Below, piece after piece: positions 1 to 64,000 of a stretch of 64,000 bases of DNA. The stretch is from Gemmatimonadota bacterium. Its GTDB lineage: Bacteria; Gemmatimonadota; Gemmatimonadetes; Gemmatimonadales; Gemmatimonadaceae. How positions within the stretch are numbered: the first letter of the stretch is position 1; every line of letters begins with the position of its first letter. Where the stretch lies: NCBI GenBank assembly GCA_040388625.1, contig JAZKBK010000006.1, forward strand, positions 544,702-608,701. The letters are read 5' to 3'. Position numbers and translations under genes: made by a program. The notes under the pieces were generated by a model, which worked only from the letters and a program-made list of their open reading frames with translations, was not told the origin of the DNA and ran no database searches.

Positions 1-533
1 ACGAACAGATTCACGCTCTCCAGCGTCGGGTTGAATCGCATTCGCAGCTGCGGAACTATCCGAACCGCCTGCCCCGTGGCGCCGATTTCCGCCTGGTAGC
101 TGGTGATCACAGCGGTCGCGTACGCGGCCATAGTGCTTCCGGTATTGGGGTCGGACGCATCGCCGATCAACAGCAGGCGGGTTGGCACGCCCTGGGATAG
201 CGATTCTGCGAACCGCGGCGGAAACGCCAGCGCAAGGTCGGCATCTCCGCGACGAAACAATGGCTCCAGCAGATCCAGCGTCTGCGATGTTGCCACGATT
301 TCAAACCGTGGATTGCCCGCGAACCGATTGCGCAGGGCAATCGTCGCGTAGTCGGGCGTCGGATCGACCACGACGAGGCGCACATCACTGATGTCATTCC
401 GCAACGCGTAGCCGAACAACACCACCATCGCCAGCGGGAGCAACAACAGGATCGTCAGCGTCTGCCGATCACGAAGGATGTGCCGCATCTCCTTGATGAT
501 GAATGCGTGCAGCGCTGATCTGCGGCCGGCCAT
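1..533 (-). CDS. ABC-2 type transporter permease (3' end outside window)
   Basis: This is the N-terminal ~177 residues of an ABC-2 membrane permease of the YbhS/YhhJ type, and it runs off the left edge. The ATG at 531-533 lies 6 bases past the stop of the upstream ATPase gene. The product starts with a basic cytoplasmic stretch ending in KEMRHILRDRQT and a first membrane helix (TILLLLPLAMVVLFGYAL). A long soluble segment follows, as in the extracytoplasmic loop of this family (VRLVVVDPTPDY and onward). It is the last visible gene of the efflux operon. A second permease probably follows outside the window, as in ybhFSR, but that cannot be seen. Confidence 0.88.
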   Translation of the reverse strand, partial: MAGRRSALHAFIIKEMRHILRDRQTLTILLLLPLAMVVLFGYALRNDISDVRLVVVDPTPDYATIALRNRFAGNPRFEIVATSQTLDLLEPLFRRGDADLALAFPPRFAESLSQGVPTRLLLIGDASDPNTGSTMAAYATAVITSYQAEIGATGQAVRIVPQLRMRFNPTLESVNLF

Positions 534-539
534 TTGAAT

Positions 540-1289
540 TCAGGCGGACTGAGGAGTCTGTACGCCTGCGGGACGTACCAGCCCCAGAAAGACCTCGTCC
601 AGCGTTGCAGCGCCGAACTTCTGCTTCACTTCCGCCGGCGGCCCCATCGCCGCGATCCGCCCGTCCACCATTATCGAGATCCGATCGCAATACTCGGCCT
701 CATCCAGATAGTGAGTCGTGACGAACACCGTCGTACCGCGCTCGGCGACAGTATAAATCATCTCCCAGAATTGCCTGCGCGTGATCGGATCGACACCGCC
801 GGTTGGCTCGTCCAGAAAGACAACCGCAGGTTCGTGCAGCATTGCAACGGAGAACGCGAGCTTCTGCTTCCACCCCAGCGGCAGCGACTCGACGCGCTCA
901 TCGCTCGAGCGTCCCAGTTGCAGTGTCCCGATCAATGCGTCGCCACGGTCGCGGACCTCCAAATCGGTCAGTCCGTAGATTCCGCCGTACAGGGTGATGT
1001 TCTCACGAACCGTGAGATCCTCGTACAACGAGAAGCGCTGGCTCATGTATCCGATGTGCCGCCGCACGTCGTCCGCATTGGTTGAAACATCGAATCCAGC
1101 CACGCTCGCCTGACCGGACGTCGGCGCCAGCAGACCGATCAGCATCTTTATCGCCGTCGTCTTCCCCGCTCCATTGGCGCCGAGGAAGCCGAACACTTCA
1201 CCCTGCCGCACTTCGAAGCTGATCGAGTCGACAGCGGTGAAGCTGCCGAAGCGCCGCGTCAGACTCCTTACGTCGATCGCCGTCGTCAT
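540..1289 (-). CDS. ABC transporter ATP-binding protein (second NBD of a YbhF-like pair)
   Basis: The 249-residue nucleotide-binding subunit of an export ABC transporter. It has Walker A GANGAGKT near residue 40, a Q-loop segment (GYMSQRFSLYEDLTV), Walker B with VVFLDEPTGGVD, and an H-loop VTTHYLDEAE. The signature is LPLGWKQK instead of LSGGxxQ, a variant I associate with the C-terminal half of YbhF-type proteins. Its ATG overlaps the stop of the upstream ATPase by 4 bases, so the two are translationally coupled. Together they probably supply the two ATP sites that single-chain YbhF carries on one protein. The substrate is unknown. Confidence 0.93.
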   Translation of the reverse strand: MTTAIDVRSLTRRFGSFTAVDSISFEVRQGEVFGFLGANGAGKTTAIKMLIGLLAPTSGQASVAGFDVSTNADDVRRHIGYMSQRFSLYEDLTVRENITLYGGIYGLTDLEVRDRGDALIGTLQLGRSSDERVESLPLGWKQKLAFSVAMLHEPAVVFLDEPTGGVDPITRRQFWEMIYTVAERGTTVFVTTHYLDEAEYCDRISIMVDGRIAAMGPPAEVKQKFGAATLDEVFLGLVRPAGVQTPQSA

Positions 1290-2260
1290 GCAGCCGCCCG
1301 GACGACCGCTTCCGGCTGTCCCATCAACTCCATGAACGCATCCTCGACTCCAGCGGAGATCGGTTTCACGCGAACATCCGTGAATCCACTACCGGCGAGA
1401 TACGTGCGCAGCTCCGCCACGATATCATCCGTCGCCTTCCCGGTCCGCGCATCGCTGTAATGGACTTCATCTCCGAACGGATAGACCGATTTCGCATGCT
1501 GGTAGTCCCGGAGCGATTGGATCAGCTTGTGTCGCTCGTTTGCATGCACGGCGATCAGCGGATTCGGATATCGCGCCGCGATTGCCGCGGGAGCGTCCAC
1601 GGCAAGGATACGCCCTTGCTGAATCAGCCCGACCCGATCGCAGCGTGTCGCCTCGTCCATGTAAGCGGTCGATACGAGAATCGGCAGGCCCGATGTCTTG
1701 AGCGCGCCGAGCAGATCCCAGAATTCGCGTCGCGAGACCGCATCGACGCCAGTCGTCGGCTCGTCGAGAAAGAGAATCTCGGGGCGATGAACCAGCGCAC
1801 AGCAAAGCGCAAGCTTCTGCTTCATTCCACCGGACAGCGCGCCGGCGCGACGATCCTTGAACGGCTCTATCTGCTCGTAGATCGGTGCGATGATGGCGCG
1901 CCCTTCGTCGATGCTCGTACCAAACACCGAAGCGAAGAAGCTCAGATTCTCTTCGACACTCAGATCCGGATAAAGCGAGAACCTCCCGGGCATGTATCCG
2001 ACTCTGGAGCGAATCGCCCATAGATCGCGCACCACATCCAGCCCCAGGACCGTCGCCGTGCCGGAGTCCGGAACGAGCAGCGTAGTCAGAATGCGAAACA
2101 GCGTGGTCTTCCCGGCACCGTCCGGCCCCACAAGTCCAAACAGCTCGCCAGCGTTCACTGCGAACGAGACGTCGGACAGCGCGACAGTCTCCTCGAAGCG
2201 TCTTGACACACCGCTAACCTCCAGCGGCGCCTGAGAGCTCGCCACCGAGTGATCCGTCAT
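1286..2260 (-). CDS. ABC transporter ATP-binding protein (first NBD of a YbhF-like pair)
   Basis: A 324-residue ABC ATPase with Walker A GPDGAGKTT, a canonical signature LSGGMKQKLAL and Walker B ILFLDEPTTGVD. About 90 residues follow the NBD (from NPLIAVHANERHKL onward), a C-terminal extension often found in drug-export ATPases. Its start overlaps the HlyD gene stop by 4 bases and its stop overlaps the next ATPase start by 4 bases. The canonical signature here and the variant one in its partner suggest a heterodimer with one conventional and one atypical site. This is inferred from family behaviour. Confidence 0.93.
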   Translation of the reverse strand: MTDHSVASSQAPLEVSGVSRRFEETVALSDVSFAVNAGELFGLVGPDGAGKTTLFRILTTLLVPDSGTATVLGLDVVRDLWAIRSRVGYMPGRFSLYPDLSVEENLSFFASVFGTSIDEGRAIIAPIYEQIEPFKDRRAGALSGGMKQKLALCCALVHRPEILFLDEPTTGVDAVSRREFWDLLGALKTSGLPILVSTAYMDEATRCDRVGLIQQGRILAVDAPAAIAARYPNPLIAVHANERHKLIQSLRDYQHAKSVYPFGDEVHYSDARTGKATDDIVAELRTYLAGSGFTDVRVKPISAGVEDAFMELMGQPEAVVRAAA

Positions 2261-3237
2261 GAGCTGCGCGCCGGCGCCGGTGAATCGGTGTTGGCCGCAG
2301 GATTCACGGCAGCTTTCGCGCTCGTCGCTCGAATGGACAGGTCCCCCGGCATTCCAATCTTGAGCGCGCCATCGCGATTGACGACGCGCACCTTGACCGC
2401 GTACACCAGATCCGCGCGCTCATCGCGCGTCTGAACCGGCGTCGGTGTGAATTCCGATGTAGACGACACCCAACTCACTGTTCCGGGCAGCGTCATTACA
2501 TGACCGCCGCGATCGACATGCACGTCGACGATCTGCCCGACCCTGAATGACGACAGTTGCGGCTCGCTCACGTACGCGCGCAATACCAGCGTGTCGAGAT
2601 CCGCGATCCGGTACAGCGGTGTTCCGGCCTGCACCACCTCTCCGGCGCGCGCATACGTCGTCAACACAGTTCCGGTCTGCGGATTCGTCACCAGGCTCTT
2701 GCCGATCCGGTCGCGGATCTGCGCCACCTGCGCATCCGCCGACGCCGCCTCCATCCCCACGCTCCTGCTCTGTGCCCGGGCAGCTTCTATCTGCGCCAGC
2801 AACGTACGATAATCCCGCTCGGCCTGATCCAACTGTTGTGCCGTCGCCGCCTGCTCTGCGTGCAGTCGCTGAGTACGCTCGTATGCCCGCTGCGACACGT
2901 CCCGTTGCACCAGCAACACCTTCAACTGCTTCGCAGCTTCCGTATTGCGCTCGTTCGCCGCATTGCGCTGGGCGTCCACCTGTTCCTGCTGCAGCGCAAG
3001 CTGGGTCGTATCGACGAGCGCCACCTCCGCGCCGCGTGCGAGCTGCATTCCTTCAACGGGAGTGAAGCGCTGAATCTGTCCCGCAGTTTGCGACGATACT
3101 ACAACCTCGGTCGCCTCGAAGTTGCCGTACGCATCAGGCTTGGTTCCACCTCCGCAACCGGCGAAAGTGAAACTGACGGCCAGCGCCAGCGCCGCGCAGC
3201 GCGTCCCGCCGATGCCGGTAATACCAGAGCGAGTCAT
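2257..3237 (-). CDS. HlyD/YbhG-family periplasmic adaptor lipoprotein
   Basis: A membrane fusion protein of 326 residues that would link the inner-membrane ABC pump to the TolC-type channel. The N-terminus has a signal sequence ending in a lipobox (FAGC), so it is probably a lipoprotein. It is followed by a biotinyl-lipoyl-like segment (VSSQTAGQIQRFTPVEGMQL), a long Gln/Ala/Glu-rich hairpin coiled coil (about residues 80-175) and the returning lipoyl half (LVTNPQTGTVLTTYARAGEV). A beta-barrel follows. The gene overlaps its neighbours (TGATG with tolC-like upstream, ATGA with the ATPase downstream). The short Ala-rich tail after SIRATS is probably disordered. Confidence 0.9.
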   Translation of the reverse strand: MTRSGITGIGGTRCAALALAVSFTFAGCGGGTKPDAYGNFEATEVVVSSQTAGQIQRFTPVEGMQLARGAEVALVDTTQLALQQEQVDAQRNAANERNTEAAKQLKVLLVQRDVSQRAYERTQRLHAEQAATAQQLDQAERDYRTLLAQIEAARAQSRSVGMEAASADAQVAQIRDRIGKSLVTNPQTGTVLTTYARAGEVVQAGTPLYRIADLDTLVLRAYVSEPQLSSFRVGQIVDVHVDRGGHVMTLPGTVSWVSSTSEFTPTPVQTRDERADLVYAVKVRVVNRDGALKIGMPGDLSIRATSAKAAVNPAANTDSPAPARSS

Positions 3238-4565
3238 CAGTGAACTCCCAGGCCGAGTGATGTCAGAAAGTTCGCGCGCGCCTGTGCCAGCTGCACGCGA
3301 TGCGTGGCGCGCGACAGCCGCGCGTCCAGCAGGTCGGTTTCGCGATCAACGTATTCCGCAGACGTGATCACGCCTTCCGAAAACCGGAATCCGGTTTCGC
3401 GAAGAATCTTCTCGCGCAGAGCGACGATCGTGTCGTCATCCACCAGTGTTTGCGCCAGCTGATCGATCGAGGCGACGTCATGCGCGATCGCTCGTCGAAC
3501 ACTCTGCGTGAATGCAGCTTCGTTGGTGGCAACGATCTGTCGCTGGAGCGCCAGCACCTCGCGATCCCGTCTCGTTGCGCCCCAGTTCCACGGCGTCCAT
3601 TCGACCTGAACGCCGGCGAGCCAGTAGTTGCTGAATTCCTGCGCCAGCGGGTTCAGGCCCGGTCTCCCGTAGCCGGCGCGTCCGAATGCGGACACGCGCG
3701 GCAGATCTGCCGCGCCGAGTGATGCCTGTTGCTGCGCCAGAACGTCACCCGTGCGCGCGAACTGCTCGTATTCGGGCCGCGCCCGCAATGTGTCGACGCT
3801 CTGTCGTGCTCGCGCAACCTCCGCGCCCAGATCCGGCAGCACCAGCGCATCCGCGCCCGTTATCTTCTGGCCGGTAAGATCGCCGAGCACGACCAGCGCA
3901 GCGTCGCGACTGGCGGCAAGCTGCGCAACCGCCTGACGGCGACGCAGGAGCTCCGCATCGAGCATGTCCGTCTCACTTGGTAGCGCCGATCCTTGCGCGA
4001 CGCGGCTGGCTGCAATCTTTCGCCTCGCCTCCAGGTCGGTGATCGCGCTCTCCTGTTCGGCGCGTTGAGCCTGTTGCAGCAACGCCGAGAAGTACGCGTC
4101 GTTGACGTTCTGGCGCAGAGCGAACGTGGATGCCTGAACACCAGCCTCCGACGCTGCGAGCTGTGCCCGCTCGACGCTGCGTCGTGCGCTCACTGTCGGG
4201 TCGTAGATCGGCTGCTGCGCTCCGACGTGCGCGTCGTACGTGTCGTGCGCCGGAACGGGCAATGACAATCCGTTCGGAAGCTGCAGCGGGAGCGTCACTA
4301 CTTGCGATTGATACTGCCCCTGAGCATTCGCGCTGATTACGGGAAGCCGTGATGCATCGATGTCCTGCATCCGGAGCGCCGACTGCGACGATAGCAGATC
4401 GAGCTGTCGGGTGCGCGGGTCGTGTTGCACAGCGCGGTTCTGCAGGTCGTCGAGCCGAAGCGAGTCACGCGCGGCCGCCTGCTGCGCGTGCAGCATCACC
4501 GGACCGGCACAAATTGAAATCGCCGCGCATACAATTGCGCTCACTGATTGACGACACGTCATCAC
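3237..4565 (-). CDS. TolC-family outer membrane efflux protein
   Basis: An outer-membrane factor of 442 residues. It begins with a signal peptide (ending near VMLHAQQ) and shows the two long heptad-rich helical repeats of the TolC/OEP fold (for example the segments around RAQLAASEAGVQ and LALQRQIVATNE). Length is typical for the family. It lies second in the operon and overlaps tetR by 4 bases and hlyD by one base. With the adaptor and the ABC pump it would form a tripartite exporter spanning both membranes, which supports a diderm host. Confidence 0.9.
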   Translation of the reverse strand: MMTCRQSVSAIVCAAISICAGPVMLHAQQAAARDSLRLDDLQNRAVQHDPRTRQLDLLSSQSALRMQDIDASRLPVISANAQGQYQSQVVTLPLQLPNGLSLPVPAHDTYDAHVGAQQPIYDPTVSARRSVERAQLAASEAGVQASTFALRQNVNDAYFSALLQQAQRAEQESAITDLEARRKIAASRVAQGSALPSETDMLDAELLRRRQAVAQLAASRDAALVVLGDLTGQKITGADALVLPDLGAEVARARQSVDTLRARPEYEQFARTGDVLAQQQASLGAADLPRVSAFGRAGYGRPGLNPLAQEFSNYWLAGVQVEWTPWNWGATRRDREVLALQRQIVATNEAAFTQSVRRAIAHDVASIDQLAQTLVDDDTIVALREKILRETGFRFSEGVITSAEYVDRETDLLDARLSRATHRVQLAQARANFLTSLGLGVH

Positions 4566-5197
4566 GGCCTCAGCGCGTTGAGGATGAAGTCAGGAAGCTC
4601 GCGTCTCCGCTCGTCGAGGAATCGCGAGAACGCCGCGTCGTCCTGGCCGAAGACGATGCGAAGCACCGGCCTCGCGATGAACGGAAAGACGCACAGCGCG
4701 ACCAGATTCACGAAAAACTGGTCCGGCGCGATCGAGCGCATCGCGCCGATCTTCACCTGCTCGTCGATCTGCGCACCGAGTCGTGGCAGAAATGCCTGCA
4801 TCACGCTCGCCGGATGCGTGCCCGCGATTTCTGCCGCCAGCGCCGTGAGCCGCTCGGGATTGAAGTGCAGCTCTGCGACGATATAGCCCGGAATGAACGG
4901 ACTCTGCCGCACGACGTCGATGTAGAGGTGAACGAACTGCTCGACCTTCTGCTCGATACTGCTCTCGGAGCCGAGCACGGCGACGATAGACGGCACCATC
5001 CGCCCCGCGACGTCGCGGAAAACAGCCTGCGCCAGGCGGTCCTTGGACCGGAAGTAATAGTGCAGCAGCGCCTGGTTGACCCCGGCCTCCTCGGCGATCT
5101 CCTGCATTCGCGCGCCGGCGGTCCCGTGCCGCACGAAGACCGTTCGTGCCGCCCGAAGGATCCGCTCCTCGGTCTCGCCGTCCTTATCCCTGGACAT
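4562..5197 (-). CDS. TetR-family regulator of the efflux operon (CecR-like)
   Basis: A 211-residue TetR regulator. The N-terminal helix-turn-helix is clear (RILRAARTVFVRHGTAGARM, then EIAEEAGVNQALLHYYFRSK), followed by an all-helical ligand-binding domain of normal size. It is the first gene of the operon and overlaps the TolC gene by 4 bases, an arrangement like cecR-ybhGFSR of enterobacteria but with the outer-membrane channel included. The ATG at 5195-5197 sits next to an AT-rich dyad (5200-5228), so autorepression of the whole exporter is likely. The inducer cannot be predicted. Confidence 0.92.
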   Translation of the reverse strand: MSRDKDGETEERILRAARTVFVRHGTAGARMQEIAEEAGVNQALLHYYFRSKDRLAQAVFRDVAGRMVPSIVAVLGSESSIEQKVEQFVHLYIDVVRQSPFIPGYIVAELHFNPERLTALAAEIAGTHPASVMQAFLPRLGAQIDEQVKIGAMRSIAPDQFFVNLVALCVFPFIARPVLRIVFGQDDAAFSRFLDERRRELPDFILNALRP

Positions 5198-5199
5198 TA

Positions 5200-5228
5200 T
5201 TAATCAGATAGTTTAAGTAAACGATTAA
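5200..5228. promoter_or_regulatory. Putative TetR operator / promoter of the efflux operon
   Basis: An AT-rich island in otherwise GC-rich DNA directly upstream of the tetR start. Outer arms TTAATC (5200-5205) and GATTAA (5223-5228) enclose an inner dyad GTTTA-AG-TAAAC (5211-5222). The outer and inner centres differ by about 2.5 bases, so two overlapping sites are possible. Position and symmetry fit a TetR-type autoregulatory operator. A -10-like TATATT/TATTAT on the minus strand lies just upstream (about 5233-5243). Confidence 0.5.
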
Positions 5229-5288
5229 CAGGGGATAATATAAATGGCCCCAAGCCAGGTTGGCAAGGAGCCGGTTCGAGTGTGCGGG

Positions 5289-5326
5289 AGCGTCGTCATT
5301 CCCGCGAAAGCGGGAATGACGACGCT
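5289..5326. repeat. dRS3/REP-like palindrome (17-bp perfect arms, GAAA loop)
   Basis: A perfect inverted repeat with arms 5289-5305 and 5310-5326 around a GAAA tetraloop. Its core is ATTCCCGC-GAAA-GCGGGAAT. It lies 9 bases beyond the stop of the downstream aldo/keto reductase gene and has no T-tract. The core closely resembles widespread ATTCCCGC...GCGGGAAT palindromes such as neisserial dRS3 and similar REP-like repeats. It could also act as a transcription end for the reductase operon. Confidence 0.7.
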
Positions 5327-5334
5327 TGCAGTGC

Positions 5335-6321
5335 TTACAAACCCACCGACTTCATCCCGCCCTCGGCGTATCGCGCCCCCGCCGCAACTCCGCGCGGTGC
5401 GATCTCATCGATGCGCGACATGTCCGCAGCCGTGAGCACCACGGCCAGCGCTCCGACGTTCTCCTCCAGATACTTCTCGTGCCTGGTCCCCGGAATCGGC
5501 ACGATATCGTTGCCCCGATGCAGCAGCCATGCGAGCGCGATCTGCGATGGCGTGCAGCCTTTCGACTTCGCCAACTGCTCGACGTGCCGCACCAGCTCCA
5601 GATTCCTGTCGAAATTCTCCCCCTGAAAGCGCGGATTATTGTGACGCCAGTCGTCGGCGGGAAGATCGTTCTCACTCTTGAATTTGCCGGTGAGAAAGCC
5701 ACGGCCGAGTGGGCTGTAGGCGACGAAACCGACACCAAGCTCGCGGCACGTTGGGAGGATCTCATCCTCCACGTCGCGACTCCAGAGTGAATACTCGGTC
5801 TGCAACGCAGTTATCGGATGCACCGCGTTGGCACGCCGCAGTGTAGCCGGCGCGGCCTCGCTCATCCCCAGATGTCGCACCTTTCCCGCGCCCACGAGAT
5901 CTGCCATCGCGCCTACCGTATCCTCGATCGGCACCTTCGGATCGACGCGATGCTGATAGTAGAGATCGATGTGATCCACGCCCAGGCGTCCCAACGATGC
6001 ATCGCACGCCTTCCGCACGTAATCCGGCGAACCGTTGATGCCAAGATAGGCACCCGAGTCCGACCGCATGTTCCCGAACTTGGTCGCGAGCACTACCCTG
6101 TCGCGACGATCGCGGATCGCCTTTCCAACGAGTTGCTCGTTGGTGAACGGTCCATACATGTCCGCGGTGTCCAGCAGCGTTACTCCCAGTTCGATCGCCC
6201 GATGAATCGTCGCGATCGATTCGTTGTCATCATGTGCGCCATAGAAGTCGCTCATTCCCATGCACCCGAGTCCGAGTGCGGATACTTCCAGCTGCGCACG
6301 TCCAAGATTTCGTTTCTGCAT
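5335..6321 (-). CDS. Aldo/keto reductase
   Basis: A 328-residue NADPH-dependent aldo/keto reductase, a cytoplasmic (beta/alpha)8 barrel. The catalytic tetrad is visible: Asp and Tyr in [14 protein letters not shown], Lys in VLATKFGN and His in [10 protein letters not shown]. The C-terminal cofactor region [17 protein letters not shown] is also typical. It starts 5 bases after the stop of a paralogous reductase (6327-7325), so the two are a tandem-duplicated, co-transcribed pair. Similarity is to the YakC/AKR13-like group. The substrate is unknown. Confidence 0.92.
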
Positions 6322-6326
6322 CGTCG

Positions 6327-7337
<1,011 letters not shown>

Positions 7338-7348
7338 TCATTCGTTGT

Positions 7349-7365
7349 GATGACGATGCGTCATC
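7349..7365. promoter_or_regulatory. Small dyad upstream of the reductase pair
   Basis: A perfect 7-bp inverted repeat, GATGACG-ATG-CGTCATC, 23 bases upstream of the first reductase start. It is a possible operator. No regulator gene is adjacent, so the assignment is weak. Confidence 0.3.
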
Positions 7366-7463
7366 CATCCGAAATAAGGATGCATGGTCGTGCGACGGGA
7401 AGTGGCAACGGCCCGCACACCGGCGCGCATGCGCGAGTAGTCGTGAGGTTACCCGGATGCGCG

Positions 7464-7494
7464 CCGGCAATTACAACCGGCAATTACAGCCGGC
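7464..7494. repeat. 13-bp tandem microrepeat
   Basis: Two copies of a 13-bp unit, CCGGCAATTACAA then CCGGCAATTACAG, followed by a third partial copy (CCGGC). It lies between the reductase pair and the TTHB210-like gene. It is probably slippage-derived, and no function is apparent. Confidence 0.6.
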
Positions 7495-7517
7495 CTGACC
7501 CGCCACGTCGATCGGCC

Positions 7518-8327
7518 TCAGTGCTGCGTCAACCCGCCGAGCGTGAAGCGATACTCCTTCGCCGACTGGTCGTAGCTGACCGTGTAACTCGTCGGGAAAC
7601 GGCCCGACGCTCCCCAGTCGGCAGGCTGCGGAATGGCGTGAGTCGCATTGGGATGCGTCTCGAGATACGCCTTGGTGATCATCGGTTCGAGGAAGATGAA
7701 CTTTCCATCCCACGACCCAAAGATGAACGTGTTGGTGAATCCCTGTCCGTTCAGCTCGGGCGCCCTGGTGTCGGTCCAGTGCAGGCCCATCTGCGGAACG
7801 GCGTTGGCGGCCGCTACGCCCGGAGGTGGAACGTAACCAGTCGGTATCATGTTCGCCGACGGATAATTCGCCGCCTTGGCGCCGTACTGCGGATCGCTCG
7901 GGAGGATGGCGTTCTGCGCTGCACTACTCACCATGTAGAAGTGCAGGTCGAAGTGCGGTACGCCATACAGCTGCGGTGGCTCGTGCCCATTTGGATTCCA
8001 CCCCAGCTCGGCGTGGTCGAAGCCGTGACCCTGCGCCTGTGCCGGTAGCGGCAGCGTGACCATCAGCGCGGTAGGGCTCGGACCGGTCGCCGTCGCGGGC
8101 AGGCCGTTGAGAGCCTGTTCGGTCATGGCAATACCCAGTGCAGTCGGGGCGCCGGCCGCGTCGGTCTGCACCCACGCGCGCGCGGTCCCCTGCGCGAAGC
8201 TCTGCGACGGCCCGTAGAACGTACCCGCTTTCGAGTCCGGCGCCTCGGTGTTGGAGCAGGCAATCGCGATGGCCGCGGTCGCGGTCGCCACTACTGCGGC
8301 GATGCCGATGAATCGTTTCGTGTACAT
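7518..8327 (-). CDS. TTHB210-like (DUF5602) lipoprotein
   Basis: A 269-residue exported protein. The start is placed at the ATG 8325-8327 because a good ribosome site (AGGAGTG) precedes it by 6 bases; an in-frame start 63 bases further up has none. The N-terminus is a signal peptide with a lipobox-like IAIACSN. The body has the His-rich stretch HGFDHAELGWNPNGHEP followed by VPHFDLHFY, which I recognise from the TTHB210-like domain, a protein under sigma-E/anti-sigma-E control in Thermus. The clustered histidines and acids suggest metal binding. The role is unknown. It is transcribed divergently from the kinase gene. Confidence 0.75.
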   Translation of the reverse strand: MYTKRFIGIAAVVATATAAIAIACSNTEAPDSKAGTFYGPSQSFAQGTARAWVQTDAAGAPTALGIAMTEQALNGLPATATGPSPTALMVTLPLPAQAQGHGFDHAELGWNPNGHEPPQLYGVPHFDLHFYMVSSAAQNAILPSDPQYGAKAANYPSANMIPTGYVPPPGVAAANAVPQMGLHWTDTRAPELNGQGFTNTFIFGSWDGKFIFLEPMITKAYLETHPNATHAIPQPADWGASGRFPTSYTVSYDQSAKEYRFTLGGLTQH

Positions 8328-8473
8328 GGTTTCACTCCTGAGTGGTCGCCCCAAGCCGGGCATTCTGCAGCGCCTGTTGCTGCCTGACACTCCAATAGCG
8401 AAAACCGGGTGCGGGATATTTCACGCGATTCGCCGGCAGGATTTCGGAGCCGGTTGAAAACGGCCCGCCGGCG

Positions 8474-8503
8474 TTGTCTGACGAGCGGTTCCGGTGGTAT
8501 GAT
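8474..8503 (+). promoter_or_regulatory. Promoter of the kinase-STAND gene (probably leaderless)
   Basis: TTGTCT (8474-8479), an 18-base spacer and TATGAT (8498-8503). The GTG start at 8509 falls where transcription should begin, so the message is predicted to have almost no 5' leader. The alternative TTG start at 8503 would lie inside the -10 element and is therefore unlikely. Confidence 0.55.
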
Positions 8504-8508
8504 TGGGC

Positions 8509-11500
8509 GTGTCGCAGGAGCGGAATGCAGAGGTCGAGCGCCTCTTCGACGAGCTCATGGAGCTCGAACCCGCCGCGCGCGAAACGCGTGTACGACAGCT
8601 GGCGTCCACACCCGATGTTTCTCCCGCTGTTGCCGGTGAAGTAACATCACTGCTCGCCGCCGCAGACCGTGCTGGTGACTTTTTGGGTGTTCTCACGCGC
8701 GCAATCGCCGACTCTGACGTCGATTGCGAGGCAGGCGAAGTCATCGCGGGACGGTACCGGCTACAGAGCCGTCTTGGCCAGGGCGCGACCGGCGATGTCC
8801 ATCTCGCATGGGACAATCAGCTCGAGCGGCCGGTAGCGCTCAAATTTCTCCGCGGCGCCGCACGCGACAACCTCACAGGACGGGCGCGCTTCCTGGCGGA
8901 GGCACGCGCCGCGGCGAAACTGGACCATCGACACGTCGCAACGGTGCACGACGTCGGTGAGGATGGACATCGACGAGCGTTCATCGCGATGGCTTACTAT
9001 CCCGGCGAAACTCTCCGTGACCGTATCGCGAAAGGTGCGCTGCCACTGGCCGACGCCCTTCGCATCGCCGCGCAGATCGCGAGCGCGCTGGACGCCGCGC
9101 ATTCGGTGGGAATCGTTCATCGAGACGTGAAGCCTGCAAATGTTCTGTTCGACGCCGATGGCGCGGTCAAGCTTGCAGACTTCGGCGCGGCGAAGCTGAC
9201 CACGGGAACCATGTCGGCGAAAGACGAAATCACGATCGGGACCATCGCCTACATGTCGCCGGAGCAGGCGCGCGGAGAGCCTGTAGACCACCGTACCGAT
9301 CTGTGGGCGCTGGGTGTGCTGTTGTACGAGATGCTCGCAGGCGTTCGTCCATTCACGGCATCGAACGCGGAGACACTGTTACGAGCGCTCGCCAATGACG
9401 AGCCGCCGCTACCACTGCCGGACGACGTTCACGCAACGTCGGAAATCCGCGAGTTGCTTGCGAGTCTCCTGACAAGTGACGTCGCACGACGTGCAGGGAG
9501 CGCAGCAATCGTGAATCACACCCTCGCCAACTACATCAACGACGATGCGAGCTCGACCACGACACGCGCATCGGCGAGCGTCGCGCTCCCGAGCCCTGTG
9601 ACGAGTTTCGTAGGGCGGGAGCGGGAAATCGCGCTTGCACGCGATCTCCTGTCGCAAACCCGCCTGCTTACGCTCACCGGTCCGGGCGGTACCGGCAAGA
9701 CTCGTCTCGCACTACAACTCGCCGCCAACCTACACGACGAGGACATCGACGGAATCTGGTTCGTACCGCTCGCGGAGATCTCGGATCCGTCCCTGGTCCC
9801 CTCGATTCTCGCACAGACCATGGGCTTGCGTGACCTCGGCGGTAGCAATCCGCGCGACCGTGTGATCGCCGCCCTGCGTGAGCGACGCGCCGTTGTAGTG
9901 CTCGATAACTTCGAGCATGTAATTCGGGCCGCGACGTTCGTGTCGGCGCTGCTCGCTCGCTGCCCTCGGGTGTCGGTACTTGTCACGAGCAGAATTCCAC
10001 TCGGCGTGCAGGGCGAGCAGGAGCTGCCCGTGCCGCCACTAACCACGCCATCCTCGACAGATTCCGACGCAGCAAGCAGCGAAGCAGTACGTCTTTTCGT
10101 GCAGCGTGCGCGCGCGGTTCGGCCGGACTTCACGCTGAACGATGACGGACTCCTGGCTGTGGCGGAGATCTGCAGACGACTCGACGGTCTTCCCCTTGCA
10201 CTCGAGCTCGCGGCGGCACGGGCGAAGCTGCTATCGCCGCGTGCGATGCTCGCTCGCCTGGAGAGCAGATTCGATCTGCTGCAGGCGGATTCTTATGACC
10301 GTCCGGCGCGTCACAGCACCATGCGAAACGTCATCGACTGGAGCTACGTACTTCTCACCGACGCGGAGCGGACGCTCTTCAACACCCTGTCGGTATTTGC
10401 TGCCGGCGTTTCGCTCGAAGCAGCAGAGGCGATGTACGATGCGACGCATCTCCGCAATGGAGATCCGCGCTCATCCTTTGCAGTACTCGATCTGCTCGGA
10501 TCACTATGCAACAAGAGCCTGCTACGTCAGGAAGAGCAATCCGACGGAGAGCCGCGCTTCATCATGCTGGAGACGGTGCGCGAGTTTGCCCTGGATCGGC
10601 TGCGCGCGGCCGGTGGCGAGACGGAGGCGCGCCGAGCCCATGCCGCGTATTATTTATCGCTGGCAGAACGCGCCGCGAGCCAGCTCCGCGGCCCCGCGCA
10701 GGCGGAATGGCTGGATCGACTCGAGCGGGAATATGCGAATTGTCGTATCGCGATTGACACCGCACTCGGCCAGACGCGCGCGCAATCGCCCGAAGGGCTC
10801 GTAACCGCGGCGCGACTTGCGATCGCGTTGCATCGGCTGTGGCTCACACGTGGACCGCTGCTGGAGGGTGTGGAGTATCTGCGGCGAGTCACCGAAGCCG
10901 CCGACGACGACGCACTTCGCGACGCCGTGAGCGATCCGCTCGACATCAAGCTGCGAGCGGGCCTGCTGAGCAGTGCCGGTCAGCTTGCGAATGTGCGCAG
11001 CGTATTTCCCCAGGCGCACGACTTCTTCGCCCGAAGCCTCGCATTGCACCGCGAGGCATGCGATGAGGCCGGCGTTGCGACGACGTTGAACAATCTCGCA
11101 TGGTCGGCGTGGATAATGGGAGACATGAACGCCGGCGAACAGATGGCCACCACGGCGATGCGGATGCACGAGAAGTCCAGCGACGCGCTCGGCGCTACGC
11201 TGTCGCTGAACACTCTCGGCTGGATCGCGATGGAGCGTGGACAATACTCCCGCGCCGAGACGTACTTCGCAAATGCTGTGACGTCACACCAACAGCGCGG
11301 TGATCGCAGAGCGGTCGCCTTTACACTGGGATGGATCGGAATACTGGCCGCCCGTCGTGGCGATTTTTCACGCGCCATCGAGCTGCACACGCGGGCGATA
11401 GACATGCTGGAACCGGTGGCCGATCAGGGTTACAGGGTTCTGAGCTGCGTACGGCTCGCAGCTGCGCGTCATGCGGCCGGAGAGCCGGGCGACCACGTCA

Positions 11501-12063
11501 CTGCGATCGAAATGAAGCACCTGCCGGAATTGCACGAGCAGGGTGGGCGCCTGTGGCCCATCGCCTACACGCTCACCGAGCTCGGCGCAATGCTGCGTGA
11601 TGAGGGTCGCTTGCACCACGCACACCGGATCCTCGACGAGGCACTCGAAGTTCGCCGCCAGACCGGTGGATTGCATGGTGTTGCAGAGGCCCGTCTGCTA
11701 CTCGGCACGGTGCTCCATGCACTGGGCGGTGAAGTTCAGGCACGGGAGGAACTCTTTCGCGCACTCACCACCGCGCGTGACTTCGGCGCAATTCCCGTCG
11801 CCATCGATTGCATCGAAGCGATCGCGACGCTCACGCTCGCCCCAGCTCGGCCCGAGCTTGCAGCGACACTGCTCGCCGCGGCTGGCCATCGTCGCGAAAT
11901 ACTCGGCGCACGCCGGGCGCCGCGGTACGACACGGCGTACGAACGATCGCGAGCGTCGTTGTCGTCCGCGATGGGAGACGACGCGTTCGCTCGCGCGTGG
12001 CGGTCAGGCGCGACAACTTCTGTCAACGACGCGATCACGCTCGCACTTCATTCGCATTCGTGA
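8509..12063 (+). CDS. Ser/Thr protein kinase - STAND ATPase - TPR regulator (PknK-like architecture)
   Basis: A very large signalling protein (about 1184 residues). After a helical N-terminus (RNAEVERLFDELMELEP) comes a complete Hanks-type kinase. It has the glycine loop GQGATGDVHLAWD near residue 90, VALKF lysine, catalytic HRDVKPANVLF near 203, DFGAAK and the SPEQARGE activation end. Next is a STAND/AAA module with FVGRERE, P-loop GPGGTGKTRLALQL near 393, Walker B-like VVVLDNFEHV and GLPLALELAAARAK. The C-terminal half is TPR-like helical repeats. The order resembles mycobacterial PknK (kinase plus MalT-like). No membrane helix or DNA-binding domain is evident. A predicted leaderless GTG start is used. 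Its end overlaps the convergent SnoaL-like gene by 29 bases. Confidence 0.9.
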   Translation: MSQERNAEVERLFDELMELEPAARETRVRQLASTPDVSPAVAGEVTSLLAAADRAGDFLGVLTRAIADSDVDCEAGEVIAGRYRLQSRLGQGATGDVHLAWDNQLERPVALKFLRGAARDNLTGRARFLAEARAAAKLDHRHVATVHDVGEDGHRRAFIAMAYYPGETLRDRIAKGALPLADALRIAAQIASALDAAHSVGIVHRDVKPANVLFDADGAVKLADFGAAKLTTGTMSAKDEITIGTIAYMSPEQARGEPVDHRTDLWALGVLLYEMLAGVRPFTASNAETLLRALANDEPPLPLPDDVHATSEIRELLASLLTSDVARRAGSAAIVNHTLANYINDDASSTTTRASASVALPSPVTSFVGREREIALARDLLSQTRLLTLTGPGGTGKTRLALQLAANLHDEDIDGIWFVPLAEISDPSLVPSILAQTMGLRDLGGSNPRDRVIAALRERRAVVVLDNFEHVIRAATFVSALLARCPRVSVLVTSRIPLGVQGEQELPVPPLTTPSSTDSDAASSEAVRLFVQRARAVRPDFTLNDDGLLAVAEICRRLDGLPLALELAAARAKLLSPRAMLARLESRFDLLQADSYDRPARHSTMRNVIDWSYVLLTDAERTLFNTLSVFAAGVSLEAAEAMYDATHLRNGDPRSSFAVLDLLGSLCNKSLLRQEEQSDGEPRFIMLETVREFALDRLRAAGGETEARRAHAAYYLSLAERAASQLRGPAQAEWLDRLEREYANCRIAIDTALGQTRAQSPEGLVTAARLAIALHRLWLTRGPLLEGVEYLRRVTEAADDDALRDAVSDPLDIKLRAGLLSSAGQLANVRSVFPQAHDFFARSLALHREACDEAGVATTLNNLAWSAWIMGDMNAGEQMATTAMRMHEKSSDALGATLSLNTLGWIAMERGQYSRAETYFANAVTSHQQRGDRRAVAFTLGWIGILAARRGDFSRAIELHTRAIDMLEPVADQGYRVLSCVRLAAARHAAGEPGDHVTAIEMKHLPELHEQGGRLWPIAYTLTELGAMLRDEGRLHHAHRILDEALEVRRQTGGLHGVAEARLLLGTVLHALGGEVQAREELFRALTTARDFGAIPVAIDCIEAIATLTLAPARPELAATLLAAAGHRREILGARRAPRYDTAYERSRASLSSAMGDDAFARAWRSGATTSVNDAITLALHSHS

Positions 12064-12532
12064 GCGAACGCTCATCGCGCATGCGCCAGCACTCTGCCAT
12101 CTTTCCGCCGTCGAACCGTACGACAACACTTTCCCATGTATGTGTCGCGGCTGCCGGTTGTTCGGGAGCCCTCATCGTCGCATGACAGTGAACCAGCCCG
12201 TTCACCGCTACAAGCAGCTCGATCGTCCAGACCGCATCCGGAAATCGCGCACGCTGGCTGCGGACACGTGAGAGAAATTCGTCTCTGCGGTGATCCCCAC
12301 CGATGCCATGTTCGATGAAGTCGTCAGCGAGGAATTCGTCCGCGCCCTCCATCATGCCGCGCTGCAGTACCTGATCGACGAATACGTAGTAACGGCCCAC
12401 GTCGGCGTCCGCGTCCGCCGTTGCTCCAGCCGTCCGGCCAGGATGGGTTGGGATGGACGGCTCTGAATTCTCGATAACGGGAATTTGCTGCATATGCCTC
12501 TTGCTCTGTCCGCGCGTGTAAGATTCCTTCAT
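12035..12532 (-). CDS. SnoaL/NTF2-like protein (ester cyclase family)
   Basis: A 165-residue protein whose C-terminal ~120 residues look like the SnoaL-like alpha+beta barrel. Visible parts include VGRYYVFVDQVLQRGMMEGADEFLADDFIEHG, then FPDAVWTIELLVAVNGLVHCHATMR and a terminal strand pair (WESVVVRFDGGKMAECWRMRDE). The Asp/His positions typical of polyketide cyclases are partly present (DDFIEHG, CHATM). The substrate is unknown. The N-terminal ~40 residues are low complexity, and translation may begin at an internal ATG (12491-12493). It is divergent from the sigma-factor gene and overlaps the kinase gene tail to tail. Confidence 0.72.
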   Translation of the reverse strand: MKESYTRGQSKRHMQQIPVIENSEPSIPTHPGRTAGATADADADVGRYYVFVDQVLQRGMMEGADEFLADDFIEHGIGGDHRRDEFLSRVRSQRARFPDAVWTIELLVAVNGLVHCHATMRAPEQPAAATHTWESVVVRFDGGKMAECWRMRDERSLTNANEVRA

Positions 12533-12612
12533 GAGCCTCGCTGGAATAAGCGAGAATTACACCCGGGATTTTCATCGAACGTGTGACCCGCACGTGGCCT
12601 ACGAGACTCCAG

Positions 12613-13194
12613 ATGCAGAATCCGCCGGACCCATCAGAAGTCACGCAGTTCCTGCGTCGGTGGCGCGCCGGTGATCAGAGCGCGCTCGACGATCTGTTGC
12701 CACGCGTGTATGGCGAGCTGCGCGAAATCGCCCGTGCACGCCTGCGCGCAGAGCGGGTCGACCACACACTGGACACCTCCGCGCTCGTCCACGAGGCCTA
12801 TCTTCGCCTGACGGAAGGCGCAACCACGGACTGGCAGGACAGAAATCATTTTTTCGCGGTTTCGTCCACCGCAATGCGCCGCGTGTTGATAGATCACGCC
12901 AAGAGCCGCCAGGCGCAGAAACGCGGCGGCGCACCTGTCCGTGTCGACGTGGACCTGTCTCAGCTCGCCGACGCCGCCGCGAGCGCGGAGTCAGACCCGG
13001 AATCGTTGCTGGCACTCGACGAAGCGCTTGCGAGACTCGCGCAAATCCATCCAAGACAGGCGAAGGCGGTCGAGCTGCGCTACTTCGCGGGACTGACGTT
13101 GGAGGAAGCAGCCGGTGTGTTGTCGACGTCCGCGCCCACGGTCCTTCGCGATCTGCGCTTTGCACAGGCGTGGCTGGCGCGCGAGTTGAGCTGA
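12613..13194 (+). CDS. ECF-type RNA polymerase sigma factor (TIGR02999-like)
   Basis: A sigma-70 family protein of about 193 residues. Region 2 is seen as LLPRVYGELREIARARLR, DTSALVHEAYLRL and NHFFAVSSTAMRRVLIDHAKSR. Region 4 is seen as LAQIHPRQAKAVELRYFAGLTLEEAAGVLSTS with a recognition helix APTVLRDLRFAQAWL. This is the ECF group that, from family knowledge, is often encoded near Ser/Thr kinases rather than with an anti-sigma factor; here a kinase gene lies just upstream. The start at ATG 12613 is preferred over 12583 because the extra 10 residues are not family-like; neither has a strong ribosome site. Confidence 0.88.
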   Translation: MQNPPDPSEVTQFLRRWRAGDQSALDDLLPRVYGELREIARARLRAERVDHTLDTSALVHEAYLRLTEGATTDWQDRNHFFAVSSTAMRRVLIDHAKSRQAQKRGGAPVRVDVDLSQLADAAASAESDPESLLALDEALARLAQIHPRQAKAVELRYFAGLTLEEAAGVLSTSAPTVLRDLRFAQAWLARELS

Positions 13195-13318
13195 GAGCGA
13201 ATCCCAAAACCTGCCAGGAGCTGCTGCTCACCTTTCTGACGGATGTGTAGCGTGATGCGACGCAATCAAACGACTTCATCGCAGTCGGGGAAGTTGTATT
13301 AGTTGCCCAGAGGCGCCT

Positions 13319-15373
13319 TCAGTTCGACACGCGAATCGGCACCCTGATGAGCAAACCCGGTGGCGCGCGGATACCAGGCGGCGGCGTACTGTTCACGTCG
13401 AGCCTGAGCAGTCCCGTATGCTGCGGTACGAATTCGAAATCGTACGTCTCACCCATGCTGATTATCAGCCGCGCCGGGCGGAGGGCTTGCGCAATCGCGG
13501 GCAGCGCTGCGCCATCCTTGGCAACCGGCCTCCAGCGCACGATCGTAGCGTCTCCACTCTTCGACGGCGCACCAACCTCGCGCGCGGTGAGCGAGACTGT
13601 CGGTGTCGGAGTCTGGGTGCTGAGGTTGAGAAGTCGAAATCTCGCTACGCGACCGACGTGTAGCACGACCGTGTCAGGATTGGCCTCTCCGTTGATCTCG
13701 AGCGGGTGTGCGGGATTGAATCGCTGACCTTTGAGAAAAAAGACATGATCATCCGGCGATGCAGCCGCGCCAGGATCCCGCACGATCAGCGCGCCCTCGA
13801 GGCCGGCCGCCTGTTGTCGCAGGTCGTCCATGTGTGCGTGATACATGAACGTGCCCGAGCGCGGTGGTGTGAACCGTGCCTCGAATGAATCGCCAGGTGC
13901 GATTTCAGGTGCCAACCGCTTGCCGTCCCCGCTGAATCCCGGCACACCATCCACGTAACTGTCCTCGACTTCAATTCCATGCCAGTGCACGCTCGTCGGC
14001 TCGGCCAGGTGATTCACGATCATGATCGAGACCGGCTCGCCACGCGTGAGATCGAGTTCCGGACTGAAGTCCCTGCCAGTGTCGATGCGACGACCGTGCT
14101 CCTCGAGCATGAACCGCATCGCCGGCAGCGTGTCCGAGCGGCCAGCGTGGTGCACCGACGAATCAGCGATTGCGATCAGGCGTAGATGCCGCGTGGCATT
14201 GGGCTCGCGGACGGCAACCATGCCTGGTCGCGAGGCGACCTCGACTCCGAGCACGAGCCCTGCCATTCCCCGCATCTGCGGGTCTTCCGTGTCGGCCGGG
14301 ATGGAATTGTTCGGTTCCGTGTGAAAGGCGAAGTGGCAGTGGAAGAGCCAGTTGCCCGGCCGGTCCGGCGACCAGGTGATCGACATGGCCGATAATGGCG
14401 ACATCAACTGGGTAACGACGTGTTGTCCTGGCTGCGGCCTGCCCTGGTAGTCGGCCAGCGGGCCTGAGAATGCATCGACGCGGTAATAGAACCCGTGGAG
14501 GTGCATCGGATGTATCTCGCTGGACGCGTTGATGACTCGCCAGTGCACCGAATCACCCACAGTCGCGTGTATCCGATCCGTGTTCGGCCACGAGCGACCG
14601 TTGATGGTGAATACCACGCGCCCAGCTTCCGTCGGTGCCACCGCGATCGGTGCGTGCGCGGTGTCTTCATACGCCGCGAACGCGGAGTCGAGCGTCTGCA
14701 TGATCACGAACACACGGTCATGCGCCGGCTCGCTCTTCGACGCCGTGTCGATCACTATCGCGCCGGCGAGAAGTCCTTCCATCAGTGCCTTTTTGCTCGA
14801 ACCGCGCGCGGTCGTCGCGCGATACCCGTAGTTGCCGGGGACGGTGGCATTCGTCGTAACCGTTTTCGTGTCGCCAGCGGGAACGACGACGGAGTCGTCA
14901 GCGCCGGTCCGGTCCGGGCCACCCCTGAGCGCCGCGGGCACCAGGAACGTGAGCGGGGTTCCAAGCGAGTTGCGGATCGAGAACCGGAGCTGCGTACCAC
15001 GCGGTACGCGTATGAACGGTCCGGGCATGAGCGGCGCCTTTCCCGGTTCGGCGAAGGCCGCGATCCGCATCGGCGGACGGTGTGGACCGTCGATGAGAAA
15101 AGCGCTCTCTTTCGCCTCGAGCGTGACCGCGAGCACGCCATCGTGCAGCACGCCGGCGCGCTCGATGTTCGAATTCGCCTGAACGAGCGGTGCGGGCGCG
15201 GACGACGTCGGTGCGCGAGCAGTGAGGACGGACCCCACGATCCCCGCCAGCGCGAAGACTGATTGCATGTGCGATGGTGCCCGCGCAACTTCCCTGATCC
15301 GCGCTGTCCAGGCTGCGGTCGATACCGAGCCCGTGCCCAGCGCCAGAACGCACATCACCGACTTGCTCAGCAT
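13319..15373 (-). CDS. Multicopper oxidase with C-terminal-type copper motifs first
   Basis: A secreted multicopper oxidase of 684 residues. The start is the ATG at 15371-15373, which has a GGGAGGA ribosome site 6 bases upstream; longer in-frame starts overlap the divergent peptidase gene. A signal peptide follows. The copper motifs are all present but in reversed order. HPMHLHGF (near residue 287) and HCHFAFH (near 342), normally C-terminal, precede HWHG (near 459) and YHAH (near 508). The first cupredoxin-like part (SIRNSLGTPLTFLVP) and the last (FRLLNLSTQT) lack copper ligands. It is divergent from the GCPII-like peptidase. It may oxidise phenolics or metal ions, but the substrate is not deducible. 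Confidence 0.9.
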   Translation of the reverse strand: MLSKSVMCVLALGTGSVSTAAWTARIREVARAPSHMQSVFALAGIVGSVLTARAPTSSAPAPLVQANSNIERAGVLHDGVLAVTLEAKESAFLIDGPHRPPMRIAAFAEPGKAPLMPGPFIRVPRGTQLRFSIRNSLGTPLTFLVPAALRGGPDRTGADDSVVVPAGDTKTVTTNATVPGNYGYRATTARGSSKKALMEGLLAGAIVIDTASKSEPAHDRVFVIMQTLDSAFAAYEDTAHAPIAVAPTEAGRVVFTINGRSWPNTDRIHATVGDSVHWRVINASSEIHPMHLHGFYYRVDAFSGPLADYQGRPQPGQHVVTQLMSPLSAMSITWSPDRPGNWLFHCHFAFHTEPNNSIPADTEDPQMRGMAGLVLGVEVASRPGMVAVREPNATRHLRLIAIADSSVHHAGRSDTLPAMRFMLEEHGRRIDTGRDFSPELDLTRGEPVSIMIVNHLAEPTSVHWHGIEVEDSYVDGVPGFSGDGKRLAPEIAPGDSFEARFTPPRSGTFMYHAHMDDLRQQAAGLEGALIVRDPGAAASPDDHVFFLKGQRFNPAHPLEINGEANPDTVVLHVGRVARFRLLNLSTQTPTPTVSLTAREVGAPSKSGDATIVRWRPVAKDGAALPAIAQALRPARLIISMGETYDFEFVPQHTGLLRLDVNSTPPPGIRAPPGLLIRVPIRVSN

Positions 15374-15578
15374 CACCGTCCTCCCGAAAGAGCGACCGCA
15401 TCGCCGTGCCTTGCGTCGTGCAACGTGGAGCGAATGTATGAGCGTCCGTTGGCCGTGGCAAGCTACGCCTGGCGAGCGGTCGACACGCAGTGTCCGCCAG
15501 CGCACATGGACCCGGGCACCCGTATATTCTGCAACGAACCCGTTCTCCAGTACCAAGCCCACAGCCACCACGGTCTCG

Positions 15579-17840
15579 ATGCGACTCATTTCCCTTCCCC
15601 TCGTCGTCTCACTCGCCGCGATCGCAGCCGTTCCTGCGACACCGACCACAATCGCGCCGTCCGGCGACATACTGGGCTTCACGCCAGCGTCGTCGCGCGC
15701 CGAGCAGGAATGGGAGACGAAGTTCCGCGCACTGCCAAGTCCGGCGCGAATGCGAGCCGACATGAAGCGCCTGACCGCATATCCGCATCACGTCGGCTCG
15801 CCGTATGATAAGAACAACGCCGAGTGGCTGCTGAAACAGTTCCAGGATGCCGGATGGGATGCACACATCGAACAGTTCGACGTGCTCTTTCCGACCCCGA
15901 AGGAACGCAAACTGGAGATGATCTCGCCGACACGTTTCGTCGCGAAGCTCGCGGAGCCACCGGTGCCCGGCGATCCAACTTCATCCCAGACGTCGCAACA
16001 ACTTCCGCCCTACAACGCCTACTCGATCGATGGTGACGTCACGGGTCCGCTAGTGTACGTCAACTACGGGCTCCCGTCGGACTACGATGAGCTCGCGCGA
16101 CGCGGAATCTCCGTGAAAGGTGCAATAGTCATCGCGCGCTACGGCAGATCATGGCGCGGAGTCAAACCCAAGATCGCCGGTGAGCATGGCGCCGTTGGCT
16201 GCATCATCTATTCGGATCCCGCGGATGATGGATACACTCAGGACGATACCTTCCCGGTCGGACCGGCTCGCGCTCCCTACAGCGTCCAACGCGGCAGCGT
16301 GATGGAGATGACTCTCTACCAGGGAGATCCGTTGACTCCGGGAGTCGGGGCGACCAAAGATGCAAAGCGTCTGGCGCTCAAGGATGTAAAGGTATTTACC
16401 AAAATCCCCGTACTTCCCATCGGGTACGCCGACGCCAAACCGCTGCTCTCTGCAATCACCGGCGACGTTGCACCGCGCGACTGGCGTGGTGCGCTGCCAA
16501 TCACGTACAAGATCGGGCCCGGCCGCGCGCGCGTTCATCTCGTGGTGAAGTCCAACTGGGACATCAAGCCGGTTTACGATGTCATCGGACGACTCACGGG
16601 CAGCACGCAACCAGATCAGCTGGTGATCCGTGCCAATCACCACGATGCATGGGTCAACGGCGCGGACGATCCGGTCGCAGGTCTCGTCGCAGAGCTCGAA
16701 GAGATGCGCGCACTCGGCGCTCTCAAGAAACAGGGATGGAATCCAAAGCGCACCATCATCTACGCCGCCTGGGACGGTGAGGAGCCCGCAGTACTCGGCT
16801 CGGCCGAATGGGCGGAGACGCATGCGGCAGATCTGAGCGAGCATGCAGTTGCATATCTCAACAGCGACAACAGCGGCCGCGGATATCTGAGCGTCAGTGG
16901 GTCGCACATACTCGAGAAGTTCATCAATGGTGTAGCGCGCGACGTGATTGATCCCGAAACCGGCGCGACACTCGAGCGCAGGATGCGTGCGGCAGAAGTG
17001 ATGCGCGCCCCTGCTGCGCGGCGCGACGCCACCCGCAAGCGCGCAGATCTTCCCATCGGCGCGCTCGGCTCCGGCTCCGATTATACGACGTTCCTGCAGC
17101 ATCTCGGCATTCCATCGATGGACCTGGGCTTTTACGGCGAGGGCGGGCGCGGCTCGTATCACTCCGCGTACGATGACTTCTACTGGTACACGCACTTCTC
17201 CGATACCAGTTTCGTGTACGGACGCGCGCTTGCGCAGACCACCGGGATGGCGGTGATGCGGCTGGCCGACGCGGATGTGATTCCGTACGACTATACGGAC
17301 CTCGCGGAAACCGTGCAGGGTTACGTAGGCGAGCTGAAGCGGCTGGCGAGCGGCATGGCCGCCGACGCGGTGGAGCACAACCGGGAAGTGCGCGACAGCA
17401 CTTTCATTCTCACGACAGATCCGCGCAATCCAATGGTCGCGCCGACCGTCGAACCCGACGTTCCAAAGCTCGACTTCTCGGCACTCGACAGCGCCACCGC
17501 GGCACTGACGCGCGCAGCAGCCGCATACAACACGACGTTCACGCACGCACTCGACGCGGCAACCACGTCGGAGAACTTCGCCGCGCTCAACACTCAGTTG
17601 ATAAAGAGCGAGCACATGCTGACGTCCGATGCCGGACTACCCGGCCGACCATGGTTCAAGCACCTGCTCTACGCACCCGGAGTGAACACGGGTTACGGAG
17701 TGAAGACCATCCCAGGCGTCCGCGAAGCAATCGAAGCGAAGAACTGGACGCTCGCAACCAGCGAAATGGCGCGCGTGTCAGCCGCATTGAACGCCGAAGC
17801 CGCGCTGGTGACCAAGGCCACCGCCGAATTGCGTCGATAA
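15579..17840 (+). CDS. Secreted M28B metallopeptidase (glutamate carboxypeptidase II-like)
   Basis: About 753 residues, the same size as GCPII/PSMA. A signal peptide (MRLISLPLVVSLAAIAAVPA) is followed by a PA domain (GPLVYVNYGLPSDYDELARRG; VKGAIVIARYG). The di-zinc M28 core follows: ANHHDAW (near residue 354), NGADDPVAG, YAAWDGEEPAVLGS with the catalytic Glu, YLNSDNS, and the final ligand in YHSAYDDF. The C-terminal ~170 residues correspond to the transferrin-receptor-like dimerisation domain. It should remove C-terminal residues from peptides outside the cytoplasm. The start at 15579 gives an immediate signal peptide; the longer reading frame upstream overlaps the divergent oxidase gene. Confidence 0.92.
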   Translation: MRLISLPLVVSLAAIAAVPATPTTIAPSGDILGFTPASSRAEQEWETKFRALPSPARMRADMKRLTAYPHHVGSPYDKNNAEWLLKQFQDAGWDAHIEQFDVLFPTPKERKLEMISPTRFVAKLAEPPVPGDPTSSQTSQQLPPYNAYSIDGDVTGPLVYVNYGLPSDYDELARRGISVKGAIVIARYGRSWRGVKPKIAGEHGAVGCIIYSDPADDGYTQDDTFPVGPARAPYSVQRGSVMEMTLYQGDPLTPGVGATKDAKRLALKDVKVFTKIPVLPIGYADAKPLLSAITGDVAPRDWRGALPITYKIGPGRARVHLVVKSNWDIKPVYDVIGRLTGSTQPDQLVIRANHHDAWVNGADDPVAGLVAELEEMRALGALKKQGWNPKRTIIYAAWDGEEPAVLGSAEWAETHAADLSEHAVAYLNSDNSGRGYLSVSGSHILEKFINGVARDVIDPETGATLERRMRAAEVMRAPAARRDATRKRADLPIGALGSGSDYTTFLQHLGIPSMDLGFYGEGGRGSYHSAYDDFYWYTHFSDTSFVYGRALAQTTGMAVMRLADADVIPYDYTDLAETVQGYVGELKRLASGMAADAVEHNREVRDSTFILTTDPRNPMVAPTVEPDVPKLDFSALDSATAALTRAAAAYNTTFTHALDAATTSENFAALNTQLIKSEHMLTSDAGLPGRPWFKHLLYAPGVNTGYGVKTIPGVREAIEAKNWTLATSEMARVSAALNAEAALVTKATAELRR

Positions 17841-17904
17841 CGCCCCCGCGCAAGAACATCCGCGCCCCGCGCTATCGACGCACCCGATTGGTGGTCATGC
17901 GTAG

Positions 17905-18060
17905 GGCGCGGATGTATCCGCGCCTGCCCATTTACGCGCGATCGAATTCGGATCACCGCGACGTATGCGCGCCCGCCCCATTTACGCGCGATCGAATCCG
18001 GATGATCGCGCCGTCAACGCGACGTACCCGCGCGCGCCGATTTACGGATTATCCAATCCG
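17905..18060. repeat. Cluster of intergenic palindromic/direct repeats
   Basis: A perfect hairpin (GGCGCGGAT at 17905-17913, ATCCGCGCC at 17916-17924) is followed by three direct copies of a motif. The copies contain TTTACGCGCGATCGAAT (17931 and 17981) and a diverged TTTACGGATTATCCAAT (18041), each followed by CGGAT. Two copies are also preceded by CGCGACGTA. It fills the space between the convergent M28 peptidase and DoxX genes. The GTAGGGCGCGGAT...ATCCGCGCC part resembles REP-like repeats seen between genes in many bacteria. No ORF is supported here. Confidence 0.65.
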
Positions 18061-18074
18061 GATCGGCACACCGT

Positions 18075-18599
18075 TCACGCCGCCACGGGCCGGCGCGCGA
18101 ACAGATTCATGATCCCGCCGACAACGCCCACCACGAGCGCCGCCCACGCCAGCGTCGGCGTCGCGAGATATCCGAGTCCCAGCGCCGCATCGAGCGAGTA
18201 CTGACCCGGCCCGGTCAGCAACAAGCCGGCTGCGACCACGCCATAGAGCAACGGCACTTCGATGCCGCCGTTCGCCGCGAACACGCCGTTCTTGAGATGC
18301 ATGCTCACCGCGGCGACGATCATTACCGAGATAATGAGCGCCGGACCGACCGGTCCGAGAAACCCGAGCGCGAGCAGAATTCCGCTGGTGACTTCAGTCG
18401 CCGAAGCAAGCGTCGCGAAGAACCGGCCCGGGCGAAAGCCGAGTGAATCGAAGAAACCCGCCGTTCCGGCGAGTCCATGCCCGCCGAACCAGCCGAACAG
18501 CTTCTGGCTGCCGTGCGCCGCCATCAGCAGCCCGAACACGACCCGCACGATCAGTAATCCAATGCTGGCTGTCGCGACATCGATGAATGGTGTTGTCAT
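18075..18599 (-). CDS. DoxX-family membrane protein
   Basis: A small four-helix integral membrane protein of 174 residues. The helices are LLIVRVVFGLLMAAHGSQKL, FATLASATEVTSGILLALGFL, ALIISVMIVAAVSMH and the C-terminal LAWAALVVGVVGGIMNLF. The motif AHGSQKLFGWFGG is characteristic of the DoxX/DoxD group. The ATG at 18597-18599 is used rather than an upstream GTG (18653) because a promoter-like element overlaps the latter. The gene is downstream of marR on the same strand and carries the same TGTTATAACA palindrome in its upstream region, so MarR control is likely. DoxX proteins are often linked to thiol or oxidative stress. Confidence 0.88.
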   Translation of the reverse strand: MTTPFIDVATASIGLLIVRVVFGLLMAAHGSQKLFGWFGGHGLAGTAGFFDSLGFRPGRFFATLASATEVTSGILLALGFLGPVGPALIISVMIVAAVSMHLKNGVFAANGGIEVPLLYGVVAAGLLLTGPGQYSLDAALGLGYLATPTLAWAALVVGVVGGIMNLFARRPVAA

Positions 18600-18657
18600 T
18601 TGAGTAGTTGGTAAATGTGGTTGAACGACTTTCGGAAATGCGTGGTATGACACTAAC

Positions 18658-18667
18658 TGTTATAACA
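18658..18667. promoter_or_regulatory. MarR operator copy 1 (doxX promoter)
   Basis: The perfect palindrome TGTTATAACA lies 59 bases upstream of the doxX start. On the minus strand it sits between TTGCAA (-35-like) and TAGTGT (-10-like), with about a 19-base spacer. An identical 10-mer occurs in the marR promoter (19168-19177), and no other gene lies between the two sites except marR itself. Confidence 0.65.
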
Positions 18668-18686
18668 TCTATTATTGCAAAAAAAA

Positions 18687-19154
18687 TCAGGCCGGCTCTC
18701 TTATCTCCGCGAGCGTGCTGACCAGCGACGCCACCGCGCGCGGGTCCAGATGCCTGCACCGCTTGCGCTCGATCAATTCGAGGTCGGGAGTCGCCTGCGT
18801 GAGCAGACGACGACCCTTCGGCGTGATCCGCGCCGTGACGTGCCGCCGGTCAACCGCATCACGCACCCGGCTCACCAGCTCCATGTCATCCATCCTGTCC
18901 AGCAGGCGCGAGACGTCGGGCACCTTCGAGATCAGCCGCTCGGCTATCTCCCGGCCGCACAAGCCGTCCTTGCCCGCACCCTGAAGGATGCGAAGAACGT
19001 TGTACTGCGTGTGCGTTATCCCGTGCGGCCTGAGCGCCTCGTTCTGCTCATGCTCGAGCACGGTCGCGGTCCGCAGGATGGACAGAAGAGCCTCGGCCGT
19101 CCTGGATGGAAACGGCTTGGTCTGACGGATCTCCTCCTGCAGCGTGCGAGTCAT
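18687..19154 (-). CDS. MarR-family transcriptional regulator
   Basis: A 155-residue winged-helix regulator. It shows the MarR dimerisation helices at both ends and the DNA-binding core: TQYNVLRILQGAGKDGLCGREIAERLI, then KVPDVSRLLDRMDDMELVSR and the wing RDAVDRRHVTARITPKG. The start codon sits 5 bases from a near-consensus -10, so the transcript is probably leaderless. Identical TGTTATAACA palindromes lie in its own promoter and in that of doxX, which points to autorepression and doxX as a target. One Cys is visible in GLCGRE, a possible redox switch, but this is a guess. Confidence 0.92.
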   Translation of the reverse strand: MTRTLQEEIRQTKPFPSRTAEALLSILRTATVLEHEQNEALRPHGITHTQYNVLRILQGAGKDGLCGREIAERLISKVPDVSRLLDRMDDMELVSRVRDAVDRRHVTARITPKGRRLLTQATPDLELIERKRCRHLDPRAVASLVSTLAEIREPA

Positions 19155-19159
19155 GACAC

Positions 19160-19188
19160 ATAATACGTGTTATAACATGCATTGTCAA
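19160..19188 (-). promoter_or_regulatory. marR promoter with embedded operator copy 2
   Basis: Read on the minus strand: TTGACA (19188-19183), a 17-base spacer, and TATTAT (19165-19160). The palindrome TGTTATAACA (19168-19177) lies within the spacer, an ideal place for repression. The ATG begins 5 bases after the -10, so the message should be leaderless. Confidence 0.72.
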
Positions 19189-19413
19189 TACCAGCGTCTG
19201 TCGGACACCGTACAGATGACGGTACTGGCAGACCCAGCCTCATGCCTGTATATCCACGTGATTCTTACAACCCGCTTGCGTAGCAGTCCGTACTCCTTGT
19301 GTCGCAGCACTGCCACGGCGTTGCCCGATGCGCTGCGTCGGGCCTGCATCAAGCCTGTGTCAACCCTGCGTCGACCGCTGCACCGGCGGATTCTTCCACT
19401 TACCCGCACGACA

Positions 19414-21780
19414 ATGCACATCAGAAGCGCCCACTTCCCCACCATCTCCCGCACCGGCTACCGCACTCAGCTCGGCGTCGCCCTCGCGGCGGCCGCCATC
19501 GCTGCCGCGCCGGCAATCCACGCGCAGCAGCGCACGCTCACCACGGCGGACTACGACCGCGCCGTGAAGATGCTCGCGCCCAATCTCAATCCGCTCGTGA
19601 ACGGCGGCTCGGTGCGCGCCACCTGGTTGCCGGGCGATCGGTTCTACTATCAGAACACCACTCCGACGGGCGCCGAATGGGTGATCGTCGACCCCGCAAG
19701 GAAGACCAGCACTCCGCTCTTCAAGGCTCCGGAAGTTGCACAGGCGCTGACGAAGGCTGGCGCTGGCACGATCGATCCGCGCAACATACCAGCGCAACGC
19801 GCCGAGCTGTCTGCGGATGGAAAGCATGTCGTGCTCGACATCGGGCGGCGACGCTGGAGCTGCGACGTGGGAGGCGGCACCTGCAACGCTGTGAACGACA
19901 CCACGCCGCGCCCCGGTCCATTCGGGCCACCGCCGGGAATGTCTCCAGACGGAAAGAAGGTCGCGTTCATCCGCGACTGGAATCTCTGGGTCCGCGACGT
20001 CGCGACGGGACAGGAAAAGCAGCTGACTACCGATGGCACCGAGAATTTCGGCTACGCCACCGACAACGCAGGCTGGGTGCACAGCGATCGCCCGATCGTG
20101 CTCTGGTCGCCCGACTCGAAGAAGATCGCAACACAGCAGCAGGACGACCGTCACGTCGGCGACATGTATCTCATCGATACGCGCGTCGGTCACTCGCATC
20201 TGGAGCACTGGAAGGGTGCGTATCCGGGCGACAGCGTGATCTCGATGATCTCGCGCGTGGTAATCGACGTGGACAACGCGAAAGTGATTCGTCTCCAGGA
20301 TGCGCCGGCCTATCACCGCGCCATGCTCGGCGACAACATAAACATGGCCGATCTCATCTGGAGTCCCGATGGATCGCAGCTCGCGTACGTGAACACGTCG
20401 CGCGACCACAAGCATGAAACGGTGAAGCTCGCCGACGCGAACACCGGCGCGGTCCACACACTGTTCGAGGAAAGCTCGCCGACCCAGTTCGAGTCGATCG
20501 CCGGATGGCGCATCATCTGGCCGGCGCACCAGATCATATGGTCGTCCGAGCGCGACAACTGGGCACAGTTGTATCTGTACGATCTCAATACGGGCAAGCT
20601 CATAAACAAGATCACGACCGGCGAAGGTCCCGTGACGCAGATCGCGCACGTCGACGAGAAGGGCCGCTCGCTCATCGTCGGTGCGCTGGGTCGCAATCCA
20701 TCCGAAGATCCCTACTTCAAGCACTACTATCGCGTGGGGCTGGACGGAAAGGGATGGAAGGAGCTGACGCCTGAAAGTGGCGACCACACGATCCAGGTGT
20801 CGTCAGACGGGCGCTACTTCGTCGATACGTACTCGAAGCCCGACGTTCCGCCAACCGTAGTGCTGCGTGATGCCACGGGCCGCGTCGTGATGCAGCTCGG
20901 ACACATGGACATCTCGAAGCTCGTCGCGAGCGGATGGAAGCCGCCGATTCCGTTCACGGTAACGGCGCACGACGGCAAGACCAAACTGTACGGTCTGATG
21001 TTCCGTCCCACCAACTTCGATTCGACCAGGAAATATCCCATCATCAACAACCCGTATCCGGGACCGCAGTCAGGCAGCGTGGGATCGCGCAGCTTCTCGC
21101 CCGCGCGCGGCGACCGTCAGGCGCTCGCGGAGCTTGGCTTCGTCGTGATCACTGTCGATGGAATGGGAACGCCGGACAGATCGAAGAGCTTCCACGACGC
21201 GTACTACGGCGCAATGGGGCGTGACAACACGCTTCCCGATCAGGTCGCGGCGATGAAGGAGCTTGCGTCACGTTATTCGTGGATCGACATCGATCGTGCG
21301 GGGATCTACGGACACTCGGGTGGCGGCTTCGCCACCGCCGACGCGATGTTCCGCTATCCGGATTTCTTCAAGGTCGGGATCTCCGAGTCGGGCAATCACG
21401 ATCAGCGTAATTACGAAGACGATTGGGGTGAGCGTTATCAGGGGCTGTTGGTGAAGAACGCCGACGGCACCGACAACTACACCCAGGAAGCGAACGAGAG
21501 TGTCGCGAAGAACCTCAAGGGACATCTGCTGCTCGCGCACGGATCGATGGACGACAACGTTCCACCGTCCAACACCATGCTCGTAGTGGATGCGCTCATC
21601 AAGGCGAACAAGGACTTCGACGAGATAATCATCCCGAACGTGCATCACGGTTACGGTGCGGCGTCGGATTACATGATGCGCCGTCGCTGGGATTACTTCG
21701 TGCGCTATCTGATGGGCGCGGAGCCGCCGAAGGAATACGAGATAGCCACGCCGGCGGCGGGCGCGGCGCGCAGGAGGTAG
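19414..21780 (+). CDS. S9-family dipeptidyl peptidase (DPP IV-like), exported
   Basis: A 788-residue prolyl-oligopeptidase-family enzyme. The ATG at 19414 gives a clean signal peptide (LGVALAAAAIAAAPAIHAQ); the longer frame upstream crosses the marR promoter and has no coding character. Residues ~30-500 form a DPP IV-type beta-propeller (SPDGKKVAFIRDWNLWVRDV; WSPDSKKIATQQQDD). The C-terminal alpha/beta hydrolase carries the triad: Ser in GHSGGG (near residue 635), Asp in GSMDDNVPP and His in VHHGYG. It likely trims dipeptides from peptide N-termini in the periplasm. The marR gene is divergent upstream. There is no good ribosome site. Confidence 0.93.
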   Translation: MHIRSAHFPTISRTGYRTQLGVALAAAAIAAAPAIHAQQRTLTTADYDRAVKMLAPNLNPLVNGGSVRATWLPGDRFYYQNTTPTGAEWVIVDPARKTSTPLFKAPEVAQALTKAGAGTIDPRNIPAQRAELSADGKHVVLDIGRRRWSCDVGGGTCNAVNDTTPRPGPFGPPPGMSPDGKKVAFIRDWNLWVRDVATGQEKQLTTDGTENFGYATDNAGWVHSDRPIVLWSPDSKKIATQQQDDRHVGDMYLIDTRVGHSHLEHWKGAYPGDSVISMISRVVIDVDNAKVIRLQDAPAYHRAMLGDNINMADLIWSPDGSQLAYVNTSRDHKHETVKLADANTGAVHTLFEESSPTQFESIAGWRIIWPAHQIIWSSERDNWAQLYLYDLNTGKLINKITTGEGPVTQIAHVDEKGRSLIVGALGRNPSEDPYFKHYYRVGLDGKGWKELTPESGDHTIQVSSDGRYFVDTYSKPDVPPTVVLRDATGRVVMQLGHMDISKLVASGWKPPIPFTVTAHDGKTKLYGLMFRPTNFDSTRKYPIINNPYPGPQSGSVGSRSFSPARGDRQALAELGFVVITVDGMGTPDRSKSFHDAYYGAMGRDNTLPDQVAAMKELASRYSWIDIDRAGIYGHSGGGFATADAMFRYPDFFKVGISESGNHDQRNYEDDWGERYQGLLVKNADGTDNYTQEANESVAKNLKGHLLLAHGSMDDNVPPSNTMLVVDALIKANKDFDEIIIPNVHHGYGAASDYMMRRRWDYFVRYLMGAEPPKEYEIATPAAGAARRR

Positions 21781-21795
21781 AGAAGAGCCGTCATT

Positions 21796-21845
21796 CCGCC
21801 TGGGCCAGCACCCCCCCGCGCACGGGGGGGTGCTGGCCCAGGCGG
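21796..21845. repeat. Perfect 22-bp palindrome (terminator-like or REP-like)
   Basis: Arms 21796-21817 and 21824-21845 are exact reverse complements around the hexaloop GCGCAC. Each arm carries a run of seven C or seven G. It starts 16 bases after the S9 peptidase stop. No T-tract follows on either side, so it is either an atypical transcription end or a mobile palindromic repeat. Confidence 0.75.
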
Positions 21846-22133
21846 CAATCTGCCGGCATTCTGCGACCGGCCAACCTGCCTGGCGGATGGAAGTCCTCAC
21901 GGTCCTGGCGGCCAGCCCTTATTTTCCAGAACAGGCAACATGGGCCCGTCTTGTGCGGTATAGGGAGAAATCGGGCCGCCGCGTGAGGTCATCACCGCGG
22001 AGAGGCTGGCGTACCTTGCGGCGAGGTAGTGCGATCCGATAGTGGACCCCAGGATCGGGTTCATTGGATTGCAGGTGGCGCTGGCTGGCACGCAGCCGGC
22101 GAAGTCCGGGTTCTGATTTCCACTACTGCTCAG
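21846..22133. other. Intergenic region upstream of the FHA/kinase operon
   Basis: With the adjacent palindrome this is a 353-base stretch without a supported gene. The plus-strand frame of the FHA gene remains open from 22029, but its first residues are not family-like. On the minus strand 21897-22091 is an open frame that reads plausibly (CNPMNPILGSTIGSHYL), but it has no ribosome site or recognisable family. It could be the remnant of a larger gene. No promoter stood out. Confidence 0.4.
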
Positions 22134-22934
22134 ATGGACATCGCACTGGTAATAGTAGCTCTCCTGCTCTTCGTCGTCGGACCGGTGGTCGTGGTGAACC
22201 GCGACCTTCTATTCAACCGCTCCGCCACGAAGCGCAGGCAGTATACCGAGCCGCCGCTCCCATTTTTGATAATTCCGACCTCGCCGGACTCGTCCGACAT
22301 CCAGCCTGCTGGTACCGTTCCGTGGCGAGCCCGTGCCCCGATGCGTCCCTCCGTCGAAGAAACGGCTGAAGTGGACGAAGAGCCTTTCGAACGATCGTTC
22401 GACAGGCACGCGGATTACTCGGAGGTGGCCGATAACACGGCCAGCGGACGGCGCCAGACGCCTTCGGTCGACCTTCCCGTAGAGCCGATTCGCGTCGCGC
22501 CGCTGGCCGACGTTCGGGGTGGCATCGAAGAAGCCGATGACATGGACGAGCCGTCGCCCGACGCCACTGTCGTCTTTCACCGGCCGATGGACGAGGCTGT
22601 GCAGATCCTGCCCGGCCGGCTCCACGTCCTGTCCGGCGAGGCGGCCGGAAAGGATTTTCGGCTGGTGAGCAGGATCGGTGAGGCGCCACACATCGTGGTA
22701 GGACGCGAGACGGGTCCGCCGTACCGGCACATCACGCTCGAGGCACCCACGGTCAGCCGTCGCCATGCGCGCATCGATTTCGTGGATGGGCACTGGACCA
22801 TCACGAACCTGTCCAAGACCAATCCTGTGCTCGTGAACAATCGTGCCCTCCTCAACGGTGGCACCGCGCGGAAACTATCCAACGGTGACTGCATCGAGCT
22901 GGGTGAAGTGGCGCTGCGCTTCCTCGCGAGCTGA
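22134..22934 (+). CDS. Membrane-anchored FHA-domain protein
   Basis: A 266-residue protein. The ATG at 22134 opens directly into one membrane helix (MDIALVIVALLLFVVGPVVV). A ~130-residue acidic, probably flexible linker follows, then a C-terminal FHA domain. Its core signatures are GRETGPPYRHITLEAPTVSRRHARI (read as two halves), WTITNLSKTNPVLVNN and LSNGDCIELGEVALRF. FHA domains bind phosphothreonine, and the next gene, 12 bases downstream, is a Ser/Thr kinase. The FHA protein is therefore a probable phospho-dependent partner or substrate docked at the cytoplasmic membrane. The interaction is inferred from the operon. Confidence 0.88.
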   Translation: MDIALVIVALLLFVVGPVVVVNRDLLFNRSATKRRQYTEPPLPFLIIPTSPDSSDIQPAGTVPWRARAPMRPSVEETAEVDEEPFERSFDRHADYSEVADNTASGRRQTPSVDLPVEPIRVAPLADVRGGIEEADDMDEPSPDATVVFHRPMDEAVQILPGRLHVLSGEAAGKDFRLVSRIGEAPHIVVGRETGPPYRHITLEAPTVSRRHARIDFVDGHWTITNLSKTNPVLVNNRALLNGGTARKLSNGDCIELGEVALRFLAS

Positions 22935-22946
22935 CAGTCACGCACG

Positions 22947-25409
22947 ATGGACATGACGTTCCCGGATAGCCTGGCGCAGTCCGCGCTGAATCCACCGCCG
23001 GATCTTGCTGGTGCCGCTCCGTTCAGCGATTCGTACGAGCTGATTCGTGAGATCGGTCGCGGCGGCATGGCGATCGTCTATCTGATGCGCGAGCGTGCAA
23101 CGGGGATCGAGCGCGCCGTCAAGGTGATTCACACCAAACACCTCGACGATGAGGAGGCGCTCGCGCGCTTCGATCGCGAGGCGCGCCTGGTTGCGCAGCT
23201 GCAGCATCCGAACATCGTTGCGACGCACTCCGTACGATGGATCGAAGCTGTGGGCTTCGGACTGGTGATGGATCACGTCCCGGGCCGCACGCTCAAACAG
23301 ATGTTGCGCGACGGGCCCAAGATCGCATTCGATCAGGCCACGTGCATACTCAGCGACATCGCCGCTGCACTGAGCTTCGCGCACGAGCGGGGCATCGTGC
23401 ACCGCGACGTCAAGCCTGAGAACATCTTCATCGACGAATCATCCGGCCGCGCGCTGCTCGCCGATTTCGGCATCGCGCGCTCGGTCAGCAACGACACGCA
23501 GCAACTGACGCTCGCCGGCGTCGCGATCGGAACGCCGACCTACATGGCGCCGGAGCAGATCGACGGATCGCTCGTCGATGGTCGCAGCGATCTCTACAGT
23601 CTCGGACTCGTCGGCTGGGAAATGCTGACCGGGCGGAGGCCGTGGGATGGCGAGACGTTGTACAACGTCATCTATCATCAGAAGCACGACCAGCTTGCGG
23701 CAATCGACGCACTGCGACCGGAAACGCCGGTGCGAATGGTGGCAGCGATCGAGCGACTGCTCGAGAAGTCTCCGGCCGACCGGTGGCAGTCCGCCGCGCA
23801 GTTCCGGGACGCGCTCATATCCGATGCACCGATCCCGCGCAGGCGTGAATTCGTAGCGCCCGCGCCGGATGAGACCATCGCCATGACGATCTCACCTGCG
23901 CACCAGGTTCGGAGCAGGATTCGTCGCGTCGCACCATTCGCGGCGATCGGCGCGGCGCTCGTGAGCGCGACGTTGCTGTTTGCGTGGCCCGTCTCGAACT
24001 GGGTGCCGCTCATCAGCGGCGGAAGCAGCGGTGCAACGCACGCCGCACCGAAGCATGCTGCCGCCGCTCCCGTACCTCATTCACCAGTTGGTAACTACGG
24101 CAGATACGACTCGGTCGGCGCTGGAATCGTACCTGCGGCCGGCGCAGCGCAATCGGCGAGCGATCCATCTGCAACCAACGTCGATTCAAGCGCAATCGCA
24201 GCCACGGCTGCGCACGACTCGAGCACGCTCAAGTCGACTCAAGCGCTTGCCGCGCCAAAGGGCGCAGCGACAGTACCGGAATCCGCAGCACAGGCGAACG
24301 TACCGACGACGATGCCGCTCCCCGCAGCGCCGGCGCCACTGCTCGTAGTGGCGAGTGGCCGCTCGACGATCGCGGCTGGTGGTGCACACACCTGTCTCAT
24401 TGCGCTGGCAGGCGCTACCTATTGCTGGGGCGCCAACAGCAGCGGTCAGCTCGGCACGGGCACGTCGCAGGGTGCAGCGCCAACGCCGACGGCGGTTACC
24501 GGCAGCACGCACTTCTCCAGCATCTCCGCCGGTCTGTCGCATACGTGCGCGCTTGCACGCGGCACGGTCTACTGCTGGGGTAACAACGACCACGGACAGC
24601 TCGGCGACGGCACCCACGCGTCGCACGACACACCGATGCGTGCCGCACTGGCACGGTCGCTGACATCGGTCGTGAGTGGAGCGGGATTCAGCTGCGGTCT
24701 GGCAAGCGATGGCACCGCGTATTGCTGGGGCGCGGGAAACCGCGGTCAGATCGGAGATGGAGCCGCGAGCGAGCGAGTAACGCCCGAGAAGGTTGCCACG
24801 AACGTTTCGTTCGCGATGCTCGCGGCTGGATGGAACCACGTGTGCGGGTTGACCGAGGCCGGACGCGCGTACTGCTGGGGCGCGAACGACTCCGGACAGC
24901 TGGGTGACGGCACGATTGGCGATCACTCCAGTCCGACGCCGGTGCGAAGCGACGTTCGGTTCACGGCTCTGAGCGCGGGAAGCGCACACACGTGCGGCAC
25001 CACGGCCAGCGGAGCCGCGTATTGCTGGGGCGACAATCAGTACGGCCAGTTGGGCGACGGCACGCATGGTACGCACTTCACTCCGACCGAAGTGAGCGGC
25101 AGCGCGCACTTCATTGCGTTGTCGGCGGGAAGCGTGCACACCTGCGCGTTGACGCGGAGTGGCGATGCATGGTGCTGGGGCCGCAACACGTACGGCCAGC
25201 TTGGCGACGGCTCCACGGTCACTCGCACGATACCAGTACCGGTTTCCGGTGGTCACGCATTCACGACAGTGAATTCGTTTGGATCACACACGTGCGGTAC
25301 GACGGAGACCGGTGATCTCTTCTGCTGGGGTTACAACCTTGATGGACAGTTGGGCGACGGAACACGCGAGCATCGTCTCCGCCCGACGTACATCGAGAAA
25401 CCAGCCTGA
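22947..25409 (+). CDS. Transmembrane Ser/Thr kinase with extracytoplasmic seven-bladed RCC1 propeller
   Basis: A receptor-like kinase of 820 residues. The cytoplasmic kinase has GRGGMAIVYLM (near residue 37), a VKVIH lysine, HRDVKPENIF (near 151), DFGIAR and APEQIDG. A membrane helix follows at about 325-350 (APFAAIGAALVSATLLFAW), then an Ala/Ser/Pro-rich linker. Residues ~480-815 contain exactly seven RCC1 blades of the form CWGxNxxGQLGDGT. Each blade has a second Cys about 10-13 residues before the CWG (HTC, SC or VC), giving paired cysteines suited to disulfides outside the cytoplasm. It lies between the FHA gene and an Ig-like lipoprotein gene in one operon. The ligand is unknown. Confidence 0.92.
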   Translation: MDMTFPDSLAQSALNPPPDLAGAAPFSDSYELIREIGRGGMAIVYLMRERATGIERAVKVIHTKHLDDEEALARFDREARLVAQLQHPNIVATHSVRWIEAVGFGLVMDHVPGRTLKQMLRDGPKIAFDQATCILSDIAAALSFAHERGIVHRDVKPENIFIDESSGRALLADFGIARSVSNDTQQLTLAGVAIGTPTYMAPEQIDGSLVDGRSDLYSLGLVGWEMLTGRRPWDGETLYNVIYHQKHDQLAAIDALRPETPVRMVAAIERLLEKSPADRWQSAAQFRDALISDAPIPRRREFVAPAPDETIAMTISPAHQVRSRIRRVAPFAAIGAALVSATLLFAWPVSNWVPLISGGSSGATHAAPKHAAAAPVPHSPVGNYGRYDSVGAGIVPAAGAAQSASDPSATNVDSSAIAATAAHDSSTLKSTQALAAPKGAATVPESAAQANVPTTMPLPAAPAPLLVVASGRSTIAAGGAHTCLIALAGATYCWGANSSGQLGTGTSQGAAPTPTAVTGSTHFSSISAGLSHTCALARGTVYCWGNNDHGQLGDGTHASHDTPMRAALARSLTSVVSGAGFSCGLASDGTAYCWGAGNRGQIGDGAASERVTPEKVATNVSFAMLAAGWNHVCGLTEAGRAYCWGANDSGQLGDGTIGDHSSPTPVRSDVRFTALSAGSAHTCGTTASGAAYCWGDNQYGQLGDGTHGTHFTPTEVSGSAHFIALSAGSVHTCALTRSGDAWCWGRNTYGQLGDGSTVTRTIPVPVSGGHAFTTVNSFGSHTCGTTETGDLFCWGYNLDGQLGDGTREHRLRPTYIEKPA

Positions 25410-25416
25410 GAGCCTG

Positions 25417-27879
25417 ATGCGCATGCGGCGTGAATCGCTCGCGTCGCGAGTCCACCAGTTCTGGATCGACTGCCGTGCTATCATGGCAATCGCTGCGCTT
25501 ATCGCGTGCGGCGGCTCGACGGATTCGGTGGCGCCCGGCGGCGGCGGTGGTGGCGGTGGAGTTCAGATCGCCATCACGCCCAACGCTCCGTCGATCACAG
25601 TCGGCGCGCAGGCTACGTTGCAGGCGGAGGTACGCGGTGCGAATGGGCAGGTGATCTCCGGCGCGACCGTATTCTGGTCCAGCGCTGACACGAATGTCGT
25701 TACGGTGTCATCGGCGGGAGTCATTACCGGCAAGTCCGTCGGAAATACACAGATCGCAGCGAGTTCGAGCGGCGCCTCGGCTGTAGCGACGGTCACGGTT
25801 CAGCAGATCCCGGTCGCGTCGGTGGCTGTGCTTCCATCGGCGGCGACGCTCGTGATCGGTGGCACTGTCACCTTGCAAACCGTAGCATACGACGCGAATG
25901 CCAATCCTCTCAGCGGACGGTCGATCGTCTGGGCCAGCTCGGCGTCCCAGGTCGCGACGGTGGATGCATCGGGCAAGGTCACCGCGATCGCCGCCGGTAC
26001 GGCAACGGTGAGCGGAACTGTCGAGGGGAAGACCGCATCTTCCGCGATCACTGTTACCGTTGTTCCCGTTGCAGCAGTTGCCGTTGTACCCGGATCTGCT
26101 GCGCTCGACGTGGGTGCATCCAAGGCGTTCAATGCAGTTGCAACGGATGCGAACGGTAACACGCTGACTGGGCGTCCCATCACGTGGGCGTCCGCGAATA
26201 CGTCGATCGCAACTGTGAGTACTGCCGGTCTCGTCACTGGTACGGGTGCGGGCACTACGAATATCACCGCGACCGCGGAAGCCAGGACGGGAACGGCGCA
26301 GGTCGTTGTAACGGCGACGACACCGCCGCCACCGATTCCGGTGGCGTCGGTCGTGGTGGCTCCGGGAACCGCGAGCCTCAACATCCGTGGATCAATCACG
26401 CTTTCCGCAACATTGCGCGACGCGAACGGTGCTACTCTGTCCGGGCGCACGATTACGTGGTCCAGCAGTGCGACGACGATAGCGACCGTAACGAGCACGG
26501 GCGTCGTCAACGCAATAGCGCCCGGCTCGGCGACGATCACGGCGACCAGCGAGGGCAAGAGCGGAAGTGCGACGATAACCGTTCTGCCACCGGCGCCACC
26601 GTCGGTTGCATCAGTGACAATCCTTCCGAATGGTGCAACGATCGATTCCGGCAAGACGGTGACACTGACTGCTACAGTACGCGATTCTGCGGGTAACGCA
26701 TTGAGTGGACGTCCTGTATCCTGGAGCAACAACGGGTCGTCGGTCGCAACGGTGTCACCAAGCGGTGTCGTCACCGGCGATACACTTGGATCAGCACCCA
26801 TTACGGCCAGAAGCGATACGGCCAGCGCATCCGTAATTGTCACGGTACGCAGGGTGCCCGTTGCCTCCGTAGTAGTCGTTCCGAGCAGCGCGACTATACA
26901 GGTAGCCGCAACGGTGACGCTGACGGACACCACAAAAGACGCTTCAGGGAACGTGTTGGCTAATCGCCCAGTCACTTGGGTATCCAGCGCTCCGGCAATC
27001 GCATCTGTCGACGCGAGTGGAACCGTTACAGGACAAGCGGCCGGCACTGCGACGATCACAGGGACGCGCGAAGGGAACACTGGCACGGCAAGGATTACAG
27101 TGATTCCGATACCGGTGGCGACCGTCACGATTTCGCCGCCCAATCCGTCGGTAGTTGAGCATCTGACGGCAAGTCTGTCAGCGGTCACCAAAGATAGAAA
27201 CGGCAACACCCTGTCGGGACGCACAGTCACGTGGTCGATAGTATCGACGTCGGTTGCGACGATAAACGCAAACACTGGCGTCGTCACAGGAGTCAGCCCC
27301 GGCACTACCACGGTTACAGCAACGAGCGAAACAATACCTGGTACGACAACGCTGACCGTAACGGCGGCGCCCGTCGCCACCGTCATCGTCGCGCCGCAGA
27401 CCGCCTCACTCATCGTCGGGGCGACACAAGCATTCACCGATACGACCAAGGATGCGCCCGGCTTCGTGCTTACGGGACGTGTCACGACGTGGACGTCGAA
27501 CAAACCGGGCACCGCAACCGTCAACCAGACGACAGGGCTCGTTACTGCGGTAGATTCGGGAACCGCCATAATAACCGCGACGAGTGAGGGCATAACCGGT
27601 AGCGCAACGGTTACAGTTTCGCTGGTACCGGTTGCAGCGGTAACGGTTACCTCTTCGCGCCCGAGCCCGATGGTCGGGCAGACCGCCCAACTGACAGCGA
27701 GCCCAACGGACGCTGGAGGTAACCCACTCTCCGGACGTGCCGTCACATGGACGTCAACGGATCCTACAGTGGCGACGGTAGATTCCAATGGCCTTGTCAC
27801 CGTGCTCAATGCGGGAAGCGTGACAATCGACGCGCTGATCGATGGTACGACTGGGTCGATTACTTTCTTGATACCATGA
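25417..27879 (+). CDS. Large Ig-like (Big_2) repeat lipoprotein, nine repeats
   Basis: An 820-residue surface-type protein. The start at ATG 25417 is 7 bases after the kinase stop. The N-terminus has a signal segment with a lipobox (ALIAC) and a Gly-rich linker (GGGGGGGG). Nine bacterial Ig-like repeats of ~85-90 residues follow, each opening with a PVAxVxVxP strand. Inner motifs are LSGRxxTWxSSxxxxATV, SxxGVVTGxxxGxxxITA and a closing strand such as SGSATITV. Such proteins act in adhesion or as cell-surface scaffolds. It overlaps the next gene (ATGA). Repeats 1-3 are strikingly similar to those of the lipoprotein at 28955, evidence of duplication. Confidence 0.88.
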   Translation: MRMRRESLASRVHQFWIDCRAIMAIAALIACGGSTDSVAPGGGGGGGGVQIAITPNAPSITVGAQATLQAEVRGANGQVISGATVFWSSADTNVVTVSSAGVITGKSVGNTQIAASSSGASAVATVTVQQIPVASVAVLPSAATLVIGGTVTLQTVAYDANANPLSGRSIVWASSASQVATVDASGKVTAIAAGTATVSGTVEGKTASSAITVTVVPVAAVAVVPGSAALDVGASKAFNAVATDANGNTLTGRPITWASANTSIATVSTAGLVTGTGAGTTNITATAEARTGTAQVVVTATTPPPPIPVASVVVAPGTASLNIRGSITLSATLRDANGATLSGRTITWSSSATTIATVTSTGVVNAIAPGSATITATSEGKSGSATITVLPPAPPSVASVTILPNGATIDSGKTVTLTATVRDSAGNALSGRPVSWSNNGSSVATVSPSGVVTGDTLGSAPITARSDTASASVIVTVRRVPVASVVVVPSSATIQVAATVTLTDTTKDASGNVLANRPVTWVSSAPAIASVDASGTVTGQAAGTATITGTREGNTGTARITVIPIPVATVTISPPNPSVVEHLTASLSAVTKDRNGNTLSGRTVTWSIVSTSVATINANTGVVTGVSPGTTTVTATSETIPGTTTLTVTAAPVATVIVAPQTASLIVGATQAFTDTTKDAPGFVLTGRVTTWTSNKPGTATVNQTTGLVTAVDSGTAIITATSEGITGSATVTVSLVPVAAVTVTSSRPSPMVGQTAQLTASPTDAGGNPLSGRAVTWTSTDPTVATVDSNGLVTVLNAGSVTIDALIDGTTGSITFLIP

Positions 27880-28772
27880 CTAACGCACCATTTCGTGGAC
27901 TGCGCACTGCAGCGCTCTTGCTGATCGGATCCTTCATCTCGGCTTCCAGCGGTCGCGCCCAGACAACGCCGACCGACGTAGCGCGATCGACATTGCCCAG
28001 TCGCTGCGTCAGTATCGTGGGACCGCTCGCTCCCGTTTCGGACAGCGCAAGATCGGCCGCGCAGCTGATCGCCGGACGCGCACAGGCCGCGTCGATCGTC
28101 GGTGACAACGCGGCCGCGACGTCGTTGTACCAACAGGCTGCGAATCTCAATCCGACCGATCCCAGCATCGCGTACGCACTCGGCCGCGAATACGAAGCCA
28201 CCCACGACGAGCGCGCGATGCGCGAGTATTGCCGTTTTCTCGCGATCAACCCCGGTGCCGCCGAAGCGAGCGACGTGCGTCAGCGAATTGCAGAACTCGC
28301 GCTCGCACTCCCGCCCGACACCACAGTCGTGCGAATACCAGTCGCTGCGTCGGCCCCGCACATGCCGGCTCCGGCTGGTGTGTTCCTTGGCGGCCTGATC
28401 ATTCCCGGACTCGGCCAGATGACGACGCATCGCCCGTTTGCGGGGGTGCTCGTGCTGGCGGTCTCCGGCGGCGCGGTTGCGTACGGACTGCAATCGCAGA
28501 ACAAGGCGGTGCAGGTAACTCACACCGCCATCGATCCGCTCGGTCACAGCTATACCTATCAAACGACCGAGACGCGCAGCGAGCGCCCCAACGCCGCTGT
28601 GGGGCTCGGAGCGGCAGCTGGCATCGCCGTCATCGCGGCAATCGAGGCCGCCAGCCACGCACACTCCGCCCGTAGCGCGGCGGCCGCGCAGGGATCGGCG
28701 CGCGGAATGTCTGCGGCACCTCTGCTGGCGTTCGGGCCGAGTTCCGTTGGCTTTGGGCTGAGCATCCGCTAG
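27876..28772 (+). CDS. Exported TPR-containing protein with membrane segments
   Basis: A 298-residue protein that starts within the stop of the Ig-like gene (ATGA overlap at 27876). It has a signal peptide (LRTAALLLIGSFISASSGRAQ). A short TPR pair follows (GDNAAATSLYQQAANLNPTDPSIAYALGREYEAT, read as two helices, and a further repeat). Two hydrophobic glycine-rich segments come next (VFLGGLIIPGLGQM, AGVLVLAVSGGAVAYGLQ) and another near ALGAAAGIAVIAAIEAA-like sequence. GLIIPGLGQ is a motif of small membrane proteins with TM2-like hairpins. Function is unknown. Its position suggests a role in assembling or anchoring the kinase or Ig-like protein system. Confidence 0.75.
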   Translation: MTNAPFRGLRTAALLLIGSFISASSGRAQTTPTDVARSTLPSRCVSIVGPLAPVSDSARSAAQLIAGRAQAASIVGDNAAATSLYQQAANLNPTDPSIAYALGREYEATHDERAMREYCRFLAINPGAAEASDVRQRIAELALALPPDTTVVRIPVAASAPHMPAPAGVFLGGLIIPGLGQMTTHRPFAGVLVLAVSGGAVAYGLQSQNKAVQVTHTAIDPLGHSYTYQTTETRSERPNAAVGLGAAAGIAVIAAIEAASHAHSARSAAAAQGSARGMSAAPLLAFGPSSVGFGLSIR

Positions 28773-28954
28773 AGCCCCGTTCGGCCATACGGTGCGAAGC
28801 CATTTGCACCGCGGGTTTCAGTGACATGGGCGCGACTTGTGCGTAAGGGAGTCCTGTCTCCGTCACTGGCCCCGGATGAGAACTTCTGTCGCCACAGCAC
28901 ATTTGTCAGCTCCTTCTGGAGCCCGCCTCAGAACGCATTGGGTTGGGTAGATCG

Positions 28955-30163
28955 ATGCTGCGTCGCCGTCAGCCTCAATTTTTTCAGGCAAATCGCTTCA
29001 CTGCGGTATTCCTCGCTGTCGTAGTAACCACCGGATTTCTCGCGTGTGGCGGCAGTGGATCGGACTCCGTGGCGCCCACGAGTCCGACACCCGCTCTGAT
29101 AGCGATCAGTCCGAACTCACCCGCAGTCGCCGTCGGCGCACAGATTGCCCTGCAGGCGCAGGTGCACGATGCCAGCGGCCAGCTCGTGCCTGGCGCGACC
29201 GTCTTCTGGTCCAGCAACGACACAAGCATCGTTTCGGTATCACCGGCTGGTGTCGTAACCGGGAACAGCGTTGGAACGACCCAGATCGCGGCGAGCTCCG
29301 GCGGGCAGTCGGCGGTGGTCCCGGTGACCGTGCTACCGGTCGCCGTCGCGTCCGTCGCCATAGCTCCGGCAACTGCGACGATCACGATCGGTGGAACGGT
29401 GACTCTGCAGGGCATCGCGTATGACGCGGGTGGAAACACGCTGACCGGACGTACCGTCGTCTGGGCCAGCTCGGCGCCACAGGTTGCGACGGTCAATTCC
29501 TCGGGTCAGGTGACGGGCGTTGCAGCCGGATCGGCAACCGTGACGGGAACTGTCGAAGGCAAGACAGCATCATCGGCGATTACGGTGACAGTGATCCCCG
29601 TCGCTGCTGTCGCAGTGAGTCCGGGATCGGCAGCGCTGGATGTCGGCCAGTCGGCATCGCTGACAGCGGTCACGACCGATGCGAACGGAAACACACTGAC
29701 CGGTCGGACGATCACCTGGGCGTCAGCGAATACGTCGATAGCCACCGTAACCGCAGCCGGTCTGGTGAAGGGAATCGGCGCCGGGACGACGACGATCAAC
29801 GCGACCTCCGAGGGGAAGGCCGGAACGGCTCAGGTGGTGGTGACGGCAACGACACCGACACCACCACCACCGCCGCCACCGACGACGACGGTCGCGTCGG
29901 TGACGGTCAGCCCTGCCTCCGTCACACTCACCAACAACCATCCAAAGACTCTGACTGCGAAAGTTGTAGACGCGAACGATCACGTGATCAACGGTCGCAC
30001 GATCACCTGGAGCTCCAGCGACAGCAGCCACGTTTCAGTCACCAGCACAGGTGCAACCACCGCTGCGATAACCGCAGTAAGACATGGTACCGTCTTCGGC
30101 ATAAGGATCACTGCGACCTGCGATGGCGTCTCTGGTACTTCGATTGTGACGCTGACGTATTAG
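28955..30163 (+). CDS. Ig-like (Big_2) repeat lipoprotein, four repeats
   Basis: A 402-residue paralogue of the protein at 25417. The start at ATG 28955 precedes a hydrophobic signal and lipobox (VTTGFLAC) and the shared GGSxSDSVAP start of the mature protein. Four Ig-like repeats follow, opening with PALIAISP, VASVAIAP, PVAAVAVSP and TVASVTVSP. A polyproline-threonine hinge (TPTPPPPPPP) precedes the last. The first three repeats match repeats 1-3 of the larger paralogue almost block for block. It ends at the tip of the cytochrome remnant on the other strand (4-base overlap). Confidence 0.87.
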   Translation: MLRRRQPQFFQANRFTAVFLAVVVTTGFLACGGSGSDSVAPTSPTPALIAISPNSPAVAVGAQIALQAQVHDASGQLVPGATVFWSSNDTSIVSVSPAGVVTGNSVGTTQIAASSGGQSAVVPVTVLPVAVASVAIAPATATITIGGTVTLQGIAYDAGGNTLTGRTVVWASSAPQVATVNSSGQVTGVAAGSATVTGTVEGKTASSAITVTVIPVAAVAVSPGSAALDVGQSASLTAVTTDANGNTLTGRTITWASANTSIATVTAAGLVKGIGAGTTTINATSEGKAGTAQVVVTATTPTPPPPPPPTTTVASVTVSPASVTLTNNHPKTLTAKVVDANDHVINGRTITWSSSDSSHVSVTSTGATTAAITAVRHGTVFGIRITATCDGVSGTSIVTLTY

Positions 30164-30429
30164 CGCAGCGCGTACAGCCACGTCGCTACGTCGCGCGCTT
30201 CGCGCTCCGACACACCGAGATCCGGCATCGCCGTCCCTGGCTTCACATTGCGCGGAAATCGAATCCACAGCACGAGAGTTCCAGGAGTGGTCGGCAACAT
30301 TCCCGCAATGTGCGCCGGCCGGCGGTTCAATCCGGCGACGGAAGCTGCGGTCGGCTCTTCTGTTGGATACGTGGAAGTGTCTTTTTGTGCGCTTTCGGCC
30401 GAGTGAGTACTTTCCGCTCGTGGTGCACA
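30160..30429 (-). pseudogene. Remnant of a class I cytochrome c gene
   Basis: The minus-strand frame open from 30429 to the TAA at 30162-30160 ends in a clear cytochrome c C-terminus: GLNRRPAHIAGMLPTTPG, LVLWIRFPRNVKPGTAMPDLG (read as two parts), then VSEREARDVATWLYALR. The axial-Met motif AMPDLG and the final helix are intact. There is no CxxCH haem site and no start codon with a ribosome site; a TAA lies immediately upstream. The gene has therefore lost its N-terminal half. It is squeezed between the Ig-like lipoprotein and the glucoamylase-like gene. Confidence 0.7.
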
Positions 30430-30431
30430 TT

Positions 30432-31745
30432 ATGCCTCGACGTAACGCCATGACCACGCCTGTCGACGACAAGCTACTTGATAGACTGCAGCAGAAGACG
30501 TTCAGCTACTTCGTGAACGAGGTGAATCTCGACAATGGCCTCGTGCGCGACAGAACGGAAGTCAACGCACCATCCAGCATTGCGGGAACAGGCCTTGCCC
30601 TTGCCTCGTATCCCGTGGGTGTGGAGCGCGGATACTTCGAGCGCGACGATGCCATCCAGCGCACGCTCTCATGTTTACGTTTCTTTGCGAAAAGCACGCA
30701 GAGTACAGACAGAAATGCGACTGGCTACAAGGGGTTCTACTACCACTTCCTGGACATGCAGACGGGCCGCCGCGTCTGGAAGTCCGAACTGTCATCCGTC
30801 GATTCTGCGTTCCTCCTGGCGGGAATGTTGACAGCGGCAGAATATTTCACACGCGATACACAGGAAGAGCGCGAGATCCGCGCGCTTGCGACACAGCTCT
30901 ACGAGCGCGTCGACTGGCAGTGGATGCTCAACAACGGCCCCACCCTCTCGCACGGATGGACGCCGGAACGTGGCTTCATGCGCTATCGCTGGCAGGGCTA
31001 CAGCGAGGCGCTTCTGCTCTACATACTCGGCCTTGGCTCGCCGACGCATCCACTGCCCCAGGAGACGTACACGGCATGGACATCGACGTACAAGTGGAAG
31101 AAGATCTACGGCACGGAGTTTCTGTACTCCGGTCCGTTGTTCACACATCAGCTATCGCACGTCTGGATCGACTTTCGCGGCATCCGCGACCCTTACATGC
31201 AGCAAAGGGAGTCGGATTATTTCGACAACAGCCGGAGTGCGACACATGTCCAGCGCAAGTACGCGATCCGTAATCCGATGCAGTTTGCCGGATACGACGA
31301 GTCATGCTGGGGTCTCACGGCAAGCGATGGCCCGGCCCGGATCACATGCCGCGTCGATGGTATCGTGCGACGCTTCTACGACTACATGTCGCGCGGCGCA
31401 CCCTATGGTCCCGACGACGGTACGATCGCTCCGTGGGCCGTCGTCGCCTCGCTTCCCTTTGCACCCGATATCGTGCTACCCGCGATCAAGCAATTCCATC
31501 GATTGAAATTGATGGAACCCAATCCGTACGGGTTCCCGACGGCGTTCAACCGGACCTTCCCGACGAAAGACGCCGGAACGATCGGATGGATCTCCCCCAG
31601 TCACTGCGGACTCAATCAGGGCCCGATCGTCCTGATGATCGAGAATCATCGCACGGAGCTGATCTGGAAGCTTATGCGCAACTGCTCTTACATCGTCACC
31701 GGATTGCGCCGCGCGAAGTTCGCGGGCGGATGGCTGCAGAGTTAG
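30432..31745 (+). CDS. Glucoamylase-like (PF10091-type) glycoside hydrolase
   Basis: A 437-residue (alpha/alpha)6-barrel-type protein of the glycoamylase-like family, whose known members include GH144 beta-1,2-glucanases. Family-like segments include QKTFSYFVNEV, the early loop RDRTEVNAPSSIAGTGLALASY, KGFYYHFLDMQTGRR, SELSSVDSAFLLAGMLTAAEYF, LSHGWTPERGFMRYRWQGYSEALLLYILGL and the C-terminal WISPSHCGLNQGPIVLMIEN. No signal peptide is evident, so it may act inside the cell or on imported glucans. The ATG at 30432 or the one at 30450 is plausible. Confidence 0.83.
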   Translation: MPRRNAMTTPVDDKLLDRLQQKTFSYFVNEVNLDNGLVRDRTEVNAPSSIAGTGLALASYPVGVERGYFERDDAIQRTLSCLRFFAKSTQSTDRNATGYKGFYYHFLDMQTGRRVWKSELSSVDSAFLLAGMLTAAEYFTRDTQEEREIRALATQLYERVDWQWMLNNGPTLSHGWTPERGFMRYRWQGYSEALLLYILGLGSPTHPLPQETYTAWTSTYKWKKIYGTEFLYSGPLFTHQLSHVWIDFRGIRDPYMQQRESDYFDNSRSATHVQRKYAIRNPMQFAGYDESCWGLTASDGPARITCRVDGIVRRFYDYMSRGAPYGPDDGTIAPWAVVASLPFAPDIVLPAIKQFHRLKLMEPNPYGFPTAFNRTFPTKDAGTIGWISPSHCGLNQGPIVLMIENHRTELIWKLMRNCSYIVTGLRRAKFAGGWLQS

Positions 31746-31903
31746 CGGGGGCCGGGAATCAATCGCTCGACAATAACGACATCGCGCCAGACGCTGTCGA
31801 GCTGGGCATGTTCTTCGTACGTCCCCACCGATGAACGGGGACGAGATCTGCGAATACTCGGCGAGTACACGAAGAACCTTACCTTGGAAGACTGACACAC
31901 GTG

Positions 31904-33385
31904 TCATTCGCGCACGGGCTTCACACCTTCGGGCGCGCGCGGATATCCCACAACATCGACTGTCCATCCACGCTTGCGCAGACGATTGGCAACCATCGTC
32001 AACTGCGCCGGCTCTCCGATCGCGCTCGAGTACGCCCAGCGAAGTGACGGCGAGTACAGAAGAAGAGCACCCTGCAGATTCGGAACGTCAATTGGCTCAA
32101 CCCAGAGGGAATCACGACCCGCACCTGAGAGCTTGATCCACTGGCCCCGAGCGACAACGTGAAGCGTGCTCAGCGGCGCGCCATAGTTCTTGAGCGACGC
32201 GGAATCGCCCTTCGCGCCAGGCTGTGCCACGTAAATCGGCAGTCCTTTCCTGGACACCCACGATGCGCCGCCCGACGGAGACGCCGTCCCCATTATCGCG
32301 CCAATCACTTTGCTGCCAGAGTCGTTCGAAGCCAGCCAACTCGCAGCACGTGCGGCGTTCAAGGGCAGGTTTCCCGGTTCGAGAAGCACCCAGCCTTTGC
32401 CGACCTTTACAGCCGCGACCGGGCCACCCGGCGCTTGGAATACCGCGATCATTCGATCGGGCGCAAGGCGCGCGTTGGTCAGAGGCAGGTCGGCCATCGG
32501 ATGACGTGCGTGCGCCAGATATTCCGATCGAACGGAGTCGCTCAGCACGAGTGAATCAGCTGGAAGCGCAGGATTGAACGCTACCGACAGCACGGTCATG
32601 CGCTTGTACGGTCTTCCCACTCTTGCGATGTCCCACTGCGCAGGAGTCCGCACATGTGAAGCGGGGTCGGTGCGCCACTGAGAGTACCAGACTTCGACAG
32701 TCATCGGTCCCCACGGAGCGAGCCCAAAGTCGTTGGACTCGTCAGCGTGATAGCGTGCCATCGTCAGAAAGCCGTCGCTACGACGGAAGAACGCCGTCGT
32801 CGGGAATCCGTCAATCGTCGCCGAGACAGCCGCCTCCTGGATTCCGCCTATCACGGTGTCGGGGCGCGAGCGCAGATCCGAAGCGTTGCGAAGTAGCAGC
32901 ACCAGGCGGTCGGGCGTAAATGCGAACAGCTCGCGCCGTTCATCGATGTATGCAACGTTCAGTGCAGTCCAGTTGTCGACGGTCCTGCCTGCATTGGCGA
33001 CGCTTGGAAGTGGCGTCGTGCTGTAGCGAGCAGCCACTGTGTCGATCACAAGATCGGTGACTTCGGTCCACCGAGGTCCGGCAAATCTTCGCACATTGCG
33101 CCACGTGCGCGTCGTGTAGTCACGCATGTCGCTGTTCAGCTCGTAGCTCGGGGCGTCCTCGAACGGTCGTGGAGCGAAGTTCGTCGACAGCCACTGCGTG
33201 ACCATTGAATAACGCGCCGTCCGAATACCGCGAAGCGCATCCAGACCACCCATCTGCGCGATCGCCGAGTCGACAGTCGCCATGGCCCGCAAGTCCGTCC
33301 GGGCGGTGACTGGCGTGGGCCTCTGAAGGACTGGGTGCGCAGTCGCGATAAGAGACGACAACAATGCAATTGTCCAGAACATCAT
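31904..33385 (-). CDS. Exported protein with a metallo-beta-lactamase-like C-terminal half lacking metal ligands
   Basis: 493 residues with a signal peptide (FWTIALLSSLIATAHPV). The N-terminal half begins AIAQMGGLDALRGIRTARYS, like LolA-type or outer-membrane lipoprotein-sorting folds in related secreted proteins. The C-terminal half (from NARLAPDRMIAVFQAPGG) has the strand pattern of an MBL fold. Where HxHxDH should stand it reads GTASPSGGASW, so a zinc site is absent. Two LytTR-type boxes lie 84-115 bases upstream in the direction of the gene. It is probably a non-enzymatic secreted protein under control of the nearby two-component system. The fold assignment is my inference. Confidence 0.6.
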   Translation of the reverse strand: MMFWTIALLSSLIATAHPVLQRPTPVTARTDLRAMATVDSAIAQMGGLDALRGIRTARYSMVTQWLSTNFAPRPFEDAPSYELNSDMRDYTTRTWRNVRRFAGPRWTEVTDLVIDTVAARYSTTPLPSVANAGRTVDNWTALNVAYIDERRELFAFTPDRLVLLLRNASDLRSRPDTVIGGIQEAAVSATIDGFPTTAFFRRSDGFLTMARYHADESNDFGLAPWGPMTVEVWYSQWRTDPASHVRTPAQWDIARVGRPYKRMTVLSVAFNPALPADSLVLSDSVRSEYLAHARHPMADLPLTNARLAPDRMIAVFQAPGGPVAAVKVGKGWVLLEPGNLPLNAARAASWLASNDSGSKVIGAIMGTASPSGGASWVSRKGLPIYVAQPGAKGDSASLKNYGAPLSTLHVVARGQWIKLSGAGRDSLWVEPIDVPNLQGALLLYSPSLRWAYSSAIGEPAQLTMVANRLRKRGWTVDVVGYPRAPEGVKPVRE

Positions 33386-33468
33386 GACGGGAGTTCAGGT
33401 AATCGAGCGGGACATTCAGCAGTTGCGAGGAAGCTAGAATCGCGGTCGTCCACATGACAACGGACGAG

Positions 33469-33500
33469 CAGCGAACGGTAGCGATCCTACAGCGAGCGGT
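33469..33500 (-). promoter_or_regulatory. LytTR-type box pair upstream of 31904-33385
   Basis: CAGCGAACGGT (33469-33479) and CAGCGAGCGGT (33490-33500), 21 bp apart. On the gene's own strand these read ACCGTTCGCTG and ACCGCTCGCTG. A -10-like TAGCTT (minus strand, 33436-33431) lies 32 bases further towards the gene. The 21-bp period (about two helical turns) is the known spacing for LytTR dimers. Confidence 0.68.
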
Positions 33501-33664
33501 CGTTTGACTTCGGCTAAAGCGCTCGGTCCTTGCGGCGGTCCGCAACTGGGGCAGCGACCACGGTCGCGGATGCGTCGAGCTGCCATTGGCGACGCTAGAC
33601 GATGAATTTGGGATTACGCACTTCGCGTCTCGCGGAGCCCTCTGGTCGTGCAGAGATCGGTAGT

Positions 33665-33696
33665 ACCGCTAACGGACCAGAACCGTCCGCTCGCTG
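33665..33696 (+). promoter_or_regulatory. LytTR-type box pair upstream of 33817-34791
   Basis: ACCGCTAACGG (33665-33675, imperfect) and TCCGCTCGCTG (33686-33696), again 21 bp apart and facing the gene. A TAGCGT -10-like element follows after 31 bases (33728-33733). The first box is the weakest of the six in this locus. Confidence 0.58.
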
Positions 33697-33816
33697 CAAA
33701 ATATGAACCTGTTGCGCGGCGGGGGGTTAGCGTGCGAGAGAACGGGACACCGCCGGCTCCTGAAACGATCATCAGGAGCAACGCACGCACAACGCAAACC
33801 AGTACCTCTCGCGAAC

Positions 33817-34791
33817 ATGACTCCTCGCACTATCACGAGCGCACTGCTGCCGATGCTGCTCACGTTATTGAGCACTGCCGTCGCCGCACAGGCAACTCCA
33901 CCCCGTATATTCTCGCCCGGCGTGATCTCGGGTCCGGCGAACGACCTGTCGCCTGCCTTCACCCCCGATGGCAAGACGGTTTTCTTCACGCGGTCCAACT
34001 CGAGCCAATCGACGATTCTCGTTTCACATCTGTCCGGCGTAACGTGGTCGAACCCTCGAATCGCTCCGTTTTCTGGAGAGTGGCTCGATCTTGAACCGAC
34101 GATGGCTCCGGACGGATCGTACCTGATCTTCATCTCAAGCCGGCCCACAGCGACGGGCGGAAAGCCAATCGATGGGTTTTACAACGGCGCTGCACAACCA
34201 GGTAGAGGCGGAAACCTCTGGCGCGTTGATCACACGTCGAGCGGATGGGGTGAGCCGCATCGCCTGCCGAACATAGTCAACAGCAATACATCGATCTACT
34301 CGCCAAGCATCGCGGCAGACGGAAGCATCTACTTCATGCAACCAACGGGCGCAAAGACAAGGTTTCACCTGTTTCGCGCGCAGTTCTCGCACGGCGAGTT
34401 CGCGGCTCCGGTCGAAGTACCCGTGAGCGCCGGTGAGGACATCGGAGACTTCGATCCCGCTGTGGCGCCCGACGAGTCATTCATGGTTTTCTCGTCCACG
34501 CGCATTGCTGGCAAGGGCACATCACTCTTCATCACGTTTCGCAGGAGCGGCGCCTGGAGCACACCGGAGTACATGGGAGACACCGTGAGTATTCCCGGCG
34601 CAGGCAGCATCGAGGCGCGCCTGGGCGGACCAGGTCATCGCACGCTCTACTTCTCCAACCGGTACGTCGAGCCAGCGACCCCGCCCCAGAGTCGGGCATT
34701 GAGTGCCAGGGGCCTCGAGCTCATGGCGGAATGGAACAACGGCCTCGCGAACATCTGGCAAGTGTCGCTCGCCTCCTGGCTCGACAAGTGA
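33817..34791 (+). CDS. Exported WD40-like (PD40) beta-propeller protein
   Basis: 324 residues, starting at ATG 33817 with a signal peptide (ITSALLPMLLTLLSTAVAAQ). The mature part is made of TolB/PD40-type propeller blades: DLSPAFTPDGKTVFFTRS, DLEPTMAPDGSYLIFISS, IYSPSIAADGSIYFMQ and DFDPAVAPDESFMVFSS. There is no catalytic domain. It is the nearest upstream neighbour of the LytS-like kinase gene and has a LytTR box pair 121 bases ahead, so it is probably a member of that regulon. It may bind a carbohydrate or protein ligand in the envelope; function unknown. Confidence 0.82.
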   Translation: MTPRTITSALLPMLLTLLSTAVAAQATPPRIFSPGVISGPANDLSPAFTPDGKTVFFTRSNSSQSTILVSHLSGVTWSNPRIAPFSGEWLDLEPTMAPDGSYLIFISSRPTATGGKPIDGFYNGAAQPGRGGNLWRVDHTSSGWGEPHRLPNIVNSNTSIYSPSIAADGSIYFMQPTGAKTRFHLFRAQFSHGEFAAPVEVPVSAGEDIGDFDPAVAPDESFMVFSSTRIAGKGTSLFITFRRSGAWSTPEYMGDTVSIPGAGSIEARLGGPGHRTLYFSNRYVEPATPPQSRALSARGLELMAEWNNGLANIWQVSLASWLDK

Positions 34792-34901
34792 CGAGACGAA
34801 ACGCATAAATTCAGCCTGTAGCTGCTTGCTGCGGCGGCGCCTGTCGACAATCATGAGACCAACGGCTCGCGACCCGGGACGAAGTGCCTGCCGAACCGAT
34901 C

Positions 34902-34930
34902 TTGTGAACCGAGTGCACCGATGTTAGCGT
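34902..34930 (+). promoter_or_regulatory. Promoter of the LytS-like kinase gene (leaderless)
   Basis: TTGTGA (34902-34907), a 17-base spacer and TAGCGT (34925-34930). The ATG at 34938 is the eighth base after the -10, where transcription should start. No 21-bp box pair was found here, so the system is probably not autoregulated in the same way as its targets. Confidence 0.5.
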
Positions 34931-34937
34931 CGCGATA

Positions 34938-36146
34938 ATGCAAGTCCTCGTTCCGAACGCCACGGAGGAAAGCGGACGGCGCCGGCGGGTGCCGTTCGAT
35001 GTGATTCTCGTCGCCGTGTGGGCGGTACCGGCCGCGCTTGCGGTCATCGAGACGTACACGTTCGCGCGAACGAGCGGGAGACCGTTTTCGCTCGAGTCCA
35101 TCATGCTGCGCGAGACTGCAACGTGGGCCACCTACGGCGTGCTGGCCCCGCTGGTATTCCGGCTCGCAAACCGGTTTCCCCTCCGCGCCCCGTCAGTGCG
35201 CCGGCACCTCGCCCTGCATGTCTGCGGCGCCATCCTCGCCGGGTCGGCGGCTGCGGCGGTAGATACCGCCGCGACCCAATTGACCCGCAATGCTACCGAC
35301 TCCGCTCAACTGTTGACGATGAGCGTTGAGCGAATGTTCCTGTCATGGTGGCTCGGCGGCCTTGCTGTCGCCTTTCTGTCGTATTTCGCGGTTGTCGGCG
35401 TCGCCCACGCCATGAGCTACTTCCGCGAAGCCCAACAGCGCCGGGAGGATGCGCTCCGCCTCGAAGGCCAGCTCGCCGATGCGCGGCTCGCCGCTCTGCA
35501 AGGGCGTTTGCATCCGCACTTTCTGTACAACACTTTGAATGCAATAACCGTCCTCGTCCGCGACGGCGACATCACCCGATCGACGCGAATGCTGGAGCTT
35601 CTCAGTACCATGCTACGCCGCGTGCTCGACGGATCACTTCCACAGATCGTCCCGCTGAGTACCGAGCTTGCGCTGTTGCGTCAGTACCTGGAGATAGAAG
35701 AAGTGCGCTTCTCCGACAGACTGACGGTCACACTCGACGTCGATACGCATGCTCGTCAGGCCGGAGTGCCAACGCTCGTGACTCAGCCGCTCGCCGAGAA
35801 CGTGATCCGGCACGCAGTGGCGAATACCTTGCGCCATGTCACGCTCAGCATCAACGCACACGTCATCAGCAATCCGGAAGGGCGCGACACGCTCGAGTTG
35901 ACGGTGTCGGATGACGGTCCCGGGCTCACACCGGGCTGGGAACGACGTCGCATCGAGCATACGGGACTTTCGGCTACGGCGCTGCGCATTACGACGCTCT
36001 ACGGCTCTGATGGTTTGCTTGAAATACACCCGCGAGCTGACGGTGGAACCGTTTCCACTGTGCGCATCCCGTACGTGAAGCTTTCCGAGCGTCGTGACGA
36101 CGAGTGGACAGCAGTCGATGATGATCTGACACGGCAGGCGGTTTGA
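34938..36146 (+). CDS. LytS/YehU-type membrane sensor histidine kinase
   Basis: A 402-residue sensor. Four hydrophobic segments occur in the first ~150 residues (VILVAVWAVPAALAVIETYTF; WATYGVLAPLVFRL; LALHVCGAILAGSAAAAV; WWLGGLAVAFLSYFAVVGVA). A short coiled coil follows, then the His_kinase core with the phosphorylated His in LHPHFLYNTLNA (near residue 190). The ATPase part is QPLAENVIRHAV, then VSDDGPGL. This is the family that pairs with LytTR response regulators, and the next gene is exactly that, overlapping by one base (TGATG). The membrane part has no recognised ligand domain, so the signal is unknown. Confidence 0.93.
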   Translation: MQVLVPNATEESGRRRRVPFDVILVAVWAVPAALAVIETYTFARTSGRPFSLESIMLRETATWATYGVLAPLVFRLANRFPLRAPSVRRHLALHVCGAILAGSAAAAVDTAATQLTRNATDSAQLLTMSVERMFLSWWLGGLAVAFLSYFAVVGVAHAMSYFREAQQRREDALRLEGQLADARLAALQGRLHPHFLYNTLNAITVLVRDGDITRSTRMLELLSTMLRRVLDGSLPQIVPLSTELALLRQYLEIEEVRFSDRLTVTLDVDTHARQAGVPTLVTQPLAENVIRHAVANTLRHVTLSINAHVISNPEGRDTLELTVSDDGPGLTPGWERRRIEHTGLSATALRITTLYGSDGLLEIHPRADGGTVSTVRIPYVKLSERRDDEWTAVDDDLTRQAV

Positions 36147-36892
36147 TGCGCGTCGTAATAGTCGATGACGAGCCGCTCGCAAGACGTGGCATTCGTCAGC
36201 TGCTGGCCGACCATCCTGATGCGCAAATCGTGGCCGAATGTCCCAGCGGAGCGGTAGCTCTTGCGGCAGTACAGACGCTCTCGCCCGATCTGTTATTTCT
36301 CGATGTACAGATGCCGGAAATGGATGGATTCGAAGTGGTTCGACGAATCGGAGTCGAGCGGATTCCCTCAGTCGTGTTCGTGACCGCATACGATGAATTT
36401 GCCGTGAACGCGTTCGAGGCGTCTGCCGTCGATTACCTGATGAAGCCGGTGGGACCGGAGCGGTTCTCCGCCGCAATGCGTCGCGTGCGCGAACGCCAGA
36501 CCGAAACGGCTGCCCTCGCCCGCGTTGCGGAGCTGCAAGCCTTGTTGACGCAGGTGACTCCCGCGATAAGCCAACCGCTGCTCGTCACTACAGCGAAGGG
36601 CACGATACGTATCGATCCTGATGAAATTGACTGGATCGGCGCTGATGATTATTACGCCGTTCTGCACGTTGGTGTGAAGCATTATCTGCTTCGCGAATCG
36701 CTCGCATCGTTGGAGGATCGTCTGCCAGCCGGTCGCTTCGTGCGCGTCCATCGCTCCGCGATAGTGAATTGCAGCAGAGTGACGGAGGTTCGCCGAGGAG
36801 TGGTTGTCCTGCGCGATGGCATCACTCTGTCTACCAGCAGGCGCCGGCGTGCGGCGGTAAGAGCTGCGTTGGGCGAGACGTCCGCCGCCTGA
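36146..36892 (+). CDS. LytTR-family response regulator
   Basis: A 248-residue regulator. The receiver domain has MRVVIVDDEPLARRG (acid pocket), the phosphoacceptor Asp in LLFLDVQMPEMDG, VTAYDEFA and the Lys in DYLMKPVGPERF. The C-terminal LytTR DNA-binding domain is seen from LLVTTAKGTIRIDPDEIDWI through YYAVLHVGVKHYLLRESLASLEDRL to FVRVHRSAIVNCSRVTEV. LytTR proteins bind pairs of ~9-bp direct repeats one dimer apart. Three such pairs with 21-bp period occur in the 3.5 kb around this gene, one directly after its stop. Confidence 0.94.
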   Translation: MRVVIVDDEPLARRGIRQLLADHPDAQIVAECPSGAVALAAVQTLSPDLLFLDVQMPEMDGFEVVRRIGVERIPSVVFVTAYDEFAVNAFEASAVDYLMKPVGPERFSAAMRRVRERQTETAALARVAELQALLTQVTPAISQPLLVTTAKGTIRIDPDEIDWIGADDYYAVLHVGVKHYLLRESLASLEDRLPAGRFVRVHRSAIVNCSRVTEVRRGVVVLRDGITLSTSRRRRAAVRAALGETSAA

Positions 36893-36912
36893 CGCTCAAA
36901 AGCGCCGATCCA

Positions 36913-36944
36913 ACCGCTCGCTGAATCCGAGCTACCGCCCGCTG
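36913..36944 (+). promoter_or_regulatory. LytTR-type box pair upstream of 37049-37846
   Basis: ACCGCTCGCTG (36913-36923) and ACCGCCCGCTG (36934-36944), exactly 21 bp apart and facing the downstream gene. This is the clearest of the three pairs. A TAAGCT element (36987-36992) lies 42 bases downstream, about one helical turn further than in the other two promoters. Confidence 0.7.
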
Positions 36945-37048
36945 CAAGCTCTGGAATTGCAGTCGCAATGAGTCTTACCAGGATGCTAAGCTGAAGCTTG
37001 CGGCGTAAGCCTGCTCGCCATTCACATCAAACATCTCAGGGAGCTTCG

Positions 37049-37846
37049 GTGCGCTACTCTTCCGGCGCTTTATTCCGCGGTGCAACGCGGAACATGATTC
37101 CGCTATTCGCCACACTCACCATCGCTTCGGCGGCGCCTGCCGTCGCGCAATCGACCCACGTCGCTCCGATCGGCTCCGGTGCGGGTGCGAGCACCGCGCT
37201 GGTGCCCGGATCAGGGGATCTGACGACGGCACATTTTCGCGATACTACAACATCTTTCCGCTTCATACAGGACAGATTACCGAAGGGCGATTCGGTCGAT
37301 ATCGTTCGCGGTGTGGGGCATGAACAGATCCGGCACGTGGCGTATCAGGGGCGGCCCGCTATGCTGCTCGTCAAGACGGTAGACCTTAACGGGCGCATGT
37401 ATGTGGACAGCTCAACCGTCCTCGTCGACGGTCTTGCGCCAGTATCGGAGGTCTCGATCCTGGGGTCGCGACGCACGACGTACGCATACGATGGCGCCAG
37501 GGTGCATCGGTCGGTCACGCAGCCCGATTCCGCAACGAGGACCACGGATCACGATTTTCGAGTTCCGATGTTCCATTTCGAAGGGCTCGATGCCGTGATT
37601 CGCTCGATACCCTTGCGCCCCAATTACCACACGATCGTCCGCCTCTACTCCGAAGGCGACGACGGCATCGAGATGGATACAATAACCGTCGAGAAGCGTG
37701 ACGGCGCCAGGATATGGAACGTGCGCTTCGCCGATCCGGTGATCATTGCCCATTATGGAATAGACGGTGACACACGCAGAATCGTGCACTACGACATCGC
37801 GCGCCATGCCGATCGCGCACATTTCACGTATGTGTTCGATCAATAG
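37049..37846 (+). CDS. Exported protein of unknown function (LytTR target)
   Basis: 265 residues. The GTG at 37049 is chosen because AGGGAG stands 5 bases upstream. A signal-like hydrophobic stretch follows a basic N-terminus (MIPLFATLTIASAAPAVAQ). The rest is beta-rich and reads as strands with ends such as GRPAMLLVKTVDLNGRMYVDSS and EGDDGIEMDTITVEKRDG. This resembles the lipocalin-like or DUF3108-type secreted domains that report on a reporter substrate, but I do not recognise a family. It directly follows the two-component genes behind a strong LytTR box pair. Confidence 0.7.
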   Translation: MRYSSGALFRGATRNMIPLFATLTIASAAPAVAQSTHVAPIGSGAGASTALVPGSGDLTTAHFRDTTTSFRFIQDRLPKGDSVDIVRGVGHEQIRHVAYQGRPAMLLVKTVDLNGRMYVDSSTVLVDGLAPVSEVSILGSRRTTYAYDGARVHRSVTQPDSATRTTDHDFRVPMFHFEGLDAVIRSIPLRPNYHTIVRLYSEGDDGIEMDTITVEKRDGARIWNVRFADPVIIAHYGIDGDTRRIVHYDIARHADRAHFTYVFDQ

Positions 37847-37975
37847 CCAACTTGAATCGCGCGCTTGGCGGTGTTGAAAGTAGCTGTCAAAATACCGTCC
37901 CGTCCCACGACCGGAGGGCAGCCGGCGACGTGTACGTGTCGCTAACTTTACATCGTGCCCGAAACCCCACGCGCC

Positions 37976-39511
37976 ATGAATCTCGCCGACCGTCTCCGCG
38001 ATGCTGCCGAGCTGCTCGAATCGATAGCCAGCGACCGATCGCTGCTTGCCGGTTTGCCGGAAGAAGACAGAACCCGACTGCTGCAGGCCGCCGGCCGCGT
38101 CTCACGACCCGATGCAATCGACCGCCGCCGCCTCGTCCAGGCCACCAAGCGCGAGCGCAGGATCGCCAAGGCGAATCGTGCGGAGACCGTGCTTTCCAAC
38201 ACCGGCATCCGCAAGCTCCGCCGCGAAACGGTCTTCATGACACCGAACGTCTTTCCGCCGGCGCAGTTCGAGCAACATGACGTCGAAGACGATGCGGATT
38301 TTCGCGAAGCCGTCGAGCCGCAGAATTGCTACATCTGCAAAAAGGATTTCTCGACGCTTCATCATTTCTACGATCAGCTCTGCCCATCGTGCGCCGCGCT
38401 GAATTTCGCGAAGCGCACGGAGTCCGCCGATCTGCGCGGCCGCGTTGCGCTGCTCACGGGCGGACGAGTCAAGATCGGATATCAGGCCGGCATCAAGCTG
38501 CTGCGCGCAGGCGCACAGCTAATAGTCACGACACGCTTTCCGCGCGACTCCGCGTCGCGTTACGCGCAGGAGCCTGACTTTGCGATGTGGAGCGATCGGC
38601 TCACCATCTACGGACTCGATCTGCGTCACACGCCGAGTGTCGAGGCGTTCTGCGCCGAGATGCTGCGCACGCGTGATCGTCTGGACTTCATAATCAACAA
38701 CGCCTGCCAGACCGTTCGTCGCCCGCCTGCTTTCTACGAACACATGATGGAGGGCGAAACCGCAGCGCTTCACACCTTGCCCGAAAAATCCCGCAAGCTG
38801 CTCGGCGAATACGAAGGACTGCGCGGGTATCACATGCTTCCCGAGGGCGAGTCCGGCGCCACCGTGCCCGCTGTAATCGGTGCGCGCACTTCCGAAATCA
38901 CCGGACTGACGCATGCTGCCGAGCTGTCGCAGATCAGACTTCTCCCGGATGAGGAGGCCGCTCAGCGCGCGCTCTTCCCCGAGGGAAAGCTGGACCAGGA
39001 CATGCAGCAGATCGATCTGCGCGAGCGCAACTCGTGGCGCATGTTGATGGCCGAAGTGCCGTCCGTCGAATTGCTCGAAGTCCATCTCGTCAACGCGGTC
39101 GCACCGTTCATCATCAACGCGCGTCTAAAGCCACTGATGATGCGGACACCGGAGCGCGACAAGCACATCGTCAACGTGTCGGCAGTCGAGGGACAATTTT
39201 ACAGAACGTTCAAGACGACGCGCCATCCGCACACCAACATGGCCAAGGCCGCGCTCAACATGATGACGCGCACCGCTGCGGCAGATTACCACCGTGACGG
39301 CATTCACATGAACGCGGTCGACACGGGCTGGGTGACCGACGAGGATCCAGCCGACATCGCCGCGCGAAAGACCGCGGAGCACGGGTTTCATCCGCCGCTG
39401 GATATCGTGGACGGCGCCGCGCGCATCGTCGATCCGATCATCGCCGGCATCAACACCGGCGAGCATGTGTGGGGCAAATTCCTCAAGGATTACGTGCCGA
39501 CCGACTGGTGA
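37976..39511 (+). CDS. SDR-family oxidoreductase with N-terminal Cys4 knuckle
   Basis: 511 residues, about twice a normal SDR. Residues 1-110 are helical. A CYICKKDF...CPSC pair (near 117-140) looks like a zinc knuckle. The Rossmann part starts at [16 protein letters not shown] and includes IINNACQT and the Ser in [10 protein letters not shown] ~90-residue insertion lies after NNACQT. The catalytic Tyr is not at its expected place: [11 protein letters not shown] has Thr four residues before Lys, though a Y-R-T-F-K occurs 11 residues earlier. The GTG at 37955 is an alternative start, 6 bases after a TAACTT element. Substrate unknown. Confidence 0.82.
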
Positions 39512-39606
39512 CGCCCCGCGCGTACTGACCGTGCGCCCCAAGGTGCGCTAGCCACCGCGATCGGCGACGCGTACTTTTTTGCGAGAGTACCCCTCCCAAC
39601 TTGACG

Positions 39607-41571
39607 ATGAACCTCTCGCATCGCAGCACGCTCACGGCTCTCGCGTGTACACTCATCGCGCACGGCCTGCTCTCCTCGCAAGCCGCGGCTCAGACCTCGA
39701 CTCTCCCCAGCGAGACGCCGGCGCGGTTCACTCCCGCAACGTCGTCGTTCGATTACGTGCGACGCGAGGTCATGATCCCCATGCGCGACGGCGTGAAGCT
39801 GCACACCGTCATCCTCGTCCCGAAAGGCGCCCACCGGGCGCCGATCCTCATGACCCGGACGCCCTACGACGCCAACGCCACCACCACTTACGCCGCAAGC
39901 GCGCATCTCGCCTCCAACCTCGCAGGCTACGACAACGCGCTCGACGTCATAATTCCCGGCGGCTACATCCGCGTCGTGCAGGATGTCCGCGGCAAGTATG
40001 GCTCGGAAGGCGACTTCGTCATGAATCGGCCACTCATCGGCCCGCTCAATCCAACGAAGGTCGATGAATCGACCGACACCTACGACACCATCGACTGGCT
40101 CGTCAAGAACATCCCCGAGACCAACGGCAAGGTCGGCGTGCTCGGCATCTCCTACGATGGATTCGAGCCCCTGATGGCGCTCGTCAATCCGCACCCGGCC
40201 CTCAAAGTCTCCGTTCCCATGAACCCGATGGTCGACGGCTGGATGGGCGACGACTGGTTCCACAACGGAGCCTTCCGCGAACAGAACATGCCGTACGTGC
40301 TCGAACAGGAAGCCACCCGCGACAACTCGGCGAAATGGTGGACCGATCACTTCGACGACTACGACCTCTACCTCGACGGCGGCTCCGCTGGCGAGCTCGG
40401 CAAGGCACACGGCCTCGAGCAGGTCGGATTCTGGAACCGCATCCTCGCGCACCCGAGCTACGATTCCTGGTGGAGTCAGCAGGCCATGGACAAGGTCCTC
40501 GCCGCACAGCCACTGAAGGTGCCCGTGATGCTCGTCCACAGCCTCTGGGATCAGGAAGACATCTACGGCGCGATAGCTGTCTACAAGGCCATCAAGCCGA
40601 AGGACGTCAACAACGACAAGGTCTTCCTCGTCATGGGACCATGGCACCACGGCCAGGAAATCGAGGACGGCAGCTCACTCGGCGCCATCAAATTCAACAG
40701 CAACACATCGCTCTACTTCCAGCAGCACATCCTCGGACCGTTCCTCGCTCACTATCTGAAGGACGACGCACCCGCAGATAGCGTGGCACCGGTCAATGCA
40801 TTCGAGACCGGAACCAACACGTGGGAGCGTCTCGCCTCGTGGCCATCGGGCTGCGCCAGCGGATGCAGCATTCATCCGACGCCGCTCTATCTGGAGCCAG
40901 GCTTCAAGGCAGCGTTCTCCGCGCCTGCGTCCGGCAGCGTGGCATTCGATGAATACACGTCCGATCCGGCAAAGCCGGTTCCGTTCCGCGCCCGCCCCAG
41001 CCAACCCATCGGCTACGATCCGCCGCTGACATGGGTGCACTGGCTCGTGGATGACCAGCGCGAAGCGTCCGGCCGCACCGACGTGCTCGCGTATCAGTCC
41101 GACGTGCTGAAAGCACCGGTCAAGATCAGCGGCCAGCCCATAGCGAACATCATCGCGTCCACTACAGGCACCGACGCGGACTGGGTGGTGAAGGTGATCG
41201 ACGTCTATCCCGACGAAGTCGGCGGCGACGCGAAGATGGGCGGCTACCAGCTACCCGTGTCGATGGACATCTTCCGCGGCCGCTATCGCGAAAGCTTCTC
41301 GACACCAAAAGCCATCACGCCCAACAAACCACTGTTGTACAGGTTCGAGCTTCCAACAGCGAACCACGTCTTCCTTCCCGGACACCGGATCATGGTGCAG
41401 ATCCAGTCCAGCTGGTTTCCGCTGTACGACCGTAATCCGCAGACCTTCGTCCCCAACATCTTCTGGGCAAAGCCTGCCGATTACAGGAAGGCCGAGCAGA
41501 AGATCTATCACGAGCCGGGCAACGCGAGCTTCGTGGAACTGCCCGTGGTGGCAGGGTCAGCGCGGAATTGA
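39607..41571 (+). CDS. Secreted CocE/NonD-family hydrolase (alpha-amino-acid ester hydrolase-like)
   Basis: 654 residues with signal peptide (LTALACTLIAHGLLSSQAAAQ). The alpha/beta hydrolase shows the nucleophile in GISYDGFE, a catalytic Asp in SLWDQEDIYG and His in GPWHHGQEI. It also has the early tyrosine-bearing YVRREVMIPMRDGVKLHT and VQDVRGKYGSEGDF typical of the X-Pro/CocE clan. The C-terminal jelly roll (from DVLAYQSDVLKAPVKISG to the end) completes the family layout. Size and motifs are close to alpha-amino-acid ester hydrolases and glutaryl-acylases. The ATG at 39607 is preferred over TTG 39601. Confidence 0.9.
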   Translation: MNLSHRSTLTALACTLIAHGLLSSQAAAQTSTLPSETPARFTPATSSFDYVRREVMIPMRDGVKLHTVILVPKGAHRAPILMTRTPYDANATTTYAASAHLASNLAGYDNALDVIIPGGYIRVVQDVRGKYGSEGDFVMNRPLIGPLNPTKVDESTDTYDTIDWLVKNIPETNGKVGVLGISYDGFEPLMALVNPHPALKVSVPMNPMVDGWMGDDWFHNGAFREQNMPYVLEQEATRDNSAKWWTDHFDDYDLYLDGGSAGELGKAHGLEQVGFWNRILAHPSYDSWWSQQAMDKVLAAQPLKVPVMLVHSLWDQEDIYGAIAVYKAIKPKDVNNDKVFLVMGPWHHGQEIEDGSSLGAIKFNSNTSLYFQQHILGPFLAHYLKDDAPADSVAPVNAFETGTNTWERLASWPSGCASGCSIHPTPLYLEPGFKAAFSAPASGSVAFDEYTSDPAKPVPFRARPSQPIGYDPPLTWVHWLVDDQREASGRTDVLAYQSDVLKAPVKISGQPIANIIASTTGTDADWVVKVIDVYPDEVGGDAKMGGYQLPVSMDIFRGRYRESFSTPKAITPNKPLLYRFELPTANHVFLPGHRIMVQIQSSWFPLYDRNPQTFVPNIFWAKPADYRKAEQKIYHEPGNASFVELPVVAGSARN

Positions 41572-41579
41572 CCAGGGAC

Positions 41580-41607
41580 GCGGGGATGACGTACTGCTCA
41601 TCCCCGC
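41580..41607. terminator. Bidirectional terminator-like hairpin
   Basis: Perfect 10-bp stem GCGGGGATGA / TCATCCCCGC with an 8-base loop, followed by CCTTTCCTT. It sits between two convergent genes, 9 bases after the hydrolase stop. Confidence 0.65.
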
Positions 41608-41615
41608 CCTTTCCT

Positions 41616-41903
41616 TCACTCAGCCATGTGGATGAACACTTCTCCGCCGTAAGCCTCGGGCGCCGTGACTCTCACGCCGGCCATGTTCTCGCGCACCCAG
41701 GCCGACGCGCGACGCGAGCTCTCGTCCGCTCCTTCCCGATTCTCGCATACCGTCACCGTCGCGAGTGCCTCTCCGTCCCGAATCGCGTAGTAGGCGATGA
41801 AGCCGGGTCCGTCACCAAGCAGTTTCTTCACTTCATCCTGCCGCTTGTCGAGCTCGTGGATCAACTTCGCCACGCCGCTATAACGCCGTATCACTGCGTA
41901 CAT
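41616..41903 (-). CDS. Small ABM (antibiotic biosynthesis monooxygenase-like) domain protein
   Basis: A 95-residue ferredoxin-like alpha+beta protein of the dimeric ABM type. It begins MYAVIRRYSGV, has the characteristic GPGFIAYYAIRDGEALATVTV hairpin (read as two strands), then a helix with ENREGADESSRRASAWVREN. Members include haem-degrading and quinone-oxidising monooxygenases, but many have no known activity. No catalytic residues can be assigned. It is convergent with the CocE-like gene. Confidence 0.72.
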   Translation of the reverse strand: MYAVIRRYSGVAKLIHELDKRQDEVKKLLGDGPGFIAYYAIRDGEALATVTVCENREGADESSRRASAWVRENMAGVRVTAPEAYGGEVFIHMAE

Positions 41904-42091
41904 GCCGCTACTCCGTATGCTTGGGGGATTGGACTGGGTCGCTCGACGCCATCGACCCCGAAATTCGGTGCCGAAAACTGAATGGCATAGTCTGCACCAG
42001 CGAAGCGCGATGTCAAGGCGCGACGCGCAATATCCAATGCTCGTGATCGCGCGTAATCATCACGCTTCCGGCGTCGATCTCCGGCTCGGGC

Positions 42092-42721
42092 TCAGCTCGC
42101 AGGCTGTTCGCTTATCAGGAACGAGCATCGTGGTGGATTCTGTCCGCGCTCGCACCGCTCGCAAACCTTTCCCCCAGTCACTTCCGCGAGGAGCTGCTCC
42201 ACCATGCAGCACGCGTCCGGGTGCGACGAGACCGCCTGCGACAGAGCGCAGCCATTGCCGTGGATCTCGTACCCTTCTGCCGTCTCGACCACATCCGCGT
42301 CCGCACCAAGTTCCGTCAGCAGGCTTGCGGCGTCACCCACCCGCTCCGCAAACGTGCCCGACGCCCGGGGACCGAGTCTGGAGCCCGCCCCTCGCAGTAT
42401 CGATCTGACCTCGCCCGGATGCCTGCTCTCCAATTCAGCAATCAGCGCTGTCAGCGCCGGTGCATATGCGCTCGAGAAGAGCGTATCCGCCCCTTCCGCG
42501 ACGCCGTAGAGCGTCGCCGGCTTGCCAACGGTTCCGTCGCGCCGGGAGCCGGCTGCTGCGACCACCCCATCGCGCTCGAGTGTCGCGATGTGAGCGCGGA
42601 CGGCGTTGTCGGTAAGACCGAGCGTCGCCGCAATCTCGTCGACACTGCGCCACCCACGCCGAAGAATCGCAACGATCCGACCACGCGTGCTATCCCCGAA
42701 ATGTCTTTCCCACCAGCGCAT
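42092..42721 (-). CDS. SufR-like winged-helix regulator with cysteine cluster
   Basis: 209 residues. The ATG at 42719-42721 has a GGAGGA ribosome site. The N-terminal winged helix reads STRGRIVAILRRGWRSVDEI, then ATLGLTDNAVRAHIATLERDGVV. The C-terminal part carries a cysteine array: Cys, 12 residues, Cys-Cys, 14 residues, then CERC and one more Cys eight residues later. The C-x12-C-x13/14-C spacing is that of SufR, the [4Fe-4S] repressor of iron-sulfur assembly. No suf genes are in the window, so this is an orphan or global version. Divergently transcribed from the DUF4142 gene. Confidence 0.78.
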   Translation of the reverse strand: MRWWERHFGDSTRGRIVAILRRGWRSVDEIAATLGLTDNAVRAHIATLERDGVVAAAGSRRDGTVGKPATLYGVAEGADTLFSSAYAPALTALIAELESRHPGEVRSILRGAGSRLGPRASGTFAERVGDAASLLTELGADADVVETAEGYEIHGNGCALSQAVSSHPDACCMVEQLLAEVTGGKVCERCERGQNPPRCSFLISEQPAS

Positions 42722-42910
42722 GCATCCTCCTCTCTGACCGTGCAAGCCTCTCAACTACAGTACCAACAAACATACGTATAAGCAATAAGTCAATGATTTC
42801 CTTGACAAATCCCTGCGCTCGTGCCATATGTCAATCACGGCGTTGCCACATCGCAGGCCGTGGGCGTCGTCCAGCCCAACCACCACCACAACCGTACCAG
42901 GAGTTCTGAA

Positions 42911-43516
42911 ATGAAGAAGCCCCGACTAATTGCTGGAGTCCTAGCAGCCCTTGCCACCACCGCGGCAGCCGCCCTTGTACCAGCGCCAGCCAGCGCCCAG
43001 GCCCGTCACACTGCGCCTGCGGTACGCCTCGCCAAGTCACATACCCCGGCGCACGCCGCCGCAGCACTCGACGACCCCACCATCGTGGCCATCTTCGACG
43101 CCGCCAACAGCTGGGACATCGACCTCGGCAATCTCGCCCTCAAAAAGAGCAGCAACGCCGAGGTCCGCACCTTCGCCGACATGATGGTGCGCGACCACAG
43201 CGCCGCCCGCAAGCTCGGCCGCGACCTCGCAACGAAGCTTCATGTTACGCCGACCCCTCCTGGGAAGGACTTCGCACTGTACAAGGACCACGTTGCAACT
43301 CTGGCGAAGCTGAACAGCCTCAGCGGCGCCGCTTTCGATAAGGCCTACGTCGCCCACGAGGCCTGGTATCACCAGGCAGTGATCGATGCCGTGACCAACA
43401 CCCTGCTCCCCGCAACCAAGAACGCGGAGCTGAAGGATCTCGAGGTCAAGGTCGCCCCGAACTTCCAGGCTCACCTGGCAGCGGCGAAGGCTCTCGAGAC
43501 AAAGCTCGGCGCATAA
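42911..43516 (+). CDS. Exported DUF4142 protein
   Basis: 201 residues. The ATG at 42911 has AGGAG 7 bases upstream and starts a signal peptide (LIAGVLAALATTAAAALVPAPASAQ). The mature part is the ferritin-like helical DUF4142: DPTIVAIFDAANSWDIDLGNLALKKSSNAEVRTFADMMV (helices 1-2), VRDHSAARKLGRDL and a last helix pair. The conserved MVRDHSAA is present. These periplasmic proteins are common in stress regulons but have no firm function. It is divergent from the SufR-like regulator gene and could be its target. Confidence 0.85.
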   Translation: MKKPRLIAGVLAALATTAAAALVPAPASAQARHTAPAVRLAKSHTPAHAAAALDDPTIVAIFDAANSWDIDLGNLALKKSSNAEVRTFADMMVRDHSAARKLGRDLATKLHVTPTPPGKDFALYKDHVATLAKLNSLSGAAFDKAYVAHEAWYHQAVIDAVTNTLLPATKNAELKDLEVKVAPNFQAHLAAAKALETKLGA

Positions 43517-43535
43517 ACTCACCACAGGCAATGCG

Positions 43536-43561
43536 CGGTCGCCACATATCGGTGGCGACCG
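43536..43561. terminator. Terminator-like hairpin after the DUF4142 gene
   Basis: Perfect 10-bp stem CGGTCGCCAC / GTGGCGACCG with loop ATATCG, 19 bases after the stop. No T-tract follows, so efficiency is uncertain. Confidence 0.45.
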
Positions 43562-43663
43562 TGCCACAGTCGTGGGCCCCACCACGACCAGTCCCATCTG
43601 ATCAACTTGCGCAAGGTCTAACCGGCCAAGGGGTTACGACTAGCGCGGGAAACGGCCCGGCCG

Positions 43664-43678
43664 TGGCATGTGCGATGC
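43664..43678 (+). promoter_or_regulatory. Possible sigma-54 promoter of the PEP-CTERM gene
   Basis: TGGCATGTGCGATGC matches the minimal -24/-12 pattern GG-N10-GC and begins 59 bases upstream of the ATG. PEP-CTERM genes in some bacteria are controlled by the sigma-54 activator PrsR, which makes this plausible; a chance match is possible. Confidence 0.3.
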
Positions 43679-43722
43679 CGTATGAGCGGCTGCGTACTAA
43701 ATCCTACCAGAGGCATCGTCCC

Positions 43723-44409
43723 ATGATACGTCAGTTGAACGCAGCGGCCTTACTCGCGATCGGCGCCACGATCGCCGCACCGACTGCAAACGCACAGTTC
43801 ACCAATGCGTGCGGTGGATCGGATTTCTTTTCCTGTGTGACTCTGGCGGTGAGCGGGCAGGGAACATCGACGCTGCTGTTCACAGTAACGAACACCTCCA
43901 ACGGTGGGGTGGCGAACAACCCGAACAGCGTGTTCAAGGAGTTCGGAGTCGGTAATGGCGCGTTTACCGGAACCGCACCTACGGTGACCGCGACCGGTGC
44001 CCTCGCCTCACAGTTCAGCGTTGCGAGCACCAATCCGAGTTCGGTCAGTGGTGTCGGTTTCACGGCGACCAACTTCTTCGGCCTCACACCCAACGCACCG
44101 CCGCCGACCAATGGTCTGCACGACGGTGAGACGGTGGGCTTCTTCCTCGCCTTCGCCAATTCAACCGACGCGAACCAGTTTCTGAACGGCTTCCAGTTCG
44201 CACTTCACGATATCGGTGGCCTCACCCAGGCTTGCGGATCCAGCAAGGCGGCATTCAGCAGCGACGGAACGCCGCTATCCGGCAGCGCGTCGCCGATTTC
44301 CGCCAGCACTTGCAATCCAACGTCGACCGTTCCCGAGCCAAGCTCGATGGCACTCCTCGGGACCGGACTCGTCGGACTCGTTCCAGTCATGCGGAGACGC
44401 AGAAAGTAG
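43723..44409 (+). CDS. PEP-CTERM sorting-domain protein
   Basis: 228 residues. The start at ATG 43723 gives a signal peptide (LNAAALLAIGATIAAPTANAQ). The C-terminus is a textbook PEP-CTERM tail: VPEPSSMALLGTGLVGLVPV followed by RRRRK. The protein is therefore cut and anchored or released by an exosortase. The middle is Thr/Asn/Ser-rich beta-sandwich-like sequence with three or four cysteines (NACGGSDFFSC, QACGSS, STCNP), perhaps disulfide-linked. No exosortase gene is in the window. PEP-CTERM proteins usually belong to the exopolysaccharide matrix. Confidence 0.88.
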   Translation: MIRQLNAAALLAIGATIAAPTANAQFTNACGGSDFFSCVTLAVSGQGTSTLLFTVTNTSNGGVANNPNSVFKEFGVGNGAFTGTAPTVTATGALASQFSVASTNPSSVSGVGFTATNFFGLTPNAPPPTNGLHDGETVGFFLAFANSTDANQFLNGFQFALHDIGGLTQACGSSKAAFSSDGTPLSGSASPISASTCNPTSTVPEPSSMALLGTGLVGLVPVMRRRRK

Positions 44410-44451
44410 CTGCGCCTTCCGGCGCTCATCGTCGGACACCTTCAGTACTCC

Positions 44452-44484
44452 AACGCTCCGGTTCACTCGAAGAACCGGAGCGTT
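44452..44484. terminator. Bidirectional terminator hairpin
   Basis: Perfect 13-bp stem AACGCTCCGGTTC / GAACCGGAGCGTT with a 7-base loop between the convergent PEP-CTERM and lipoprotein genes. TTCTCATT follows on the plus strand. Confidence 0.72.
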
Positions 44485-44485
44485 C

Positions 44486-45199
44486 TCATTGCCGTGCGTC
44501 GCGCAATGCCTGACGTAATCCGTCGCTTATCTCATTCGATGAGAAGTCGGCCAGATCTTCCAGTGCGCGCTGGAAATCCGCTACCGAGACCGTACTCAGC
44601 GCAGCCGCCGTTATCGCACCCGCGCCGACGCGATTTCCGCCATACAGAAACGGCGTGAGCCGATTCCGGCCATCGACGTCGAAGCTCCATATCTCGCGCC
44701 CGGTGCGCGCATCCAGCAGAACCGCAGTTGCATTCATGAACAGATACGCAGTGCTCTGCCGGCGAAGATCGATTCCGGAATTGTGCATGTTCACTTCGAG
44801 CACGAAATCGGCGTTCTGCCGGTTGGCGGCTGGGGTCGCGCCGAGGTACCGGCTCGTCCGCTCGAGCGTCCGCTGTGACATGATGGCGGTGAGGTCGACC
44901 AGTGCCACGGCGCTATCCAGCCTCGTGCGCGCGCGCCGGCCTTCGACCTCCTTCGCAACCCCGGAGCCGGCCGCAACGACCGCTGAGACCGCAGAGACCG
45001 GGTCATTGACGTCTGGCACATTGTACCATCCGGTCACCAGCTCCGGCCTGGGCGGCGCGATATACACCAGCGCGAGCGATCGGCTCGTGAAGTTGTATTC
45101 GGAGAGATGATTGTGACCGCCGCAGCCGGCGCCGAGGAGAACTGCTGGCACCAGAACCATCGCACGAGCGATTCGGTAGCGAGACAGATGTGATCTCAT
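44486..45199 (-). CDS. Lipoprotein of unknown function
   Basis: 237 residues with a signal peptide and lipobox (VLLGAGCGG). The body shows alternating strands and helices: LALVYIAPPRPELVTGWYN, then a helical region DSAVALVDLTAIMSQRTLERTS. The core NADFVLEVNMHNSGIDLRR with LDARTGREIWSFDVDG resembles the curli-secretion/FlgT-like nucleotide-fold lipoproteins that sense or build envelope structures. I do not recognise a family with confidence. It is convergent with the PEP-CTERM gene, and they share a terminator. Confidence 0.68.
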   Translation of the reverse strand: MRSHLSRYRIARAMVLVPAVLLGAGCGGHNHLSEYNFTSRSLALVYIAPPRPELVTGWYNVPDVNDPVSAVSAVVAAGSGVAKEVEGRRARTRLDSAVALVDLTAIMSQRTLERTSRYLGATPAANRQNADFVLEVNMHNSGIDLRRQSTAYLFMNATAVLLDARTGREIWSFDVDGRNRLTPFLYGGNRVGAGAITAAALSTVSVADFQRALEDLADFSSNEISDGLRQALRDARQ

Positions 45200-45367
45200 A
45201 CGTGACTCCTGCCCGGTTTCTGACCTGGTGTGTGTGAATCCACGCGATTGCAGCGTCCAGATCTATGACGACGGTGCCAGCCGTCCGTGACCGCTCGATC
45301 GTATTCTGCCCCCCCGACCCCGCTCCCCGGCATGGCCGCGCAGCCGCACTGGCGATATGGTTCAGAC

Positions 45368-45574
45368 ATGCCCGATCGAACCGGAGATATCAGGCGCGAA
45401 ATCGCTGAGGCAACCCAACGCGCGCTTGTCGCTGTCGCGCTGCAAGCGTACGAAGAGGCCGGATTATCCGGGCTCTGCGGTGAGGGACGCTGGGAAGTGG
45501 CGTTGGGTGCAATACGAAGCTACGACGTGCGGAACATCACGGAGAAACCGGCTTTGGAGAAGCCGGCTTTGTAG
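45368..45574 (+). CDS. Small conserved protein of unknown function
   Basis: 68 residues, start ATG 45368. One helix-rich domain (RREIAEATQRALVAVALQAYEEAGLSGLC) is followed by EGRWEVALGAIRSYDV, a pattern I have seen in short hypothetical proteins of several phyla. The last codons contain a 15-base imperfect tandem duplication (EKPALEKPAL) that is also hairpin-like. There is no ribosome site of note. Function unknown. Confidence 0.55.
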   Translation: MPDRTGDIRREIAEATQRALVAVALQAYEEAGLSGLCGEGRWEVALGAIRSYDVRNITEKPALEKPAL

Positions 45575-45614
45575 CAGCGACCACGCACTCGACACACTGG
45601 CTTGCAGAAACTCG

Positions 45615-45651
45615 CGGTGCGTGAGATGCCGTAATCGCATCTCACGCACCG
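45615..45651 (-). terminator. Terminator of the M28 aminopeptidase gene
   Basis: Perfect 15-bp stem (CGGTGCGTGAGATGC / GCATCTCACGCACCG) with a 7-base loop. On the minus strand it is followed by AGTTTCTG. It lies 22 bases after the stop at 45674. Confidence 0.65.
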
Positions 45652-45673
45652 TCCATGCGTTAACTGATGATCG

Positions 45674-46924
45674 TCACTTGACGATCTTCGCCCCGGTCAG
45701 CTCGGCGACTGCGCTGAGCGTTGTCTGAGCTGCATTGAGACCAAGCCGGAAGTCCGCATCGCTGTATGTCTTGTAGAGATCCGTCGGCTGGTGCCACTGC
45801 GGATCCCAGCCTGCGCCGATCTGCGCGCCACGCTCGTTCTCGCGAAGACTGACCGAGGGAACCAGGTTCTCGAAGGGCTGTGAATCAGTGTTGGTCATGT
45901 GCTGGCCGACCTTTGCCGGATAGTCCGTCGCGTACTTGTCGTTTGCAGTCGACAGTGTCCACGCGAGCTTCTGGGATGCCTCGGCCATCTTGGAGTTGGA
46001 CTGGAACTCGATGTTCACGTCAGCTTCCGGCCGCTGCACCGGGCTCATGCTGCCGTCGGCGCGTGGCATTCCATGATCGAACATCATCATGTCGTGCTGT
46101 ATGACGCCGAGCCACCTCGGTTCGGGATACTTTCCCGAGCCGGCTGGATCTTCCTTGCCCTGCAGTGCCTCGCGTTGCTCTACATACGCCTTGGAGCCGT
46201 TGAGTCCCGTCTCTTCGTTGTTCCAGAGGATGAAACGAATCGAGCGGTCGGTCTTCACATCTGGCGAACTGAATACGCGCGCGAGCTGCATGACGAGCGC
46301 CGTGCCCGATCCATCGTCGTTCGCGGCTTCACCCCAACCGATTCCGTCCATGTGTCCGCTCACGATGTACATCTCGTCCGGATGCGTGGTGCCGATCTTG
46401 GTGCAGTAGACTTCCTGACGCTCTCCGGCAACGCTCTGCGGCGTGTCGAGCTTGCGCAGTGCGAGATCGGGCTGACGCAGCGAATCGGTATTCACACCGG
46501 TCGGCATGATCTTGCCGCGCATGACGGATCCGCCGGAGCCCGGCCTCTTGTTCCCACCCTCGGCGGCGCGCGCACGGAAGCGAGCGAGTTGTTCCGGCGT
46601 CAGCGGTTCACGCGGCGGCGGTGGCTGAAAGTCATACGTGATGCGTTCGGTGTTGGTGCAACCGTAACTCTTGAGCTGCGCCTCGATCCAGTCCACCGCC
46701 TTGCGATTGCGCTCCGTTCCCTGACGGCGATCGCCGAACTGGGTGAGTCCCTTGACAGTGGCCTTGTACTGATCCAGCGACAGCCGCGACACCATCTCCC
46801 TGATCGGGTCGAAGGCTGTGTCGGATGAGGCGGCGTTACGAGCTGGTGTCTGAGCGGCAAGAGGCACAGTAACGACGCCGGCGAGAGCGCCGAGCATTAC
46901 CAGGCGATTCAACGAGGTGGACAT
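45674..46924 (-). CDS. Secreted M28-family aminopeptidase
   Basis: 416 residues. The ATG at 46922-46924 leads into a signal peptide (NRLVMLGALAGVVTVPLAAQ). Longer frames upstream lack coding character and overlap the LysR gene. The di-zinc M28 core is complete: SGHMDGIGWGEAANDDGSG (His and bridging Asp), ILWNNEETGLNGS (Glu pair), VIQHDMMMFD (Asp) and the final ligand in WHQPTDLYK. The N-terminal part (EMVSRLSLDQYKATVKGLTQ) is the usual pro-like helix. It should release N-terminal amino acids outside the cytoplasm. It is downstream of the LysR gene, which is on the same strand 62 bases away. Confidence 0.9.
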   Translation of the reverse strand: MSTSLNRLVMLGALAGVVTVPLAAQTPARNAASSDTAFDPIREMVSRLSLDQYKATVKGLTQFGDRRQGTERNRKAVDWIEAQLKSYGCTNTERITYDFQPPPPREPLTPEQLARFRARAAEGGNKRPGSGGSVMRGKIMPTGVNTDSLRQPDLALRKLDTPQSVAGERQEVYCTKIGTTHPDEMYIVSGHMDGIGWGEAANDDGSGTALVMQLARVFSSPDVKTDRSIRFILWNNEETGLNGSKAYVEQREALQGKEDPAGSGKYPEPRWLGVIQHDMMMFDHGMPRADGSMSPVQRPEADVNIEFQSNSKMAEASQKLAWTLSTANDKYATDYPAKVGQHMTNTDSQPFENLVPSVSLRENERGAQIGAGWDPQWHQPTDLYKTYSDADFRLGLNAAQTTLSAVAELTGAKIVK

Positions 46925-46986
46925 GCTGATGTGGGTCGAGGTGAAGACTGGACGAGCAAGCGTTTTCGGAATCTCGCTCACACTGC

Positions 46987-47889
46987 TTACGCGCGCGACG
47001 TTGACATTGCTGCCCTGAACGCCGCGGCGGCAGCACTGGGTGCTCGCCCCGTCAGTCGCAGCTCCGTGAGCGCGCGCCTGAGATCGCGCTTGAACGCCGC
47101 GCTCTGCAACGGAACGACGGCAATGTAGCCCAGCGCGAGCTGGTCGGCCGCCGCGGCACGGGACACGACTGCGAGGCCAAGGCCAGCCGCCACCGCCTGC
47201 TTGATGGCCTCCGTGCTCCCCAGCTGGACGGTGGTCCCCGGATGGACTCCGTGCTCGGCAAGCGCGGCTTCGGCCACGACGCGGGTACCGGAGCCTGGCT
47301 CGCGCAGAATGAATGGCTCGTCGATGAGGTCGGCTGCGCGCACGCGGCGTTTGTGCACCAGTGGATGGGATGCAGGCGCAATCACGACGAGTTCGTCCTC
47401 GCGCCACGGGATCACGGATATCCGCTCGTGAGACACCGGCCCTTCTACCAGCGCAATGTCGAGCCGTCCCTCGAGCAACCGGCGCGCGATCGCACGCGTA
47501 TTGGCGCTCACGACCCTCAACGTGACCCCGGGGTGCTCCTGATGAAAGCGCGCGAGCAGCGGCGGGAGAAAGTACGTCGCGACGGTAGTGCTCGCGCCAA
47601 CGCGCAGAACGCCGCGCTCCAGGCCGCGCAACGAAGCGAGCTCTTCTTCGGCGATTCGCTCGACACCAAACAGCTCGCGTGCGCGTGCGAAGAGCGCAGT
47701 GCCCGCGTCGGTGAGGCGCGGAGTGCGGCCGGAGCGGTCGAACAGCGATAGCTGCGTCTGTCGTTCCAGCTCCTGCACCGTTTTGGAGACGGCAGGCTGA
47801 CTCAGCCGCAGCGCAATCGCGGCACGAGAGAAGCTGCGCTCCTGCGCGACCGCGGCAAAGACACGTAGATGGTGGAGATTGAGTGCCAT
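46987..47889 (-). CDS. LysR-family regulator (YeiE/CysB-like context)
   Basis: 300 residues. The N-terminal winged helix-turn-helix is typical (LHHLRVFAAVAQERSFSRAA, ALRLSQPAVSKTVQELERQ), followed by a periplasmic-binding-type effector domain with RVGASTTVATYFLPPLLARF and IPWREDELVVIAPASHP. It is divergent from a YeiH-type transporter gene, the same arrangement as yeiE-yeiH of enterobacteria, where the regulator senses sulfite. Here too it probably controls the transporter through the AT-rich dyad in the 69-base gap. The ligand is inferred only from that context. Confidence 0.9.
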   Translation of the reverse strand: MALNLHHLRVFAAVAQERSFSRAAIALRLSQPAVSKTVQELERQTQLSLFDRSGRTPRLTDAGTALFARARELFGVERIAEEELASLRGLERGVLRVGASTTVATYFLPPLLARFHQEHPGVTLRVVSANTRAIARRLLEGRLDIALVEGPVSHERISVIPWREDELVVIAPASHPLVHKRRVRAADLIDEPFILREPGSGTRVVAEAALAEHGVHPGTTVQLGSTEAIKQAVAAGLGLAVVSRAAAADQLALGYIAVVPLQSAAFKRDLRRALTELRLTGRAPSAAAAAFRAAMSTSRA

Positions 47890-47908
47890 AATCTATCGCA
47901 ATACTAAC

Positions 47909-47952
47909 ATATAAATAATGTCTTTGTCTTATATCTCGGCGCCGTCTAGTCT
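47909..47952 (+). promoter_or_regulatory. yeiH promoter and LysR-type operator
   Basis: ATATAA (47909-47914) and TTATAT (47929-47934) form a 6-bp inverted repeat with 14 bases between, a LysR-type site. Overlapping it is TTGTCT (47924-47929), a 17-base spacer and TAGTCT (47947-47952). The ATG at 47959 is the seventh base after the -10, so the transcript should be leaderless. Confidence 0.5.
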
Positions 47953-47958
47953 TATGAA

Positions 47959-49038
47959 ATGGGACAGAAACCCGTCATTCCCGTGGAAGCGTACTCAGAG
48001 AGCCGGGATACGGATTTCGACAGCCGGCTTCTCTTGCTCCTGCCAGGAATCCTCCTCGCAGTCGTTGTCAGTCTCGTATCGCTCGCCATCGCAAACGTCG
48101 AGGAGCGCGTCTTCGGACATGCGATCATCGAGGGGCTCGTCGTCGCCATTCTGGTCGGGATGATCGTCCGCACTCTCTGGATGCCGCCCGCGAGCATGAA
48201 TCCGGGTGTCTCCTTCACTGCCAAACAGGTGCTCGAAGTCGCGATATTCCTGCTCGGCGCATCCGTGGATCTGCCGCTCCTGCTGCGCGCAGGACCGTCG
48301 CTCGCAATCGGGATCGTGCTGCTCGTAATCCTCGGGATCTGCGGCAGCTATTCGATCGGTAGAATGATGGGACTGCCGCACAAGCTCGCGGTGCTCGTCG
48401 CGTGCGGCAACTCGATATGCGGTAACTCCGCAATCGCCGCAATTGCACCCGTGATCGGAGCGAAGAAGGAACACGTCGTGTCGTCCATCGCGTTCACGGC
48501 GATTCTCGGTGTTGTCGTCGTGCTGGGACTACCACTCCTGATCCATCCACTTGGGCTCAACAACTATCAGTACGGCGTGCTGGCTGGACTCTCCGTTTAC
48601 GCGGTCCCGCAGGTTCTCGCCGCAGCATTCCCGGTGAGCATTCTCTCCGGCCAGGTTGGAACGCTCGTGAAACTGGTACGCGTTCTGATGCTGGGTCCCG
48701 TAGTGATATTCTTTGCCCTCACTCATCCGAATGAAAATCCCGACGGCGGTGCATCTCCGACGCGGTTTCAACTGACGCGGTTCGTGCCGTGGTTCATCAT
48801 TGGATTCCTGCTGCTGGCGATACTGCGGTCGACCAACGCGATACCCTCGACATGGGTTGCGCCGACACGCGCGGTATCGACCTGGTTCACCGTCGCGGCG
48901 ATGGCCGCGCTCGGACTGGGGGTCGATCTCAAGGCCATGACCAGAGTGGGCCCGCGCGTCATTACGACCGTCACGGGCTCGCTCTGCGTCCTGATCGTAC
49001 TGAGCCTCGGGCTGATTCACTTCCTGCACATCAGCTGA
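47959..49038 (+). CDS. yeiH: YeiH-family membrane protein (putative sulfate exporter)
   Basis: 359 residues with ten or so hydrophobic segments, of the UPF0324/YeiH family. Conserved blocks are visible: LLLLPGILLAVVVSLVSLAI, KQVLEVAIFLLGASVDLPLLL, the substrate-region motif CGNSICGNSAIAAIAPVIGA, SVYAVPQVLAAAFP and GLGVDLKAMTRVG. Members are thought to export sulfate or sulfite-derived ions; this is indirect knowledge. The divergent LysR gene matches the YeiE-YeiH pairing. A leaderless start is predicted at 47959. Confidence 0.9.
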   Translation: MGQKPVIPVEAYSESRDTDFDSRLLLLLPGILLAVVVSLVSLAIANVEERVFGHAIIEGLVVAILVGMIVRTLWMPPASMNPGVSFTAKQVLEVAIFLLGASVDLPLLLRAGPSLAIGIVLLVILGICGSYSIGRMMGLPHKLAVLVACGNSICGNSAIAAIAPVIGAKKEHVVSSIAFTAILGVVVVLGLPLLIHPLGLNNYQYGVLAGLSVYAVPQVLAAAFPVSILSGQVGTLVKLVRVLMLGPVVIFFALTHPNENPDGGASPTRFQLTRFVPWFIIGFLLLAILRSTNAIPSTWVAPTRAVSTWFTVAAMAALGLGVDLKAMTRVGPRVITTVTGSLCVLIVLSLGLIHFLHIS

Positions 49039-49140
49039 TCGGCAGAATCGTCCGTTTGCGAAATCTCCCGGCGGGCGTAGCTTCTTTGGAGTGGCCCAGG
49101 TCGGCTGAGCCGCACAACTGGTTATCACCACGTCAACACC

Positions 49141-52065
49141 TTGCGCGTCAATCACTTACGGTTGATCACACTCGGTCGCCTGGCGCTTGTTTCCGGCTCG
49201 GGTGATGACGAATCGCTGTCCAGGCGTCGCCGGCAGCTTGCTGTCCTGGCGGTGCTCGCGCTCAACGCGCGTCCGGTAAGCAGGGAACAGCTGGTCGACA
49301 TGTTCTGGGGCGATGAACCCGAGGACCGCGCCCGCCATTCGCTCTCCAATGCGCTCTCGAGCATTCGCGGGTTGCTCGGGCCGGCCGCGATCGCCACTCG
49401 GCAAACAGACGTTGCTCTCTCTCCCGATGCGCAGCTCGGCGTCGATGCCCTGGAGTTCAACGCAGCGTGCGAGGCATCGGACCACGAGCGCGCGGTCGCG
49501 CTGTACACCGGACCGTTTCTGGACGGCGTTTTCGTTCCCGATTCGCCCCGGTTCGACGCCTGGGTTGCACGTGAGAGAGCGCGGCTCGAGCGCCAGTTCC
49601 TGCACGCGTGCGAAGCGCACTGCACGGCACTCTCGCGTGCCGGCCGCTGGGACGAGTGCGCAGCGCTCGCGACGCGGTGGCTGGATGCACTGCCACCGTC
49701 CCGGGCGGCTGCGATAATGATGCTCTCGTCGCTCGCCGCGCCAGGTACCAGGGAGGCGCTCCACACCGCGCTCAATGCGTATGACGTGCTCGTGCGACGG
49801 CTCGAGCTGGACTATGAATCACCGCCCGATCCGCGCGTGACCCTGCTGGCCGCCGGATTTCGCGAGCAGATGCTGCGCGCGCCCGACATCGCGGTGCCGG
49901 AAGTAAACGTCGCGTCGTCAGCGCCGCCTGCGGCTGTGGCGTCGTCCCACTCATCCGACGTCGCGATGACGCACACCGACGCGGCGGCACATGCCTCGCA
50001 ATCACGCGGACCGAACAAGCGACATGCATGGAAAGTGCGGCTCGGCGGCGCCGTGATTGCCGCGGCCGCCCTGGCAGCTGTTGGGTATCGCACCATGTCG
50101 GCGCGAGAAGCCGCTGCAGCGCCGCGCATGCGTCCGTTGATTGCGGTGACGAACGTCGTCAACGTGCGACACGACACGTCGATCGCATGGCTGGAAGACG
50201 GTCTCAAGCAGATGATCGCCGCCGATCTCTCGAATTCGAACGCAATCGATGTCGTTCCACCGTCACGCGTCCACGACGTGCTCGTTCGTGCGGGATACCC
50301 GTCCGGCACCGCAATTTCCACGGACCAGGCAGCGGATGTTGCCCGACGTGTGAATGCGACGTTGGCGGTGAGCGCCGAATTGAGCCATGGCGGAGGAGGA
50401 TATGTCGTCGGCATCGACGTGTTCAATGCGGCCGACGGAAAGTTGCTGCGGATGTCCACCGTAACGGGCACCGACATACTCGGTGTTGCCGATGCGGCTG
50501 CAGCGCGCGTACTCGACGTGGTGAACTCCGCAGCCCGGTCCCCGCATTTTGCCGACATCGAGACCTCCAGCCCGGAAGCCTACAAGCATTTCGTCCGCGG
50601 CATGCAGGCGAGCGCCGCGGGCCAGTTCCCGACCGACGAGCGCGAGCTGGACGCAGCGCTCGCACTGGATCCCGGGTTCGTAAGCGCGATAACCGCGCGG
50701 CGTGATATCGCGATCAAGCATGGCGAGCTCGGAGTTGCGGCGCAGATGGACTCAGCGTTCGCGCGCCACTCAAATCGTGCATCCGCCTGGGACCGATTGA
50801 TCGATGAAGCGTCACGGTCGTTCCACGGAGGTGAAATAGCGCGCGCCGAAGCTCTGGCGCGGGATATCGTCGCGAGATATCCAGGCGATCCGCGCGCATA
50901 TGTTTTCCTCTCGTATGTGTTGATGGAGCACGGACACTGGCTGTCGGCGGATACCGTGCTGCAGGCGGAGCTCGCTCTGGATTCGCTCGCTGTCGCCGCC
51001 GGCCCTGGTCCCTGCGCGCCGTGCTTCGCGTATCACGGAATGGCGGATACTCGACAGGAAGCCGGCGATTTCGCCGGTGCGGAGCGCGCGGCGCGAGCCT
51101 GGGTCGCATTGCAGCCGGAATTGCCGGACGCGTGGGTGACGCTGGCGAACACACTGGCCGTGAGCGGGCGCCCGGACCGGGCGATAGCGGTCGGTGAGCA
51201 TGGCGCATCGCTCACATCCGATCCATTTCCTGCAATCTCCGTCGGTCGCTGGTTGATCATGAGCCGGCGTTATGATGCAGCCGAGGCGTACGCTGCCAAA
51301 CTCCGGAAGTCCACCAATCCGCAGCTGCGTTATGGTGGCGACGACATTGAGGGAATGGTCGCGCGCGAGCGTGGACAACTGCGCGCCGCGAACAGGATCT
51401 TCGAGCGCGTCGAGTCGACCTACGGACCGACCGATCCGATGCATCTGCTGCACGCCGACGATCTCGCACGACTCGGAGACTTCGCCGCTGCGCGCAGTGA
51501 ATTCACGGCATTCGCGCGTCTCGGTCCGACCGATGGCTCACTCGCTCTGAGCGGCGACGACGCACGCGCATTCACATGGCCGCGCGCACTCGAGGCCGAC
51601 GCGTTGGCGGCCTCGGGCGACACGCTGCTGTTGCGTGCGATGGCCGACTCGCTCGAACAGGTCGGTCCCCGCAGCTACTACGGACGCGACTGGACGATCT
51701 TCCACCATGTCCGTGGCCTCATCGCGATGCAGGGCAAGCGATACGCAGAAGCCGAGCGTGAGTTCAAGGTCGCGCGCTTTGGCTACGCGGGTTGGACACG
51801 CACCGTAGCCGAGCTGGCGCAGGCACAACTCGAGCAGGGGCGCGCGCGCGACGCGATTGCGACGTTACGTCGCGCGTACGCGAGCGCGCCCGATGCCATG
51901 GGTCGCTACATGCCGCGAAGCGAGGTCGATCTACGCATGTCGAACGCATTTCGCGCGGCCGGGATGACGGACAGCGCGCGGGTGTATCGCCAGTACGTCG
52001 CGCGCGCGTGGGCGCATGCGGATCCGGAGGTGAAGCGTTTGATGGTGAAGTTGCCGGATAGCTGA
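49141..52065 (+). CDS. Membrane-bound SARP/BTAD regulator with TPR sensor
   Basis: 974 residues. The N-terminus is an OmpR-like winged helix of SARP type (LRLITLGRLALVSGSG, RRQLAVLAVLALNARPVSRE, EDRARHSLSNALSSIRGLL). A BTAD-like helical region follows to about residue 250. One membrane helix lies near residue 300 (LGGAVIAAAALAAVGYRTM). Outside it there is a FlgO-like alpha/beta domain (WLEDGLKQMIAADLSNSNAI) and ~450 residues of TPR repeats. This is a CadC-like one-component layout: external sensing, cytoplasmic DNA binding. The start is TTG 49141, with a TTGCGA...TAGCTT promoter (49053-49083) upstream. Targets unknown. Confidence 0.85.
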   Translation: MRVNHLRLITLGRLALVSGSGDDESLSRRRRQLAVLAVLALNARPVSREQLVDMFWGDEPEDRARHSLSNALSSIRGLLGPAAIATRQTDVALSPDAQLGVDALEFNAACEASDHERAVALYTGPFLDGVFVPDSPRFDAWVARERARLERQFLHACEAHCTALSRAGRWDECAALATRWLDALPPSRAAAIMMLSSLAAPGTREALHTALNAYDVLVRRLELDYESPPDPRVTLLAAGFREQMLRAPDIAVPEVNVASSAPPAAVASSHSSDVAMTHTDAAAHASQSRGPNKRHAWKVRLGGAVIAAAALAAVGYRTMSAREAAAAPRMRPLIAVTNVVNVRHDTSIAWLEDGLKQMIAADLSNSNAIDVVPPSRVHDVLVRAGYPSGTAISTDQAADVARRVNATLAVSAELSHGGGGYVVGIDVFNAADGKLLRMSTVTGTDILGVADAAAARVLDVVNSAARSPHFADIETSSPEAYKHFVRGMQASAAGQFPTDERELDAALALDPGFVSAITARRDIAIKHGELGVAAQMDSAFARHSNRASAWDRLIDEASRSFHGGEIARAEALARDIVARYPGDPRAYVFLSYVLMEHGHWLSADTVLQAELALDSLAVAAGPGPCAPCFAYHGMADTRQEAGDFAGAERAARAWVALQPELPDAWVTLANTLAVSGRPDRAIAVGEHGASLTSDPFPAISVGRWLIMSRRYDAAEAYAAKLRKSTNPQLRYGGDDIEGMVARERGQLRAANRIFERVESTYGPTDPMHLLHADDLARLGDFAAARSEFTAFARLGPTDGSLALSGDDARAFTWPRALEADALAASGDTLLLRAMADSLEQVGPRSYYGRDWTIFHHVRGLIAMQGKRYAEAEREFKVARFGYAGWTRTVAELAQAQLEQGRARDAIATLRRAYASAPDAMGRYMPRSEVDLRMSNAFRAAGMTDSARVYRQYVARAWAHADPEVKRLMVKLPDS

Positions 52066-52097
52066 TGTAGCAACGTGTCCCATCGGTGCCGGAGTAA

Positions 52098-53354
52098 CTA
52101 CAATATGCGCCACCACGGTGTAGCAAGAATACGATCACCCAACACGTACGTCCCGGTCCCACCGTGCAGGAGAAGTGCTCCGCGGACCTTGCTGCCGTAC
52201 TCTGCAATAAAGCTGCGGAGCGGTGCAGCATCGTTGTATCCCGGCCGCGAGCCGCCCTTGCATTCGATCGCGATCACCGTCTGATCCGGTAGCTCGATTA
52301 CGAAATCCACTTCATCGCCGGTCGTCGTGCGCCAGTGCATGATCGATGGCCTCTGTGCAACGCTGTCGCGCCAGGCAAGCAGATCGCACAGCACCATGTT
52401 CTCGAGATGGAAACCGCTCGGTTCGACTTCCCCTGCGATGTACGTCGCGAGACCGGTATCGCTCCAATAGCATTTGGGACTCTTGATGAGTCGCTTTCCA
52501 CGGTTGACGGAATATGCGCTCACACGGACCAGCTGGTACGATGTCTCGAGCAAATCGAGATAGCGATCCACGGTCGTCGGTGGAATTCCCGCATCCCGAC
52601 CCCATTCTGTCTTGTTCACGATCGCACCGATTCGAAGCGCTGCGACGCGCATCAATCGCCGAAAGTCAGTGCGATTCGCAATGGATGCGAGGTCCTGAAG
52701 GTCACGATCGAGATACGTATCGATGTATCCCTGATACCAGATGGCACGCGCCGTGGCCGTCCCGCAATCGAGCGCCGGCGTTGGGTAGCCGCTCATACTT
52801 ACCAGCGTACGCCAGTCATCCTGCGGATTTGGCGAGGCGTTCGCGATCGCGTTCCATTCACTGAACGGACGCGTCTGGTACTCGTCCCAGAGTCCGGCAG
52901 TCCCGAAGCCAAGGCGCTCTCGGCGCGTCATCGGCCAGAGTGTTGTATATGACGCACGTCCCGCGAGCGACTCTCTGATTTTCTTCATCGCCAGCAGGTT
53001 CGCGGACCCGGTCAAGACGAACTGACCGGGAGTCCGCCGTGGTTGGTTATCTACGTACTCCTTGAGACTGAGAATAAGCTCCGGGTCACGCTGTACCTCA
53101 TCGATTACCAGATGTGGCGAGCGTGCAAGAAGACCGGCTGGGTCCGCAGCCGCCTGCTCGCGGATGTCGGAGTTGTCCAGTGTCACATATGGATACTTGC
53201 CAAACACTGGATGGCTTCGCACGAGAGTGCTCTTCCCGGTCTGGCGTGCGCCCATGACCACTACCACAGGCATCACGGCTGCGGCAGCCGTCAGATGCTT
53301 GGCGGCCACCCGGGGAAGGATTGAAGGGTCTGGCGGCGTGCGCTGGCTGGCCAT
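52098..53354 (-). CDS. AAA ATPase with DUF4143 domain
   Basis: 418 residues. The N-terminal ATPase has Walker A GARQTGKST, Walker B HLVIDEVQRDP and sensor VLTGSANLL. Then comes a linking winged-helix part (NKTEWGRDAGIPPTTVDRYLDLLE). The C-terminal DUF4143 shows the restriction-endonuclease-like core SIMHWRTTTGDEVDFVIE...VIAIECKGG (Glu/Asp-Glu-x-Lys). The ATP- and nuclease-like elements are both intact. These proteins often behave as selfish or toxin-like modules, but the role is not established. Three 22-bp iterons start 18 bases upstream of the start codon. Confidence 0.85.
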   Translation of the reverse strand: MASQRTPPDPSILPRVAAKHLTAAAAVMPVVVVMGARQTGKSTLVRSHPVFGKYPYVTLDNSDIREQAAADPAGLLARSPHLVIDEVQRDPELILSLKEYVDNQPRRTPGQFVLTGSANLLAMKKIRESLAGRASYTTLWPMTRRERLGFGTAGLWDEYQTRPFSEWNAIANASPNPQDDWRTLVSMSGYPTPALDCGTATARAIWYQGYIDTYLDRDLQDLASIANRTDFRRLMRVAALRIGAIVNKTEWGRDAGIPPTTVDRYLDLLETSYQLVRVSAYSVNRGKRLIKSPKCYWSDTGLATYIAGEVEPSGFHLENMVLCDLLAWRDSVAQRPSIMHWRTTTGDEVDFVIELPDQTVIAIECKGGSRPGYNDAAPLRSFIAEYGSKVRGALLLHGGTGTYVLGDRILATPWWRIL

Positions 53355-53371
53355 GGATATCGGGAACCGGT

Positions 53372-53426
53372 GGTGGATTATTCACCATATGATGGTGGAT
53401 TATCCACCACGTGATGGAGGATAATC
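53372..53426. repeat. Three 22-bp iterons upstream of the DUF4143 ATPase
   Basis: Copies start at 53372, 53394 and 53416, exactly 22 bp apart. Copy 1 is GGTGGATTATTCACC, copy 2 the palindrome GGTGGATTATCCACC, copy 3 a half-conserved GGAGGATAATC. Spacing of two helical turns and self-symmetry point to a cooperative protein-binding array, most simply an autoregulatory operator. Confidence 0.75.
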
Positions 53427-53579
53427 TAAGAGACTTTGGAGAGATGGCAAGTCTCCATCGCCACTCTCAAGGCAATCTCCACCCAGTGCGAGAGGGCGTC
53501 TACGCACCATCCGGCTGCTCTCGCCGCTGGCCCTCCGAGCATGTCATCTGATTTTCTTGCAGACCTTTGCGATCGGAGC

Positions 53580-55181
53580 CTAGCTCTTCGCTACCGCGTC
53601 CCTCACCCCGTAAAACGCACTCGCGAGCCTGCCGATCGAGTGGTTGTAGTACAGAATGAGCAGCACACCGAACGCGGCGACTACCAGCACCTCGGCGTTC
53701 ATCCCGCCGCCGAGGCCGGCCCACACGAGACCGACAGCGAGAGCGAGAGCGCTGGCCAGATGTCCCACCACTGTGTACGCATTCGCCGGAACGAGCTCGA
53801 CCGGATGGTCGAAGCTCCTGCGCGCGACCATCGTCGCCTTGGCGAACAGCGGGAATCCTGCGAGCCCGAGCAGCGCCAGCGGCGGCAGCGTGCCCGCAAT
53901 CACGAACCCGATGAGCGTGAGTCCCGCAATCGCCGCGATCACGGGATACACACGACTCGCACGCAACAATCCGAGTCGCACGACCATCGTACGTTTTGAT
54001 ACCTCGTCGTCACTGGCTGCATCCTGGAACCCGTTGATGAACAGGATCAGCGCTACCAGTATCGAAACCGGGATCGAGGCAGCCAGCGCGAGCATCGGAA
54101 TGCTTCCGACCTGGACGTACGTCGTACCGCACACGACTCCGACTCCAAATGCAAGCGCCACTGCAAGCTCGCCGAGTCCGCGGTTTGCGAGCCGGAAAGG
54201 CGCGCCGGTGTAGATGAAGCCGATCAACAGTCCAGCAAGCCCGAACAACAGCACGCCTGCGCGCCCGGCGATCGCGAAGTATGCACCGATCGCCGTACTC
54301 ACCAGGCCGAACCCGAGCATCGCAACCAGCAGCTCGCCGCGCGTCGCGAGACCACGTTGCAACACTCGCGACCCGCCGGTGAAGCCCAGTATGGGGGTGC
54401 GGTTTCTGTCATCGGCCCCACTGAGCTGATCGTCCAGATCGTTCTTGATGTTGGTGCACGCTTGCAGTGCGACCGCTGCGATGAGCGTGAGAAGTGCCCA
54501 TCCCCAGTTCACGGCGCCGGTCACTGCAAACGCCGCCGCAACTCCAACGACCACTGAGGCGGCGCTCGCCGTGAGTGTGGGCCAGCGCACGATCTCCTTC
54601 CATGTGCCGAGCCGGCGAGCCATCAGCGCGCGGTCACTCGGCCTGTCCGTGGCGTCGCTGCCAAAGTCGAGGATCGACGGTGGCCGTCCCGCGACGATCT
54701 CTCCGAACACGCGATGCTTCATGAAGCGCGGCGTGACTCGCACGAATGACAGAAGATCCGTCTGTCCGACCGAGTCGAGATAGCGCACGATCGACGAAGT
54801 TCGCATCGTGGCCTGCTTGGCGCGCTCGCGCTCCTCGGGGTCACGCACGATTTCCGCGCGCCCGGTCAGCTCCATCTCCCAGCTCGTGTGCTCTTCACCA
54901 GTTGGCGATTCGTGCAGCAGCAGCGCAACTTCCGGTCGCGTGCTCATCTCGCGAATCTTGGGATCGGTCTTCATCGAAGCCAGATACACGATGGGGCGCG
55001 CCGCTGGATCATCCGGCAGCCACGGGCCGGGGTGCATCATTCTGACGCGTACCTCCTCGCCCGCATGCGTGCCGACCGCAACGCGAGTCGCGGCGAGCAG
55101 AGCCGCGCGGATGCGGAGCTGTGATTCCTCTGTCGATGTCGGGGCCGGAGGCGCTGGAGCAGCCTGGGTGGTTTCGCTCAT
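53580..55181 (-). CDS. Fused PNPOx-like flavin split-barrel and UbiA prenyltransferase
   Basis: 533 residues from ATG 55179-55181. Residues ~15-160 look like a pyridoxamine-phosphate-oxidase-type split barrel (RPIVYLASMKTDPKIREMSTRPEVALLLHES; SWEMELTGRAEIVRDPEERE). From ~190 on there is a complete MenA/UbiA-type prenyltransferase with eight to nine helices. Its first Asp-rich motif is TNIKNDLDDQLSGADD and its second NGFQDAASDDEVSKRT. No membrane segment is missing. The prenyltransferase may make a quinone or prenylated cofactor, the flavin domain may act on its product. Divergent from a MerR gene; extended -10 promoter at 55238-55246. Confidence 0.85.
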   Translation of the reverse strand: MSETTQAAPAPPAPTSTEESQLRIRAALLAATRVAVGTHAGEEVRVRMMHPGPWLPDDPAARPIVYLASMKTDPKIREMSTRPEVALLLHESPTGEEHTSWEMELTGRAEIVRDPEERERAKQATMRTSSIVRYLDSVGQTDLLSFVRVTPRFMKHRVFGEIVAGRPPSILDFGSDATDRPSDRALMARRLGTWKEIVRWPTLTASAASVVVGVAAAFAVTGAVNWGWALLTLIAAVALQACTNIKNDLDDQLSGADDRNRTPILGFTGGSRVLQRGLATRGELLVAMLGFGLVSTAIGAYFAIAGRAGVLLFGLAGLLIGFIYTGAPFRLANRGLGELAVALAFGVGVVCGTTYVQVGSIPMLALAASIPVSILVALILFINGFQDAASDDEVSKRTMVVRLGLLRASRVYPVIAAIAGLTLIGFVIAGTLPPLALLGLAGFPLFAKATMVARRSFDHPVELVPANAYTVVGHLASALALAVGLVWAGLGGGMNAEVLVVAAFGVLLILYYNHSIGRLASAFYGVRDAVAKS

Positions 55182-55237
55182 TCCTTGATGTGCTCGGTTC
55201 GTGGGGTGCCCGAGGTGGCTGGGCACTTCGTCCCTGT

Positions 55238-55246
55238 AGTCTAGCA
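55238..55246 (-). promoter_or_regulatory. Extended -10 promoter of the PNPOx-UbiA gene
   Basis: On the minus strand TGCTAGACT (55246-55238) is an extended -10 (TGn plus TAGACT), 56 bases upstream of the ATG. The identical nonamer precedes nhaA. Confidence 0.4.
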
Positions 55247-55286
55247 CGGTCCGGCGCGATCGGGCCATATAGTCAAAAATTGGCCC

Positions 55287-55317
55287 TTGCACCTGACGTT
55301 ACGGTAGGGTTTAGACT
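55287..55317 (+). promoter_or_regulatory. MerR-type promoter (19-bp spacer) and operator
   Basis: TTGCAC (55287-55292), a 19-base spacer and TAGACT (55312-55317). The spacer contains the dyad-like CCTGACGTTACGGTAGGG. An over-long 19-bp spacer is the hallmark of promoters twisted open by MerR activators, so the adjacent gene probably activates itself. Confidence 0.68.
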
Positions 55318-55362
55318 GGCTGCGTGGCCACATTGGAACCGTTAAGAGCTGGGAGGAAGGCA

Positions 55363-56103
55363 ATGAAGGAACCGCCATGGAAGGTCGGTGAGTTGGCCCG
55401 CAACACGGGCATGTCCGTTCGCGCCCTGCACCATTACGACGAGATCGGACTGCTGAGGCCATCGCTCCGGACCGCGGCTGGTCACCGGCTGTACGACCGG
55501 ACCGACATCGAGCGGCTGCAACAGATCCACTCCCTGCGACTGATGGGGATATCGCTGGACGAGACGAAGCGACTGCTCGACGGGGCTGCCGCTTCTCCTC
55601 GGCAGGTAATCGACCTGCACCTGGCCAGGCTGCACGAGCAGATGGCCATGCAGAAACAGCTGGTCAGACGCCTGAAGGCGCTTGCCGATCATCTGGACAC
55701 CGCGAAGCCTCTCTCACTCGAAGAGCTTTGCAAAACAATCGAGGAAATGATGCGAGTCGAGAAATACTTCACTCCCGAGCAGCTGGACGTGATGGAGCAG
55801 CGAAGAATCAGCGTCGGCGAGGAGCGTATGCACACCGTGCGCGACGACTGGAACGAGATTATTCCGAAAGTACGGGCGGCGATGGAGAACGGCACCGACC
55901 CCACGAGCCCCGAAATACTGGCGCTCGCGCGACGCTGGAAGGCACTCGTCGACGAATTCACCGGCGGCGATCCTGCAATCGCGAACGCCGTGAAGACGAT
56001 GTACAACGACGACGGACCGGCGCTGCAGGAAAAGCTCGGAAATGTGCCGACGAAGGAGATGTTCGCTTACATCTGCAAGAGCATCGAGGCACTGAAGAGC
56101 TAG
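55363..56103 (+). CDS. MerR-family regulator with TipAS-like effector domain
   Basis: 246 residues. The ATG at 55363 has an excellent ribosome site (GGGAGGAAGG). The N-terminal MerR winged helix is PPWKVGELARNTGMSVRAL, HHYDEIGLLRPSLRTAAGHR and LYDRTDIERLQQI. A dimerisation coiled coil follows, then a TipAS-type C-terminal domain (YFTPEQLDVMEQRR; WKALVDEFTGGDPAIANAVKTMY). The TipAS fold binds thiopeptides and other drugs covalently or not. Divergent from the PNPOx-UbiA gene, which it may also control. The 19-bp-spaced promoter supports autoactivation. Confidence 0.93.
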   Translation: MKEPPWKVGELARNTGMSVRALHHYDEIGLLRPSLRTAAGHRLYDRTDIERLQQIHSLRLMGISLDETKRLLDGAAASPRQVIDLHLARLHEQMAMQKQLVRRLKALADHLDTAKPLSLEELCKTIEEMMRVEKYFTPEQLDVMEQRRISVGEERMHTVRDDWNEIIPKVRAAMENGTDPTSPEILALARRWKALVDEFTGGDPAIANAVKTMYNDDGPALQEKLGNVPTKEMFAYICKSIEALKS

Positions 56104-56109
56104 GAATAC

Positions 56110-56160
56110 ATTGCAGCACGGTCGCAGATAACAGCGATCGGACCTGCATAGTGCTGCAAT
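56110..56160. terminator. Long stem-loop after the MerR gene
   Basis: ATTGCAGCAC (56110-56119) pairs perfectly with GTGCTGCAAT (56151-56160), and an inner GGTC/GACC can extend the fold. No T-tract. It may mark the end of the merR transcript. Confidence 0.35.
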
Positions 56161-56332
56161 CTCGCCACGCCGCCGGCACTGTCTCCGTGCAGCGGCGCTG
56201 GCGAGGTGTTACAACATGACGCTACCGGCTATCGTCAGCGAAATATTCGCTCGAGGCCGTTGCCGATGCCGGCGACATCGGCGCGCACGATATCCGACGC
56301 TGATTGCGTGCCGCACTCCACCTCACTGCGCC

Positions 56333-56800
56333 TCAGCGAACGACCACCCGAAAAGTTTCATGGCATGAGGTGCATGATCCGCTCACCCGCGCGAGATGGA
56401 TCAGCACGGTATCCTTCAGCGCCGCTGGCCCGTGTGTCCTGCGAACGGCGACTGCGAGACTGTCAAAGCCGCCGTGCGTTCGCTCGGCAAGTTCCTTCCA
56501 CTCGGGTGGAAGCAGTGCCTCGATTGCCGGGTCTGCAGCCGCTGCACTTCGGGCTGGCGCGATCGCGGCCAGCAGTGCGGTTGTGTCACCTTTCGCTGCA
56601 GCGTCCATCGCGCCACCTACCGCGCCGAGCATCTGGCGCATTTCGCGCAGAACTGCCTGCTGCGCATCAGCCGGCAGCGACACCGGCGTTCGTTTGTCAA
56701 TTGACGCGACGGCCGGTCGTTCGCGTTGGCCGCGGTCGCATCCAAGTGACGCCATGGAGATGATGCCAGCAACCACTGACAGCCTGGATAGGTAGTTCAC
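56333..56800 (-). CDS. Cytochrome c'-like haem lipoprotein
   Basis: 155 residues. A GTG start (56800) is chosen because GAGGAG stands 7 bases upstream. The signal peptide ends in a lipobox (MASLGCDRG). The rest is a helical bundle (LPADAQQAVLREMRQMLGAV; LPPEWKELAERTHGGF). The single haem site CTSCH is near the C-terminus, the arrangement of the cytochrome c' / c556 family. It probably binds small gases or moves electrons in the periplasm. No maturation genes are nearby. Confidence 0.8.
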   Translation of the reverse strand: MNYLSRLSVVAGIISMASLGCDRGQRERPAVASIDKRTPVSLPADAQQAVLREMRQMLGAVGGAMDAAAKGDTTALLAAIAPARSAAAADPAIEALLPPEWKELAERTHGGFDSLAVAVRRTHGPAALKDTVLIHLARVSGSCTSCHETFRVVVR

Positions 56801-56886
56801 GTCGTCTCCTCATCGGGTGTGAGCCGCGCCCGACATCAGTGCGGGATACGTGCCTAGCGCGATGAATTGCAGCAACAACCTGGGTG

Positions 56887-58119
56887 TCAGGCACTTCGGA
56901 ACGCCAGCACACCGTTTTGTCCACCGAACCCGAACGAGTTCGAGATCGCGGCGTCCACGCGCATCTCCCGAGCCGTGTTGGGTACCACGTCCAGCGGACA
57001 CTCTTTGTCGGGCGTCTCGAAGTTGATCGTAGGCGGTACCACGCCGTGCTTTATTGTGAGCGCGGTGGCCGCGGCCTCGAGCGCACCCGCGGCGCCAAGG
57101 GTGTGACCAAGCATGGACTTGATGGAGCTGACTGCGGGTGGTGTGCGGAACGTGGTGAGAATCGCGCGCGACTCGGTGGCGTCATTGGCCCGGGTCGAGG
57201 TACCGTGTGCGTTGATGTACTGCACGTCCGACGCGTCCAGGCCAGCGTCGGAAAGTGCCATCGCCATGGCCGCCGCTGCCCATTTGCCGTCCGGGTCGGG
57301 CTGAGCCAGGCTGAACGCGTCGCTGGTCATGCCAAATCCTGCCAGCTCGGCGATCGGCTCGGCGCCGCGCGCGCGTGCGTGTTCGAGTGTCTCCAGGACC
57401 AGCACAGCCGCTCCTTCGCCCATCACGAATCCGTCGCGGTTGAGATCGAATGGACGGCTTGCATGCTCTGGATCGTCGTTGCGGAGCGACAGCGCTCCCA
57501 TGGCGCTGTAGCCGTTCAGCACAAATGGTGTGATCGTGGATTCCACGCCGCCGGCCAGCATCACGTCTGCCTGTCCGGCGCGCAACACGGCGAGTGCCAT
57601 GCCGATGGAATGGGCGCCCGTTGCGCACGCGGAGACGGCGGAGAAGTTGGGGCCGTTGATGCCGAGCGCGATGGCGACGTTGCTGGCCGGCATGTTGGGA
57701 ATGACCATGGGCACGCAGAACGGGCTGATTGCCCTCGCGCCTCGATCGAGAAACCCCCGGTGCTGCTCCTCGAGTTCACCGTAGTCACCCGCCGCCGTCC
57801 CCACACAGCAACCCACGCGCAGCGGCTGCTCGTTGGCCAGATCGAGACCGGCATCCTTGACGGCGTCCATTGCCGCGCCCACTGCCATCTGGGAATTGCG
57901 GGCCATGCGCTTGGCCAGCTTGCGCGACAGGTAGGCCAGAGGATCGAAGTCTCGAACCTCCGACGCAATACGCGTGGCGTAAGGCGTAGCATCGAACGCC
58001 GTAATCGTGCGAACACCCGACACGCCGTTGGTCAGCGCCGACCAGAATCCCTGGCGCGACGATCCGATCGAGCTGATGACGCCAATTCCGGTGATCACGA
58101 TCTTTTTGCGTGTAGTCAT
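56887..58119 (-). CDS. fabF: 3-oxoacyl-ACP synthase II (KAS II)
   Basis: 410 residues, usual length. The condensing-enzyme triad is intact: Cys in VSACATGAHSIG, His in NAHGTSTRANDATE and His in SIKSMLGHTLGAAGA. The gate Phe stretch NSFGFGGQNGVL is also present. It elongates fatty acids in the cytoplasm from malonyl-ACP. No acpP, fabG or fabD neighbour is present, so it is a second or specialised copy. It follows nhaA on the same strand with a 43-base gap, and they could be co-transcribed, though the functions do not suggest a common task. Confidence 0.93.
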   Translation of the reverse strand: MTTRKKIVITGIGVISSIGSSRQGFWSALTNGVSGVRTITAFDATPYATRIASEVRDFDPLAYLSRKLAKRMARNSQMAVGAAMDAVKDAGLDLANEQPLRVGCCVGTAAGDYGELEEQHRGFLDRGARAISPFCVPMVIPNMPASNVAIALGINGPNFSAVSACATGAHSIGMALAVLRAGQADVMLAGGVESTITPFVLNGYSAMGALSLRNDDPEHASRPFDLNRDGFVMGEGAAVLVLETLEHARARGAEPIAELAGFGMTSDAFSLAQPDPDGKWAAAAMAMALSDAGLDASDVQYINAHGTSTRANDATESRAILTTFRTPPAVSSIKSMLGHTLGAAGALEAAATALTIKHGVVPPTINFETPDKECPLDVVPNTAREMRVDAAISNSFGFGGQNGVLAFRSA

Positions 58120-58162
58120 GCTCTATGATAGCTCGATGACGGGAACGACGGTCGCCCTCCAC

Positions 58163-59494
58163 TCACACAGCATCGAGATCGGACGTACCGGACCGAGTCC
58201 GTCGAAGCACCATCCATCCGGCAAAACCAGCCAGCAACGAAGCAGTAAAAATCCCCAGCTTCGCCGCCGTGAGCAGCTCCTCCGATCCACCAAACGCGAG
58301 GCCCGCAATAAACAGCGACATTGTGAAGCCGATCCCGCCGAGCAACGCGACGCCGAACAACATGCGACGTGTGACGTCTGCAGGGACCGATGCGATCCCG
58401 CTACGCACCGACAGCCAGGTCGCGAGCGAGATTCCGATCGGCTTGCCAATGAAGAGGCCGGCGAGCACCCCGACTGCCACCGGGCTCGTAATGAGATGGC
58501 CGCTGCCACTCAAGGACACTCCGGCGTTCGCGAGCGCGAATACTGGCATGATTCCAAAATTGACAATTCCGCTCAATCCATGTTCCAGTCGCACGAGTGG
58601 CGCCTGCGCGTGGTCGGCCAACGTATTGAGCTGTTCGAGTGCAACCTGATGCGCGCGGCTCGACAGTACGGTGGCTTCCGGCTTGTGCGCATCGTGAAAG
58701 TCCGCGAGCGCATCGCGAGCACCCGCGAGGAACGCGCTCTCGTCGATACGGGTACGTGTCGGAATCGTGAACGCGAGCAGAACTCCCGCTACTGTCGCAT
58801 GAACGCCCGAAAGCAGTACAGCTATCCAGAGTGCGAGCCCGATCAACGCGTACGCCCACGTCGCGCGAATCCCGACCGCATTGGCGACTATCGACAGCAC
58901 CAACAGTGCAGCGGCCGCGACGAGCGCGCCCCACGATATCGTCGCGGTGTAGAACAGCGCGATGACGAGCACCGCGCCGAGATCATCAGCGATCGCGAGC
59001 GCTGAGAGAAACACCCGGAGCGAGGATGGAATCCTGTCGCCCAGGAGCGCGAGCACGCCGAGCGCGAACGCGATGTCGGTCGCCATCGGAATTCCCCAGC
59101 CGCGCGTGGCGTGCGTCGATACGTTGAACGCGACGAACAGCATCGCGGGAACGATCATGCCGCCGAGTGCTGCTGCCACCGGAAGTGCAGCCTGCCGCAC
59201 CGACGCGAGCTCGCCAACGAGAATCTCGCGCTTGATCTCGAGCCCCACGAGAAAGAAGAAGACGGCCATGAGGCCATCGTTCACTACCTCGTGGAGTGTG
59301 AGAGTCGCATGCGTCGCGGCGACACCGATGGATATCTGTGTCTCCCAGAGCGCGTGGTATCCGTGCGCCCACGGGGAATTCGCCCATACGAGCGCAATTG
59401 CCGCGCAAACAAGCAGAACCAGCCCGCCCGCCGGCCCGGCCTGCATCATGCGACTCAGCGGAGTCGTTATGTGGTCAATGAGCGGCCGTTTCAT
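58163..59494 (-). CDS. nhaA: Na+/H+ antiporter NhaA
   Basis: 443 residues with about 12 membrane helices. NhaA landmarks include VNDGLMAVFFFLVGLEIKRE, ATDIAFALGVLALLG, the ion-site pair in ALAIADDLGAVLVIALFYT and ALANAGVSL. The C-terminal part KPIGISLATWLSVR and LLGGIGFTMSLFIAGLAF is complete. It exchanges Na+ for protons at the inner membrane for pH and salt balance. An extended -10 (TGCTAGACT) ends 6 bases before the ATG, so the mRNA is probably leaderless. Confidence 0.95.
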   Translation of the reverse strand: MKRPLIDHITTPLSRMMQAGPAGGLVLLVCAAIALVWANSPWAHGYHALWETQISIGVAATHATLTLHEVVNDGLMAVFFFLVGLEIKREILVGELASVRQAALPVAAALGGMIVPAMLFVAFNVSTHATRGWGIPMATDIAFALGVLALLGDRIPSSLRVFLSALAIADDLGAVLVIALFYTATISWGALVAAAALLVLSIVANAVGIRATWAYALIGLALWIAVLLSGVHATVAGVLLAFTIPTRTRIDESAFLAGARDALADFHDAHKPEATVLSSRAHQVALEQLNTLADHAQAPLVRLEHGLSGIVNFGIMPVFALANAGVSLSGSGHLITSPVAVGVLAGLFIGKPIGISLATWLSVRSGIASVPADVTRRMLFGVALLGGIGFTMSLFIAGLAFGGSEELLTAAKLGIFTASLLAGFAGWMVLRRTRSGTSDLDAV

Positions 59495-59500
59495 GCCTAC

Positions 59501-59509
59501 AGTCTAGCA
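59501..59509 (-). promoter_or_regulatory. Extended -10 promoter of nhaA (leaderless)
   Basis: On the minus strand TGCTAGACT (59509-59501) is followed by six bases (GTAGGC) and the ATG. No clear -35 is present, as is common with extended -10 promoters. Confidence 0.45.
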
Positions 59510-59607
59510 CCATTGATACGCAAAGGGAGGCCGCGACGGCAACAGCGCGATCGCCGGGCATCCGACTTGCGCCTGCACATCTTCACACGTTCACGAAGAT
59601 CACATCG

Positions 59608-60534
59608 ATGCCCGACTCTGCATATTCCGATACATTTGACGTCGCCATAATAGGCGGCGGGCCTGCAGGCCTCACCGCCGCTCTCTGGCTCGCTCGTTAT
59701 CTCCACCGCGTGATCGTCATCGACGCGGGAGATCCGCGCAACTGGGAAACCCGCGGAATACACGGCTACCTCGGCTGCGAGGGAATCACGCCGAGCGAGT
59801 TGCGTGGGCGAGGTCGTGACGAGTGCCGGCAATTCGGCGTGACTCTGCTGGATGCAACAGCTTCGCGTGTCGATCGCGTGGACGACGATCTGTTCAGCGT
59901 GACGCTCGAGTCGGGGGGAACGCTGACCGCTGCACGACTGCTGCTTGCGATCGGAGTGCGCGACGTGTGGCCCGACATACCCGGACTCGACAGATGTTAC
60001 GGCGATACCGCTCATGTCTGCCCCGACTGTGACGGTTACGAGTCACTGAACAGGAAGACAGTCGTCATAGCGAGCGGGCGCAAGGCCGCAGGACTCGCGC
60101 TCGCACTCACGACGTGGACGCGCGAGATCGTGATCTGCACCAATGGTGAGCCCGCAGACATGAGTGCGGAGATAATGAAGAAGCTCGACGCGCTCAACAT
60201 CCCGATAATCGAAGCGCCGATCGAGCGCGTTCGGTCATCCGAAGGCGAGGCGCGCACGATAGAGCTCAGCGGCGGAATGTCACTCGACTGCGATCAGATA
60301 TTCTTCTCCATCGGGCAGGAGCCGTCCGACGACATGGGCAATCAGCTGGGATGCGAGCGAGACGAGATCGGACGCGTCGTCACCGATCTGCACTTTCACA
60401 CGTCAGTCCGAAACGTGTACGCGGCCGGTGACATAATTCACGGTCCGCAGCTCGCCATTGCCGCCGCGGGAATCGGTGCAGTCGCGGCGATCGCGATTCA
60501 TCATTCACTGCTGCCGGAAGGTCGCAAGCTGTAG
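59608..60534 (+). CDS. Thioredoxin-reductase-like NAD(P)/FAD oxidoreductase
   Basis: 308 residues. The FAD-binding motif GGGPAGLTAALWLARY is at the N-terminus, and the redox site is CPDCDGYE, in place of CATC of classical TrxB. A second nucleotide-binding part (KTVVIASGRKAAGLALAL) lacks the GxGxxG/A pattern, so NADPH binding may be altered. The C-terminal FAD motif YAAGDIIHGPQLAIAAAGIGAVAA is normal. It is a flavoprotein disulfide reductase of uncertain partner. Divergent from nhaA. Confidence 0.85.
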   Translation: MPDSAYSDTFDVAIIGGGPAGLTAALWLARYLHRVIVIDAGDPRNWETRGIHGYLGCEGITPSELRGRGRDECRQFGVTLLDATASRVDRVDDDLFSVTLESGGTLTAARLLLAIGVRDVWPDIPGLDRCYGDTAHVCPDCDGYESLNRKTVVIASGRKAAGLALALTTWTREIVICTNGEPADMSAEIMKKLDALNIPIIEAPIERVRSSEGEARTIELSGGMSLDCDQIFFSIGQEPSDDMGNQLGCERDEIGRVVTDLHFHTSVRNVYAAGDIIHGPQLAIAAAGIGAVAAIAIHHSLLPEGRKL

Positions 60535-60579
60535 CAGCAGGTGCAACATCGTGCTGGCGTCGTACAACGACGTCGGCCG

Positions 60580-61389
60580 CTACCAGTGAATCGTGATCTT
60601 CTGAGTTCTGCCGCGACGGGTGACGTCGAGCGTCACGCTGCTGTCGGATGCGAGGCGCAACGCAGTCATTATTCCGAGCGGACTCTCGACCGGGATGGAA
60701 TCGGCGCGTGTGATTACGTCGCCGGATTGCAGCCCCGCCTTCGCCGCATCAGATCCATTGCTTACGTCCACGACCAGCACGCCGAAATTGCGAACGTTGA
60801 GCGCGTGGGCGAGCCCCGCGTTCAGGCGGGCAAGATACGCACCGGCGAACGGCGTAGCCTCGCGATCGGAGGCGACCGGCGCGGCGATCGCTATCGGCCC
60901 CGACGGAACGCCGTACATGAGCGGCAGCGCTGCACCACTGGTCGAGCTGACCGTGATGCCCTCTCGATACACATTGCGCGCCGAACGCCTCGCGACCGTC
61001 AGCGTGAGCCTGCGAACTCCATTGCGCCGAACCTTGACAACGAGCTCGCGGCCCGCGACAAGAAAGGGGCGCATTGCGACCGGATCCGAGCTTGCGTCGA
61101 CGTCGTTGTAGGCGAGAATCGTGTCGCCGGCGACCAGGCCTGCAGCCTGCGCCGGCGAGCCCGGCTCCACGGATGCAACAACCGGGTATCCGACCTTGAC
61201 GGCGGAATCCTCGTTACCGCTGGCCTTCTGAATCACCGACAGTCCCACCCAACCCGACGGTGCCGCATCGTTCGACGCCGACTTCTGTGATGCTTTCTGC
61301 GGCGCTTTCTGCGATACTTTCTGCGCAGACGCTACAGTCGATACGGTAATCATGGCCGTCACGGCGGCAGCTACCAGGGCGCGGCGCAT
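60580..61389 (-). CDS. Exported protein with two PDZ domains
   Basis: 269 residues. A signal peptide (ALVAAAVTAMITVSTVASAQ) precedes a Gln/Lys/Ser linker. The first PDZ is at YPVVASVEPGSPAQAAGLVAGDTILAYNDVD and the second at FGVLVVDVSNGSDAAKAGLQSGDVITRADSIPVES. There is no protease domain, so it is not a DegS-like enzyme by itself. It is the third gene of a sigma/anti-sigma operon (its start touches the previous stop), so it likely works in envelope stress sensing, for instance by binding misfolded C-termini. Confidence 0.87.
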   Translation of the reverse strand: MRRALVAAAVTAMITVSTVASAQKVSQKAPQKASQKSASNDAAPSGWVGLSVIQKASGNEDSAVKVGYPVVASVEPGSPAQAAGLVAGDTILAYNDVDASSDPVAMRPFLVAGRELVVKVRRNGVRRLTLTVARRSARNVYREGITVSSTSGAALPLMYGVPSGPIAIAAPVASDREATPFAGAYLARLNAGLAHALNVRNFGVLVVDVSNGSDAAKAGLQSGDVITRADSIPVESPLGIMTALRLASDSSVTLDVTRRGRTQKITIHW

Positions 61390-62073
61390 CTAGAAACTCG
61401 TCATTGTTGAGCCGACAGGCAGCGCGTTGCCTAGTTGCTGCAGCGTCGCTTCGCGCGCAGCCGACGCCGACAGGTAATACTGGTTGAGCAACGGATCACG
61501 TGGCGCATCCTTGATGGCGGCGAGCGATGCAGCCGTCATCTCGTCAAGTCCAGCGAGTCGATCGCGATACAGATCCGGCTCGGCGGTGATTCGCGGTTCC
61601 GTATCTGTCGCGGCGAGGAATGCAGCGGCGCGCTGATAGTCCGTCTGCGCACGCAGAAGTGTCCGGCGAGCATCGGCCTTGGATGAGAATTCCTTGCCTC
61701 CAATGCGGACCGACGTCCCGTGGCTCCCCGTGCTGTCGGATATGGCCAGCTGCATCTGGGTTATGAAATCCTGCCCGAACGTCATTCCGCGGCCTGCGAC
61801 GACACCGACGCCGACAAGCGCGGCGCTGGCGGCAAGCCGCATCGTCCACCGTGCAGTGGTGCGAAACCAGCCGGATCCCGGTACGACCGGCTCTGCAACG
61901 TACTCGCGCTGCGCCGACTTCCGCGCAGTCGAGTCGTCATGGATCAACCCTTCCTGTCGCAAGGACATGGACAGAGAGCGCCACTCCGTCAACGGCGCCA
62001 CGACGCGCGTCTGCTCGCGCGTTATGAGCGCGTCGAGCGCCTGTTCCGAAAGTTCCTTAGATGGGAGTGCCAT
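61390..62073 (-). CDS. Putative transmembrane anti-sigma factor
   Basis: About 227 residues. The ATG 62071-62073 overlaps the sigma gene by 17 bases. The N-terminal ~85 residues are soluble and helical (KELSEQALDALITREQTRVV). One membrane helix follows (MRLAASAALVGVGVVAGRG), then a helical extracytoplasmic domain (QFITQMQL-like, TDYQRAAAFLAATDTEP). No zinc-binding HxxxCxxC motif is seen. Position after an ECF sigma gene and topology argue for an anti-sigma factor. The longer start at 62085 is possible. Confidence 0.75.
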   Translation of the reverse strand: MALPSKELSEQALDALITREQTRVVAPLTEWRSLSMSLRQEGLIHDDSTARKSAQREYVAEPVVPGSGWFRTTARWTMRLAASAALVGVGVVAGRGMTFGQDFITQMQLAISDSTGSHGTSVRIGGKEFSSKADARRTLLRAQTDYQRAAAFLAATDTEPRITAEPDLYRDRLAGLDEMTAASLAAIKDAPRDPLLNQYYLSASAAREATLQQLGNALPVGSTMTSF

Positions 62074-62641
62074 GCTCTTGACCAACGCCAGCGGAGAATC
62101 CTTCAGCTAAATGCGCGAGTAGCCGGCGTAGCTTCGCGCGTGCCTTGAACAACTGAGACTTCGACCCACCTGTAGTGATACCCAACTCGCGTGCAATCTC
62201 CTCGTGCGTGTACCCTTCCACATCATGCAGAAGGAATACCGTCCTCGCACCGGGCGAGAGCTGGCGCACGGCCTGGTCTATCGACTCGGCCACGATCCCC
62301 CTCTCCGTTTCGGATTCCGGATTGTCCGGAGCTGTTGCGGTATCATCCTCGACATCGATCTCCACCTTTGCGATACGCCGTACCTTGCGTAGTGCGTTGA
62401 GCGTGCGATTTACGGCTATTCTGTGCGCCCACGTTCCGAACTGCGAATCACCACGATAGCTTGGAAGCGCACGGAAAATCTGAATCCACACTTCCTGGGC
62501 GACATCGGCTGCCAGATCGCGGTCGCCGCAAAGTCGCAGCACCACGGCATCTATGTGCGGGGCGTTCTCCATCCAGAGCTGACGGAGGGCTCTTTCATCT
62601 CCCTCCACCGCCCGCTGCACGATTGTCTGGTGCGTCGTCAT
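62057..62641 (-). CDS. ECF sigma factor (RpoE-like)
   Basis: 194 residues. Region 2: LRQLWMENAPHIDAVVLRL, LAADVAQEVWIQIFRALPSY, then FGTWAHRIAVNRTLNALRK. Region 4: LSPGARTVFLLHDVEGYTHEEI, then ELGITTGGSKSQLFKARAKLR. The ATG at 62639-62641 is chosen: a promoter (TTGACG, 17, GATACA; 62698-62670) lies upstream of it and downstream of the alternative TTG start at 62707. It is the first gene of a sigma, anti-sigma and PDZ operon and is probably released on envelope stress. Confidence 0.92.
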   Translation of the reverse strand: MTTHQTIVQRAVEGDERALRQLWMENAPHIDAVVLRLCGDRDLAADVAQEVWIQIFRALPSYRGDSQFGTWAHRIAVNRTLNALRKVRRIAKVEIDVEDDTATAPDNPESETERGIVAESIDQAVRQLSPGARTVFLLHDVEGYTHEEIARELGITTGGSKSQLFKARAKLRRLLAHLAEGFSAGVGQEHGTPI

Positions 62642-62669
62642 CCAGTGTGTGCTTGTATTTGACTCAGGT

Positions 62670-62698
62670 TGTATCTCAAGGGTTGCCGGAATCGTCAA
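62670..62698 (-). promoter_or_regulatory. Promoter of the ECF sigma operon
   Basis: On the minus strand TTGACG (62698-62693), a 17-base spacer and GATACA (62675-62670). The -10 is weak. The leader would be about 22 bases, with no good ribosome site. Confidence 0.45.
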
Positions 62699-62766
62699 AT
62701 ATGACAAATTGGGCTTCCCCGCGTTCGGTTCTCACTCGTCGGTCTTCATGCTGTAGGTCTTTCTGA

Positions 62767-64000
62767 TGCTGGCTGCTGCTCTTCTCTTTGCCCTCGCCGG
62801 AGGATCCGGCGCCGTCGCCCCCATCCCGCCCGCCCCCGATCCGGCCGGTGGCGTTGGCCTGCCAGTAGCCTCCCCAGCCTCGGTCGGCATGTCCGCCGAA
62901 CGGCTCGAAGCCATTGACCGCGTAGTCGAACGAGGGATCCAAGCAGGTGGATACCCCGGTGCAGCCGTAATCGTCGGGCGAAAGGGCAAGGCCGTTCTCC
63001 AGCGCGGCTTCGGCCGACTCGCCTGGGACGAATCTAGTCCAGAAGTAAGCCCGACTTCCACCATATATGATCTGGCCTCCCTTACCAAGGTGATCGGAAC
63101 GACCACCGCGATAATGGTTCTGTTCGACCAGGGCCGGATCTCGCTCGATGCCCCCGTCTCGCGCTACCTCCCCGAATTTACCGGCGGCGAGAAGGATTTA
63201 GTAACAATTAGACAATTATTGACCCACCGGTCGGGACTGCCGGCCGGCCGCGAGATCTTCAAGCTCACCCACGATCCGGTCGAGGCGAGAAAGCTGGTCC
63301 TCTCGACGCCGCTCATCGCGCACCCGGGACAGTACTACGAGTACTCCGACCTGGGCGCCGACGTGCTCGGCATGGTCGTCGAAGCAGTGTCGCAACAGCC
63401 GCTCGATGAATTCCTCGCCGATTACGTCTTCCACCCGCTGGGCATGTACCAGACGGAGTTCCGACCGGCGGACTCGCTCGACGCCCGCATCGCACCGACG
63501 GGTACGTCCGGCGGAGGCCGCAGAGCGCGCGGCGAGGTCAATGACGAGAATGCCTACGCGCTCGGCGGTGTGGCCGGCCACGCTGGACTGTTTTCCACTG
63601 CGGCTGACCTGTCCATATTCGCGCAGATGATGCTGAACGGCGGCACGTACAACGGAGTCCGGATCATCGCCGACTCCACCGTCCAGCTCTTCACCACCCG
63701 CGCTGCAGGCCACAGGGCACTCGGCTGGGACACCCCAACCGGCTCGTTCGGATCCGGAAACTACCTTTCCGAACGCTCGTACGGACATACCGGTTTCACG
63801 GGCACGTCACTCTGGATCGATCCGGATCGCGACATGTTCGTCATCCTGCTCACCAACAGGGTGTATGCGTCACGCTCGCCACACCCGGTGCGCGTAATTG
63901 CCGACGTGCGGTCCGATCTGAGCGATGCGGCGTCGCTGGCGGTCACCGATATGGGATCGGGCACACTCGTAATGCCCGCATCGTTCCGCGCAGACCGCGA
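62767..64000 (+). CDS. Serine beta-lactamase-fold hydrolase (3' end outside window)
   Basis: 411 residues up to the right edge, still open. The ATG at 62767 starts a short signal-like stretch (LAAALLFALAGGSG). Class C/esterase motifs are all present: the nucleophile in LASLTKV (SxxK), YSD in YEYSDLGADVLG, and YGHTGFTGTS for the HTG triad. Residues like RYLPEFTGG and LLTHRSGLPAG are typical of the family. It may be a peptidase, esterase or lactamase of the periplasm. Since only the start is inside the window, extra C-terminal domains cannot be excluded. It is divergent from the sigma operon. Confidence 0.88.

Follow-up and report, generated by a model that had tools for sequence, protein, structure and literature searches.

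Three pairs of direct repeats in the 64,000-nucleotide stretch of Gemmatimonadota DNA analysed here (the window) are very probably operators of the LytTR response regulator encoded from position 36146, which would use them to activate the genes of exported envelope proteins. The sites, their spacing, their specificity to this locus, their co-occurrence with one regulator clade and the geometry of the promoters they front were all computed here.

Each pair consists of two boxes resembling ACCGYTCGCTG, repeated in the same direction with a period of 21 bp, and every pair faces a gene. Pair 1 (ACCGCTCGCTG-N10-ACCGTTCGCTG; 33469-33500, minus strand) faces the gene at 31904-33385, and its boxes at 33490 and 33469 match the consensus without mismatch. 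Pair 2 (33665-33696, plus strand) reads ACCGCTAACGG-N10-TCCGCTCGCTG and has a weak first box, the one at 33665 differing from the consensus at three positions and the one at 33686 at a single position. Pair 3 (ACCGCTCGCTG-N10-ACCGCCCGCTG; 36913-36944, plus strand) lies directly past the stop codon of the regulator gene, with no mismatch in the box at 36913 and one in that at 36934. The sequence bears out the initial annotation in the position of the six boxes, in their arrangement as three direct pairs of 21-bp period and in their distances of 84, 121 and 105 bases from the start codons; its description of all six as near consensus holds for five boxes at 0-1 mismatch and is slightly generous for the box at 33665, which has three.

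It is the pair, rather than the single box, that stands out from chance. Single boxes with up to two mismatches occur 83 times in the window versus 71 expected, whereas the exact 21-bp pair occurs once and is absent from 100 shuffles. Across the whole 3.84-Mb genome, the pattern ACCGYTCGCTG-N10-ACCGYTCGCTG with up to three mismatches has three matches, namely pair 1 (no mismatch), pair 3 (one) and a single three-mismatch site elsewhere, compared with one match for the reversed control pattern. At up to one mismatch only pairs 1 and 3 are found, and the strict pair is thus not common at random sites, a point that had been left to a genome scan. Pair 2 is missed by this pattern at up to three mismatches, its first box alone having that many. 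By these pattern searches, on which the genome-wide statements rest, the box pairs are real and specific to this locus in the genome.

The position of the pairs relative to predicted promoter elements is informative. Published LytTR promoters have 9-bp repeats, a 12-bp spacer, 10 bp to the -35 element and about 17 bp from there to the -10 element (PMC6193735), and the predicted promoter geometry here equals that layout: the canonical arrangement 9-12-9-10-[-35]-17-[-10] is followed exactly or within one base by pairs 1 and 2, pair 3 being ambiguous. Promoter 1 (33431-33460, minus strand) combines TTGTCA, a good -35 hexamer (33460-33455), with an 18-bp spacer and the -10 element TAGCTT (33436-33431). 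The candidate -10 element of pair 2, TAGCGT (33728-33733, plus strand), lies 33 bases past the second 9-mer and is kept in a sister species of the same genus, G002. No -35 consensus was found at pairs 2 and 3. Two candidate -10 elements lie within 36976-36992 (plus strand) at promoter 3, TACCAG (36976-36981) and TAAGCT (36987-36992). The distances of 32, 31 and 42 bases given previously for the three -10 elements are correct as measurements, but the last, taken to TAAGCT, is uncertain, as TACCAG lies 31 bases away, the distance conserved in relatives, and would be favoured on that account. Furthermore, a NANNNT hexamer occurs 33 bases past the second 9-mer in seven of the 11 discovery promoters, a score that none of 2000 shuffles reaches at that offset; among held-out promoters the same offset of 33 carries the hexamer in 5 of 10, compared with a mean of 0.2 at other offsets and again with 0/2000 shuffles.

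The regulator gene (36146-36892, plus strand) encodes a receiver domain (PF00072, 90.3 bits against a cut-off of 30.2) and a LytTR domain (PF04397, 67.8 bits against 22.6), with the motif SRRR at residues 231-234, close to where the LytTR domain ends on its C-terminal side. It follows a sensor histidine kinase gene (34938-36146, plus strand) whose product has a hydrophobic N-terminal part and matches His_kinase PF06580 (79.1 bits against 25.2). The locus had been called a LytS/LytTR system, and the second half of that name stands; the kinase, however, is a short PF06580-type protein that lacks the 5TM-5TMR_LYT sensor domain of LytS and BtsS, only PF06580 and HATPase_c being matched (E 1e-3). 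The host genome has five LytTR genes, and the regulator of the window is the only SRRR protein among them. Known LytTR-DNA contacts involve an FhRhHRS motif and a C-terminal arginine, R233 in AgrA (PMC4227749). That SRRR corresponds to this DNA-contacting arginine is only suggested, as the profile alignment used to map it ends short of that position; the LytTR domain alone, compared with the PDB by sequence, gave no useful match.

The link between this regulator and the pairs comes chiefly from its relatives. Among 18 genomes the strict pair (up to one mismatch) has seven matches, five of which adjoin either the regulator of the window or those most closely related to it (the two window pairs and sites in G016, G019 and G023), while the other two belong to G002, one being a relocated pair 1 and one lying near paralogues of the second and third target genes. 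Downstream (3′) of 101 regulators in related genomes there are six pairs at a spacing of 21 versus a total of three at fifteen other spacings, and the placement of pair 3 relative to the regulator recurs in other genera. In a maximum-likelihood tree, all nine site-bearing regulators fall inside a single 11-member clade (support 96/98). Its two further members, both from G033, were found on closer search to have a strong pair, ACCGCTCGC-12-GCCGTTTGC, and a weak pair, respectively. In this discovery set SRRR is present in 9/9 site-bearing regulators and in 0/90 outside the clade, and Arg 233 is the LytTR-domain position that differs most between the site-bearing clade and other regulators. Arg 233 alone is rejected as sufficient, since 12 regulators that have it within another motif show no 21-bp pair.

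Because the box profile was derived from the window together with its closest relatives, only the held-out part of this comparison is free of circularity. For that part, new loci were collected by searching 295 genomes of the class with a clade profile; once two loci that had served before were taken out, 28 regulators (15 SRRR and 13 non-SRRR) remained. Pairs with a score of 15.5 or more were found at 8/15 SRRR loci versus 0/13 others (hypergeometric p ~0.002), with the cut-off fixed after the scores had been seen and with two weak matches adjoining non-SRRR regulators at a cut-off of 14. Two more SRRR loci have weaker pairs fronting relatives of the first target. A plain core pattern, used without the profile on 128 distinct loci, agrees with the held-out test: at a spacing of 21 bp it is present at 13 of 26 SRRR loci, with one match at twelve other spacings, compared with two among 102 non-SRRR loci, which have 11 matches at the twelve other spacings. 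At least four SRRR loci (L317, L319, L321 and L322) gave no clear site, and among the best eight relatives of the regulator from other phyla (up to 49% identity) there was no SRRR and no pair except one inside a coding region. Pairs inside kinase genes, in the region encoding HPHFLFN, were rejected as coding repeats, and a degenerate pair pattern allowing two mismatches was discarded as too loose, most of 60 genomes lying near the control count.

Two related loci deserve separate mention. Past the regulator gene of L203 (G017), at about 6100-6190, there is a possible triple repeat, ATCGATCGC-12-GCCGTTCGC-12-GCCGTTCCC, which recalls the triple operators of CoxC and RcoM. The closest related system in another genus, L309 (G200:C57:1000-10500, positions 1400-6500), has a kinase, regulator and propeller protein 61%, 65% and 66% identical to those of the window; its propeller gene lies 3′ of the regulator, with no clear pair ahead of it.

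Comparison with G002, whose regulator is 97% identical to that of the window, shows which pairs have stayed in place and which has moved. Both boxes of pair 2 are identical there, in a homologous block that begins at 33662, three bases ahead of the first box, and G002 lacks about 70 bp between the -10 element of this pair and the start codon. Pair 3 is retained with a few changes. Pair 1 is found some 12 kb away from the remainder of the locus, with one change, and still fronts the same gene, indicating that operator and gene moved together. In addition, weaker 21-bp pairs precede the genes for two G002 paralogues of the 37049 protein. The initial annotation had proposed a local regulon, and in the window the three pairs do face adjoining genes for exported proteins; given the distant pair 1 and the paralogue pairs of G002, however, the regulon is not strictly local. 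In a second G002 cluster (L176, G002:C7:236000-248000, positions 4700-9210), the PD40 propeller and the 37049 protein both have paralogues, at 32% and 41%, respectively. The cluster also encodes a DUF4440 protein and one with a tRNA-editing domain; the gene for the latter is faced by a pair at 5966, and that for the 37049 paralogue by a weak pair. Counts for the degenerate pair pattern are 14 in G002 versus three for the control, seven versus six in the genome of the window, 24 versus three in G015 and 54 versus four in G039, and it is possible that G002 has a larger regulon or that G015 and G039 contain repeats.

Taken together, the co-occurrence with the SRRR clade (held-out loci included), the distance to the -10 element and the movement of pair 1 with its gene support the earlier proposal that the regulator would bind the pairs and control the adjoining genes, and binding by the 36146 protein in particular is strongly supported by these comparisons. 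It is nonetheless worth considering other explanations. The pairs could be operators of this regulator at which it represses its genes, as CoxC does, a LytTR repressor whose repeats overlap the -35 element (PMC11347149). The repeats of the window, however, stop 10 bases before the -35 position, which is the arrangement of an activator, and most of the -35 hexamers are poor, as in activator-dependent promoters; repression is therefore an unlikely role for this protein. Likewise, the presence of five LytTR genes in the host genome leaves room for the boxes to be recognised by some other DNA-binding protein, such as one of the remaining four LytTR regulators. We consider this quite improbable, since the pair accompanies the SRRR clade and only rarely other LytTR regulators, and the window regulator is the sole SRRR protein of the five. 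Least probable of all, to the point that we give it very little weight, is that the pairs arose by chance or as copies of one duplicated promoter fragment and have no regulatory role: the frequency of single boxes would suit such an origin, but the spacers and flanks differ among the three pairs, and 21-bp pairs at the same promoter distance front unrelated gene families in distant genera.

All three target genes of the window are predicted to encode exported proteins. Target 1 (X493; 31904-33385, minus strand) has no Pfam or NCBIfam match; its predicted model (mean pLDDT 85.6) comprises a LolA/LprG-like N-terminal domain, which matches a lipoprotein-sorting domain with a Z of about 16, and a region, residues 297-493, that superimposes on metallo-beta-lactamases with Z of 15-16 and 3.0-3.7 A over about 175-180 residues. 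The HxHxDH metal-binding motif is absent at the aligned place, while the relative L199 keeps THHHWDHAGG, and the predicted metallo-beta-lactamase-fold domain of target 1 appears to have lost the metal motif. Target 2 (33817-34791, plus strand) is a PD40 beta-propeller protein by profile match, and its gene faces a pair in the window. Target 3 (37049-37846, plus strand) has no Pfam match, and one of its G002 paralogues matches DUF3108. At SRRR loci the families that recur facing a pair are HGSNAT-type membrane acyltransferases (PF07786), homologues of target 1 and DUF4440/DUF1579-like exported proteins; the likeness to DUF1579 is our own reading, Pfam having given no match. We found no paper linking LytTR with HGSNAT. 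Seven target-1 homologues that do not adjoin an SRRR regulator have no pair, and it is therefore the regulator, not the target, that the operator follows. Near target 1, and convergent with it, the window also encodes a glucoamylase-family protein (30363-31745, plus strand; PF10091, 283 bits), a gene that stays near target 1 in G002, both being apart from the kinase and regulator. A tandem repeat elsewhere in the window (53371-53426) contains about 2.5 copies of a partly palindromic 22-bp unit, TGGTGGATTATCCACCACATGA.

In the mechanism that we propose, the kinase encoded from 34938 would phosphorylate the regulator on a signal, probably one from the envelope, and the phosphorylated regulator would bind side by side on the two 9-bp direct repeats (RCCGYTCRC) with their 21-bp period, immediately upstream of a -35 element that is weak in most cases. 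Once bound, it would help RNA polymerase onto the -10 element 33 bases past the second repeat. Pair 1 would in this way switch on the gene for the LolA-like/metallo-beta-lactamase-fold protein, pair 2 that for the PD40 propeller and pair 3 that for the 37049 protein, and transcription from promoter 2 may read on into the kinase and regulator genes, giving positive feedback. Binding, activation rather than repression, the signal and the read-through are what we infer here from the computed features.

A broader reading is that SRRR (Arg 233 and Arg 234) is a specificity determinant tying this LytTR clade to RCCGYTCRC, and that the clade forms an envelope-control system not described so far, in which the operator stays the same and the targets change (HGSNAT-type acyltransferase, metal-less metallo-beta-lactamase-fold/LolA-like and DUF1579-like proteins). 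We offer this tentatively, as an idea that may well hold but that falls a little short of being our favoured expectation; if true, the tie between SRRR and RCCGYTCRC would be a step towards a LytTR recognition code. The site type and the LytTR promoter layout are already known. New, as far as could be found, are the clade-specific pairing of regulator and operator, the box variant and the recurring envelope targets, and we found no paper on LytTR regulation in this lineage. The locus and its relatives provide predicted LytTR operators together with their matching regulators, ready for bench work, two arginines that co-occur with a single operator sequence, so that DNA recognition by LytTR domains can be tested by mutation, and a predicted regulation attached to envelope protein families of unknown function.

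Known LytTR systems provide instructive points of comparison. BtsS/BtsR of E. coli likewise comprises a kinase and a LytTR response regulator, and the region upstream of btsT (yjiY) contains ACCGCTTAC-12 bp-ACCACTCAG, the same box type and 21-bp period as the window pairs. We take this motif to be bound by BtsR. The best-scoring NCBIfam model for the window regulator is in fact BtsR (NF008677), at 157.9 bits under a cut-off of 246, and with an identity of only 35% we rejected the assignment of the protein as BtsR itself. Furthermore, BtsR has SRRY rather than SRRR, and its known target is a pyruvate transporter, whereas the window targets are envelope proteins; evidence of pyruvate sensing by the window system was not found. 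The initial annotation had suggested that the box sequence may be undescribed, which does not hold, the type being known from ACCGCTTAC-12-ACCACTCAG of btsT and from LRS repeats such as ACCGCTTAT (PMC6193735). In an LRS a LytTR protein is paired with a membrane inhibitor, and the window system, with its receiver domain and histidine kinase, is not of this kind. LRS and AgrA-type promoters nonetheless share with the window two 9-bp repeats, a 12-bp spacer, about 10 bp to -35 and about 17 bp to -10 (PMC6193735), although their repeats are mostly ACCNCTTAN and those of the window RCCGYTCRC. CoxC and RcoM differ from the window system in using three repeats of another sequence and in having the sensory domain fused to the regulator, and resemble it in placing a LytTR domain on direct repeats separated by about two turns of the helix (PMC11347149).
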